From Minwuia sp. (lineage in GTDB: Bacteria > Pseudomonadota > Alphaproteobacteria > Minwuiales > Minwuiaceae): a DNA stretch of 46,744 bases. The notes under the pieces are model-generated. The model did no database searches and had not been told where the DNA came from. It worked only from the letters and a program-made list of their open reading frames with translations. The first letter of the stretch is position 1, and the number at the start of each line of letters is the position of its first letter. The position numbers and the translations under genes are program-made. Location: positions 1 through 46,744 of the forward strand of contig JARGPL010000034.1 in assembly GCA_029210175.1 (NCBI GenBank), in the 5' to 3' direction. Below are positions 1-46,744 of this stretch, in pieces.

Positions 1-756
1 GGTGTCGCCGACATTCAGCTTCCCGCTTTCGATGCGGCCGGCGAGGATCCGGCGCTCGTCGAACATGTAGACGTCCTGGATCGGGAACCGCAGGGGCAGT
101 TCCACCGGCATCGGCTTCGGCGCCAAGGCGTCGAGGGCGGCGATCAGGGTGGTGCCCTCGAACCAGGGCATCTTGTCGGACATCGCCGTCAGGCCGTCGC
201 CGTGACGGGCGGAGACGGGCAGTATCGCAGCCGGTGTGATGCCCATGCTGCCGAGATAGTTGTGAACCTCCCCGGCAACCTCGTCGAAGCGGACCTTTGA
301 ATGGTCGACCAGGTCCATCTTGTTGACCGCGACCACCACCTGGTCGAGGCCGAGCAGGTGCAGAATGTAGCCGTGGCGGCGGGTCTGCTCCTGCACCCCG
401 TCCTTGGCGTCCACCACCAGGATGGCGGCGTCGGCAGAGGCTGCTCCCGAGACCATGTTCTTCAGGAATTCCTTGTGCCCCGGCGCATCGATGATGACGT
501 AGTCGCGCTTCTGCGTCTTGAACCAGATCTGCGACGTGTCGATGGTGATGCCCTGGTCACGCTCCGCCTGCAGGGCGTCCATCAGGAAGGCATATTCGAA
601 CGGCATGCCGCGCCGTTCGCACATCTTGCGGATTTCCTCCACCCGGCCATCAGGCAGCGAGTCGGTATCGTGGAACAGCCGCCCCACCAGGGTGGACTTG
701 CCGTGGTCGACATGGCCGACGAAGACGGTCTTCAGGGATTCGCGATGGTTGCTCAT
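1..756 (-). CDS. cysN: Sulfate adenylyltransferase subunit 1 (CysN, GTPase), 5' part
   Basis: The 252 codons visible encode the N-terminal GTPase of CysN, which couples GTP hydrolysis to synthesis of adenosine 5'-phosphosulfate from ATP and sulfate. Seen directly: a translation-factor-like G domain with [10 protein letters not shown] near residue 14, a switch/G2 stretch with ERDQGITID, the G3 motif DAPGHKEF and the G4 motif NKMD. The ATG at 754-756 follows the cysD stop by 12 bases, so the two genes form a cysDN operon. The C-terminus lies beyond the left edge, so it cannot be told whether an APS kinase (CysC) domain is fused, as is common in alphaproteobacteria (CysNC). The family call is firm; the exact subtype is open. 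Confidence 0.93.
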
Positions 757-768
757 GTTCCGCACCCC

Positions 769-1563
769 TTACATGTAGCCGTCGGCGCGAAGACGCTCGA
801 AGGAGTCTTCCGCTTCATGATCCATCGCCCGGCCGGACCGCTCCGAAACCCGGGTCGTGCGCAATTCCTCGATGATCTCATCCAGGGTCGCGGCGTTGGA
901 GGCGACGGGGTTGGTGATGTCCATGTCCCCCAGCGACCGGTACCGCTTGCCGTCCTTGGCGAGATACAGGTCGATGATCGGAATGTTCTCGCGCTGGGTG
1001 TAGCGCCAGATGTCGATTTCGGTCCAGTGCAGCAGCGGATGGATGCGCACATGGGTGCCGGGCGGGAAGTCGGTATTGAACTGGTCCCAGAATTCAGGCG
1101 GCTGATCGCGGAAGTTCCAGGCACCGCCGCTGCCGCGCGGGCTGAAGACCCGTTCCTTGGCGCGGGTCGCCTGCTCGTCGCGGCGAATGCCGGCGAAGAT
1201 GCCATCGAAGGGATTGGCGGCCAGGAAGTTCTTCAGGCCTTCGGTCTTGCGCGCGGCGGAACGGGCGGCGGGCGGCAGGCTGGGGTCGATCTCCTCGATC
1301 GGCGGGCACTTGCCACTGAGGAAGGTCAGATCCCATTCCTTGATGTAGCGGTCACGGAACTCGTACATCTCCGGAAACTTCTTCTCGGTATCCACATGCA
1401 TGACCGGGAACGGCACATGACCATGAAACGCCTTCTTGGCCAGCCAGATCATGACGTTGGAATCCTTGCCGAGGGACCAGAGCATGCCCACGCGACCCAG
1501 GCGATTGAACGCCTCGCGAAAGATATAGACGCTCTGGCTCTCAAGCCGGTCGAGATGATCCAT
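769..1563 (-). CDS. cysD: Sulfate adenylyltransferase subunit 2 (CysD)
   Basis: This 264-residue protein is the ATP pyrophosphatase-fold catalytic subunit that makes APS with CysN. It starts with the family hallmark [14 protein letters not shown] and carries the PP-loop motif SLGKDSNVM near residues 30-38, then [11 protein letters not shown] and the internal [16 protein letters not shown] segment; it ends in RLRADGYM, as CysD proteins do. It is somewhat shorter than the about 300-residue enterobacterial enzyme but both ends look complete. It is the first gene of a cysDN operon. APS is the entry to sulfate assimilation and to PAPS, the donor needed by the sulfotransferase at the other end of the window. 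Confidence 0.95.
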
Positions 1564-1608
1564 GGCAGGGTTCCGTCACAATGTTCGTCAGGGATTCAGC
1601 AGGTGCAG

Positions 1609-1636
1609 GAAAAAGCTCACCCTCACCTAGGCGAGG
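1609..1636 (-). terminator. Probable intrinsic terminator of the porin-like gene
   Basis: Read on the minus strand, a six-pair stem (CCTCGC / GTGAGG with one G-U, loop CTAG, 1621-1636) is followed after a short gap by five T residues (plus-strand A run 1610-1614). It lies about 75 bases past the stop of the porin-like gene and before cysD, so it would separate the two. The stem is short and the gap before the T run is longer than ideal. Confidence 0.45.
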
Positions 1637-1711
1637 ACGCGCGCGGGAGCAAGGGAGCGATCAGGGGATCGGTCGCATTCGTCACGCAGATACTCGTTGC
1701 AGATGATTGGA

Positions 1712-2620
1712 TCAGAACTGGATACGCGTGCCGAGGAACAGCAACGCATCGCGGGACGTCTCGCTGTCCAGACTGGTCGCGGTGCCCTGATCCCAGAGCT
1801 GGATGCCGCCGACCAGGCCAATGGAGCCATTGAGCTGCCAGGCACCACCGATTTCAAGCGCGTCGGCGACGTCAGGCTGGGTCGTTGCCGCACCTTCCGA
1901 CAGGCTGCGCACATAGCTCATGCCCACCTGCCAGTTCGACCCGGCATAGCGCAGACCGAGGCGATAATCGGTCAGCGACCGGCGCAGGCGCTGGTCATCA
2001 CCCTGTGCCAGACCGGCACCGATGGAGAACCCGTCAAAGCCGATGCGGCCACCAACCTGCCAGGCGCTGCCGCGTTCCGGATCGTACGTCGGATCGACGG
2101 CTGCAACCGAAAGGCCGGGTCGCGAGATTGCGGCGGCGGTGGTCAGGGAAGACACGCCATTGCGGTCCGGCGTATCGCCGACACTGCCGAACACCGAATA
2201 GTCGACGCCAAGCGCGCGATCGGAGAAATCGATGCCGACGCGCTGGCCGCCGGCGCCCGCTTCCGATGTCTCGATGGAAAGGTTCAGCCCGGTGACGCCA
2301 GAACCGCCAGCCCTGGGCGTCAGGGACAGCAGGTCGATCAGCGCCGGTGCATCGCGATCATCGATGCCGCTGAGCTTGGCCATTTCCGAATCAGACGGTG
2401 CCACCAGCCGCAGCGTGCCGCCAGCCTTGGATGTCACACGGTCGATGCCGTGGTCCGCTGTCTGTGCCTGGGCCACGCCCGCATGCGCCAGCACCAGCAG
2501 GCCGCCGACCATCAGTGAACCGCGCAGAACAGCCGCCAGACGCGCGGAAACCCTGCCCGCAGATGCCGCGCGTGGCAGGCAGGTAATGGTCTGTTCGGCA
2601 GTGGGCAGGGCAGCAGTCAT
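1712..2620 (-). CDS. Porin-like outer-membrane beta-barrel protein
   Basis: The 302-residue product has a long N-terminal region, a hydrophobic signal segment (about residues 34-52, ending VAQA before QTADHG) and then alternating beta-barrel-like strands with aromatic girdles, for example WQVGGRIGF, FSIGAGLAQG, YRLGLRYAG and WQVGMSYV. It ends in IQF, the terminal phenylalanine typical of outer-membrane proteins recognised by the BAM complex. It resembles the Gram-negative porin superfamily of alphaproteobacteria, but no substrate can be inferred. The ATG at 2620 was chosen; an in-frame GTG at 2677 would add 19 residues before an already long signal peptide. The barrel assignment is an inference from pattern and the C-terminal residue. 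Confidence 0.7.
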   Translation of the reverse strand: MTAALPTAEQTITCLPRAASAGRVSARLAAVLRGSLMVGGLLVLAHAGVAQAQTADHGIDRVTSKAGGTLRLVAPSDSEMAKLSGIDDRDAPALIDLLSLTPRAGGSGVTGLNLSIETSEAGAGGQRVGIDFSDRALGVDYSVFGSVGDTPDRNGVSSLTTAAAISRPGLSVAAVDPTYDPERGSAWQVGGRIGFDGFSIGAGLAQGDDQRLRRSLTDYRLGLRYAGSNWQVGMSYVRSLSEGAATTQPDVADALEIGGAWQLNGSIGLVGGIQLWDQGTATSLDSETSRDALLFLGTRIQF

Positions 2621-2789
2621 GGCAATACTGAACTCTGGGCAGAAGAGACGGGACGCTATCGAAAATAGGGAGTACACATGCCCGGCAACTGAATCAATCC
2701 CTGCGCGCAGGCGCTCACAGGCTGTTGTGGTCCCGCAGAACCTCGGATAGAACCAATTCAGCCATGATCAGAACAACGGAACTTGCGGC

Positions 2790-3272
2790 ATGAATGCACG
2801 TCGTTCAGCGACCTGGATGCTGTTGATCCTCGCCCCGCTGGCGTTGGGTGCGTGCGCGTCCCTCAATCCGTTCAGCGACAGCGAAGCGGAATCCGTTGAG
2901 TCTCAGCGGGTTGCGGCACAGGAACAGCAGGTCGCCAATGCGGCCCGTTCCAACGTGAACCAGTTTCTCTGGACCGCGTCGCTGGAAACGCTCGGCTTCC
3001 TGCCGATCACGGAAGCGTCGGAAACGGATGGCCGGATCGCCACGGACTGGTATGTCCCGGCGGCGTCGCCCACCGAACGTTTCCGGGTGAATGTGACATT
3101 TACCTCACGCTCGTTGCAGCCCGAAGCCTTCACCGTCGGGCTGGTGCGTCAGGAACTGCGGGGCACCGGTCAGTGGATCGATCTGCCGAGCACACCGAAG
3201 GTGGTGTCGAACCTGGAAGAAGCCATCCTGTTCCGGGCGCTGCAGCTGCGACAGCAGTCCGGCCTGCTATGA
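2790..3272 (+). CDS. DUF3576 domain-containing lipoprotein
   Basis: This 160-residue protein has a type II signal peptide with lipobox L19-G20-A21-C22, then a linker and a compact domain (FLWTASLETLGFLPITEAS ... ATDWYVP ... FRVNVTF). That pattern is the DUF3576 family, known mainly from alphaproteobacteria and commonly found just upstream of leuS, as here. The mature protein should be anchored to a membrane facing the periplasm; its function is unknown. The start has GGAA eight bases upstream. Its closeness to leuS and lptE, the latter part of outer-membrane LPS assembly, suggests but does not prove an envelope role. Confidence 0.85.
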   Translation: MNARRSATWMLLILAPLALGACASLNPFSDSEAESVESQRVAAQEQQVANAARSNVNQFLWTASLETLGFLPITEASETDGRIATDWYVPAASPTERFRVNVTFTSRSLQPEAFTVGLVRQELRGTGQWIDLPSTPKVVSNLEEAILFRALQLRQQSGLL

Positions 3273-3406
3273 CCGGGGCGGCTGCCCTGGCACGCTGATC
3301 AAGACCCATTGCCCGGCCCCGTCCCGAAAAACCCTCAGCCCGGTCCCGTTGCATGCGGGTCACGATGGGCTGACTGACAGGCCGACAGTTTTCCCATTGC
3401 CGACAG

Positions 3407-6025
3407 ATGATCCAGACCATGACCGACATGAACGAACGCTACAATCCCGCCGAAACCGAACCGAAATGGCAGGCGATCTGGGAAGAACGCCAGAGTTTCC
3501 GGGCGGAGGCCGAGCCGGGCCGCGAAAAGTATTACGTGCTGGAGATGTTTCCCTATCCGTCCGGCCGCATCCACATGGGGCACGTGCGCAACTACACGCT
3601 GGGCGACGTGGTGGCACGCTACAAGCGGGCGCGGGGCTTCAATGTCATGCATCCGATGGGCTGGGACGCCTTTGGCCTGCCGGCGGAGAATGCGGCGCGC
3701 GACAAGAAGGTGCATCCGGCAGAATGGACCTGGGCCAACATCGACAACATGCGCGCCGAGCTGAAGTCCATGGGCCTCAGCCTCGACTGGTCGCGGGAAT
3801 TCGCGACCTGCGACGTGACCTATTACCGGCATCAGCAGAAGCTGTTCCTCGACATGCTGGAACAGGACCTGGTCTATCGCCGCGAAAGCTGGGTGAACTG
3901 GGATCCGGTGGACCACACGGTTCTCGCCAACGAACAGGTGATCGACGGCAAGGGCTGGCGCTCCGGCGCCGTGGTCGAGAAACGCAAGCTGACCCAGTGG
4001 TTCTTCCGCATCACCGCCTTTTCCGATGAGCTGCTGACCTCGCTGGGCGATCTCGACCGCTGGCCCGACCGGGTGCGCGCCATGCAGACCCAGTGGATCG
4101 GCCGCTCCGAGGGTCTGCGCATGAGCTTTGCCTTCGACCAGGCGGTTGCGGGGCACGAGAACGGTCTGGAGATCTACACCACCCGCCCCGACACCCTGTT
4201 CGGAGCCAGCTTCATGGCGATTTCCGCCGAGCATCCGCTGGCGCAGCAGATCGCTGCCGACAATGCGCAAGCCATGGCGTTCGTCGAGGAATGCCGCCAG
4301 ATGGGCACCTCTGAAGAGGCGCTGGAGCGGGCCGAGAAGAAAGGCTTCGACACAGGCCTGCGGGTGCGTCATCCCTTTGATGACAGCCTCACCCTGCCTG
4401 TCTACATCGCCAATTTCGTGCTGATGGAATATGGCACCGGGGCCATCTTCGGCTGCCCGGCGCATGACCAGCGCGACCTGGATTTCGCCCGCAAGTATGG
4501 CCTCATCGTCACCCCGGTCGTATGCCCGGCGGAGGAAGATGCGGCCACGTTCGCGGTGGGTGATACGGCCTTCACCGGCGATGGCCTGCTGATCAACTCC
4601 CGCTTCCTGGATGGCAAGACCGTGCCGGACGCGAAGGCAGACGTGATCGACAGGATCGAAGGCGCCGACGCGGGGGCACGTACGGTCAATTTCCGCCTGC
4701 GTGACTGGGGCCTCAGCCGCCAGCGGTACTGGGGCTGTCCGATCCCCGTCATACATTGCGATGCCTGCGGTGTGGTGCCGGTGCCCGCCGCTGACCTGCC
4801 GGTCGCCCTGCCGATGGATGTCACCTTCGACAAGCCCGGCAATGCACTGGATCATCATCCGACCTGGCGCAACGTGGCCTGTCCGACATGCGGTGCCGAC
4901 GCGCAGCGCGAAACCGACACGATGGACACCTTCGTCGATTCATCGTGGTACTTCGCGCGCTTCGCCAGCGCCGATGCGGTCGATGTCCCGGTCCGTCCGG
5001 AGGAGTTCGATTACTGGCTGCCGGTGGACCAGTACATCGGCGGGATCGAGCATGCGATCCTGCATCTGCTCTATTCCCGCTTCTTCACCCGCGCCATGAA
5101 GGCCAGTGGCCATGGCGGGCTGGACGAGCCCTTCGACGGGCTGTTCACCCAGGGCATGGTGACCCACCGGACCTACCACGCCGGACGCGATGCGGGGGGC
5201 AAGGACCTCTGGGTCTATCCGGGTGAGGTGGAACGGGCGGACGATGGCAGCCTGCGCCATGCCGGGACCGGCGCGACGGTGACCGAAGGCCCCCTGGAGA
5301 AGATGAGCAAGTCGAAGAACAACACGGTCGATCCCGGCGCCATCATCGGCAAGTTCGGCGCCGATACCGCGCGCTGGTTCATGCTGTCCGACAGCCCGCC
5401 GGAACGGGATCTGGAATGGTCTGACGAAGGCGTGAACGGGGCCTGGCGGTTCATGCAGCGCGCCTGGCGTGCGGTACGCCAGACCGTGAATGCGGCGCCT
5501 GCCGTTGCCGGGCCGGCCGCGCCGGAGGCGGGTTCCGGCGCCGACCAGCTGTTGCGCGCCGCGCATCGCGCCATTGCCGGCTTCACCGACGATCTGGAGA
5601 GGTTCCATTTCAACAAGGCCGTGGCCCGCCTGCACGAACTGACCAATGCGATAGAGAAGCTGAAGGGTGATACGGTCGCCGATCTCGCGGCCCGGCGTAC
5701 GGCGGTGGAGGCACTGGTGCAGCTGATGTCGCCACTGACCCCCCACATGGCCGAGGAAGCCTGGGAGATGCTTGGCGGCACCACCCTGCTGGTGGATCAG
5801 CCGTGGCCGGAGGCCGACCCGGCACTGGTGGCGGAAGATACCGTCAGCATCGCCGTGCAGGTTCTGGGCAAGAAGCGGGCGCTGATCGAAGTGGCAAAGG
5901 ACAGTGACAATGCCACGGTCGAAGCGCTGGCCCTGGCGGAACCGAATGTTGTTCGCGCCATGGATGGCAAGGCCGTACGCAAAGTCATCGTTGTGCCCAA
6001 CCGGATCGTCAATATTGTGGTCTGA
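3407..6025 (+). CDS. leuS: Leucyl-tRNA synthetase
   Basis: The 872-residue protein is a class Ia aminoacyl-tRNA synthetase charging tRNA-Leu. Visible in order: the HIGH-type motif HMGH in [15 protein letters not shown], the [12 protein letters not shown] segment, the CP1 editing domain with TTRPDTLFG and [13 protein letters not shown], a zinc-type insertion with CDACG and CPTCGAD, the KMSKSKNN loop, and a C-terminal anticodon-binding helical domain. Length is normal. Three in-frame ATG codons (3407, 3419, 3428) compete and none has a clear Shine-Dalgarno sequence, so the true N-terminus may be up to seven residues shorter. The stop overlaps the lptE start by one base, so translation is probably coupled. 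Confidence 0.98.
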
Positions 6026-6579
6026 TGACTGAACGCCCTCACCGCCAGCAACATTCCATCGACAGGATCCGGAACACCGGGCCTGCGCGGCGCTGGCTGC
6101 TGACAGCGGGTATGACACTGCTGCTGGCCCTTTCCGCCTGCGGTTTCGAGCCGATCTATGCACCCAGTGGTGGCCGCCTCTCCGCCGAGCTTGCCGCCGT
6201 CGTTGTCGAACAGCCCCCCGGAGCCGTCGGACAGGCCATGCGCCTTGCCATACTTGACGGCATCGGTGACCGGAACACCGGCATTCAGCCGCGCTACCGG
6301 CTGCGCACGAAGCTCTTGGTCGACAAGGAACGCGTTGCCATCCAGGCCGACGAATCCGCCGCGCGCATCAATGTCACCGTCAATGCAAGCTGGACCCTGC
6401 TGGATGCCGCGGGTCTGACAACGCTGGATGCGGGCGATATCCGCCGCACCGTGGCCTACAATGTGGTCGATGACAGCTTCGCATCGCTGATGGCGGAACG
6501 CGATGCCGAGCGACTGGCCGGGCGCGAGACCGGCCAGGCAATCCGCACCCGTCTGCTGCTCGCCCTGCGCGAGAAGTAG
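6025..6579 (+). CDS. lptE: LPS-assembly lipoprotein LptE
   Basis: A 184-residue lipoprotein with a signal segment and lipobox L36-S37-A38-C39, followed at once by GFEPIYAP, the hallmark of alphaproteobacterial LptE (formerly DUF/RlpB-like). LptE plugs the LptD barrel in the outer membrane and helps deliver lipopolysaccharide to the cell surface. The start ATG overlaps the leuS stop (TGATG). The order leuS-lptE-holA is the usual one in alphaproteobacteria and supports the call despite low sequence conservation in this family. Confidence 0.88.
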   Translation: MTERPHRQQHSIDRIRNTGPARRWLLTAGMTLLLALSACGFEPIYAPSGGRLSAELAAVVVEQPPGAVGQAMRLAILDGIGDRNTGIQPRYRLRTKLLVDKERVAIQADESAARINVTVNASWTLLDAAGLTTLDAGDIRRTVAYNVVDDSFASLMAERDAERLAGRETGQAIRTRLLLALREK

Positions 6580-6586
6580 GGCGGCA

Positions 6587-7636
6587 ATGGAGGTCAAGCC
6601 CTGGGAAGCAGACAGGTTCCTGGCCCGGCACAACCCCGACATCCGCCTCTACGTCTTCTATGGCCCGGACACCGGACTGGCTCAGGAACGGGCCCTGGCC
6701 ATTGCACAGCGCCCTGTCGGGCCAGCGAAGGAATTGCCGGAGGTCGTCCGCATCGACGGCGACACGCTGGGCGACGACCCCTCCCGCCTCGCCGACGAGG
6801 CAGCCCAGGTCAGCATGTTCGGTGGGGAGCGGATCATCCGCGTACTGAACGGTGCAGGCGCGGGTGCGGTGAAGGCCATCGAGGCCTACTTGGAAAACCC
6901 GCTCGGCGCCATGGTGACCGTCGAAGCTGGCGACATCCGTCCCGGCAACAAGCTGCGCAGCAAGCTGGCAAAAGCCACCGTCAAGAACGCCGCCGTCATC
7001 GGCTGTTACCCCGATGACGGGCGCGCCATGGAACAGCTGGTCGATCAGACCCTGGCAGAAGACGGCTTCAGACTCGACGACGACGCCAGACCCACCCTGC
7101 TCGCGCGCCTCGGCCCCGATCGCCGGATGAACCGCGAAACCGTGCGTCTGCTGGCGCTCTACAAGGGCGATCCGGCGACGCCGATCACCGCCGCCGACGT
7201 CGACGCCGCGTTGGGTGACAGTTCCAGCGTGGGCTATGAGACCATTGCCTTTGCCTGTCTGTCCGGGGACATCGCGGAGGCGCTGCGCCTGTTCGACAAG
7301 AGCATGGCGGAAAAGACCAACCCCATCATTGCGATGAGTTCGCTGCTGCTGCAGTTCGACCGGTTCGACATGCTCGATGCCGCGCGACAGTCGGGCAAAC
7401 CAACCGACGTGGCGGTCAAGGCGCTGCGGATATTCCCCAAGACCAGGGAAAGTGCCTTCGCCCGCATGGTCGGCTTCTGGCCCTCCGCACGTAGGGCGAC
7501 GGCCCGACGCCTGGTCGTTGAGGCCGACATTCGCAGCCGGTCAGGCCAGCTTCCCGATCATCTCGTCTACAGGGATCTGCTGCTGAGGTTGGGCACTGCG
7601 GCCCAGGGTATGGCGCGCAATCAACGCCGGTTCTGA
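6587..7636 (+). CDS. holA: DNA polymerase III subunit delta
   Basis: This 349-residue protein is the delta subunit of the clamp loader, which opens the beta sliding clamp. It starts with YVFYGPDTGLAQERALAI, the degenerate nucleotide-fold N-terminus of HolA, followed by a middle domain and a helical C-terminal collar domain. The ATG at 6587 lies seven bases after the lptE stop and is preceded by AGGGCGG; longer in-frame starts would run back into lptE and were rejected. The gene ends about 75 bases before convergent parB, an arrangement common in alphaproteobacteria. Confidence 0.93.
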   Translation: MEVKPWEADRFLARHNPDIRLYVFYGPDTGLAQERALAIAQRPVGPAKELPEVVRIDGDTLGDDPSRLADEAAQVSMFGGERIIRVLNGAGAGAVKAIEAYLENPLGAMVTVEAGDIRPGNKLRSKLAKATVKNAAVIGCYPDDGRAMEQLVDQTLAEDGFRLDDDARPTLLARLGPDRRMNRETVRLLALYKGDPATPITAADVDAALGDSSSVGYETIAFACLSGDIAEALRLFDKSMAEKTNPIIAMSSLLLQFDRFDMLDAARQSGKPTDVAVKALRIFPKTRESAFARMVGFWPSARRATARRLVVEADIRSRSGQLPDHLVYRDLLLRLGTAAQGMARNQRRF

Positions 7637-7711
7637 CAAGTAGCGCCACAGATTGCGGTTGGTTCTACGCACTACCGTCATGAAATCAGGTCCGTTGCGG
7701 ACCCGCCGTTG

Positions 7712-8656
7712 TCAGGTCCGTGTGAGGCGCTGGCAGATCTCGTCGAGCTGCTCCAGGGTGCGGTAACTGATGCGCACCTCACCCTTGCCACCCTTGTGGC
7801 GGACGTCGACCTTCAGTCCCAGGGCATCCGCCAGACTTTGCTCCAGAGCCAGTGTGTCCGGGTCCTTGCGACGCGTCGGCGCAGGTCGCGGATCCGATAC
7901 CTGCTGCTTCACCTGCCGCCGGATCGCCTCCACATCGCGCACGTTCAGGCCCCGCTCGACCACCTCCCGCGCCAGTCCGGCAGGGTCCTCTGCGGTGATC
8001 ACCGCACGGGCGGCACCGGCGGTCAGTTCGCCCGACCGGACGTAGGACTTGACGTCATCCGGTAGGGACATCAGTCGCACTGCGTTGGCCACATGGCTGC
8101 GGCTCTTGCCGACAGCCTCACCGATCTCTGCGGGGGAGTGCCCGAACTCGTTCATCAGGCGCTGGTAGCCCTCCGCCTCTTCCATCGGGTTCAGATCCTG
8201 GCGCTGGATGTTCTCGATCAGCGCGATCTGCAGTGCCTCGGTATCATTCAGCTGACGGACGATGACCGGGACTTCATGCAGCTGCGCCAGTTGCGCCGCA
8301 CGCCAGCGCCGCTCTCCCGCGACGATCTCGTAGGTTTCCTCACCGCCGGTTTCCGCCTCGGGCAGCTGCCGCACGATCAGTGGCTGCAGCACCCCCTGGC
8401 GATTGATCGACTGGACCAGCGTATCCAGCTCATCGGCGTCAAAGGCCTGGCGCGGCTGATAGCGACCGGGACGCAGGTAGGCCACGGGTACCTGACGCAA
8501 GCCGCGCCCGCGATCCATCGCGCGTTCGTTCGCGCCAGGCTCCTCGCCCAGCAGGGCGGACAGGCCGCGCCCAAGGCCACGGGTGGCCTGGCGCGGGGCC
8601 GGATCCTTCGGTGCTGCAGGCTGTTCGCCGCCTGCCGGATCATCCTCGAAAGTCAT
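7712..8656 (-). CDS. parB: Chromosome-partitioning protein ParB
   Basis: The 314-residue protein is the CTP-dependent clamp that loads at parS and spreads to form the partition complex. Visible: an N-terminal ParA-stimulating stretch RGLGRGLSALLG (26-37), the CTP-binding/ParB N-domain with GERRWRA (114-120) and the ENIQRQDLNP segment, a helix-turn-helix around residues 173-197 that would contact parS, and a C-terminal dimerisation domain. It follows parA by 69 bases on the same strand. Three exact parS sites occur in this window at 10095, 12159 and 20375. Confidence 0.97.
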   Translation of the reverse strand: MTFEDDPAGGEQPAAPKDPAPRQATRGLGRGLSALLGEEPGANERAMDRGRGLRQVPVAYLRPGRYQPRQAFDADELDTLVQSINRQGVLQPLIVRQLPEAETGGEETYEIVAGERRWRAAQLAQLHEVPVIVRQLNDTEALQIALIENIQRQDLNPMEEAEGYQRLMNEFGHSPAEIGEAVGKSRSHVANAVRLMSLPDDVKSYVRSGELTAGAARAVITAEDPAGLAREVVERGLNVRDVEAIRRQVKQQVSDPRPAPTRRKDPDTLALEQSLADALGLKVDVRHKGGKGEVRISYRTLEQLDEICQRLTRT

Positions 8657-8725
8657 CGAACCCTCTGTTCCCGCTGCTCGGCGGCGCTTGTGACGGGGTC
8701 AGCCGACCCCTTCGTGGCAGTTCTG

Positions 8726-9541
8726 TCAGGCCGCACGGCGCTGCTTCTCCCGGCGCAGCATCTCGCCCGCAAGCTGGATATAGGCCTGGCTGCCGGCACA
8801 GCGGTGATCATACAGCAAGGCCGGGCGACCGTGCGAGGGTGCTTCCGACACACGCACGTTGCGGGGAATGATCGTGTCATAGACCTTTGCACCCAGATGC
8901 GCGCGCACATCATCGGCCACCTGTTCGGACAGCCGGTTCCGCCGGTCGAACATGGTCAGCACAATGCCCTGCACTTCCAGGCGCGGATTCAGGGTCCGGC
9001 GCACCCGGTCGATGGTGGACAGCAATTGCGACAGACCTTCCAGCGCGAAGAACTCGCACTGCAGCGGCACCAGCACCGCATCCGCCGCGACCATCGCGTT
9101 CACCGTCACCAGATTGAGGGAGGGCGGGCAGTCGATCAGGATGAAGTCATAGATGTCGATCACGTCCCGCAGCGCGGCATCGAGCTGCCGCTGCGGCGCG
9201 TCCAGTTCTACCAGTTCGAGCTCAGCCCCTGACAGCTCTACCGATGCCGGAACGATGTCGAGATTGGGTATGGCTGTCGGGACAGTCGCCGCCCCTACCG
9301 TGGTGGCACCGACCAGCAGATGATAGGACGTCAGGGTCCGCCTGGAACGATCGATCCCGAAACCGGTGGAGGCATTGCCCTGGGCATCCAGATCGATCAG
9401 CAGCACCTTGCGACCCACCGCCGCCAGCGCCGTGCCCAGATTGATGGCCGTCGTCGTCTTGCCAACGCCACCCTTCTGATTCACCACCGCCAGTTTGCGT
9501 GCCTGGCGTGTCGGGCGGCTATTGCGAAGTTGACTGTCCAT
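8726..9541 (-). CDS. parA: Chromosome-partitioning ATPase ParA
   Basis: A 271-residue deviant-Walker ATPase that binds DNA non-specifically as an ATP dimer and moves ParB-parS complexes. Seen: the deviant Walker A KGGVGKTTTA from residue 23, the Walker A-prime DLDAQGNAS, and the Walker B-like FILIDCPPSL. The ATG at 9541 was chosen because AGGGGA lies about ten bases upstream (plus-strand TCCCCT at 9552-9557) and because it matches family length; the longer frame to 9607 would add 22 residues of a different composition. The 5' end overlaps the rsmG 3' end by 23 bases, so rsmG-parA-parB is one transcription unit. Confidence 0.97.
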   Translation of the reverse strand: MDSQLRNSRPTRQARKLAVVNQKGGVGKTTTAINLGTALAAVGRKVLLIDLDAQGNASTGFGIDRSRRTLTSYHLLVGATTVGAATVPTAIPNLDIVPASVELSGAELELVELDAPQRQLDAALRDVIDIYDFILIDCPPSLNLVTVNAMVAADAVLVPLQCEFFALEGLSQLLSTIDRVRRTLNPRLEVQGIVLTMFDRRNRLSEQVADDVRAHLGAKVYDTIIPRNVRVSEAPSHGRPALLYDHRCAGSQAYIQLAGEMLRREKQRRAA

Positions 9542-10142
9542 GTCGTTGAAGTCCCCTGATGAGGAGAACGGAGCCCGCGCCGTCGCTGAGGCTCTCGTGA
9601 CGCTCACAGGTGAATTTCCAACATTTCGTGGCTTCGGTCAACTCACTCTCAACATCTTGGCCTTTGAGCAACGCGCCGACCGAACTTGCGTGCATGAAGG
9701 GTGCGACCCAGTCCAGCAATGTCGGCAGGCCGGCAAGAGCCCTGGCACTCACCACATCCGCCGTCAGATCGTCGACTGTTTCAAGGCGCGCGTTGCGTAC
9801 GCTGATGTTCAATTCCATGGTCCGCGCGGCTTCCCGCAGAAAGACACATTTCCGCGCATCCGATTCGATCAGGGTCACGGCGGCCCCATGGGTTGCCGCG
9901 ACCACGAGGCCGGGAAAGCCGCCGCCGCTGCCGAGATCGATCCAGCTTCTCGCATCGCCGGACACCAGCGGCACCAGCTGCCAGGAATCAAGCACATGCC
10001 GGGACCAGAACTGACCGAGGGTACTCCGGGACACCAGATTGATGCGGGGATTCCACTTGTTCAGCAGATCCTCGAGCGCGCGCAACCGATCCACTGTTTC
10101 ACGTGAAACACCACTGCGTGACCGAAACTGCTGTGCATCCAT
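9519..10142 (-). CDS. rsmG: 16S rRNA (guanine-N7)-methyltransferase RsmG (GidB)
   Basis: The 207-residue SAM-dependent enzyme methylates N7 of G527 (E. coli numbering) in 16S rRNA. It shows the Rossmann SAM motif DLGSGGGFPG (69-78), VTLIESDARKCVFL and the VVSARALAGLPTLL segment. The N-terminal codons for V12-S13-R14-E15-T16 are written so that they contain an exact parS site, so this gene carries a partition element inside its coding sequence. It lies 14 bases after mnmG and overlaps parA. Confidence 0.96.
   Translation of the reverse strand: MDAQQFRSRSGVSRETVDRLRALEDLLNKWNPRINLVSRSTLGQFWSRHVLDSWQLVPLVSGDARSWIDLGSGGGFPGLVVAATHGAAVTLIESDARKCVFLREAARTMELNISVRNARLETVDDLTADVVSARALAGLPTLLDWVAPFMHASSVGALLKGQDVESELTEATKCWKFTCERHESLSDGAGSVLLIRGLQRHGQSTSQ
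10095..10110. promoter_or_regulatory. parS site 1 (inside rsmG)
   Basis: The sequence TGTTTCACGTGAAACA is a perfect 16-bp palindrome identical to the bacterial chromosomal parS consensus. It lies in the fifth codon block from the start of rsmG. ParB should load here and spread. Confidence 0.95.
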
Positions 10143-10156
10143 CGGGGGTGAACCGG

Positions 10157-12055
10157 TCAGACTGCAGGCGCGCGACGGACGCCGACACCCCGCCGGACAT
10201 GACCCAGCAAGAGGGTCAGCGCCGCGGGTGTGACGCCAGGAATGCGGCCGGCCTGGCCCAGGGTGGCGGGGCGCGCGGCGCGCAGCTTCTCCACCATCTC
10301 TTTCGACAGACCACTGATCCGGCCATAGTCCAGATCATCCGGCAGGCGCAACTGTTCGTCCTTGCGAAAGGCCACGATGTCGGCCTGCTGGCGGTCCAGG
10401 TAGCCCGCGTATACCGCATCGATTTCCAGCTGCTCCGCCACATCCGGACCAAGGTCTGCCAGGTCCGGCCACACCCGGGCCAGGTCGGACATGGCGATGG
10501 CGGGGTAGCGCAGCAGATCGGCGGCGGTGCGGCGGGTGCCGTCAAGGTTCACCTTCATGCCGTGCTTCCGCGCTTCCTGTGGTGTCAGATCGTATGTCAG
10601 CATGCGTGCCCGTGCATCTGTCAGACGCGCCGCCTTGCCGGCGTAAACCCCGGCACGCACCGGTCCGACACAACCCAGCGCCTGACCCCGCACGGTCAGC
10701 CGTTCGTCGGCATTGTCTGCCCGGAGCGTCAGTCTGTATTCAGCCCGGGAGGTGAACATGCGATAGGGTTCCGCCGTGCCGCGAGTCACCAGATCATCGA
10801 TCATGACACCGATGTAGGCTTCAGCCCGGTCGAGGATCGCCGGTGGCTGACCGGTGCAGGCGCGGGCAGCATTCAGACCGGCCATCAGACCCTGCGCGGC
10901 GGCTTCCTCGTATCCCGTGGTGCCATTGATCTGGCCCGCGAGATAGAGGCCGGCAATCCGCCGGGTTTCGAGACTGTGATGCAGTTCGCGCGGATCCACG
11001 AAATCATACTCGATGGCGTATCCCGGCTGCAGGATGCGCGCCATTTCCAGACCGGGGATCAACCGCAACATCGCCGCCTGCACGTCTTCCGGCAGGCTGG
11101 TGGAAATACCGTTGGGATAGACCGTATGGTCATCCAGCCCTTCAGGTTCCAGAAATATCTGGTGCCGCTGACGCTCGGCGAACCGCACCACCTTGTCCTC
11201 GATGGACGGGCAATAACGCGGCCCGGTCGAGGCGATCTGACCCGAGTACATCGGCGACCGCGCCAGGTTGGCGCGAATCACATCATGCGCTGCCGGTGTG
11301 GTTTCCGTGATATGGCAGGAAATCTGCGGTGTGGTGATTTCACGTGTGAGGAAGGAGAACGGGACGGGCGGTTCATCGCCTTTCTGTTCATCCAGCGACG
11401 CCCAGTCGATGGTGCGGCCATCCAGACGGGGTGGTGTCCCTGTCTTCAGACGCCCGAGGGCAAATCCGGCCCGTTCCAGGGTCAGCGCCAGACCGGTCGC
11501 CGGATCTTCCCCCATGCGCCCGGCCGGAATCTGTTTCTCGCCCATGTGGATCAGGCCGCGCAGGAAGGTCCCCGTGGTCAGCACCACCCGGCCAGCGGGT
11601 AGGACCTCCCCCGCGCCGGTCACGACACCAGTCACGGTCGGTGTGCCGGAAACCATGTCCACGATCAGGTCCTCGACAGTCGCTGCCTTCAGGGTAAGGC
11701 CATCCTGTTGTTTCAGTATGGCCTGCATGGCCTGGCGATAAAGCTTCCGGTCAGACTGCGCCCGCGGTCCACGAACGGCAGGGCCACGGGACCGGTTCAG
11801 CAGCCGGAACTGAATGCCCGCGGCATCGGCCACCAGACCCATCACACCATCCAGCGCATCGATTTCCCGCACCAGGTGGCCCTTGCCCAGCCCACCGATG
11901 GCCGGGTTGCAGGACATCTGGCCAATGGTGTCGAGGCGATGGGTCAGCAACAGGGTGCGTGCACCTGCCCGCGCGGCGGCGGCGGCGGCTTCGCATCCGG
12001 CATGGCCGCCGCCGATGACGATCACGTCCCAGGTCTGTGCGGATGGCGTCTGCAT
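10157..12055 (-). CDS. mnmG: tRNA uridine-5-carboxymethylaminomethyl modification enzyme MnmG (GidA)
   Basis: The 632-residue FAD protein works with MnmE to modify U34 of tRNAs reading split codon boxes. Seen: the dinucleotide-binding [10 protein letters not shown] near residue 15, the [15 protein letters not shown] signature, [10 protein letters not shown] and the C-terminal [10 protein letters not shown] / [13 protein letters not shown] region. The ATG at 12055 is preferred because GGGA lies eight bases upstream and it gives family length; an ATG at 12091 would add 12 residues. It is divergently spaced from nothing: mnmE lies upstream on the same strand with a 151-base gap that holds a parS. 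Confidence 0.96.
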
Positions 12056-12158
12056 GCGGTTGGTCCCGTCTGTCCCGGCGTTGCTGTGCATGTCCGTGGT
12101 TCTAGCGCGACCGGGCGATCAGTCAATCTGTCTGGCCGGAAATCGGACATTCCGTGTC

Positions 12159-12174
12159 TGTTTCACGTGAAACA
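12159..12174. promoter_or_regulatory. parS site 2 (mnmE-mnmG intergenic)
   Basis: A second exact TGTTTCACGTGAAACA lies between mnmE (stop at 12207) and mnmG, about 2.06 kb from the first site. It is non-coding here, unlike site 1. Confidence 0.95.
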
Positions 12175-12206
12175 ACTGCCCTTGCGCCACTTGCCGGGCC
12201 ATGCGG

Positions 12207-13562
12207 TCACTTGCCGATGCAGAAATCCCGGAAGATCACGTCGAGCAGATCCTCGACATCCACCGCGCCGGTGATCCGGCCCAGCGCCCGTACCGCCATG
12301 CGCAGGTCTTCCCCCACCAGTTCGAACGGTTGCCCGTCCGACAGCCCGGTCATGGCGCGCGCCAGATAGCCATCGGCGTGCCCCAGACTCTCCCGATGGC
12401 GCCAGCGGGTCGGCGGCGCCTGACCGCCATACCGGGTCAGATCGTCTGCGGCCCGGGTCAGGCGATCCAGCAATACCGGGACCCCCTCACCTGTGGAGAT
12501 CGAAACCGCGACGACAGAAGATGACACAATATCTGGGGATGTGCAGCGATCAGCACGGTCGATCTTGGTGCGAACCCGGATCACCGCTGGCCCTCCCGCA
12601 ACGGCCTGATCTGACTCGATCTGCACCGGACCCCAGTCCGTATCGACCTCCGCCAGGTGCAGGATCAGGTCAGCCGACCCGGCGCGCTGCAGCGCCCGGC
12701 GCATGCCCTCCCGCTCGATTTCGTCACCGGTTTCGCGCAGCCCGGCGGTGTCGAGCACGGTGACCGCATGACCGCCAAGATCCAGATGAACCTCCAGCAC
12801 GTCCCGCGTTGTCCCCGCCTGTGCCGTGACAATCGCCACATCCCGCCGCGCCAGCGCATTCAGCAGGGTCGACTTGCCGGCATTCGGTGCCCCGATGATC
12901 GCCACCTGCAGGCCGTTGCGCACCCGTTCCCCCTGCCGCGCATCCGCCAGATGGGCCTGCAGTTCCCGGCGCAGCGCGGTCAGCGCCGTCTGCATGTCCG
13001 GCACCAGGGTGTCCGGCAGTTCCTCATCGGGGAAATCGAGCCAGGCCTCCATATGCGCCAGAATGCGCAACAGCCGGGCGCTCCATCCCTGATAGATCTC
13101 GGCCAGGGCACCGTCGGTCTGCTGCAGGGCCTGGCGGCGCTGGGCCGTGGTCTCTGCCGCGATCAGGTCGCCGATCCCCTCCGCCGCCGTCAGGTCCAGC
13201 TTGCCGTTGGCCACGGCGCGGCGGGTGAACTCCCCCGCTTCGGCCATGCGCAACCCTGCGATCCGCCCGAGAGCCTGAAACAGCCCGTCCAGCACCGCGC
13301 GCCCGCCATGTACGTGCAGTTCCGCCAGATCCTCGCCCGTGAAACTTGCCGGGCCGGGGAACCAGAGCACCAGCGCGCGATCCAGGATCTCGCCGTTTTC
13401 CGGGTCCCGCAGCGCCCGCAGTGCGGCCTTGCGTGGCGTTGGCATCGTGCCCGCGAGGGCGCGGACAGCGTCGGCCACGACCGCGCCGGACAGGCGCACG
13501 ACCGCAACCCCTGCCGGGCCTGCCGCGCTGGAAAGCGCATAGATGCTGTCACCGCCGGACAT
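12207..13562 (-). CDS. mnmE: tRNA modification GTPase MnmE (TrmE)
   Basis: The 451-residue GTPase forms the MnmEG complex that modifies tRNA U34. It has the N-terminal tetrahydrofolate-binding domain (DSIYALSSAAGPAGVAVVRLSG; AGEFTRRAVANGKLDL), a central helical domain and an inserted Ras-like G domain with G1 GAPNAGKS (224-231), a TTRD loop and DTAGLRET. It ends in CIGK, the catalytically important C-terminal cysteine motif. The frame remains open to 13820, but the MSGGDSIYA start at 13562 matches the family; the longer reading runs antiphase through the upstream DUF6489 gene and was rejected. Confidence 0.96.
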   Translation of the reverse strand: MSGGDSIYALSSAAGPAGVAVVRLSGAVVADAVRALAGTMPTPRKAALRALRDPENGEILDRALVLWFPGPASFTGEDLAELHVHGGRAVLDGLFQALGRIAGLRMAEAGEFTRRAVANGKLDLTAAEGIGDLIAAETTAQRRQALQQTDGALAEIYQGWSARLLRILAHMEAWLDFPDEELPDTLVPDMQTALTALRRELQAHLADARQGERVRNGLQVAIIGAPNAGKSTLLNALARRDVAIVTAQAGTTRDVLEVHLDLGGHAVTVLDTAGLRETGDEIEREGMRRALQRAGSADLILHLAEVDTDWGPVQIESDQAVAGGPAVIRVRTKIDRADRCTSPDIVSSSVVAVSISTGEGVPVLLDRLTRAADDLTRYGGQAPPTRWRHRESLGHADGYLARAMTGLSDGQPFELVGEDLRMAVRALGRITGAVDVEDLLDVIFRDFCIGK

Positions 13563-13591
13563 GCGCGCGGTCCCCAGGGCGCGTCGCGGCC

Positions 13592-13843
13592 TCAGTCCTT
13601 CGGCGGTGTCTTGCCGGCGTTGGTCATGGCCGCCCACAGGGCCTTCTGCATGGATTCCATGCCCTGCATGCCCAGCGGCAACCACTTGTTCATCATCGCC
13701 TCCGGCTCCATGTCGCGGACGTTCTGGCGCATCCGCTCCTCCAGTTCCGCCATCAGGCGCTGCTGCATCGGCTGAACATCCGGCAGGCCCATGAAAGTTC
13801 TGGCTTCCTCGGGCGTGCAATCTATGTCGATGGTGACTTTCAT
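13592..13843 (-). CDS. DUF6489 family protein
   Basis: A small 83-residue acidic helical protein beginning MKVTIDIDCTPEEARTFMGL and rich in Met and Glu. This matches the DUF6489 family, which in alphaproteobacteria is often encoded immediately upstream of mnmE. It lies 29 bases before the mnmE start on the same strand and so is probably co-transcribed. No signal peptide or membrane segment is seen, so it is likely cytoplasmic. Function is unknown; the constant neighbour suggests a link to tRNA modification or to the origin-proximal location. Confidence 0.85.
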   Translation of the reverse strand: MKVTIDIDCTPEEARTFMGLPDVQPMQQRLMAELEERMRQNVRDMEPEAMMNKWLPLGMQGMESMQKALWAAMTNAGKTPPKD

Positions 13844-13979
13844 GGCGGCTGTCCTATGGTCTGGGCTGGAAAGACGTTCCGGCGCGGCAGGGCATTATGA
13901 CCCCATTCCGCCCCCCCGGGGCAATGGCGGCCTGCGGGCTGCCACGCATTGACGGCACCCTGCGCGAGGATACCTGCTG

Positions 13980-16049
13980 ATGACGATCGATTTCGCCCGC
14001 AACAATCTGGATCGCGAAACCAGCCCCTATCTGGTGCAGCACGCAGACAATCCGGTGCATTGGCAGGGCTGGTCCCAGGCCGCCCTTGACGAGGCCGCGC
14101 GTACGGGAAAACCGGTATTGCTGTCCGTGGGGTACGCCGCCTGTCACTGGTGCCACGTGATGGCGCACGAAAGCTTCGAGAACCCTGCGGTCGCCGAGCT
14201 GATGAACCGCCTGTTCATCAACATCAAGGTGGATCGCGAGGAACGCCCCGACATCGACACCATCTATCAGACGGCGCTCGCCATGCTGGGGGAACAGGGC
14301 GGCTGGCCGCTGACCATGTTCCTGACGCCGGAGGGCAAGCCGTTCTGGGGTGGCACCTATTTCCCGCCGGAGACGCGCTATGGCCGACCGGGCTTCCCGG
14401 CGGTGCTGGAGCGGGTGCGGGAGGTCTACGAGACCGATCGGGAGACCATCGACAAGAACGTCGACGCCCTGACCAACGGCCTGCGCCAGAATGCGAAGCT
14501 GCCCGATGCGGAAAGCCGCCCGCAGCTGGCCGCCGACGTGCTGGACCGCGCGGCGCAGCGCCTGCTGCAGGAATTCGATCCGACGTTCGGCGGCATCGGC
14601 CAGGCCCCGAAGTTTCCGCAGGTGCCGATCCTGGAAATGGTCTGGCGCGCCCACCTGCGCAGCGACAACGCGGACATGCGCCACGCGGTGATGAACACGC
14701 TGATCCACATGGCGCAGGGCGGCATCTACGACCATCTGGGCGGCGGTTTCGCGCGCTATTCGGTCGATGCCGAGTGGCTGGCACCGCATTTCGAGAAGAT
14801 GCTGTACGACAATTCGGCGCTGCTGATGCTGATGACCCAGGTCTGGCGGCGGGAGAACCATCCCCTGCTGCAACAGCGGGTGCATGAAACCGCCGAGTGG
14901 GTGCTGCGGGAGATGATTGCCGAGAACGGGGCCTTCGCCGCGACGCTCGACGCGGATTCGGAAGGCGTCGAGGGCAAGTTCTATGTCTGGGACGAAGCCG
15001 AGGTGGATCAGGTACTTGGCGTCGATGCGGCACTGTTCAAGAGCCACTATGACGTGACAGCGGACGGCAATTTCGAGCATCAGAACATCCTCAACCGCCG
15101 CCTGCAGCCCGACCTGATGGATGCGGAGACGGAGGCGATGCTGGCCGACTGCCGCAGCCGCCTGCTGGCCCACCGCGCGGGCCGGGTCCGCCCGGGGTGG
15201 GACGACAAGGTGCTGGCCGACTGGAACGGCGTGATGATCGCGGCCCTGGTCGAAGCCGGCATGACCTTCGCCGAAGACAGCTGGATCGATGCCGCCCGCC
15301 AGGCCTTCGACGCCGTGGTGCGCGACATGGCGGACGATCAGGGGCGGCTGAGCCACAGTTTCCGGGTGGGTGACGCCCGCCACGCCGGCATGCTGGACGA
15401 TTACGCCGGCATGATCCGCGGCGCGCTGGCCCTGCATGAGGTCAGCGGCGAAGCCCGCTATCTGGATCACGCCGAAACCTGGGCCGACACCCTGGAGAAG
15501 CACTTTCTGGAGCCGGACAGCGGCGCCTATCACTTCACCGCCGACGATGCGGAGGCGCTGATCGTCCGCAGCCTCAGCATCGCCGACAATGCCACGCCGA
15601 ACGGCAACGGGCTGATGATCGAGAATCTGTCACGGCTCTGGCGGCTGACCGGCAAACCGGCCTGGCGGCAGCGGTTGCAGGCGCTGGGCGACGTGGTGGC
15701 CGATCAGGTGACGCGCAATTTCTTCCCCATCGCCACGGCGCTGAATGCGATCGCCTTCGACATGGCCGCGCTGGACGTGGTGGTCGTCGGACCCCCGGAC
15801 GATGCGGCGACCGATGCCCTGCTGCGCGCCGTGGCCCTGACCGCCGGGCCAGACCGGCTGCAACTGCGCGTGGACCCGGAAACCGCGCTGCCCGCGCACC
15901 ATCCGGCACACGGCAAGAGCATGGCGCAGGGCCGCGCAACGGCGTATCTTTGTCGCCAGATGGTCTGCGGGCTGCCGATCACGGATCCGGAGACCCTCGC
16001 CCAGGCGCTGACCCAGACACTGGCCGCCACAAACGCGGAAACGCCGTGA
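13980..16049 (+). CDS. Thioredoxin-domain / DUF255 protein (YyaL, SPATA20 family)
   Basis: The 689-residue protein has an N-terminal thioredoxin-like DUF255 domain (NNLDRETSPYLVQHADNPV, active-site-like C55-H-W-C58, VDREERPDID, GGWPLTMFLTPEGKPFWGGTYFP) and a C-terminal six-hairpin glycosidase-like fold (DHLGGGFARYSVD, WLVPHFEKMLYDN-type segment, DADSEGVEGKFYVW). Family members occur from bacteria to man; a firm enzymatic role is not established. GAGGA lies nine bases before the ATG. It is divergent from the DUF6489-mnmE unit across 136 bases and is the first gene of the accessory stretch between mnmE and hemJ. Confidence 0.93.
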   Translation: MTIDFARNNLDRETSPYLVQHADNPVHWQGWSQAALDEAARTGKPVLLSVGYAACHWCHVMAHESFENPAVAELMNRLFINIKVDREERPDIDTIYQTALAMLGEQGGWPLTMFLTPEGKPFWGGTYFPPETRYGRPGFPAVLERVREVYETDRETIDKNVDALTNGLRQNAKLPDAESRPQLAADVLDRAAQRLLQEFDPTFGGIGQAPKFPQVPILEMVWRAHLRSDNADMRHAVMNTLIHMAQGGIYDHLGGGFARYSVDAEWLAPHFEKMLYDNSALLMLMTQVWRRENHPLLQQRVHETAEWVLREMIAENGAFAATLDADSEGVEGKFYVWDEAEVDQVLGVDAALFKSHYDVTADGNFEHQNILNRRLQPDLMDAETEAMLADCRSRLLAHRAGRVRPGWDDKVLADWNGVMIAALVEAGMTFAEDSWIDAARQAFDAVVRDMADDQGRLSHSFRVGDARHAGMLDDYAGMIRGALALHEVSGEARYLDHAETWADTLEKHFLEPDSGAYHFTADDAEALIVRSLSIADNATPNGNGLMIENLSRLWRLTGKPAWRQRLQALGDVVADQVTRNFFPIATALNAIAFDMAALDVVVVGPPDDAATDALLRAVALTAGPDRLQLRVDPETALPAHHPAHGKSMAQGRATAYLCRQMVCGLPITDPETLAQALTQTLAATNAETP

Positions 16050-16081
16050 CGCACGGGCCTGCCGCGCAGGGCAAATCCTGG

Positions 16082-16119
16082 CTGTGCTGCCCCTGTGCTG
16101 CCCCTGTGCTGCCCCTGTG
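16082..16119 (+). repeat. 11-bp tandem repeat, 3.5 copies
   Basis: CTGTGCTGCCC is repeated three times without change and followed by a partial copy, ending at the ribosome-binding site of the alkyltransferase gene. It is a slippage-prone tract that could alter spacing in the 5' untranslated region. Confidence 0.85.
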
Positions 16120-16133
16120 AAGGAGGTGCGATC

Positions 16134-16730
16134 ATGCTGACAACCATTCTGGAAAGCCCCCTCGGCCCCATCCGGCTGCGGATCGAGGATGAGGCCATCA
16201 CCGAACTGCGCTGGAACACGGAACAGGACCCGGGCGCAGAACCCGGGAAGGCCACGGACAGCGCTGCCGAGGCACCGCTTTCACCGGATACGGTGCCGGT
16301 CCGCAGCCCCGCGACGCTCAGCACCCCCGCGTCGCTCAACACCCCTGCCACGCCGACCATCACCCCGATCGACGACGCCATGGCGCATCCCCTGGTGGCG
16401 GAGACCAGCCGCCAGCTCGACGCCTATTTCGCCGGGAAACTGGACAGCTTCGACCTGCCCGTCCGCCCCGCAGGCACCACGTTCCAGCGCCTGGTCTGGC
16501 ACATCATGCAGCGCATCCCCAAGGGCCACGTCCGCACCTATGGCGGCGTCGCGGAAGAACTCGGCGCCTCCGCCCGCGCCGTCGGCACCGCCTGCGGCCG
16601 CAACCCCATCCCCATCATCATCCCCTGCCACCGCATCGTCGCCGCCAACGGCAAACTCGGCGGTTTCTCGGCGTCAGGTGGGGTGGAGGACAAGGTGTGG
16701 CTGCTGCGGCATGAGGGGGCGTTGCTGTAG
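16134..16730 (+). CDS. Methylated-DNA--[protein]-cysteine S-methyltransferase (Ogt/MGMT type)
   Basis: The 198-residue protein would repair O6-alkylguanine by transferring the alkyl group to its own cysteine. It has the ATase helix-turn-helix with GHVRTYGGVAEELGASARAVGTA and the active-site motif IIIPCHRIVAANGKLGGFS. AAGGAGG lies seven bases before the ATG at 16134, one of the strongest ribosome sites in the window. Between the N-terminal domain and the conserved part there is an unusual low-complexity Pro/Thr/Ser/Ala stretch (about residues 35-80). It is the last normal-GC gene before the low-GC island. Confidence 0.93.
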   Translation: MLTTILESPLGPIRLRIEDEAITELRWNTEQDPGAEPGKATDSAAEAPLSPDTVPVRSPATLSTPASLNTPATPTITPIDDAMAHPLVAETSRQLDAYFAGKLDSFDLPVRPAGTTFQRLVWHIMQRIPKGHVRTYGGVAEELGASARAVGTACGRNPIPIIIPCHRIVAANGKLGGFSASGGVEDKVWLLRHEGALL

Positions 16731-17018
16731 CGGGGGAGTGAGGTAGAGGCGGAATTACAACTTCGCCGCAATGTGATTCATCGTTCCGAACAACAGGAGC
16801 GGGAACATGAGCCGCGGCCCGCAGCAGATAGCGAGCATTGAGCATCCGATCTGCTTTGGTCGGACCCGCCCCAAGCGATTACTCAATCTAATCAATAACC
16901 GCTGCGTTGCGTGGCCCTTAATACCTGCCATTCGTAAAAACTCGAAAGCCCGATATGAGCATATGGTGACGGCGCAAAACCAAGTCACCGCTCGCGATGA
17001 CTCGACATCGCAATTTCT
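16731..17018. other. Gene-poor left flank of the low-GC island
   Basis: No convincing gene is present in these 288 bases. Composition drops from the GC-rich alkyltransferase gene to near-balanced sequence at about 16740. Short open frames on both strands (for example minus 16755-16988) show no recognisable domain and look like decayed sequence. The left boundary of the acquired segment is probably here. Confidence 0.5.
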
Positions 17019-18779
17019 CTACCCAAACCGGAGACCGAAAAGACCACCTGTTTCTTCTTCATCAGTCAGCCGCGTTGGATTTACGTAGCTTTGGACGAGG
17101 AAGTCGTCTTGAAATCCACCCTCAGGCAGAGCGTCAGAGTTCATTGTGACAATATACTGGAAACCAGCCCTTTCGGCGTGACTAGCGCCTAACTGGAGTG
17201 CCTTCGCGATTTGCCTTTCATCAACGCCATCAAACAGGTGGCTATCATGAATCAAGAAGCCTGGTCCAATACCTCGTTTTGTTGTCAGCTCCGCCAACAT
17301 CAGGTCGAAGCAGAAAATCTGCATATTGGTGATACCCTTGCTGCGTTGGGCGTCGATAGTCACCTCAAAGGTCGGTCCGTTCGGCGTAGCCGCCACGGTC
17401 AGGCTTCCGGCCTGCTTATAAAGCGATGTAGACAAGCCCTCGAAAATCACGATGGCTTCATTGATAATCTCGCTCCGCTCGTGAAGGTCATTTAAGAGGG
17501 CTTGCTGCAACCGCGCTCGCTCGATGTCGAGCTGAACTTTTGTGTTTTCAATGCGTTCCGCGATTTCCAGCTGCTGGCGTAACGATTCGACGTTAGCTTC
17601 AGCGCGTCCAGCCTCTTCCTGAAGGCGCGAGTAGTGGTCCAATGCCCCACCTGATTGAAGGATGCCCATGAGCTGCCCACGTCGGTGGTCCAATTCGCCA
17701 CGACGCGCTTCACGTTCCACAATGCGAGCCTCAGCAGACGAGATTTCCGAAGACAGATGTGCCTGCCGGTTGCGGATTATTGCTTCGTGAAACTCGGACA
17801 CCTCCTCAAAACGACGACCGATTGTCTCAGGAAGCACAACGCCAGCCTCGCTGTATAGTTTCTCTACATTCGTAATCGCTGGAGGTTCTTCACTTTCTAA
17901 AGCTGTCCTCAGTTGCAGGATCAACTCCCGGTCAATGAGGTTGTCGTCGTTGATTGTAGAAATCATTCGCGTGATCTGCGAAGCTTCCTGCTCCATCCCA
18001 GAATACTCAGGCACTACGTTAAACGCGGCGAGATGCTGCTGAAGCTGGCGAACTTTAGTTTCTGCTATAGCGAGACGCGTTCGGAAGTCTGCTGAGCTTC
18101 CGTAGAACTCGCCTAAATCGCCCTGCTTCGCAGCCTTTCGCAGTTCGGCCATCGCACTTTCTTGAGCGCGTGTCTCCTGAAACTCCTGGGAAATACTGGC
18201 ATCAAGTCCTAGGAGATATGAAATAGCGACTTGCTGGTCCCATTTTTGCTGCCGCCCTGAGTGCAGCGTCGGCTGAACAATTCCACCGCTGTTTTGGCGG
18301 CGCGCGAAGTACGAAAATAGTGAACGAAAAGTGGGCCCGAAGCGACTCGTCGCGTCGGGGTTCGTGGACAAATCGAACAAGAGCGCACCTAGATCGTTTC
18401 TCCAGTTCGTATTTGACAGAATGAGGTCTCCAGTATTTTTCTCCAGATCCGGTTTGATCGGCCAATGTTCAGTTTCGCCCTGCAGTCGGATACAAGCGGG
18501 GTTAGCTCCGGATCGCGCCGCAGAGACTGTGTGACCACCAATGTCAGCTTGTATCTCGAACAATGACGGCTTCAATTCGTCAGATCGAAAAATACTGTCC
18601 GCCTTGACGTTGCCGCCATAGATAAAATGGATCAACTCGACAAAGCTGGTTTTCCCAGCCCCATTTCTCGATTGTTTGTCTGTAGCTTCAGCAGATTTCT
18701 CGGCGAGAAGAATATTGAGCCCTTTCCCGAAGGTTAGGGATTTGAAACTCTCAAGATCGCTCGTGATGCTATGAATCAT
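17019..18779 (-). CDS. DUF2326 ABC-type ATPase of an ABC-three-component system
   Basis: The 586-residue protein opens MIHSITSDLESFKSLTFGKGLNILLAEKS, an SMC/RecF-like N-terminus, with Walker A SRNGAGKTS at 37-45, a long coiled-coil-rich middle (about 220-440) and, near 505-520, the DUF2326 Walker-B-like segment GFLIHDSHLFDGVDERQ. DUF2326 proteins are the ATPase component of ABC-3C conflict systems, thought to sense invading nucleic acid or replication intermediates and license an effector. No classical LSGGQ signature was seen, as is usual in this family. Its ATG overlaps the stop of the middle-component gene by four bases. The frame extends to 18920, but that would overlap the upstream gene. 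Composition is clearly less GC-rich than the flanks, indicating transfer. Confidence 0.88.
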   Translation of the reverse strand: MIHSITSDLESFKSLTFGKGLNILLAEKSAEATDKQSRNGAGKTSFVELIHFIYGGNVKADSIFRSDELKPSLFEIQADIGGHTVSAARSGANPACIRLQGETEHWPIKPDLEKNTGDLILSNTNWRNDLGALLFDLSTNPDATSRFGPTFRSLFSYFARRQNSGGIVQPTLHSGRQQKWDQQVAISYLLGLDASISQEFQETRAQESAMAELRKAAKQGDLGEFYGSSADFRTRLAIAETKVRQLQQHLAAFNVVPEYSGMEQEASQITRMISTINDDNLIDRELILQLRTALESEEPPAITNVEKLYSEAGVVLPETIGRRFEEVSEFHEAIIRNRQAHLSSEISSAEARIVEREARRGELDHRRGQLMGILQSGGALDHYSRLQEEAGRAEANVESLRQQLEIAERIENTKVQLDIERARLQQALLNDLHERSEIINEAIVIFEGLSTSLYKQAGSLTVAATPNGPTFEVTIDAQRSKGITNMQIFCFDLMLAELTTKRGIGPGFLIHDSHLFDGVDERQIAKALQLGASHAERAGFQYIVTMNSDALPEGGFQDDFLVQSYVNPTRLTDEEETGGLFGLRFG

Positions 18780-19021
18780 GGCGCAGACTTTCGCAGAACG
18801 CCGCTGTCGAAGCTCACAGCATTCAATATGAAGAGTAAGTCGAGCGCTAGAATGAACCAATCGTAGTTGATCGGAGCGACCCCGATGTGTCCGCCTTCCT
18901 GCTTGCGCACTCCATCCCATACGCGGGAAACAGTCATTGGCTCATGCAGGCAAGCGAGGATGTCCGCTCCAACGGTCAAGAGTGCCCGTTCGGGACGGAT
19001 ATGTTTGGTCGGAAGAATCAT
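18776..19021 (-). CDS. ABC-three-component system middle component (MC6-like)
   Basis: An 81-residue protein starting MILPTKHIRPERALLTVGADIL and containing SRVWDGVRK and NYDWFILALDLLFILNAV. The length, the opening motif and the position between an effector-like gene and a DUF2326 ATPase match the small middle component of class MC6. Middle components resemble winged-helix or adaptor proteins and are proposed to bridge ATPase and effector. Both ends overlap the neighbours by four bases (ATGA type), so the three genes are translationally coupled. Confidence 0.85.
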   Translation of the reverse strand: MILPTKHIRPERALLTVGADILACLHEPMTVSRVWDGVRKQEGGHIGVAPINYDWFILALDLLFILNAVSFDSGVLRKSAP

Positions 19022-19929
19022 GTGTTAGCCTCTGTCACTACATGATCCTCGAAGATGTCACAGCGCTCAAAGAAATACGACATGACGGCCAGCACTGCTG
19101 CCTGATGTTGGGGGGTGCCCGTCATTCCTCCTGCGTACTGCTGCAGTTCCATGAAGGTGCGATCAGCTGATTGCTCCCGCTGCTTCAAGTCTTGATAGCG
19201 ATTACGGAAGCCCTGAGCGATCTCCTCGCCAAAGTCGGGGTTCGGGAACTGGTTGAAATATTTCTCGACTAGTAGCTCTCTCCGACGGCCCTGACGCAGA
19301 AGCTCTGCAGCATCGTCAGATAGATCGTTTACGTTAAGCTTGGAAGCCGAAGGAGCCAACACAGGAGCATTGTTATCGGGGTTCATTCTCTGGATCACCA
19401 TCACAACAGGGCGCAGCGCCTCGAAGTCGAGTTTTGCAAGCACCTGCTGGGTCGGCACGGGGCCAAAGAGGTCTTCAAGTTGCTCCTGTGACAGCGACAT
19501 GGTGATCGCGAAAAGCTCCGAATAGCTCATCTGTTCAAGCGCTACAGCCGGGTTCGCCGCACCGAGGTCTATGAGCTGTTGGATAGCGTTGGCTGGAAGG
19601 CCGTCATCGTCGTTGTGGACAAAGGTCCAGCGCTCCATACGCGACCCCCAGTGCGCAACAGCTCCAAGGAAATCTTCATCGACCTTGGCCTGAAGCTTAT
19701 CGAGCCTCGTTGTCTTTGGAGCGTAGCACTGGAACACCGTCTTGTCGCTGGTTCGGTAGCCATCGCATTTCAAATCACCCTTGTTTCCATATGGCCGCAC
19801 TGCCTGGAAATCACCAGGGAATGCATGGCCCATGATCCTTGAGAACAGATCCTCGAACGACTTGCCATGATTTTCCAAAAATGAGATGCGAAATTTCAAC
19901 TGAAAGAAATGTCTTTGAAGCTCATCCAT
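19018..19929 (-). CDS. ABC-three-component system effector-like protein with nuclease-like N-terminus
   Basis: The 303-residue first gene of the operon has an N-terminal domain with FEDLFSRIM, then RPYGNKGDLKCDGY (about 48-58) and VFQCYAP (about 65-71). This order, an acidic GD-x-K-x-D-G strand followed by a Q-x-Y strand, resembles PD-(D/E)xK/Mrr-type restriction-endonuclease folds, although a clean D/E-x-K pair is not obvious. The remainder is helical and would be the conserved C-terminal ABC-3C domain (CTD) that couples to the middle component. Assigning nuclease activity is an inference. ATG 19929 was chosen; a GTG at 19947 is possible. No strong Shine-Dalgarno sequence is seen for either. 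Confidence 0.75.
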   Translation of the reverse strand: MDELQRHFFQLKFRISFLENHGKSFEDLFSRIMGHAFPGDFQAVRPYGNKGDLKCDGYRTSDKTVFQCYAPKTTRLDKLQAKVDEDFLGAVAHWGSRMERWTFVHNDDDGLPANAIQQLIDLGAANPAVALEQMSYSELFAITMSLSQEQLEDLFGPVPTQQVLAKLDFEALRPVVMVIQRMNPDNNAPVLAPSASKLNVNDLSDDAAELLRQGRRRELLVEKYFNQFPNPDFGEEIAQGFRNRYQDLKQREQSADRTFMELQQYAGGMTGTPQHQAAVLAVMSYFFERCDIFEDHVVTEANT

Positions 19930-20374
19930 CGTCGGCTGCGCCACCACTGCTCACTCGTTCAATCGAATTGGCCAAAGCCACCAGTCTGTGTTCCCCACAG
20001 AATTTTCTACGATATCATGTCTGCCCGAAGCACTCACACAAGTCCAGCACGGTCAAGGTTCAGGAAATGATCAGATCGATGACTGGTGTCCGCTTTGCCG
20101 CAGGCATAGCCGATCTTTTTCACCCGCAGCGAACTTCCACTTCCCGTCCATATCTACCGATCCTACCCGTGTCCACAATGGCCGCTCCGGATCAGACGCT
20201 CACCCTCCCATTCTTGGCAACAGAGGCCCGCGTTCGAAAGGTTAGCGCACCGCGCAGGTGCTGATACCCTTCCTTCTGACCCGAGCCCCTGCCATCCAGC
20301 CACAACCCTCACCCCCCCTTGCCCCCACCCCGCCCCCTGCCTACCATCCTGCTAGACAGATCAGGCGTGAACGC
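19930..20374. other. Right flank of the ABC-3C island, no supported gene
   Basis: This 445-base stretch contains no frame with a recognisable domain or a convincing start. It must hold the promoter of the ABC-3C operon (minus strand), but no clear -35/-10 pair was picked out. Composition shifts back to GC/C-rich by about 20280, marking the right edge of the acquired segment; the parS site and the hydrolase gene follow. Confidence 0.5.
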
Positions 20375-20390
20375 TGTTTCACGTGAAACA
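20375..20390. promoter_or_regulatory. parS site 3 (upstream of the dienelactone hydrolase gene)
   Basis: A third exact TGTTTCACGTGAAACA lies 17 bases before the hydrolase ATG and about 8 kb from the proposed origin. It is the parS closest to the origin among the exact sites and sits beside the ABC-3C island. Confidence 0.95.
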
Positions 20391-20407
20391 GGCGGGAGGA
20401 ATGCATC

Positions 20408-21106
20408 ATGGGGCTCAATACGGTCATCACGACGAAGGACGGTGAGGAATTCGGCGGCTATCTGGCCATGCCGAAGTCTGGCTCAGGCCCCGGGGTCGTG
20501 GTCATTCAGGAGATCTTCGGCGTCAATGACGTCATGCGCGGCACCGCCGACTGGCTGGCGTCGGAAGGTTTCGTGGCGCTGTGTCCGGACCTGTTCTGGC
20601 GCATCGAGCCGGGCATCGAGCTGACCGACAAGACGGAGGCCGACTGGGGCCGCGCGTTCGAATGCTTCAAGGCCTTCGATGTACAGAAGGGCATGGAGGA
20701 CGTGCAGGCGACCATCGATTCCCTGCGCCAGGTGGAGGGCTGCACCGGCAAGATCGGCGCGACCGGGTACTGCCTGGGCGGGCTGCTGGCCTATCTGACC
20801 ATGACCCGCACCGATGCAGATGCCGCCTCCGGTTACTATGGCGTCGGCATCGCCGACATGCTCGACGAGGCGGCAAGCATCACCGGGCCGCTGATCCTGC
20901 ATGTTCCCACCGAAGACGGTTTCGTGCCCAAGGAAGCCCAGCAGGCGATGCACGCGGCGCTGGACGGCCATGGCAACGTCACGCTGCACGACTATCCGGG
21001 GCAGGATCATGCCTTCGCCCGTCAGGGTGGGGAGCATTACGACAAGGCGTCCGCCGACACCGCCAACGCCCGCACGCTTGAGCTTTTCCGCTCCGCACTG
21101 GTCTGA
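20408..21106 (+). CDS. Dienelactone hydrolase family protein
   Basis: The 232-residue alpha/beta hydrolase has VVVIQEIFGVND near residue 31, the nucleophile elbow G-Y-C-L-G-G (a cysteine in place of serine, as in dienelactone hydrolases), an acidic residue in the TEDGFVP strand and a C-terminal histidine in YPGQDHAFAR, completing a Cys-Asp-His triad. Classical members open dienelactones in chlorocatechol breakdown; most chromosomal ones act on unknown esters or lactones. GGGAGGA precedes the ATG. ParB spreading from the adjacent parS could affect its transcription. Confidence 0.93.
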   Translation: MGLNTVITTKDGEEFGGYLAMPKSGSGPGVVVIQEIFGVNDVMRGTADWLASEGFVALCPDLFWRIEPGIELTDKTEADWGRAFECFKAFDVQKGMEDVQATIDSLRQVEGCTGKIGATGYCLGGLLAYLTMTRTDADAASGYYGVGIADMLDEAASITGPLILHVPTEDGFVPKEAQQAMHAALDGHGNVTLHDYPGQDHAFARQGGEHYDKASADTANARTLELFRSALV

Positions 21107-21133
21107 GGCGGGCGTGGTTGGCTGATGCATGCT

Positions 21134-21296
21134 TTCCTGCTTCCGCCCCTGGGGGGGGAAGGGACCGCGCAGCGGTCGATGGGGGGTGAAGCCGCAGGCT
21201 GTTCCGCTGACGCTGGCGGCAATCCCGGCCACGCCGGCCCGACCGCGCCGGTTCACCCCCATCCCGGCCTTTCCCCGTCACGGGGGAAGGGGGTTT
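21134..21296. repeat. GC-rich palindromic intergenic element
   Basis: Nested inverted repeats fill this stretch: GACCGC/GCGGTC with a 3-base loop at 21163-21177, GGGGTGAA near 21182 against TTCACCCC near 21252, and CCCCGT/ACGGGG close to 21276. It looks like a mobile palindromic unit of a type common between alphaproteobacterial genes, but only one copy is in the window, so repeat status is inferred. Confidence 0.5.
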
Positions 21297-21344
21297 GCGA
21301 CAGGCCGACGCCCGATCAGAAAGCGCAGAAACAAGGATAGAGAA

Positions 21345-22325
21345 ATGGTCAAGGCAATCCGCGTCCACGAGGTGGGCGGCCCCGAGCAGATGAAATTCGA
21401 GGATGTGGAGGTCGGTGACCCCGGTCCCGGCGAGATCCGCGTCCGTCATACGGTCATCGGGCTGAACTACATCGATGTCTATTTCCGCACCGGGCTGTAT
21501 CCCGCGCCCGACGGCATGCCCATCGGCATCGGGATGGAGGCCGCAGGCGTGGTGGAGGCAGTCGGCGACGGCGTCGGCTTTCTGAACGCCGGCGACCGCA
21601 TCGCCTATGCCGCACCCCCCACCGGCGCCTATGCGGAGGCCCGCGTGATGCCTGCCGACAAGGTCGTGCGGGTGCCGGACGGGGTCGACGACGAACAGGC
21701 CGCGGCCATGATGCTGAAAGGCATGACGGTGGAGTATCTGGTGCACCGCACCTATGCCTGCCGCGCCGGGGAGACCGTGCTGTTTCATGCCGCCGCCGGC
21801 GGTGTCGGCCTGATTGCCGGGCAATGGCTGAAGGCGCTGGGTGTCCGCGCCATCGGCACGGCGGGCGGGCCGGCGAAATGCGCCCTGGCCAGGGACCACG
21901 GCTTTGCCGAGGTCATCGACTACAATGCGGAGGACTTTCACGCCCGCCTGATGGACATGACCGACGGCCAGGGTGTGCCGGTGGTCTATGATTCGGTCGG
22001 CGCCACGGTCTGGGAAAAGTCGCTGGATTGCCTGCAACCCCGTGGACTCTATTGCAATTTCGGCAATGCCTCCGGCCCCGTGCCGCCGTTTGCGCCGGGG
22101 ATCCTGTCGGCCAAGGGCTCGCTCTACATGACCCGCCCGACCCTGATGACCTACACCGCCAGCCGGGCGGATCTGGAACTGTCGTCGGGGCGGCTGTTCG
22201 ACATGGTCGGCAGCGGCAAGGTGAAGATCGAGATCAACCAGCGCTATGCCCTGGCGGACGCGCAACAGGCCCACATCGACCTGGAAGGCCGCAAGACCAG
22301 CGGCAGCACGGTGCTGTTGCCGTAG
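21345..22325 (+). CDS. NADPH:quinone oxidoreductase (MDR family)
   Basis: The 326-residue zinc-less medium-chain reductase starts MVKAIRVHEVGGPEQMKFEDV and carries GLNYIDVYFRTGLYP, the quinone-reductase GMEAAGVVEAVG segment and a Rossmann motif in HAAAGGVGLIAGQWLKALG. It should reduce quinones with NADPH in the cytoplasm. AAGGA lies eight bases before the ATG at 21345; the frame stays open to 21129 through a GC-rich palindromic element, which is not part of the gene. It is followed 42 bases later by the ocd remnant. Confidence 0.95.
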   Translation: MVKAIRVHEVGGPEQMKFEDVEVGDPGPGEIRVRHTVIGLNYIDVYFRTGLYPAPDGMPIGIGMEAAGVVEAVGDGVGFLNAGDRIAYAAPPTGAYAEARVMPADKVVRVPDGVDDEQAAAMMLKGMTVEYLVHRTYACRAGETVLFHAAAGGVGLIAGQWLKALGVRAIGTAGGPAKCALARDHGFAEVIDYNAEDFHARLMDMTDGQGVPVVYDSVGATVWEKSLDCLQPRGLYCNFGNASGPVPPFAPGILSAKGSLYMTRPTLMTYTASRADLELSSGRLFDMVGSGKVKIEINQRYALADAQQAHIDLEGRKTSGSTVLLP

Positions 22326-22367
22326 GGCCGGCGGTCATCTGACCTGCCCCGAGCCAGAGGATCCGCC

Positions 22368-22910
22368 ATGACCCGCGCCCCGTCCGCCCCCCCGCCACCT
22401 CAGCGCTGGCGGCCCGCCGGGCTGGATGTCGTCAGCTGCAGGTCTGCGGAGGCGGCGATGGAGGGGGTGCAGATCATCACCACCTGCACCGCCGACAAGC
22501 AGAACGCCAGGATCCTGACCGACAACATGGTCGGCGCCGGGGTGCACATCAACGCCATCGGCGGCGATTGCCCCGGCAAGACCGAACTGGCGCCGGAGAT
22601 CCTGCTGCGGTCGTCGATCTTCGTCGCATATCCACCCCAGACCCGCATCGAAGGCGAGATCCAGCAACTGGACGCCGATCATCCGGTCACCGAACTGTGG
22701 CAGACCATGCGCGGCGAAGCCCCGGGTCGCCAGTCGGCAGAGGAAATCACCCTGTTCGACAGCGTCGGCTTCGCGATCGAGGATTTCAGCGCGCTGCGCT
22801 ACATCCACGGGCGCATCCGCGACACGGATTTCTACCAGCCCCTCGACCTGCTGGCCGACCCCGACGACCCGCGCGACCTGTTCGGCATGCTGATGCGCGC
22901 CGACGGCTGA
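22368..22910 (+). pseudogene. Truncated ornithine cyclodeaminase (C-terminal part only)
   Basis: The 180 codons match the C-terminal half of bacterial ornithine cyclodeaminase: TADKQNARILTDNMVGAGVHINAIGGDCPGKTEL, PPQTRIEGEIQQL, ITLFDSVGFAIEDFSALRY and DLLADPDDPRDLFGMLMR are all in place. The usual protein is about 340-350 residues; the N-terminal substrate-binding half and part of the NAD-binding fold are missing, and the first 15 codons (Pro/Ala rich) are unrelated. An open frame and an ATG remain, but the product should not be active. A deletion or rearrangement joined this 3' half to the end of the reductase gene. Confidence 0.82.
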
Positions 22911-22914
22911 GACT

Positions 22915-23640
22915 GCCACCCCCCACCTGTCATCCCGGGCAAGCGCAGCGCAGACCCGGGACCCACGCTTTGCGGCGCTGGTCACGTCAGAGAAGCGTGG
23001 ACCCCGAGTCTCGCGCCCGGGGTGACAGTGAAGTGCATGATCCAATTGATGAACCACTTCACGGACGGCGTGCCCGGGCCTGACCCGGGCATCCAGGGTG
23101 CCGCGCAAACCCCGAAAGTCTGGGCACGCGGATCAGGTCCGCCTGGCACCGTGGGTCGGGGGAAGCGAAGCGGGTCAGCATCCCCACCCGTCATCCCGGG
23201 CAAGCGCAGCGCCGACCCGGGACCCACGCTTTGGCGAGCCGGTCACCTCAGAGAAGCGTGGACCCCGGGTCTGGCGCCCGGGGTGACAGTGAAGTGCATG
23301 ATCCAATTGATGAACCACTTCACGGGCGTCGTGCCCGGGCCTGACCCGGGTACCCAGGGTGCCGCGCAAACCCCGAAAGGCTCGGCACGCGGATCAGGTC
23401 CGCCTGGCACCGTGGGTCGAGGGAAGCGAAGCGGGTCAGCACCTCCACCCGTCATCCCGGGCAAGCGCAGCGCCGACCGGGGACCCACGCTTCGCGGCGC
23501 TGGTCACCTCAAAGAAGTGTGGACCCCGGGTCTCACGCCCGGGGTGACAGCGGTTCGGGCGCTATGCTTCAGACCCCCACAGACGGCGTGCCCGGGCCTG
23601 ACCCGGGTACCCAGGGTGCCGCGCAAACGCCCGGAACTGG
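22915..23640. repeat. Composite palindromic repeat array, block 1 (three units)
   Basis: Three units start with GTCATCCCGGGC at 22929, 23190 and 23451, exactly 261 bases apart. Each has module A (about 99 bp imperfect hairpin running from GTCATCCCGGG to CCCGGGGTGACA), a 35-bp module B (23028-23062, 23289-23323) and module C (GCCCGGGCCTGACCCGGG followed by a TGGCACCGTGGGTCG end). In the third unit B is replaced by a different 31-bp spacer B-prime (23550-23580). Related blocks lie at 41190, 44397 and 46376. Confidence 0.93.
23028..23062. repeat. Module B, first copy
   Basis: This 35-bp element begins GTGAAGTG and ends CACTTCAC, an exact 8-bp inverted repeat around a CAATTG core. Five near-identical copies are seen (23028, 23289, 41297, 41773, 46607), differing at one or two positions. 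Confidence 0.85.
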
Positions 23641-23689
23641 ATGCCCGCCTATGCTGTCCTCACGCCATAGAAACCGGAATCCTGGCCCG

Positions 23690-25309
23690 TCAGCGCCGCC
23701 GCTTCTTGGTGCCACGCAGGTCGTGCATCCCGGCAGTGTCGCGGGGATCGGAGTCCCTGGGGAAGATTTCCTGCTTCTGCACCTTCTGGGTTCCGGTTAC
23801 AGGTAGCGCGTCGAGGAAATAGAGCCAGCCGGGTGCCTTGTAATAGGCGATCTTCTCCAGACACCAGTCCTGAACCTTGCGGGCCAGTTCGGCGGAGGGT
23901 GCGATACCATCCATCGGCACGACACAGGCCAGAACTTCCTCATCGCGCAGTTCATCCACCACGGGCATCACGGCAACCTGCTTCACCTCCGCCATGGCCT
24001 GGATCGCCGCCTCGATCTCGGCAGCGGCGATGTTCTCGCCGGAGCGGCGAATGATGTTCTTCTTCCGATCGACGAAGAACAGCATTTCCGTCTCGTCCTG
24101 GCGCACCACGTCGCCGGTGTGGAACCAGCCGCCGCGCCAGGCTTCCTCGGTTGCTTCCGGGTTCTTCAGATAACCGGAAAAGAAGCCATGCTGCGGCCCC
24201 TCCGGCCCGCCCCAGCGCACCAGCAGTTCCCCGTCGGTGCCGGTCGGGACATCCTGGTCCTCGTCATCGACCACCCGCGCTTCCAGCCCGCCGAAGGGTC
24301 GACCAAAGGCCCGGGTATTGATCTGGCGGGGTTCATGGGCGTCACCGAAGATCCGCCCCGTCTCCGTCATGCCCCAGACCTCGACCAGTCTGGTGCCGAA
24401 GCGTTCCTCGAACAGCGGGTGCATTTCCGGTTCCATGCCGGCGCCCAGGGCAAAGCGGCAATTGTGCTGCTTTTCCTCAGGGCATACCGGCTGTTTCAGC
24501 AGCACCGGCGCCACGATGCCGAGATAGTGGAAGGCGGTGGCCCGCATCTCCACCAGGTCCGACCACCAGCGCGTCGGGTGAAAACGGTCCGGCACGATCA
24601 GACAGTTGCGGCCCAGCATCATGCAGACAAAGGTGACCGCGCCACAGTTCATGTGGAACACGGGCAAGGGGTTGTATATCCGCTCCACCCCCGTCTCCAT
24701 CGTGAAATGGCCGCCGAAGTTCCAGTACCAGGCACCGCCATTCAGATAATAGAAGTTGGTCAGGATGCAGCCCTTTGGCCGACCCGTGGTGCCGGAGGTG
24801 TAGAACAGCCCCACCTCCGTCTCCGGCCCCAGCGTCTCGGCACGGGCAGGCTGCAGGGGTGCCGGCAAGACAGCGGGCATGGCATCGGCATTGACCACGG
24901 GCAGCGGTTTTTCAGGCCTGGCAGCCGCAACAGCTTCGACGAAGCCCACCCGATCGGCGATGACCACCGCCAGATCAGCCTCCGAATGCTGCATCTGATA
25001 GAGCATCTCGTCATGGGTATAGTCGGGATTGACCGGCACGCAGGAAACACCCAGCGCATTCATCGCCAGCAGATGGAAGAAATGCTCGGGCCGGTTTTCC
25101 ATCAGCAGCGCGATGCGATGTCCCGGGCCGTATCCGGCGGCCTGATAGAGTTCCTGCAGACCCGCAACCTCGGCCGCCACCTGGCCATAGGTGAACTCCG
25201 CCCCCTCCGGATGATAGGCCCGGCCGGGATAAGGCGGACAAGCCAGAAAGGCATTGTCCGGCGTGTCGGCGGCAGCTTCCTCGAAACAGGCATAGACGGT
25301 TGGATGCAT
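23690..25309 (-). CDS. AMP-dependent acyl-CoA synthetase/ligase (CaiC-like)
   Basis: The 539-residue adenylate-forming enzyme activates a carboxylic acid to an acyl-CoA through an acyl-AMP. It has the P-loop TSGTTGRPKG (171-180), the NPLPVFHMNCG segment, the A5 motif WGMTETGR, GWFHTGD and the hinge-proximal RSGENIAAAEIE. The sequence layout is closest to crotonobetaine/carnitine-CoA or medium/long-chain ligases; the substrate is unknown. The near-C-terminal lysine is in VTGTQKVQK. GGGAGGGA precedes the ATG at 25309. The 3' end stops about 50 bases from repeat block 1, and the short basic tail GTKKRRR is unusual. Confidence 0.92.
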   Translation of the reverse strand: MHPTVYACFEEAAADTPDNAFLACPPYPGRAYHPEGAEFTYGQVAAEVAGLQELYQAAGYGPGHRIALLMENRPEHFFHLLAMNALGVSCVPVNPDYTHDEMLYQMQHSEADLAVVIADRVGFVEAVAAARPEKPLPVVNADAMPAVLPAPLQPARAETLGPETEVGLFYTSGTTGRPKGCILTNFYYLNGGAWYWNFGGHFTMETGVERIYNPLPVFHMNCGAVTFVCMMLGRNCLIVPDRFHPTRWWSDLVEMRATAFHYLGIVAPVLLKQPVCPEEKQHNCRFALGAGMEPEMHPLFEERFGTRLVEVWGMTETGRIFGDAHEPRQINTRAFGRPFGGLEARVVDDEDQDVPTGTDGELLVRWGGPEGPQHGFFSGYLKNPEATEEAWRGGWFHTGDVVRQDETEMLFFVDRKKNIIRRSGENIAAAEIEAAIQAMAEVKQVAVMPVVDELRDEEVLACVVPMDGIAPSAELARKVQDWCLEKIAYYKAPGWLYFLDALPVTGTQKVQKQEIFPRDSDPRDTAGMHDLRGTKKRRR

Positions 25310-25460
25310 CGGGCGGTCCCTCCCCAGGGTGATGTCAGGCGAACAGCTTATCTGACCCCTGCCCGCCACCGCTAGACCTGTCCATCAAAAGATGGCAGCG
25401 GGCTGGTGATGCAGTCCAACAGCGGAATGATCCAGTGGCCTTGCCCGACAGGCATCACCG

Positions 25461-25907
25461 TCAGAACGGCTTCAGGATCACCATGAAGACGATGATGATC
25501 ATCAGCAGGGTCGGCACCTCGTTCAGCAACCGGTAATAACGGGTGGAGCGGGTATTGGCATCCGCCTCGAACTCCCGACGGCGCTTGCTCAGGACCCCGT
25601 GGGCACCGCCAAGCAGCAGGACCGCCAGCAGTTTCACGTGAAGCCAGCCATCCGCCAGCGTGAACATGCCGAGGTCGAAACCGATCCACAGCATGATGAT
25701 GCCGAACAGGAAACTCGCGATCATGGCGGGGTTGATGATCGCCTTCATCAGTCGCCGTTCCATCACCTTGAAGGTCTCGGACGTCTCGGAGCCGACAGCC
25801 GCATCCACGTGATAGACGAACAGGCGCGGCAGATAGAGCATGCCCACCATCCAGGAGATCACGCTGATGATGTGCAGGGCCTTGAAGACGTCGTAATAGT
25901 CGCTCAT
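25461..25907 (-). CDS. hemJ: Protoporphyrinogen oxidase HemJ
   Basis: A 148-residue four-helix membrane protein that oxidises protoporphyrinogen IX to protoporphyrin IX. Conserved features are visible: K9-A-L-H12, YLPRLFVYH in the first helix pair, and GWLHVKLLAVLLLGGAHG. It follows hemE by 32 bases on the same strand, the usual alphaproteobacterial pair, so the two heme steps are co-expressed. A degenerate parS-like sequence lies inside the coding region at 25630. Confidence 0.94.
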   Translation of the reverse strand: MSDYYDVFKALHIISVISWMVGMLYLPRLFVYHVDAAVGSETSETFKVMERRLMKAIINPAMIASFLFGIIMLWIGFDLGMFTLADGWLHVKLLAVLLLGGAHGVLSKRRREFEADANTRSTRYYRLLNEVPTLLMIIIVFMVILKPF

Positions 25908-25939
25908 GCGCAGGTCTCGCCAGGTTGGAATGGAGCTGT

Positions 25940-26980
25940 TCAGCGGGCCTTCAGCAATTCGGAAAGTTCCTCGACATGCTCCGGCGGGGTTTCCGGCACG
26001 AAGCCATGTCCCAGGTTGAAGATGAAGTTGCGGGTGCCGAAGGTGTCCAGGATATGGCGTGTGGCGCGACGCATGGGTTCACCGCCGACCACCACCAGAC
26101 GCGGGTCGAGATTGCCCTGCACCGGCAGATGGGGCTGCACATGCTGCGCCACCCATGCCGGATCCATGGTCCAGTCGATGCTCAGCGCCGCGATGTCTTC
26201 CAGTTCGGCCGCATGGGCATAGGCAGCCCCGATGCCGCGCGGAAAGCCGATCACCGGTACATCGGGGTAATCCGCATGCACCAGCGCCGCGATCCGCCGC
26301 AGCGGCCCGAAGACCAGCGGTTCCAGATAGGCATGCGGCAAGGCACCTGCCCAGGTGTCGAACAGCTGCACCGCCTCCGCCCCGGCGGCAATCTGCGCCT
26401 TCAGATAAGCCGCGGTTCCCTCCACCAGCAGATCGATCAGCTGTCCGAAGCCTTCCGGATCGCTGAAGGCCCATTGCTTGATCGTCGGATGGTCGCGACT
26501 GCCGCTGCCCTCCACCATGTAGGTGGCGACGGTCCAGGGAGCCCCGGCAAAGCCGATCAGCGCCGTTTCCGCTGGCAGGGACCGGCTCAGGCGGCTGACG
26601 GTCTCGTAGACCGGTCCCAGCGCCTCATGCACCCGGTCCAGATCCAGTGCAGGGATGTCGGCTGTGCGGCGGATCGGTTCCAGCAGCGGTCCCTCCCCCA
26701 CCTTGAATTCCAGATGCTGGCCGAGGGCCTGGGGGAGCAGCAGGATATCGGCAAACAGGATCGCCGCATCCATGCCGAAGCGGCGGATTGGCTGCAAGGT
26801 GACTTCCTCAGCCAGATCAGGGCGATAACAGAGATCCAGAAAATCCCCCGCTTCCGCGCGGGTGGCCCTGTATTCCGGCAGGTAGCGGCCTGCCTGGCGC
26901 ATGAACCAGAACGGCGGTCGATCCACCTCTTCCCCGTTCAGGGCCGCCAGAAACCTTTTCGATACCTGCTTCGATGTCAT
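25940..26980 (-). CDS. hemE: Uroporphyrinogen decarboxylase
   Basis: The 346-residue cytoplasmic enzyme converts uroporphyrinogen III to coproporphyrinogen III. It carries the family signature RPPFWFMRQAGRYLPEYR, then ADILLLPQALG, GFAGAPWTVATYMVEG and FPRGIG, and ends with the NLGHGFVPETPPEHV segment. In many alphaproteobacteria hemE directly borders the chromosomal origin; here a TauD-type gene lies between. It is transcribed away from the origin. Confidence 0.98.
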   Translation of the reverse strand: MTSKQVSKRFLAALNGEEVDRPPFWFMRQAGRYLPEYRATRAEAGDFLDLCYRPDLAEEVTLQPIRRFGMDAAILFADILLLPQALGQHLEFKVGEGPLLEPIRRTADIPALDLDRVHEALGPVYETVSRLSRSLPAETALIGFAGAPWTVATYMVEGSGSRDHPTIKQWAFSDPEGFGQLIDLLVEGTAAYLKAQIAAGAEAVQLFDTWAGALPHAYLEPLVFGPLRRIAALVHADYPDVPVIGFPRGIGAAYAHAAELEDIAALSIDWTMDPAWVAQHVQPHLPVQGNLDPRLVVVGGEPMRRATRHILDTFGTRNFIFNLGHGFVPETPPEHVEELSELLKAR

Positions 26981-27048
26981 CGCCTGCCCCGTTCAAGACG
27001 TTTCGCCATGTGTCGCCCATGCCATCCGGCGCGCCTGCATGCAGGGCA

Positions 27049-28149
27049 TCAGACCGCCTCCAGAGGCACCTTCAGCCGGGTGCCATCCACCACGATCCCG
27101 CCCCGGTCACCAATGGTGATGGAGCCATAGCGTTCCGCATATACCTCTGGCAAGGGACGCGCGCCGGGGATTGCCAGCCACAGACGCAGCAGATGGCGTT
27201 TGCGCACCGCCTCCGGCCAGTCCTGATAGGCCAGCCTGTCATGCAGGATGGTGTGATTGTGCACAAGCTGGATGTCGCCGGGCCGGAACGTCATCTTCAG
27301 GTTCAGCGCGGGGTCATTGGCCAGTTCGTCGAACATGTCCAGCGCCGCGACCTCCCTGTCCGTCAGGCGGCGCGGCCCGTCGAGCCTGGCTGATGACATG
27401 ATGTAGCGCCGGGCATAGATCACGGAGAGATGACCCGCGTGATGATTGAATACGGGAATGTCGAACCAGGCCTTCTTGCCCGCCGGAATCTCACCGCGCC
27501 GATCGGTCGGAAAACTGCTGAACAGGGCCGCCAGCAGATCCGGACAGCGTGCGTGCATCTCGTTGTAGATCTGCATGGAACTCACAATGGCCGACTCACC
27601 CCCCGTCCTGGCGGTCTTCAGGCAGAGCAGCCCAACCACATCGCACGAATCCGTATGAAACGTCTGTCGCTCCGTCGTCTGATAGATCCTGACCTTCGGA
27701 TCGTCTGTCGACAGGCCCAGATCGCGCACGTGACCCAGCAGATGCCCCCGGGCATTCTGGCTGCGTGGGGTGCCGAGCAGCAGGCCAAGGCCGTACCAGG
27801 CGGCTGCGGTCTGTTCCATGTCCCAGCTGTCGGTGGGCAGCCCCCGTGCCAGCACGAACCCGCGACCATGCAGCAGGGTCTGCCGCCAGCTGTCAGCGCG
27901 TGCCTGCAGCGCAGGGTGATCCATGTCAGCCGCTGTCATCGCAGCGATCGGCTGGTCTGAACGCAGGAACTGTCGGACAGCCGAATCCAGCGCCTCGATG
28001 AAGCACGCATCAAGCGGATCGGTCCATGCCGCTTCCTGATCCTGCAGCGCCTCACCCCGCCAGGCTGAAGGTCCTGTGACCGGTGATGGCAGATCGGCCA
28101 TCGTCATTGCGCTGCTCATGCCCGGATCTTCGCGATCGGTTTCATGCAC
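27049..28149 (-). CDS. TauD/TfdA-family Fe(II)/2-oxoglutarate dioxygenase
   Basis: The 366-residue protein has the facial triad of the family: H165-T-D167 in TFHTDSCDVVGLL and a distal histidine in NHTILHDR (about 303), followed by RHLLRLWLA containing the 2-oxoglutarate arginine. It should hydroxylate an unknown small molecule using 2-oxoglutarate and oxygen. The closest layout is the group annotated only as TauD/TfdA dioxygenase, not taurine dioxygenase itself. The start is uncertain: GTG at 28149 has GGGGGAG close upstream, while ATG at 28119 lacks a site. It sits between hemE and the proposed origin, where the canonical order has nothing. Confidence 0.88.
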   Translation of the reverse strand: MHETDREDPGMSSAMTMADLPSPVTGPSAWRGEALQDQEAAWTDPLDACFIEALDSAVRQFLRSDQPIAAMTAADMDHPALQARADSWRQTLLHGRGFVLARGLPTDSWDMEQTAAAWYGLGLLLGTPRSQNARGHLLGHVRDLGLSTDDPKVRIYQTTERQTFHTDSCDVVGLLCLKTARTGGESAIVSSMQIYNEMHARCPDLLAALFSSFPTDRRGEIPAGKKAWFDIPVFNHHAGHLSVIYARRYIMSSARLDGPRRLTDREVAALDMFDELANDPALNLKMTFRPGDIQLVHNHTILHDRLAYQDWPEAVRKRHLLRLWLAIPGARPLPEVYAERYGSITIGDRGGIVVDGTRLKVPLEAV

Positions 28150-28161
28150 TCACTCCCCCAT

Positions 28162-28208
28162 CTTCTCTTAAGGATTCTTATAGACAAGATTCTTGTATTG
28201 GTAGTTGG
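28162..28208. other. AT-rich patch, candidate DNA-unwinding element
   Basis: The run from TCTTCTCTTAAGG to TGTATTGGTAG is the most AT-rich stretch of the origin region and contains two GATTC sites (28173-28177 and 28188-28192). It lies at the TauD-proximal edge. Confidence 0.45.
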
Positions 28209-28330
28209 TCGGCAGATAGCGGGGATACTTTCCGATCCCCATTTCGTGCACAGACCAGTTGCTGCAGCGCCATTCTATCCCCACTTTGCCCGCTGTTGGT
28301 GAAGGGCAGCCATGCGCGGTTTCCGTTGCC

Positions 28331-28339
28331 TTGTACACA
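28331..28339 (+). promoter_or_regulatory. DnaA-box-like 9-mer
   Basis: TTGTACACA differs from TTATNCACA at one position. It is one of two weak candidate boxes in the proposed origin. Confidence 0.4.
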
Positions 28340-28495
28340 GCTTCTACGGGACAGATCCGGCTTCTCCCGCTTTTCCCGCAGGTCCAGCGCGTTCGGCAGC
28401 GACCGGAACAGGCATGTGGAGGAATTTTGCCATAGGGTGTGCCGATTCCATCGCCTTCAGGCTCGCGTCCGATTCACCGCATCTGTACATTCGGC

Positions 28496-28504
28496 TGTGG
28501 ATGA
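28496..28504 (-). promoter_or_regulatory. DnaA-box-like 9-mer
   Basis: On the minus strand this reads TCATCCACA, one mismatch from TTATCCACA, and is also close to the moderate-affinity G-box TGATCCACA described for Caulobacter. Confidence 0.45.
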
Positions 28505-28582
28505 TTGTCATTGCGGGCGCCATCTCCGGCCCTCACGCCCGCCCCGCCCCGGATCAGGAAGCCAGCAGATGAAGATCAGCAC

Positions 28583-29404
28583 ATGAACAAGTTTCACCTG
28601 CATCTCGTGTCCGATTCAACGGGCGAGACACTGACCGGCATCCTCAATGCCGCGCTGGTGCAGTTCCGCGACGCCCAGGCGGTGAAGCACCTCTGGCCCA
28701 TGATCCGAAACCGGGCGCAGATGGAACTGGTGATCAAGAGCATTCAGGAGACCCCGGGCATCGTCATCTTCACGATGGTCGACACGCCGCTGCGCCTGCT
28801 GCTGGAAGATGCCTGCCGCCGCATGGGGGTACGCAGCGTCGCCGCGCTGGACCCGGTGATGACCGCGCTCGGCAGCTTCCTGGGTGGTGAAACCCGTGGC
28901 CAGCCGGGCATCCAGCATGAGATGAATACCGAATACTTCGACCGCATCGAGGCCATGCACTTCACCCTGATCCACGACGATGGCCAGCACGTGGAGGACC
29001 TGGATCGTGCCGATATCGTCATTGTCGGGGTTTCGCGTACATCGAAGACGCCGACCTGCATGTATCTGGCCAATCGCGGCATCAAGGCCGCGAATGTTCC
29101 CTATGTGCCGAACGTGCCCCTGCCGGAACAGCTGTTCCGGCTGCGCAAGCCGCTGGTTGTGGGCCTGACCACATCCAGCGAACGCCTCAGCCAGATCCGG
29201 CGCAATCGCCTGCTGAGCCTGCGTGAATCCGGCGAAGGTGACTATTCCGATCCGGAACGGGTGGCCGACGAACTGGCGGAGGCCAAGCGGGTCTTCGCCC
29301 GCAACCGCTGGCCGACACTGGATGTGACGCGCAAGTCGATCGAGGAGTCCGCGGCGGCAATACTGTCGCTCTATCACCGCCGCCAGGCCGAGCAGAAGGT
29401 ATGA
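28583..29404 (+). CDS. ppsR: Pyruvate phosphate dikinase / PEP synthase regulatory protein (DUF299)
   Basis: The 273-residue bifunctional kinase/pyrophosphorylase switches PPDK or PEP synthase on and off by threonine phosphorylation. It starts MNKFHLHLVSDSTGETL, as the family does, and has the characteristic P-loop GVSRTSKTPT near residue 150 followed by YLANRGIKAANVPYVP. The ATG at 28583 was chosen by family length; the frame is open to 28505 through origin sequence. It is the first gene on the right replichore and begins a tightly packed operon with maf. Confidence 0.96.
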   Translation: MNKFHLHLVSDSTGETLTGILNAALVQFRDAQAVKHLWPMIRNRAQMELVIKSIQETPGIVIFTMVDTPLRLLLEDACRRMGVRSVAALDPVMTALGSFLGGETRGQPGIQHEMNTEYFDRIEAMHFTLIHDDGQHVEDLDRADIVIVGVSRTSKTPTCMYLANRGIKAANVPYVPNVPLPEQLFRLRKPLVVGLTTSSERLSQIRRNRLLSLRESGEGDYSDPERVADELAEAKRVFARNRWPTLDVTRKSIEESAAAILSLYHRRQAEQKV

Positions 29405-30051
29405 CGAATTCAGACCGACCGCGCCTGATTCTGGCATCAGGCAGTATGGCACGGCGGAAATTGCTGGCGTCCGCCGGACTGGCGTTCGAAGTCCTGCCCG
29501 CCGATGTCGATGAAGCCGCCATCAAATGGGAGGGCCAGCGTGAAGGGCTGGATGCGCAGAGCCTGGCGCTGCGGCTCGCCCATGCAAAATCACATCATAT
29601 CAGCATGTTGCATTCCGATGCGCTGGTTCTCGGGGCGGATCAGCTGCTCGTCCAGGGAACGGACATTTTCGACAAGCCGGTAGGGCGCAAGGGTCTGGCC
29701 GACCATATCGGGCGCCTGCAGGGGCGCGTCCATGTGCTGGTCAATGGGGTCATACTGATGCGCAACGGTACAGTTCTCTGGTCCTACCCTGAAACCATCG
29801 AGATGCGAATGCGGACGCTCGACGCGACGGAACAGGCGAGATACGTGCAGCAGGCGCCCGACGCGGCCCTGCAATCGGTCGGGGGCTACAGGGTCGAGGC
29901 GGAGGGCATTCATCTGTTCGACCGGATTGCCGGAGACAGTGCCGCAATCCAGGGCCTGCCCCTGTTGCCGGTGCTGGCAGCCCTGCGGGCCGAGGGCATT
30001 GACTGGTTGGGCAGCGACAGCGAAGCAGAAGGATTGAAGCGCCATGGATGA
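29401..30051 (+). CDS. maf: Maf-like nucleotide pyrophosphatase
   Basis: The 216-residue protein belongs to the Maf/Ham1 fold of nucleoside triphosphate pyrophosphatases that clear modified nucleotides. Seen: LASGSMARRKLLASAG (canonically SxSPRR; here S-M-A-R-R), LGADQLLV with the catalytic aspartate, KPVGRKGLADHI and GGYRVEAEGIHLFDRIAGDSAAIQGLPL. Its start overlaps the ppsR stop by four bases and its end overlaps aroE by eight. The Met-Ala in place of Pro-Arg in the first motif is a deviation shared by some alphaproteobacterial second Maf proteins; substrate is unknown. Confidence 0.93.
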   Translation: MTNSDRPRLILASGSMARRKLLASAGLAFEVLPADVDEAAIKWEGQREGLDAQSLALRLAHAKSHHISMLHSDALVLGADQLLVQGTDIFDKPVGRKGLADHIGRLQGRVHVLVNGVILMRNGTVLWSYPETIEMRMRTLDATEQARYVQQAPDAALQSVGGYRVEAEGIHLFDRIAGDSAAIQGLPLLPVLAALRAEGIDWLGSDSEAEGLKRHG

Positions 30052-30895
30052 GCAACGCCAGGCCGCCGTACCCGGCGCCATTGCCGCGGTTCTGGGCTGG
30101 CCGGTGGCGCACAGCCTGTCGCCGAAACTGCATGGATTCTGGCTGCGCGAACAGAACCTCGACGGGTCATACCTGGGCTTGCCGGTGGCGCCGGATGCGT
30201 TCGAGGCCGGCGTGCGGGGTCTGGTTGCAACCGGCTTCCGTGGGGTCAATGTTACGGTGCCGCACAAGCTGGCGGCGCTGCAGATTGCCGATGCGGTGGA
30301 TGCGGCGGCGCAGGCCATCGGGGCCGTCAACACGCTGGTCTTCGGCGATGATGGCCGCATCCTGGGCCGCAATACCGATGCCTATGGTTTCCTGAACAAT
30401 CTGACGGACGCCGGTGTTGATGTCGCGGCCGGACCGGCGATGATCATCGGGGCCGGTGGCGCGGCCAGGGCCGCTGTCCATGCCCTGCTGTCTGCGGGTT
30501 GTCCGCGGCTCTATCTGACCAACCGAACACCGGAGAAGGCGGTCGGGCTGCGTGAAGGTATGGCCGATGACAGAATCCATGTTCTGCCATTCAATACATT
30601 GAATTCATTGCCTGATGACATTGTCCTGCTCGGCAATACCACCAGCCTTGGTATGGCAGGCAAGGGCACTCTGGACGTCACCTTGACGGGCCTGCCATCA
30701 GACGCCTGGGTGCATGACATTGTCTATGTTCCGCTCGAGACACCCTTGCTGCGGGCGGCGCGACGGCTTGGCTTGCGCACGGTTGACGGTCTCGGGATGC
30801 TGTTGCATCAGGCAGTGCCCGCCTTCGAAGCCTTCTTCGGGCGGCAGGTCACAGTCAGTGATGCCTTGCGCAATCATGTCTTGGGGAGGGAATGA
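30044..30895 (+). CDS. aroE: Shikimate dehydrogenase (NADP+)
   Basis: The 283-residue enzyme reduces 3-dehydroshikimate in the aromatic amino-acid pathway. It has the shikimate-binding SLSPKLH (24-30), NVTVPHK with the catalytic lysine, GAVNTL, an NADP motif [17 protein letters not shown] and GLGMLLHQA near the C-terminus. It overlaps maf at its start and coaE by four bases at its end, giving a continuous operon from ppsR. Confidence 0.97.
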
Positions 30896-31503
30896 TGACC
30901 TATGTGGTGGCCTTGACCGGTTCCATCGGGATGGGGAAATCCGCAACGGCGGCGATGTTTCGCGCCAATGGCGTGCCTGTATGGGACGCGGATGCGGCAG
31001 TGCATGAGATCTACGCGGTCGGCGGCCCTGCGGTCGGGCCGGTGGGAAAGCGATTCCCGAATGCGGTGGTCGATGGCGCGGTGGACAGGGAACGGTTGAG
31101 CGCGGAAGTCCTGGGGGATGACGCCGCGATCCGGGATCTGGAGCGCATCGTGCATCCGCTGGTGGGGGAGCATCGCGCTGCCTTCCGTGCCGAAGCGGCT
31201 GCTGCGGGTGCAACGATCGTTGTCGTCGACGTGCCGCTGCTGTTCGAGACAGGCGGCGAGAAGAAGGTGGATGCCGTGGTCGTGGTCAGTGCCACCGCAG
31301 AACAGCAGCGCGAGAGGGTGCTGGCGCGACCGGGCATGACCGTGGCGAAGTTCGAATCCATCCTTGCCCGCCAGACCCCGGACGCGGAAAAGCGCGCCCG
31401 GGCTGACCATGTCATCGACACCAGCGTCAGTCTGGCCGAAACCGAAGCTCAGGTCGCGGCGCTGGTCGCGGCCATGCGTGGGAAACTGCTGGCTGCGGGC
31501 TGA
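30892..31503 (+). CDS. coaE: Dephospho-CoA kinase
   Basis: The 203-residue kinase makes the last step of coenzyme A synthesis. It has the P-loop G10-SIGMGKS17, [11 protein letters not shown], the HPLVGEHR lid region and [22 protein letters not shown]. The start overlaps aroE as ATGATGA, so either of two adjacent ATG codons may be used. Position between aroE and dnaQ matches other alphaproteobacterial origins. Confidence 0.97.
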
Positions 31504-31564
31504 CAGGTCGGGACCTGATATGGTATTCATGCGTGATCAAGACGCAAGATGATGGGTAGGGCTG

Positions 31565-32236
31565 ATGCGTGAGATCGTTCTGGATACCGAAACGACCGGA
31601 CTGGACCCGAAGGATGGCCATCGGATTGTCGAGATCGGCTGTCTGGAGCTGATCGACCGGGTGCCAACCGGTCGCCGGTTTCATGAACTGATCAATCCCG
31701 AGCGGATGATGGACGAGGGCGCGTTCAAGGTGCACGGCATCTCCGACGAGATGCTGGCTGACAAGCCGGTTTTCGCGGCGGTCGTCGACAGGTTCCTGGA
31801 ATTCATCGGTGATGATCCGCTGGTGATCCACAATGCGGCCTTCGACATGAAGTTCCTGAACTGGGAACTGAAGCAGGCCGGTCGTCCGCCCCTGGCCATG
31901 ACCCGCGCCGTGGACACCCTGGCGATCGCACGCAAGAAGTTCCCCGGCTCCCCCGCCAGCCTGGATGCGCTCTGCAAGCGGTTCAATGTCGATACCTCGT
32001 CGCGCAACCTGCATGGGGCGCTGATCGATTCCCGACTGCTGGCCGACGTCTACTTTCATCTGACCAGCGCCACGCAGGCTGGTCTGTCGCTGGAAACCGA
32101 TGCGGTGCGCGACAGCTCGGGTGGCGTGCAGCGTCTGCCCCGGGCACCGCGCGACCATCAGGTGCCGGAGGCGGAGGCCGCCGCGCATCGTGCATTTCTG
32201 GAATCAGCGGTGACAGACCCGATCTGGAGCCGTTAG
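31565..32236 (+). CDS. dnaQ: DNA polymerase III subunit epsilon
   Basis: The 223-residue proofreading 3'-5' exonuclease has ExoI D7-T-E9-T, ExoII in VIHNAAFDMKFLN and ExoIII-epsilon with HGALIDSRLLADVY. The C-terminal tail (after about residue 180) would bind the polymerase alpha subunit. AGGG lies close before the ATG. It ends the ppsR-dnaQ block; secB, which often follows in other genomes, is absent here and rho comes next. Confidence 0.97.
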   Translation: MREIVLDTETTGLDPKDGHRIVEIGCLELIDRVPTGRRFHELINPERMMDEGAFKVHGISDEMLADKPVFAAVVDRFLEFIGDDPLVIHNAAFDMKFLNWELKQAGRPPLAMTRAVDTLAIARKKFPGSPASLDALCKRFNVDTSSRNLHGALIDSRLLADVYFHLTSATQAGLSLETDAVRDSSGGVQRLPRAPRDHQVPEAEAAAHRAFLESAVTDPIWSR

Positions 32237-32608
32237 AGCACGGGGCAGCGGCCACCGCGGTGGTGTCGCCTGATGGCTCCGGCGGTTTCCGGCGCCGGGC
32301 GCACATATTTTCAGTTTGCAGTCCCCGGCCAAGCGTGTAGGAATTGCGGTGTTGCGGCCCTGCCGTGGCATCACGCCTCAATCAGGGGCGGCTGATCAGG
32401 TCACCCATGCTGCTCCGGCAGCATCTGCGTCGTGGCCCGGGAATCCGCTCCTGCTCCGATATACAGATACGGTCGCCTGGCCTCTTGCCCTTGTCCGATG
32501 CTGCCCCGACCTGATCCGGGGCTGCTGACGGTGTCGCGATGCGGCATGGCAGTCGGGTTGTGCCGACAGACGTTTCCCCACACGACATTCGCTTGTTTCA
32601 ACTTTTTG
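32237..32608 (+). promoter_or_regulatory. Long rho 5' leader with strong hairpins
   Basis: These 372 bases between dnaQ and rho hold no supported gene. They contain a 12-bp perfect palindrome CCACCGCGGTGG (32252-32263), a perfect 7-bp stem with TCCG loop ATGCTGC-TCCG-GCAGCAT (32407-32424), and GCCCCG/CGGGGC with an 8-base loop (32503-32522). None is followed by a T run. The frame upstream of rho is open from 32432 but shows no domain. rho mRNAs in other bacteria have long leaders used for autogenous control; that role here is inferred. Confidence 0.5.
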
Positions 32609-33874
32609 ATGGCAGACATGAACCTAGGTGCACTGAAGGCGAAGACCCCGTCCGAACTGCTCGAGATGGCTGAAGAGCTCGAGATCGAGAACCCGTCGAC
32701 CATGCGCAAGCAGGACATGCTGTTCGCGATCCTGAAGGCATCGGCGGAGGATGGTGAGGAAATCACCGGCGTCGGCGTGCTGGAGATCCTGTCGGACGGC
32801 TTTGGCTTCCTGCGTTCGCCCGAGGCGAATTACCTGCCCGGTTCCGATGACATCTATGTCAGCCCTACGCAGATCCGACGTTTCTCGCTCCGCACCGGCG
32901 ACACGGTCGAGGGCGAGATTCGCGCGCCAAAGGATGGCGAGCGCTATTTTGCGCTGATGAAGGTGTCCCTGATCAACTTCGAGGATCTGGAGGCCGGCCG
33001 CCACAAGGTCGCGTTCGACAATCTGACCCCGCTCTATCCCGATGAGCGGCTGCACATGGAAACCGACGACGCCACCAACAAGGACCGCAGTTCCCGGGTC
33101 ATCGACCTGATCAGCCCCATCGGCAAGGGCCAGCGCGGCCTGATCGTCGCGCCACCGCGTACCGGCAAGACCGTGCTGCTGCAGAACATCGCCCACGCCA
33201 TCTCGGCCAACCATCCGGGGTGTTATCTGATCGTGCTGCTGATCGATGAGCGGCCGGAAGAAGTGACCGACATGCAGCGCTCGGTGAATGGCGAGGTGGT
33301 CAGTTCCACCTTCGACGAGCCGGCGCAGCGTCACGTTCAGGTCGCCGAAATGGTCATCGAAAAGGCGAAGCGGCTGGTCGAGCACAAGCGCGATGTGGTG
33401 ATCCTGCTGGATTCCATCACCCGCCTGGCCCGCGCCTACAACACCGTCGTGCCGTCTTCGGGCAAGGTGCTGACCGGCGGTGTTGATGCCAACGCGCTGC
33501 AGCGCCCGAAACGTTTCTTCGGTGCTGCCCGGAATATCGAGGAAGGCGGCTCGCTGACCATCGTCGCCACCGCCCTGATCGACACCGGCAGTCGCATGGA
33601 TGAAGTCATCTTCGAAGAGTTCAAGGGCACCGGTAACTCGGAACTGATCCTGGACCGCAAGCTGGCCGACAAGCGCACGTTCCCGGCCATCGACATCACC
33701 AAGTCCGGTACCCGCAAGGAAGAGCTGCTGGTCAGCAAGTCCGACCTCACCAAGATGTGGGTGCTGCGCCGCATCCTGGCCCCGATGGGCACCACGGACG
33801 CCATGGAGTTCCTGCTGTCGAAGCTGAAGGACAGCAAGAACAATGCGGACTTCTTCGATTCCATGAATACCTGA
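32609..33874 (+). CDS. rho: Transcription termination factor Rho
   Basis: The 421-residue hexameric RNA helicase begins [24 protein letters not shown] (Rho_N), followed by the cold-shock-like RNA-binding domain with [22 protein letters not shown] and the RecA-type ATPase with Walker [12 protein letters not shown] (about 181-191), [10 protein letters not shown] and the Q/R-loop region [19 protein letters not shown]. The start may instead be the ATG at 32618, which gives MNLGALK as in many homologues; neither has a clear ribosome site. Its place on the ppsR side of the origin is unusual, since rho normally lies beside hemJ or mnmE. Confidence 0.97.
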
Positions 33875-33910
33875 GCGACGGCATGTCGGCAGACAGGATG
33901 ACTTGTCCGG

Positions 33911-33925
33911 GGGGCGATGCGCCCC
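33911..33925. terminator. GC hairpin between convergent rho and GNAT genes
   Basis: GGGGCG-ATG-CGCCCC follows rho by about 37 bases and lies just before the convergent GNAT stop. No T run follows on either strand, so it may stabilise 3' ends rather than terminate by itself. Confidence 0.35.
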
Positions 33926-33939
33926 GGCAGGCCACCTGA

Positions 33940-34410
33940 TCAGCCGGGGCCGAGTTCCAGCTTCATCCCCAGGTGACTGGCGGTGAAGCCGAGCCGTTCG
34001 TAGAACCGCAGGGCATCGGCACGCGCGCGATCCGTGGTCAGCTGTACCAGTCCGCAGTCCCGTGCCCGGCAGGTCTCGATCGCCCAGGTGAACATGGCTT
34101 CCCCCAGACCACCACCCCGATGGTCGCGGTGGATACGCACGCTTTCGATCTGGCCGCGCCACATGCCGGTGCGTGACAGACCGGGGATGAAGCTGAGCTG
34201 CAGGCAGCCAATGACAGAGCTGTCGCGTTCCACCACCGCCAGCATCTGGTTCGGATCGGTATCGATGGCGGCGAATGCATCGACATAGCGCGGGTTGGGG
34301 GGCTGGGACGGGTCTTCGCGGGCGGCCCCCAGCGGATCATCGGCCAGAAGCGCGATGATGGCTGGCAGGTCTGACGCCACCGCGCGGCGAAACCGGTGCG
34401 CGGTGGTCAT
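33940..34410 (-). CDS. GNAT-family N-acetyltransferase
   Basis: The 156-residue protein has the GNAT core: LAVVERDSSVIGCLQLSF, IESVRIHRDHRGGGLGEAMFTWAI with the acetyl-CoA-binding R-x-x-G-x-G pattern, and CGLVQLTTDRARADALRFYERLGF. The substrate is unknown. It starts 49 bases after the gcrA stop on the same strand and may share its transcript. The family is certain; nothing indicates the acceptor. Confidence 0.92.
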   Translation of the reverse strand: MTTAHRFRRAVASDLPAIIALLADDPLGAAREDPSQPPNPRYVDAFAAIDTDPNQMLAVVERDSSVIGCLQLSFIPGLSRTGMWRGQIESVRIHRDHRGGGLGEAMFTWAIETCRARDCGLVQLTTDRARADALRFYERLGFTASHLGMKLELGPG

Positions 34411-34459
34411 CGCGTGTCTTCAGAGCCGGTTTGCACGCCTGCCGGACAGGTGGCCCCGA

Positions 34460-34891
34460 TCAGGCTGCTGCCGTGCGATGGCGATAGGCGATGGAGCAAT
34501 GATAGTCGCAGTACGGCTTGCCGGTCAGCGTTTCATGGTCACAGAAATGGAAGTCGGATTCACCGGGGTGCCCGACAGGAAACTGGCAGCGGCGATGCTG
34601 CGGCAGGGCACCCGGGGGCGGCGGTGCCGCAGCCGGGGCCTGCGGGGCCACCAGCTCTTCCGGTTCCGGCCTTGGTGCCGGGCGGGTGAAACGGGGGCGG
34701 GGCGCGGCCTGCTTGGGTGCCTTGGCGGCACGCGGGCGACCGGGCTTTGACAGACCAAGACGGTTGGCCTTGCCGATTACCGCATTGCGCGTGACGTTGC
34801 CCAGCTGCTCCGCAATCTGCGCGGCGGTCATGCCTGTGCCCCAGAGGTCCTTCAGTCGTGTGACCCGTTCTTCTGTCCAGCCTGCCGACAT
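34460..34891 (-). CDS. gcrA: GcrA cell-cycle regulator
   Basis: The 143-residue protein has the GcrA N-terminal helix-turn-helix (WTEERVTRLKDLWGTGMTAAQIAEQLG, RNAVIGKANRLGLS), a Pro/Ala-rich linker and a C-terminal Cys/His segment (CQFPVGHPGESDFHFCDHETLTGKPYCDYHC). In Caulobacter GcrA joins sigma-70 polymerase at promoters with CcrM-methylated GANTC sites and its gene is activated by DnaA. Here a perfect DnaA box and two GANTC sites lie within about 110 bases upstream of the start, which suggests the same control. Proximity to the origin means early duplication in the cell cycle. Confidence 0.95.
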   Translation of the reverse strand: MSAGWTEERVTRLKDLWGTGMTAAQIAEQLGNVTRNAVIGKANRLGLSKPGRPRAAKAPKQAAPRPRFTRPAPRPEPEELVAPQAPAAAPPPPGALPQHRRCQFPVGHPGESDFHFCDHETLTGKPYCDYHCSIAYRHRTAAA

Positions 34892-34954
34892 GATCTCTCT
34901 CCCGCGCTATATCTGGTGAGCACCAGCTTCTGCCCATCAAGATACGGGATGAGG

Positions 34955-34987
34955 GAGTCCCCTCCAAGCAGGAAAGCTGCGGGATTC
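34955..34987 (-). promoter_or_regulatory. Two GANTC methylation sites upstream of gcrA
   Basis: GAGTC at 34955-34959 and GATTC at 34983-34987 are CcrM target sites 64 and 92 bases before the gcrA start codon. With GcrA known to act at methylated GANTC promoters in Caulobacter, they are candidates for feedback control. Confidence 0.5.
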
Positions 34988-34996
34988 CCAATATAT

Positions 34997-35005
34997 TGTG
35001 GATAA
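34997..35005 (-). promoter_or_regulatory. Perfect DnaA box upstream of gcrA
   Basis: The plus strand reads TGTGGATAA, the exact complement of TTATCCACA, embedded in an AT-rich patch (AATATATTG). It lies 106 bases upstream of the gcrA ATG and is the only perfect consensus DnaA box noticed in the intergenic sequence of this window. Confidence 0.75.
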
Positions 35006-35095
35006 CCCTGCCCGGCATACCAGCGCGGACGCCAAGATCCGTGCTGGCAAGGGCTTTTCCGTTGTGGGCAGAAACGGGCGAACAGCTCCGTGCGG

Positions 35096-36268
35096 TCAGC
35101 CTGCCAGGCGTTCCAGCCCTGCGGTCAGATCCGCCTTCAGGTCGTCGGTATCTTCCAGCCCGATGTGCAGCCGGATCAGGGGCCCGGGGCCAGTCCAGCC
35201 GGTCGCAGTACGGAACTGCTCCGGTTTCTGGCTGAGCACCAGGCTCTCGTAGCCGCCCCAGGATGCACCGAGACCGAACAGCGCCAGCCCGTCGATCATC
35301 CGCGCCACATCGTCGTCGGAATACCCCTCGCGCAGCACGACGGAGAACAGTCCGGAGGAGCCGAGGAAATCCCGCCTCCAGATCGCATGGCCCGGATGGC
35401 TCGGCAGGCCCGGGTGCAGTACGCGGTCCACCTCCGGCCGGGTTTCCAGCCAGCGGGCGACATCCAGCGCGTTGATCATGTGCTGGCGCAGACGCACCCC
35501 CAGGGTGCGCAGGCCGCGCAGGCCCAGGAAGACATCGTCCGGCCCGACGCACTGGCCCATCGCCTGCGCGGTGCGGCGCAGTGGCTGCCAGGAGGCTTCG
35601 TTGGTCACCACGACGCCCAGCATGGCGTCCGAATGGCCGACGATGTACTTGGTCGCGGCATGGATGGACACGTCGACCCCATGGTCGAAGGGTCGGAAGA
35701 ACAGCGGGCTGGCCCAGGTATTGTCCATCAGCACGGTGGCGCCGGCCTTGTGAGCCTCCGCCGCGATGGCCGGAATGTCCTGCATCTCGAAGGTGTGGGA
35801 CCCGGGCGCCTCCACATAGACGATCCTGGTGTTCGGCTGGATCAGGTCGGCGATCCCGGCTCCGATCAGGGGATCATAGTATGTCGTCTCGACCCCGAAC
35901 CGCGCCAGCACCCCGTCGCAATAGCCCCGTGTCGGGCGATAGGCGGAATCGCTGACCAGCACATGGTCCCCGGCGGAGCAGTAAGCGGTCAGTGCCGCTG
36001 CGATCGCTGCCAGGCCGGAGGGAAAGGCGAAGGCGCTGTAGCCGCCCTCGATCTCCGCCATCGCTTCCTCGAACGCCAGCGACGTGGGGTGGCCGATGCG
36101 ACCGTACATGGTGACGGTCTCGCCGTTCTCCCGTGCCGCGCTCTTGCCCTTCATCGTGCCCATGGACGGGCTGAGAATGGTGGAGGTGTGGTAGACGGGC
36201 GGGTTCACCACGCCGAGATTGTTCTCCGGATCGCGCCCGGCGGTGACGATGGTGGTGTCCTGCTTCAT
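35096..36268 (-). CDS. metC: Cystathionine beta-lyase (PLP gamma-family)
   Basis: The 390-residue Cys/Met-metabolism enzyme begins MKQDTTIVTAGRDP and has MYGRIGHPTSLAFEEAMAEIEGG, the FPSGLAAI phosphate-binding region, VYVEAPGSHTFEMQDI, LMDNTWASP with the PLP-contacting aspartate and SIHAATKYIVGHSDAMLG with lysine 207 as Schiff-base residue. It would cleave cystathionine to homocysteine in methionine synthesis; related gamma-family members cannot be fully excluded. GGGGAAG lies nine bases before the ATG. It faces divergently the amino-acid transporter operon. Confidence 0.92.
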   Translation of the reverse strand: MKQDTTIVTAGRDPENNLGVVNPPVYHTSTILSPSMGTMKGKSAARENGETVTMYGRIGHPTSLAFEEAMAEIEGGYSAFAFPSGLAAIAAALTAYCSAGDHVLVSDSAYRPTRGYCDGVLARFGVETTYYDPLIGAGIADLIQPNTRIVYVEAPGSHTFEMQDIPAIAAEAHKAGATVLMDNTWASPLFFRPFDHGVDVSIHAATKYIVGHSDAMLGVVVTNEASWQPLRRTAQAMGQCVGPDDVFLGLRGLRTLGVRLRQHMINALDVARWLETRPEVDRVLHPGLPSHPGHAIWRRDFLGSSGLFSVVLREGYSDDDVARMIDGLALFGLGASWGGYESLVLSQKPEQFRTATGWTGPGPLIRLHIGLEDTDDLKADLTAGLERLAG

Positions 36269-36552
36269 GGTGATCGGCTTCCCCGTCCAGATAATGCTTC
36301 GCCGACGATCCCGCAGGCGAACAAGTGTCAGTCATGCTGCCAGATACTGACAGAGCTCCCCCTGTCGGGCCAAGTGCTGCATTGCAGAAAGCCTGTTGTG
36401 TTGTCGAAAAGTCGGGCATAGGCTGCGCGGGTTAAACGCACCCCGGACTTGAATGTGGTGCGTCCGGATCAGGCGGGCGTTGATCTGACTGGCCACACAC
36501 AGGGCGGCATTGCAACTATCCGGGGATCGGATGCAACAGGGAGTTTTCCAAT
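36269..36552. promoter_or_regulatory. Divergent promoter region of metC and aapJ
   Basis: The 284 bases between the two divergent start codons hold no supported gene. AGGGAG precedes aapJ. Small inverted repeats occur (GACAG/CTGTC at 36348-36365 and GCACC/GGTGC around 36437-36460), but no operator or core promoter could be named. Confidence 0.5.
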
Positions 36553-37572
36553 ATGAAGATTAAAGGCGCAATCATTGCTGCGGCTGCTGTCATGGCAGTA
36601 TCGACAGCGGCGAATGCGGACACGCTTGCCGATGTCAAGGCCAAGGGCTTTGTGCAGTGCGGTGTGTCCACCGGTCTTGCCGGATTTGCCTTCACGGACG
36701 CCAACGGTGTCTGGGACGGTTTCGACGTTACCTTCTGTCGCGCAACTGCGGCGGCGATCTTCGGTGACCCGAACGCCATCAAGTTCACGCCGACAACGGG
36801 CAAGACCCGCTTCACGGCGCTGGCCTCCGGTGAAGTCGATATCCTGTATCGCAACACCACCTGGACGCTCAGCCGCGACGTCGATCTCGGTTTCACCTTC
36901 CTGGGTGTGAACTATTACGACGGTCAGGGCTTCATGGTGCGCAAGAGCCTGGGTCTGAAGTCCGCCAAGGAACTCGACGGCGCGACGGTCTGCATCCAGA
37001 CCGGCACGACGACCGAACTGAACCTGGCCGATTTCTTCCGTGCCAATGGCATGAGCTACGAGCCGGTTCCGATCGAGACCAACGCAGAGGCGCAGCAGAA
37101 GTATCTGTCCAACGCCTGTGACGTCTACACCACGGATGCGTCCGGCCTTGCCGCGACCCGTGCAACCTTCGAGAAGCCGAGCGAGCATGTGCTGCTGCCG
37201 GAAATCATCTCCAAGGAGCCGCTGGGCCCGCTGGTCCGTCATGGCGATGATGCATGGGGCGACGTTGGCCGCTGGGTCATGAACGCGCTGGTCATTGCCG
37301 AAGAGAAGGGCATCACGAAGGCCAATGTGGCTGACCTGGCCAAGAACGGTTCCTCCGATCCGGAAGTCAACCGTCTGCTGGGTTCCGAAGGCAGCTACGG
37401 CGATCAGTTGGGCCTGTCCAAGGACTGGGCCGTTCATGCGATTTCCGCCGGTGGCAACTATGGCGAAATCTTCGAACGCAACATTGGTGAAAGCACCGCA
37501 ATTGGTCTGGCACGTGGCCTGAACCAGCTGTGGAGCAAGGGTGGCATCCTCTACGCGCCGCCGTTCCGTTGA
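36553..37572 (+). CDS. aapJ: General L-amino-acid ABC transporter, periplasmic binding protein AapJ
   Basis: The 339-residue solute-binding protein has a cleavable signal peptide (MKIKGAIIAAAAVMAVSTAANA, cut before D23) and a type II binding-protein core with VKAKGFVQCGVSTGLAGFAFTDANGVWDGFDVTFCRA, a family signature, and CIQTGTTTELNLADFF. It captures amino acids in the periplasm for AapQMP. A very strong terminator follows, so it is probably expressed above the rest of the operon, as is usual for binding proteins. Confidence 0.95.
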   Translation: MKIKGAIIAAAAVMAVSTAANADTLADVKAKGFVQCGVSTGLAGFAFTDANGVWDGFDVTFCRATAAAIFGDPNAIKFTPTTGKTRFTALASGEVDILYRNTTWTLSRDVDLGFTFLGVNYYDGQGFMVRKSLGLKSAKELDGATVCIQTGTTTELNLADFFRANGMSYEPVPIETNAEAQQKYLSNACDVYTTDASGLAATRATFEKPSEHVLLPEIISKEPLGPLVRHGDDAWGDVGRWVMNALVIAEEKGITKANVADLAKNGSSDPEVNRLLGSEGSYGDQLGLSKDWAVHAISAGGNYGEIFERNIGESTAIGLARGLNQLWSKGGILYAPPFR

Positions 37573-37581
37573 TCTGAGATA

Positions 37582-37620
37582 CGGGCGCGTCACCCCGGGG
37601 TGACGCGCCCGTTTTCTTTT
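37582..37620 (+). terminator. Strong intrinsic terminator/attenuator after aapJ
   Basis: Positions 37582-37611 form a perfect 15-pair palindrome with ends CGGGCGCG and CGCGCCCG, followed directly by GTTTTCTTTT. It would end most transcripts after aapJ, with read-through supplying aapQMP. Confidence 0.85.
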
Positions 37621-37688
37621 ATGACGGGGGAGGCGACAGGCCGGGTCGTGTTTTTGACCGGCTCTGCAGTGCGAGGGGGCTCCGCGCC

Positions 37689-38906
37689 ATGGCTGTGATC
37701 TCCAACGACGGAGAGAAATCTTTCCACATCGGGATGTTGATCTACGACACCCGCTATCGGTCCTACACCATTCAGATATTCGCGTTGTGCATGTTCATGC
37801 TGGCTGTGGCCTGGCTGCTGGACAACGCCATCACCAACCTTGCCCAGCTGGGCAAGACATTCAGTTTCGGTTTCCTGTTCGAAACCGCGTCCTATGACAT
37901 CAATCAGCGCCTGATCGACTACACGTCGACCGACACGCATGCACGGGCAGCCATCGTCGGCATCCTGAACACGCTGCTGGTCGCCTTCCTGGGCTGCATC
38001 ACCGCGACGATCATCGGGGTCATTGCCGGTGTCCTGCGCCTGTCGAAGAACTGGCTGATTGCCCGCCTGATGACGATCTACGTCGAAGGCTTCCGCAACA
38101 TTCCGCTGTTGATCTGGATCCTGATCACCGTTGCGGTGATCAACGAATCCCTGCCGTCACCCAGCGGTTTCCGCGGCGCAGACCCGGAATCGTCGCCCCT
38201 GTTTGGCGGCCTGCTGGTCCTGACCAACCGCGGGTTCTACATTCCGGCGCCGATCTGGGGCGACATGTCCATGGCGGTGGTCGTGGTCTTCCTGCTGTCC
38301 ATCGTGGCCATGTTCGGCTTCCGCCGCTGGGCCCGGAAGCGCCAGGAAGCAACGGGCGAGATCCTCCCCGTGCTGCCGATCTCCCTGGCGATATTCTTCC
38401 TGCCAACCCTGCTGGCGTTCATCGCGCTCGGCATGCCGATCACCCTGGAATATCCGGAGCTGAAGGGCTTCAACTTCCAGGGCGGTGTCTTCATGCGTGA
38501 CAGCCTGATCGGGCTGTGGCTGGCCCTCTCGCTATATACGGGCGCCTTCACGGCGGAGATCGTGCGGGCGGGCATCCTGTCGGTCAGCAAGGGCCAGTCG
38601 GAAGCCGCCTTCGCGCTCGGGCTGCGTCCCAACCGGACAATGAACCTCGTGGTCCTGCCGCAGGCGCTTCGTGTCATCGTGCCGCCGCTGATCAGCCAGT
38701 ATCTCAACCTGACCAAGAACTCGTCGCTTGCCATCGCCGTCGGCTACATGGATGTGACGGGCACGCTTGGCGGCATCACGATGAACCAGACGGGCAAGGA
38801 GATGGAATGCATCCTGCTGCTGATGGCGTTCTACCTGATCGCCTCGCTCAGTATCTCGTCGGTGATGAACTGGTACAATGAACGCGTGAAACTGAGGGAG
38901 AGGTGA
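37689..38906 (+). CDS. aapQ: General L-amino-acid ABC transporter permease AapQ
   Basis: The 405-residue inner-membrane permease has an N-terminal helix, a periplasmic insertion and a HisM-type transport domain. Seen: GILNTLLVAFLGCITATIIGVIAGVLRL, EGFRNIPLLIWIL and, in the C-terminal half, the EAA loop SKGQSEAAFALGLRPNRTMNLVVLPQALRVIVPPL that contacts the ATPase. The large interrupted architecture (about 400 residues) is typical of AapQ rather than simple 230-residue HisQ. It lies after the terminator; GAGGGGG precedes the ATG. The next gene starts one base after the stop. Confidence 0.95.
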   Translation: MAVISNDGEKSFHIGMLIYDTRYRSYTIQIFALCMFMLAVAWLLDNAITNLAQLGKTFSFGFLFETASYDINQRLIDYTSTDTHARAAIVGILNTLLVAFLGCITATIIGVIAGVLRLSKNWLIARLMTIYVEGFRNIPLLIWILITVAVINESLPSPSGFRGADPESSPLFGGLLVLTNRGFYIPAPIWGDMSMAVVVVFLLSIVAMFGFRRWARKRQEATGEILPVLPISLAIFFLPTLLAFIALGMPITLEYPELKGFNFQGGVFMRDSLIGLWLALSLYTGAFTAEIVRAGILSVSKGQSEAAFALGLRPNRTMNLVVLPQALRVIVPPLISQYLNLTKNSSLAIAVGYMDVTGTLGGITMNQTGKEMECILLLMAFYLIASLSISSVMNWYNERVKLRER

Positions 38907-38907
38907 G

Positions 38908-40218
38908 ATGAGCAACCGCCACGAACCCTTCGTCGCCTCCGGTGACATTCAGCCCTCTCCGCCGCCGTCCAGTGTCGTCGGCCCCATCGCCTGGGTGCGC
39001 GAGAACCTGTTCTCCGGTGTCGCCAACACGGTAATGACCCTGATCGGCATCTACGTGATCTACAGCCTGCTGGCATCCTTGGTGCCCTGGTTGCTGTTGA
39101 ACTCGGTATGGAACGCCTCATCGCTGCAGGACTGCCGCAGCATCGACAACGGTGCCTGTCTGGCGGTCATTCGCGAACGCTATCTGCAGTTCATCTATGG
39201 CTTCTACCCGACCGAGGAACGCTGGCGGCCGGTCGTTGCCTTTGTCCTGATGCTGGTCGCGCTCTGGCCGGTGCTGTTCGCCGGCGCGCCGCGCAAGCTG
39301 CTCTATGCTTCCGCGTTATACCCGGCGACCGCCTACTGGCTGATCTGGGGCGGGACCATCTGGGGCCCGCTTGCCGTCATGGCCGGTCCGATCGTGGGCA
39401 TCATCCTGTATCGCGTCTTCGACAAGGTGCTGTCGGGCATGATGGATGAAGGCATTGCCGGCATCCTCAGCATGGCTGGTGCATTGCTTCTGACGATCAC
39501 CTGGTGGCTGTTTGCCGTCGTGCAGGTGGATGCGATCCTTGGTTCCATCCTGAACATCGGGCTGGAACCTGTTGCGTCGGACAAGATTGGCGGCTTCCTG
39601 CTGTCGATGATCATCGGCGTCAGCGGCATTGCCGGGTCGTTCCCGCTGGGCATCGCCCTGGCGCTCGGCCGACAGTCCAACCTGATCTTCATCAAGGCGC
39701 TCTGCACCGGCTTCATCGAGTTCATTCGGGGTGTGCCGCTGATCACCCTGCTGTTCGTGGCCTCGGTCCTGCTGCAGTACTTCCTGCCGCCGGGCACGAC
39801 GTTCGATCTGATCCTGCGGGTGGTCATCATGGTGACCCTGTTCGCCGCCGCCTACATGGCGGAGGTGATCCGCGGTGGTCTGGCGGCCCTGCCCAAGGGC
39901 CAGTACGAGGCGGCGGATGCGCTGGGCCTGGACTACTGGAAGTCCATGCGCCTGATCGTGCTGCCGCAGGCCCTGAAGATCTCCATCCCCGGCATCGTCA
40001 ACACCTTCATCGGTCTGTTCAAGGACACGACCCTGGTGATCGTGATCGGCATGCTGGATCCGGTGGGTATCCTGGGCCCCATTCGTGCCGATCAGAACTG
40101 GAACGGTATCGTCTGGGAGCTGTATGGCTTCATCGCCATCTTCTTCTTCGTCTTCTGCTTCGGCATGTCCCGCTACTCGCTGTATCTGGAGCGCAAGCTG
40201 CAGACCGGACATCGTTGA
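38908..40218 (+). CDS. aapM: General L-amino-acid ABC transporter permease AapM
   Basis: The 436-residue partner permease of AapQ has several N-terminal transmembrane helices (LFAGAPRKLLYASALYPATAYW and LLLTITWWLFAVV among them), a GSFPLGIALALGRQ segment and ECTGFIEFIRGVPLITLLF-type core, then the EAA loop PKGQYEAADALGLDYWKSMRLIVLPQALKISIPGIV. It starts one base after aapQ with GAGAGG just before, so translation is coupled. Together the two permeases form the membrane channel. Confidence 0.95.
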   Translation: MSNRHEPFVASGDIQPSPPPSSVVGPIAWVRENLFSGVANTVMTLIGIYVIYSLLASLVPWLLLNSVWNASSLQDCRSIDNGACLAVIRERYLQFIYGFYPTEERWRPVVAFVLMLVALWPVLFAGAPRKLLYASALYPATAYWLIWGGTIWGPLAVMAGPIVGIILYRVFDKVLSGMMDEGIAGILSMAGALLLTITWWLFAVVQVDAILGSILNIGLEPVASDKIGGFLLSMIIGVSGIAGSFPLGIALALGRQSNLIFIKALCTGFIEFIRGVPLITLLFVASVLLQYFLPPGTTFDLILRVVIMVTLFAAAYMAEVIRGGLAALPKGQYEAADALGLDYWKSMRLIVLPQALKISIPGIVNTFIGLFKDTTLVIVIGMLDPVGILGPIRADQNWNGIVWELYGFIAIFFFVFCFGMSRYSLYLERKLQTGHR

Positions 40219-40260
40219 GGTTTGTAAATGACCAAGCGCTGCGCCAGTCCGCTTCCCGAT

Positions 40261-40289
40261 CCGGCATCCTGCATGCACGCGCATGCCGG
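40261..40289 (+). other. Inverted repeat in the aapM-aapP gap
   Basis: CCGGCAT and ATGCCGG flank a 15-base loop in the 149-base gap between aapM and aapP. There is no T run. It may stabilise or mark processing of the operon mRNA. Confidence 0.35.
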
Positions 40290-40367
40290 GTATCCGGGCG
40301 GGGGTGTGGACTGGCGACGGCTCCGGTCGGCAGGCATGCCGGCCCGTGAACACGAAAGGCTTGAAAG

Positions 40368-41162
40368 ATGAGTGACACAGCCGTTTTGGATCGCGAGATC
40401 GATCGCTCCAAGTTGCAGATTTCCGACGAGATCGCCATCGAGATCACGATGATGAACAAGTGGTACGGGGACTTTCACGTGCTGCGCGACATCAGCCTGA
40501 CTGTGAACCGGGGGGAGCGGATCGTTGTCTGTGGCCCGTCCGGTTCCGGCAAGTCGACCCTGATCCGCTGCATCAACCGTCTGGAAGAACATCAGAAGGG
40601 CACGATCATCGTGGACGGGATCGAACTCTCGTCAGACCTGAAGAACATCGACAAGATCCGCTCGGAAGTCGGCATGTGCTTCCAGCACTTCAACCTGTTC
40701 CCGCACCTGTCCGTGCTCGACAACTGCACCCTGGCGCCGATGTGGGTCCGCAAGGAACCCCGCAAGGAAGCCGAAGACCGGGCCATGCACTATCTGGAAC
40801 GGGTGAAGATCGCCGACCAGGCGCTGAAGTTCCCCGGCCAGCTCTCCGGTGGCCAGCAGCAGCGTGTGGCCATTGCCCGATCGCTCTGCATGAACCCGCG
40901 CATCATGCTGTTTGATGAGCCGACGTCGGCGCTCGATCCGGAAATGATCAAGGAAGTGCTCGACGTCATGGTCGACCTGGCCGAAACCGGCATGACCATG
41001 ATCTGCGTGACCCACGAAATGGGCTTTGCCCGCCAGGTGGCGAACCGCGTGATCTTCATGGATCAGGGCCAGATCATCGAACAGAACGAACCGGAAGAGT
41101 TCTTCAACAACCCGCAGAGTGACCGCACCAAGCTGTTCCTCAGCCAGATCCTGAGTCACTGA
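40368..41162 (+). CDS. aapP: General L-amino-acid ABC transporter ATP-binding protein AapP
   Basis: The 264-residue ATPase drives AapQM. It has Walker [10 protein letters not shown] (56-64), the Q loop in [14 protein letters not shown], signature [15 protein letters not shown], Walker [13 protein letters not shown] and the H loop [10 protein letters not shown]. The sequence [11 protein letters not shown] is typical for polar amino-acid ATPases. An N-terminal extension of about 25 residues precedes the ABC domain. GAAAG precedes the ATG. A repeat block starts 30 bases after the stop. Confidence 0.96.
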
Positions 41163-41189
41163 TACCGGGCTTCACCGCCTGACTGCACC

Positions 41190-41899
41190 CCCACCTGTCA
41201 TCCCGGGCAAAGCGCAGCGCCGACCCCGGATCCACGTTTTGACGAGCCGGTCACCTCAGAGAAGCGTGGACCCCGGGTCTCACGCCCGGGGTGACAGTGA
41301 AGTGCTTGATCCAATTGATGAACCACTTCACGGGCGTCGTGCCCGGGCTTGACCCGGGCACCCAGGGTACCGCTCAAACGCTGAAAAGCTGGGCACCGTG
41401 GTTCGGGGGAAGCGAAGCGGGTCAGCACCTCCACCCGTCATCCCGGGCAAGCGCAGCGCCGACCCGGGACCCACGCTTCGCGGCGCCGGTCACCTCAGAG
41501 AAGCGTGGACCCCGGGTCTGACGCCCGGGGTGACAGTGATTCGTGCGCTATGCGTCAGACCCCCACAGACGGCGTGCCGGGCCTGACCCGGGTACCCAGG
41601 GTGCCGCTCAAACGCTGAAAAGCTGGGCACCGTGGTTCGGGGGAAGCGAAGCGGGTCAGCACCCCCCAACCCCGTCATCCCGGGCAAGCGCAGCGCCGAC
41701 CCGGGATCCACGCTTTGCGGCACCGGTCACCTCAGAGAAGCGTGGACCCCGGGTCTGGCGCCCGGGGTGACAGTGAAGTGCTTGATCCAATTGATGAACC
41801 ACTTCTCAGACGGCGTGCCCGGGCTTGACCCGGGTACCCAGGGTGCCGCTCAAACGCTGAAAAGCTGGGCACGCGGATCAAGTCCGCTTGGCACCGTGG
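41190..41899. repeat. Composite palindromic repeat array, block 2 (three units)
   Basis: Units start with GTCATCCCGGGC at 41197, 41437 and 41674 (spacing 240 and 237). Modules A, B (41297-41331, 41773-41807) and C are the same as in block 1; the middle unit carries B-prime (41536-41566) instead of B. Module C here often has TGGGCACCGTGGTTCG rather than the longer form of block 1, explaining the shorter period. Confidence 0.93.
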
Positions 41900-41936
41900 A
41901 AATGTGGTGGTGATTGTCGACGAGACGGCGCGGGCG

Positions 41937-42269
41937 TCAGTTGGCGCGGGAGCTGAGGGGCACGTAGCGGCCATCCTCGATGCTCTGGAAGAATTCGTTC
42001 ACCTGGGGGTGTTCCACGGGGTCACCGGATTCATCCCAGAGCAGGTTCTGCTCCGACACGTAGGCGATGTAGGTGGTTTCATCATTCTCGGCGAGCAGGT
42101 GATAGAACGGCTGGTCCTTGCGCGGGCGCACGTCGGCGGGAATGGAATCCCACCATTCATCGGTATTGCTGAACTGCGGATCCACATCATAGATCACGCC
42201 CCGGAACGGGAAGAGGCGATGGCGCACGATGTCGCCGATCCTGAATTTCGCCTCGGGCAACTGAAACAA
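41937..42269 (-). CDS. hspQ: Heat-shock protein HspQ (YccV-like, hemimethylated-DNA-binding family)
   Basis: The 110-residue protein carries the YccV domain: FRIGDIVRHRLFPFRGVIYDVDP, WWDSIPADVRPRKDQPFYHLLAEN and YVSEQNLLWDESGDPV. In E. coli HspQ is a Lon specificity factor and was first described as binding hemimethylated origin DNA. The start appears to be a TTG at 42269 with GGAG seven bases upstream; an in-frame stop lies shortly before and no ATG exists in between, so a rare TTG start is the best reading. Confidence 0.92.
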   Translation of the reverse strand: MFQLPEAKFRIGDIVRHRLFPFRGVIYDVDPQFSNTDEWWDSIPADVRPRKDQPFYHLLAENDETTYIAYVSEQNLLWDESGDPVEHPQVNEFFQSIEDGRYVPLSSRAN

Positions 42270-42518
42270 GAAAACGCTCCGCCAACGGACAAGTCACTAT
42301 CGCTCATGCATAGATGCGAATTTCGGGCCATCAGGTCAATGATGAAGTCACAACGGCGACACCCGCGACACAAACGAAAACGCCACCGGGGAGGGACCGG
42401 CGGCGTCCTGTTTCGTCAGGCTGGAGGAGTGCGTCGTTCCCGTAATGCCCTCGTATCCCTGAGATGGGGACGAAGTCGTCAGACCCAAGTGATCTGCGTC
42501 ACAGGCGGGATCTTTCGC
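42270..42518. other. Gap between NUDIX and hspQ genes
   Basis: These 249 bases hold the hspQ promoter side on the minus strand and the 3' flank of the NUDIX gene. No RNA gene, repeat or clear heat-shock promoter was recognised. Confidence 0.4.
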
Positions 42519-42935
42519 TCACGCCCGGCGCAGGCGTCGGGCCAGGTCGATGACGCGCAGGGTCTCCGGCCACAGGTCCAGCCCGGCAATCTCCGCCGGG
42601 GCCATGAAACAGGCAGCCATGGCGTCGGACGCCGCCACAGCCTCCCCCGACAGCCATTCGCCCCACATGTCCACCAGGGTGTAGTGATAGATGATCGAAC
42701 CATCGGCATCGCGGCTGATGCCGTCCACAACATCGATCAGACCGCCGATCCTGCAATCGACGCCGGTTTCCTCCTGCACCTCGCGCCGGGCGCCTTCGGC
42801 CACCGTTTCCCCCAGTTCCTGGCGGCCCCCCGGTATCGCCCAGTCGCCCTTGCGCGGCGGCTTGCCACGGCGGATCATCAGCACGTCGTCGCCGCGAAAC
42901 ACGACCGCGCCAATGCCGATTTCCGGCTTCTTCAT
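42519..42935 (-). CDS. NUDIX hydrolase
   Basis: The 138-residue protein has the full Nudix box, from GGRQELGETVAEGARREVQEETGV, with the catalytic R-E-V-Q-E-E-T metal-binding core. It starts MKKPEIGIGAVVFRGDDVLMIRRGKPPRKGDW, resembling ADP-ribose or MutT-type pyrophosphatases; the substrate cannot be fixed. AGGGGG lies about nine bases before the ATG at 42935; the open frame continues to 43166 but that part lacks homology. Confidence 0.93.
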   Translation of the reverse strand: MKKPEIGIGAVVFRGDDVLMIRRGKPPRKGDWAIPGGRQELGETVAEGARREVQEETGVDCRIGGLIDVVDGISRDADGSIIYHYTLVDMWGEWLSGEAVAASDAMAACFMAPAEIAGLDLWPETLRVIDLARRLRRA

Positions 42936-43076
42936 GCTGTCGCCCCCTGTTATTGACCCCCTGTCCCACCTGCATCTACTGGCATAACGGGGGTAAATTC
43001 GGTAGAGTTTGATCAGCTGTGACTGCCGGGGAGGCAGCCTTGACGCGCGTCCAAACTGGCTGGGGAGATACCGGAC

Positions 43077-44303
43077 ATGACCATTGCCTTCGATCCGAAT
43101 GCGCCTGAAACCATCGTTGACCCCTATGCGGGCCTTGCCCGCCTGCGGGCCGAGGAGCCGCTGCACTGGAGCCCGGTCAGCCGGGCCTGGTACCTGACCC
43201 GGTATCAGGACGTGCGCGACGGTTTCCGCGACAAGCGCATGTCTGCAGACCGCATCCGCCCCTTCGTCGAGTCACAGCGCAACGGCCCGGACGGCGAAGA
43301 GATCGGGTTCCTGGGCGATCATCTGGGCCATTGGGCGGTGTTCAACGACCCGCCACGCCACGGGCACCTGCGCGGCCTGATGAACAAGGCCTTCACCAGC
43401 CGCCGGGTCGAAAGCCTGCGCGGCCAGGTGGCGGAGATTGTGGAGAACCTGATCGCCGGTTGGGAAGACGGGCAGGAAGTGGATTTCCATCAGGAATTCG
43501 CCTATCCGCTGCCCGCCACCGTCATCGCGCTGCTGCTGGGTATCCCGCAGCAGGATGTGGATCACCTGAAACGCTGGTCGGATGCGCTGGCGCAGTTCGT
43601 GCTGACATCCAAGACCAACCCCGACAAGTACAGGACTGCCTCTGCCGCGCTGGCGGAGATGAACAGCTATTTCCAGGGCTTCCTGGACGACCGCCGGGCC
43701 AACCCGGGTGAACTGGTCACCGACGGTCTGATCGACGCCACCGATGAAGGCGACCGGCTGACGGCTGACGAACTGGTGGCGACCTGTGTACTGCTGCTGT
43801 TCGCTGGCCATGAAACCACGACCCAGCTGGTGGCCAACGGGATGCATTCACTGATCCACAATCCCGACCAGATGGCTGATTTCCGCAGCAACCGCGATGA
43901 TTTCGCCTTCACCAAGAACGCCGTCGAGGAGCTGCTGCGCTATGATGGTCCCACCCTGACGTCGCCCCGGATCGTGGCGGAAGATGTCGAGATGCATGGC
44001 CAGACCATTCGCGCCGGACAGCGCATCTGGCTGTGGAACTGCGCTGCCAACCGTGATGAAAACGTGTTCGAGGATCCCGACAGGCTGGACCTGAGGCGCA
44101 GGAACGCCGACCGGCATGTCACCTTCGGTTTCGGCATTCATTTCTGCATCGGCGCGCCGCTGGCCAAGCTGGAAGCGGAGGTGGCTTTCCCCATCCTGCT
44201 CAACCGTTTCAGCCGCTTCGAGCTGGTCGCGCCGGAGCAGAAATGGTCGGATTCCTATGTCTCGCGCGGCATGACCAGCTTCCCCATCCGGGTTTACCGC
44301 TGA
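43077..44303 (+). CDS. Cytochrome P450
   Basis: The 408-residue soluble bacterial P450 (CYP class I-like) has the oxygen-activation I-helix FAGHETTT (242-249), the K-helix ExxR as E285-L-L-R288, a PERF-equivalent region and the heme-binding loop FGFGIHFCIGAP with Cys357 as the axial ligand. It would hydroxylate an unknown small molecule using an external ferredoxin and reductase; neither is encoded nearby. GGGGAG lies nine bases before the ATG. It lies between NUDIX and a solo copy of repeat module A. Confidence 0.95.
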   Translation: MTIAFDPNAPETIVDPYAGLARLRAEEPLHWSPVSRAWYLTRYQDVRDGFRDKRMSADRIRPFVESQRNGPDGEEIGFLGDHLGHWAVFNDPPRHGHLRGLMNKAFTSRRVESLRGQVAEIVENLIAGWEDGQEVDFHQEFAYPLPATVIALLLGIPQQDVDHLKRWSDALAQFVLTSKTNPDKYRTASAALAEMNSYFQGFLDDRRANPGELVTDGLIDATDEGDRLTADELVATCVLLLFAGHETTTQLVANGMHSLIHNPDQMADFRSNRDDFAFTKNAVEELLRYDGPTLTSPRIVAEDVEMHGQTIRAGQRIWLWNCAANRDENVFEDPDRLDLRRRNADRHVTFGFGIHFCIGAPLAKLEAEVAFPILLNRFSRFELVAPEQKWSDSYVSRGMTSFPIRVYR

Positions 44304-44396
44304 CCGGGACAGCGTATATCCCGGATGCGGGGCATGAGGACAAGGGCCGACTTTGCCGCCGATTTCCGGGGGAAGACATGGACCATCCCCTCGAAT

Positions 44397-44496
44397 TGTC
44401 ATGCCGGACAAGCGGAGCTCCGATCCGGCACCCACGCCTTGTGGGGCTAGCAGCCTCGGACAAGCGTGGACCCCGGGTCTCGTGCCCGGGGTGACA
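44397..44496. repeat. Solo copy of repeat module A
   Basis: A single, more diverged copy of module A (left arm GTCATGCCGGAC, right arm GTGCCCGGGGTGACAC) lies between the P450 and GST genes without modules B or C. Compensating differences in the two arms (GCCGGAC.. / ..) suggest older decay than in the arrays. Confidence 0.82.
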
Positions 44497-44575
44497 CTGG
44501 TCACTGAGCCCCGTGATCAGGGGACAGGGCCGCCCGAAAGCCGATCATCGTACCAGCTGATGAGAGAGGAACCCG

Positions 44576-45220
44576 ATGAAACTGATTGGCGGCTGCAACT
44601 CGCCCTATGTGCGCCGGGTTGCGGTGACCCTGGCGCACCATGACCTGCCCTTCGCCCGGGAGGATCTGGTGCCCTTCGGTGACGACAAGGCGGAGGTGCG
44701 CAAATACAATCCGCTCGGCCGGGTGCCGGCACTTGTGCTCGACGATGGCGAGGTGCTGGTGGAAAGCGGGTCGATCATCGACCATCTGGACAGCCTCGTC
44801 GGCCCGGAGCGGGCCCTGACGCCAGCGACGGGGTCAGAGCGGCGGCGGGTACTGAACCTTGTGTCCATCGCCTCCGGTGCCACCGACAAACTGGTATCAG
44901 CGCTGTATGAACATCACCTCCGCCCTGCGGACATGGTCTATCGCCCCTGGGCGAAGATGTGCGACCGGCAGTTCCAGGACGGCTTCCAGTGGCTCGAAAG
45001 CCAGTTGACCGGCGACTGGTTCGTCGGCGACCGCATGAGTCAGGCGGACCTGTCCGTTGCAGTTTTCTGGCAGTTCGCGCTTGGCAAGCGCCCCAATTTC
45101 ATCGCCCGGATGAACTGCTCCAGGCTGAGCGCCCTGTCGGACCGTCTCGCCGCCACGGCAGCGTTCCTGGCCGCAGAGGCCGGACCAGGTCTGGCAAGGG
45201 GACTGGCACTCGACGCATAG
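44576..45220 (+). CDS. Glutathione S-transferase family protein
   Basis: The 214-residue protein has a thioredoxin-fold N-terminal half (LIGGCNSPYVRRVAVTLAHHDLPF, NPLGRVPALVLDDGEVLVESGSIIDHLDSL with the glutathione-binding cis-proline and ESGSI) and an all-helical C-terminal half with GDWFVGDRMSQADLSVAV. It likely conjugates or reduces an unknown electrophile. GAGAGGA lies shortly before the ATG. It follows the solo repeat and is followed 88 bases later by the sulfotransferase gene. Confidence 0.93.
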   Translation: MKLIGGCNSPYVRRVAVTLAHHDLPFAREDLVPFGDDKAEVRKYNPLGRVPALVLDDGEVLVESGSIIDHLDSLVGPERALTPATGSERRRVLNLVSIASGATDKLVSALYEHHLRPADMVYRPWAKMCDRQFQDGFQWLESQLTGDWFVGDRMSQADLSVAVFWQFALGKRPNFIARMNCSRLSALSDRLAATAAFLAAEAGPGLARGLALDA

Positions 45221-45308
45221 ATCGCTGTCTTGTACACGTGGTTAACAGGATTTTCAGGAATGCCCGCAATGCTTGTGTGAGTGACCGACACTCAGAAAGG
45301 CAATGCAC

Positions 45309-46325
45309 ATGGCCCCCGACCGGATCGACTTCTTCATCGCTGGCTCAGAGCGCAGCGGCACCACCGTGACCTGCGCGATGCTCGACCAGTACCAGGACGT
45401 CTGTGCCATGCAGGGCACCACCATCCTGACCCGGCTGGCGAATTTCCAGGAACTGATGCACCATGTGGTGGCCAGCGGCGGCGACGTCGATGGCCTGAAA
45501 CCGGAAAACTGTGAATCGCTGGCGGACTTCGTGACCCGGGCGAAGGTCACTCCGTTCCTGCACAAGTCGATCTTCCACGCCTGCTACTACGAGAACATGG
45601 TCAATTCGGCCCGCACCGACGTGACCAAGGACCTGTTCGCGCACAAGAAATACCTGGAGAACTTCCAGTTCGACCGCTACATGGCCCGCTATGATCCGGA
45701 AAACCCGACCTGGGCCAACACGATCACCGCGCTCTACGCGGAATTCGTGCATTCGGTGGATGCCAAGGGCCATATCTTCGGCGAGCAGACCCCCGACAAT
45801 GCCATGCGGATCGATGCGATCCTGAAGATGTATCCGGCGGCCAAGATCATCTTTCTGGTACGCCACCCGATCACCGGCATCGCATCCCTGCTGGAACGCT
45901 ACGGCGACATTCCCCGCGCCATCAACCAGTACCGCAAACCCTTCACCCTCTACCCCTTCGGCGATCCCGACGTGGTCAACCGGACCCTTTTCGTGAAGTT
46001 CGAGGATCTGGTGTCCAACCGTGCCGGCGTGCTGGCATCCATGGCCGAGTTCCTGGGTCTCGATCCGGAAGCGGCAGCCACCCCCGACACCAGCCACGAG
46101 TCGGCCGTGTTCCAGAAATACATCGGCAAGAGCCTGACCGCAGAGCGCTATTTCCGCTCCGTCCTGAAGCACAGCCCGGAAGAACGCGCGGCGCTGTACC
46201 ACAAGAATCTCGACATCGCCGACATCTTCTACAGCACGGAAGAAACCATGGGGATCATCGGCCACGGCGAAGATCACAAGGCGGCTAAGGATGCGGCAGA
46301 GGCCGCAGAAGCCGCGGCGGCTTGA
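45309..46325 (+). CDS. Sulfotransferase family protein
   Basis: The 338-residue protein has the 5'-phosphosulfate-binding loop FIAGSERSGTT (about 9-19) and the 3'-phosphate-binding segment IIFLVRHPITGIASLLERYG; between them lies GEQTPDNAMRIDAI. It would transfer sulfate from PAPS to an unknown acceptor, possibly a glycan, lipid or small molecule. AAAGG lies eight bases before ATG 45309; an ATG at 45303 is only two bases from it and less likely. The C-terminus ends in an Ala/Glu-rich tail (DAAEAAEAAAA). Its PAPS demand links it to cysDN at the other end of the window. Confidence 0.9.
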   Translation: MAPDRIDFFIAGSERSGTTVTCAMLDQYQDVCAMQGTTILTRLANFQELMHHVVASGGDVDGLKPENCESLADFVTRAKVTPFLHKSIFHACYYENMVNSARTDVTKDLFAHKKYLENFQFDRYMARYDPENPTWANTITALYAEFVHSVDAKGHIFGEQTPDNAMRIDAILKMYPAAKIIFLVRHPITGIASLLERYGDIPRAINQYRKPFTLYPFGDPDVVNRTLFVKFEDLVSNRAGVLASMAEFLGLDPEAAATPDTSHESAVFQKYIGKSLTAERYFRSVLKHSPEERAALYHKNLDIADIFYSTEETMGIIGHGEDHKAAKDAAEAAEAAAA

Positions 46326-46375
46326 CGGGATTGCGCTCGCACGCCTGAGCAGTATCCAGGCGGCGGGGCATTCCA

Positions 46376-46744
46376 CACTCCGGACGGCGTGCCGGGCTTG
46401 ACCCGGGCATCCAGGGTACCGCTCAAACGCTGAAAGTCTGGGCACGCGGATCAGGTCCGCCTGGCACCGTGGGTCGGGGGAAGCGAAGCGGGTCAGCACC
46501 TCCACCCGTCATCCCGGGCAAGCGCAGCGCCGACCTGGGACCCACGCTTCGCGGCGCTGGTCACCTCAAAGAAGCGTGGACCCCGGATCTCACGCCCGGG
46601 GTGACAGTGAAGTGCTTGATCCAATTGATGAACCACTTCTCAGACGGCGTGCCCGGGCCTGACCCGGGTACCCAGGGTGCCGCGCAAGCCCCGAAAGGCT
46701 GGGCACGCGGATCAGGTCCGCCTGGCACCGTGGGTCGGGGGAAG
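46376..46744. repeat. Composite palindromic repeat array, block 4, cut by the right edge
   Basis: The block begins with module C (GTGCCGGGCTTGACCCGGGC at 46388), then module A (46508-46606), module B (46607-46641) and a second module C that runs off the window. The order C-A-B-C is the same as in blocks 1 and 2 in a different phase, so the array continues beyond the window. Confidence 0.92.

Follow-up and report, generated by a model that had tools for sequence, protein, structure and literature searches.

GANTC sites and a CcrM-type methylase have a role in Caulobacter, and AT-rich DNA has its own place in the order of elements that make up the basal unwinding system (BUS) of Bacillus. Two described origins are among the closest points of reference for the locus discussed here. 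The Caulobacter origin, Cori, was mapped between hemE and a ppsR-type gene, COG1806, and is described as carrying five six-base W-boxes with the consensus TCCCCA that DnaA binds very weakly (PMC1914354; PMC4285127, citing Taylor 2011). For Bacillus, a structural account has Asn187 of DnaA touching the middle adenine of the DnaA-trio at its amino group and Arg202 and Glu228 touching guanine; cytosine can replace the middle adenine, and guanine and thymine are worse (PMC10721633). In 15% of genomes the 2021 BUS paper detected no trios, and its authors suspected deviant versions lacking the middle adenine (PMC8287927).

The locus lies on one whole contig of 46,744 bp (the window) from a 4.09-Mb genome in 43 contigs, assigned to the genus Minwuia of the order Minwuiales. 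The nearest match to its ppsR product, at 97%, comes from an uncultured alphaproteobacterial MAG, followed by a Minwuia MAG at 91% and IMCC3096 (CP018227.1) at 90%. A reading of the window made from its letters alone had proposed the gap at 28150-28582 as a candidate chromosomal origin. The follow-up agrees with that proposal on position, on strand composition in a complete congener, on parS clustering, on retention across the class, and on conserved footprints within the genus, and we regard the gap as very likely to be the chromosomal oriC. Comparison of sequences also supports its assignment as a predicted orthologue of the hemE-ppsR origin.

Gene Order and Retention of the Gap

To the left of the gap, on the minus strand, are a gene for a TauD-family dioxygenase (27049-28149) and then hemE, and to the right, on the plus strand, are ppsR, maf, aroE, coaE, an RNase_T (dnaQ-type) gene, and rho. 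Farther left in the window are leuS, holA, parB (7712-8656, minus strand), parA (8726-9607, minus strand), rsmG, mnmG, and mnmE. The two gene sets do diverge at a Cori-like position, as the sequence-only reading had it, and the gap falls between hemE and ppsR (COG1806), with the TauD-family gene intervening in the genus. This spacer gene is present between hemE and the gap in all seven genus genomes, and no TauD-family match was found at the junction in the other (non-genus) loci examined.

Retention was assessed with 110 ppsR loci, namely the best 80 of 225 named matches together with 30 of the 35 matches in relatives (ppsR was present in 35 of 60 relatives, and 25 had no match). After six loci without a hemE match and six duplicates were removed, 98 distinct loci retained the hemE-ppsR gap, with lengths from 312 to 884 bp. 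Four of the six loci lacking a hemE match (L027, L030, L033, and L080) extend at least 3 kb upstream of ppsR and hold no hemE in that stretch, which shows that hemE and ppsR are not linked in every case; the other two (L009 and L074) end early upstream. L080 is peculiar in its own right, since its contig is titled Candidatus Marinimicrobia and yet encodes an alphaproteobacterial-type ppsR (52% identical) with hemE absent upstream, perhaps through an error of binning or naming.

An alignment of the gap in the seven congeners, with two family-level loci left out, has 75 invariant columns of 433. Four invariant runs of at least five columns stand out, TTATA (28178), GGGGA (28221), GCACAG (28248), and TCCCC (28278), compared with 0.05 expected in shuffled columns (at most 2). 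The gap spans 433 bp and has a GC content of 57%, compared with 60-68% for most of the window. Its AT-rich patch, which had been noted from the sequence alone, is real and peaks at 66% in 28161-28210. The highest AT content of the window, 70%, lies outside the gap near 19866, in a low-GC island.

Predicted Sites Within the Gap

No perfect DnaA box was found in the gap, just as the letters had first suggested. One box has a single mismatch, and five have at most two, at 28178, 28275, 28331, 28415, and 28496, where the remainder of the window would predict 0.6 (P ~4e-4). The claim of two near-consensus boxes thus holds for one, TCATCCACA at 28496-28504 on the minus strand, and not for a second at the one-mismatch level. 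Boxes with two mismatches include TTGTACACA (28331-28339, plus strand), TCCTCCACA (28415-28423, minus strand), and the putative W-type box CTATCCCCA (28275-28283, plus strand), whose TCCCC is invariant in all seven congeners. A half-box, TGCACAG, lies at 28247-28253 on the plus strand, and its GCACAG is likewise invariant in 7/7. Close to the AT-rich DNA, two positions on the minus strand adjoin one another: a decayed proximal box at 28211-28219 (GGCAGATAG on the plus strand) with four mismatches, and a distal W-type box at 28220-28228 (CGGGGATAC on the plus strand) with a TCCCCG core, in which GGGGA is invariant in all seven congeners. The sole perfect DnaA box of the window is elsewhere, at 34997-35005 on the minus strand.

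The repeated TATCCCC motif reported from the sequence was confirmed. Both copies in the window are inside the gap, at 28221-28227 (minus) and 28276-28282 (plus); the right arm of the hairpin reads GATCCCC (28234-28240). The hairpin itself is an inverted repeat GGGGAT/ATCCCC at 28221-28240. It was considered as a conserved element and set aside, because inspection by eye found the full 6-bp arms in two of the seven congeners, the window and G005; it is not taken as functional. Its right arm does contain one of two exact predicted W-boxes TCCCCA in the gap (28236-28241), the other of which begins at 28278. An AT-rich block at 28166-28192 (plus strand) is the putative DNA unwinding element; two GANTC sites and the invariant TTATA (28178-28182, 7/7) fall within it. 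The gap combines an AT-rich stretch with a cluster of predicted DnaA-type sites, none of them perfect.

GANTC sites number four, matching the count of CcrM-type sites given beforehand, at 28173, 28188, 28444-28448, and 28471-28475 (0.7 expected, P 0.005), and the genome encodes a CcrM-type methylase (N6_N4_Mtase + RAMA). Across the class, GANTC is 4.1 times denser in the gaps than in their flanks, an enrichment that may be due in part to the lower GC content of the gaps. Scans of the gap for CtrA sites (TTAA-N7-TTAA and the loose form TTWW-N7-TTWW) and for the IHF consensus WATCAN5WTR returned none; CtrA control of the Caulobacter type at this origin is therefore not supported. The lack of CtrA sites is not unusual, since a review describes them as absent from most other origins (PMC4468827).

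A BUS-like Core Next to hemE

In about 60 of the 91 non-genus gaps the side next to hemE has a common order, AT-rich DNA, a triplet array, CCTGTGGATA, and CGGGGAT, which is not clear in every locus. The core was aligned on the first GGGGAT in the first 200 bases, present in 59 of the 91 gaps (60 with GGGGA[TG]); in 31-32 gaps no GGGGA[TG] anchor stands where one is expected. In the resulting class profile, built from 50 non-redundant of the 59 non-genus loci, the 9-mers TGTGGATAA and CGGGGATTA abut. When both strands of the window are scored with this profile, the best place is 28166 on the plus strand, at 14.8 bits, and the next unrelated place scores 3.6. With the anchor bases excluded, the core in the gap ranks first among the 27 anchors of the window, and the origin of the complete congener G003 ranks first among 337 anchors in 800 kb. 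In a leave-one-out analysis 90% of the 50 loci score above the highest background, the lowest left-out locus reaching -31. Core scores are low for the window (4.2) and G005 (-2.3) against a leave-one-out median of 34.

The trio-like array of the window, at 28193-28207 on the plus strand, reads TTG TAT TGG TAG TTG; four of the five triplets fit 5'-WNG-3', and the longest unbroken run is three. Triplet statistics were computed on 45 non-redundant of 67 sites, four of them from the genus, with the window collapsed into G005. The longest WNG run averages 3.29 compared with 1.88 in dinucleotide shuffles (z 12.6), and runs of the published NAN pattern average 2.51 compared with 2.33 (z 1.6). Seven triplet patterns were tried, so the choice of WNG is post hoc; NAN, NAG, and TAR do not exceed the shuffles (z 1.6, 0.7, and 1.4), and TNG, WNG, NNG, and WDG do (z 11.8-14.6). 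WNG runs of at least four occur in 16/45 loci at the site, in 0/45 on the opposite strand, and in 3/812 other gap segments. Where runs reach at least three triplets, as they do in 24 of the 41 non-genus loci, the middle position is taken by A (34), G (32), or T (34) and never by C (0), in a region with a C content of 10%. A coding explanation is unlikely, because the triplet frame is free relative to hemE (19, 13, and 9 of 41) and a stop interrupts the hemE frame in 31/41.

The published BUS rule was applied in simplified form. The window fails the box part (best site with at most two mismatches, second with at most four), its sites having four and three, and also the trio part (at least three NAN trios within 0-16 bp). 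Among 60 non-genus loci, 33 satisfy the box part, 11 the trio part, and 4 the whole. We call the core BUS-like and not a BUS member because of the failure in the window.

These results leave room for an origin in which the triplets are a mere GT-rich strand flanking the AT-rich block, which DnaA does not read base by base. The free middle base, the failed trio rule, the scarcity of loci that pass the whole rule, and the selection of WNG from among several patterns all lend this account some weight, as does the fact that the control loci, taken around dnaA in 25 other-class genomes, were uninformative on canonical trios, because the origin need not be there. Against it, the period-3 G survives dinucleotide shuffling, and the triplets are specific to strand and place without holding a fixed frame to hemE. 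We consider it unlikely, though a serious competitor to base-wise reading by DnaA.

The DnaA protein bears on the preferred reading, in which the triplets would be recognized. With residues numbered by alignment to the Bacillus structure 8btg, positions 187, 202, and 228 in DnaA of the window organism are Tyr, Lys, and Glu, and the box-reading RDHTTV stretch of this protein is identical to that of Bacillus. Across 31 alphaproteobacterial DnaAs, seven from the genus, residue 187 is Tyr in 28, Phe in 2, and Arg in 1, whereas 202 is Lys and 228 is Glu in 31/31; two further alphaproteobacterial DnaAs also have Tyr at 187. In 25 DnaAs of other classes, drawn from the best 30 loci (by score) of 80 genomes, residue 187 is A in 9, N in 5, Q in 5, T in 4, G in 1, and S in 1, and aromatic in none. 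No simple two-state rule links residue 187 to the middle base, since the residue also varies outside the class. The conserved Lys and Glu are consistent with a constant G in the triplets, as is the loss of Asn with a middle base that varies; the agreement is correlative. A tentative proposal, to which we give somewhat less than even chances, is that the code has been recast in alphaproteobacteria: DnaA with an aromatic residue 187 would read 3'-G-(A/G/T)-(T/A)-5' triplets without selecting a middle adenine, loaded from a W-type CGGGGAT, and the canonical proximal box would have decayed in the window and in the congener closest to it, with the W-type box being retained. Many alphaproteobacterial origins seem to supply the suspected deviant trios together with a substituted middle-base-reading residue, and the trio code becomes testable by exchanging one DnaA residue and one base.

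W-type Boxes Across Alphaproteobacterial Gaps

The most enriched 8-mer in the 91 non-genus gaps is TTATCCCC, found in 62/91 compared with 1.1 expected and in 56/81 after similar gaps were collapsed. Its density is 2.06 per kb in the gaps and 0.028 in the flanks, a 74-fold difference. The exact 8-mer occurs in none of the seven genus gaps, where the shorter ATCCCC is present. The canonical TTATCCACA occurs in 37/91 non-genus gaps, and the Caulobacter G-box TGATCCACA occurs in 1/91 and was not found in the gap of the window. The gaps exceed the flanks in density 11.9-fold for TCCCCA and 9.0-fold for TCCCCG, and this together with the match to the W-box of Cori indicates that TATCCCC belongs to the W-box kind and is common in the class. 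The idea that this motif serves as a DnaA site accordingly agrees with what is described for Caulobacter, and, as judged from sequence, weak W-type boxes are likely the primary DnaA sites of the gap.

A different protein might bind the TCCCC sites of a genuine origin and leave DnaA with the right-hand boxes. TCCCCA does differ from the DnaA box, and the very weak binding described for Caulobacter W-boxes would suit such an arrangement. Caulobacter W-boxes are nonetheless described as weak DnaA sites, and the motif lies directly against a DnaA box in the class profile and often carries the TTATCC half of one, which makes a second binder rather improbable next to DnaA itself. In the literature searched, with sources available in part, no earlier account was found of TTATCCCC in connection with DnaA and replication (the supplements of the BUS paper aside), nor of a DnaA-trio in alphaproteobacteria or of GGGGAT at Cori. 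The 8-mer combined with the triplet core offers a signature by which origins can be recognized in draft genomes of alphaproteobacteria.

Strand Composition, parS, and dnaA

The cumulative GC skew of the window has its minimum at 28-29 kb. A skew minimum elsewhere, for instance near dnaA, had been named beforehand as a finding that would speak against the gap, and skew was sampled in G003 (40 samples of 20 kb), where the switch is at the gap and not at dnaA. Left of the locus 20/20 samples are negative and right of it 15/20 are positive (Mann-Whitney P 4.5e-6). Between the samples at 1.77 and 1.93 Mb, a stretch that includes the gap (1.7915-1.7919 Mb), the cumulative curve runs flat at its lowest level, with the minimum after 1.824 Mb; it peaks after 3.86 Mb, roughly half a chromosome away. 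Because of this flatness, skew alone does not pin the gap. Locally, over 40 kb, the minimum in 1-kb steps is at 1,791 kb. The dnaA gene of G003, at 1,529,530, is ~261 kb from the gap and within the negative-skew arm. A second complete congener, G006, has a weak trend (6/10 and 7/10, P 0.054) and no local skew minimum at its gap; one of its 20-kb samples, at 3.40 Mb, has 38% GC compared with mostly 66-69% and is likely a foreign island.

All three perfect parS sites of the genome are in the window, at 10095-10110, 12159-12174, and 20375-20390, 8-18 kb from the gap; the two remaining matches in the genome have two mismatches each and are outside the window. G003 has two perfect parS sites and one with a single mismatch within 18 kb of its gap. 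The gap is thus near parS and at a switch in strand composition, with the skew taken from G003 and the trend in G006 being weak. Between the second and third parS sites of the window is the low-GC (52-53%) island, 17019-19947, of two genes with ABC-three-component C-terminal domains, whose best PADLOC matches are B and A of the candidate defence system PDC-M68. A low-GC stretch (41-50%) at 1,780-1,783 kb in G003 is likewise between its second and third parS sites.

That the gap is just the promoter region of two divergent genes, with the origin nearby at, for example, parS or dnaA, would suit its intergenic position and the flat skew of G003, but it is very improbable given that Rfam, sigma-70-type promoter, and terminator scans of the gap returned no match, that skew does not switch at dnaA in G003, and that DnaA-box-like motifs are enriched in the class gaps.

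Proposed Mode of Opening

Taken as a whole, the explanation that we consider probable is an oriC of a Minwuia-group alphaproteobacterium at which DnaA on weak W-type boxes would drive a leftward, BUS-like opening. DnaA would dock on weak boxes, chiefly those of W-type (TCCCC-A/G) next to the AT-rich block. Starting at the tandem site (28211-28228), it would assemble leftward along the strand of 5'-(T/A)NG-3' triplets and so open the AT-rich block at 28166-28192, where the helicase could be loaded in the manner of the basal unwinding system. Weak boxes farther right would stabilize the DnaA complex, and methylation at GANTC may serve to distinguish origins that have just been replicated.

Comparison with Known Systems

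The gap shares its hemE-ppsR/COG1806 position and an AT-rich block with Cori of Caulobacter crescentus (PMC1914354, PMC4468827, PMC4285127), and also weak DnaA sites that include W-boxes TCCCCA, which are predicted here. parS is ~8 kb away in Caulobacter and 8-18 kb away here. Unlike Cori, the gap is without CtrA sites (even loose ones), the IHF consensus, and the G-box, and a TauD-family gene stands between it and hemE. Rickettsia origins have hemE and COG1806 as flanking genes in common with the gap but are far more AT-rich (81-83%) and have reported IHF-type sites, of which none was found here (PMC1914354). With the BUS of Bacillus subtilis the core shares both its elements and their order: AT-rich DNA, a trinucleotide array with a conserved G, a spacer, and two adjacent co-oriented DnaA-type sites (PMC8287927, PMC10721633). 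The two differ in the middle base of the triplet, which is A in the published trio and A, G, or T but never C here, in the distal site, which here is the W-type CGGGGAT, and in residue 187 of DnaA, where Asn in Bacillus corresponds to Tyr in the Minwuia protein.
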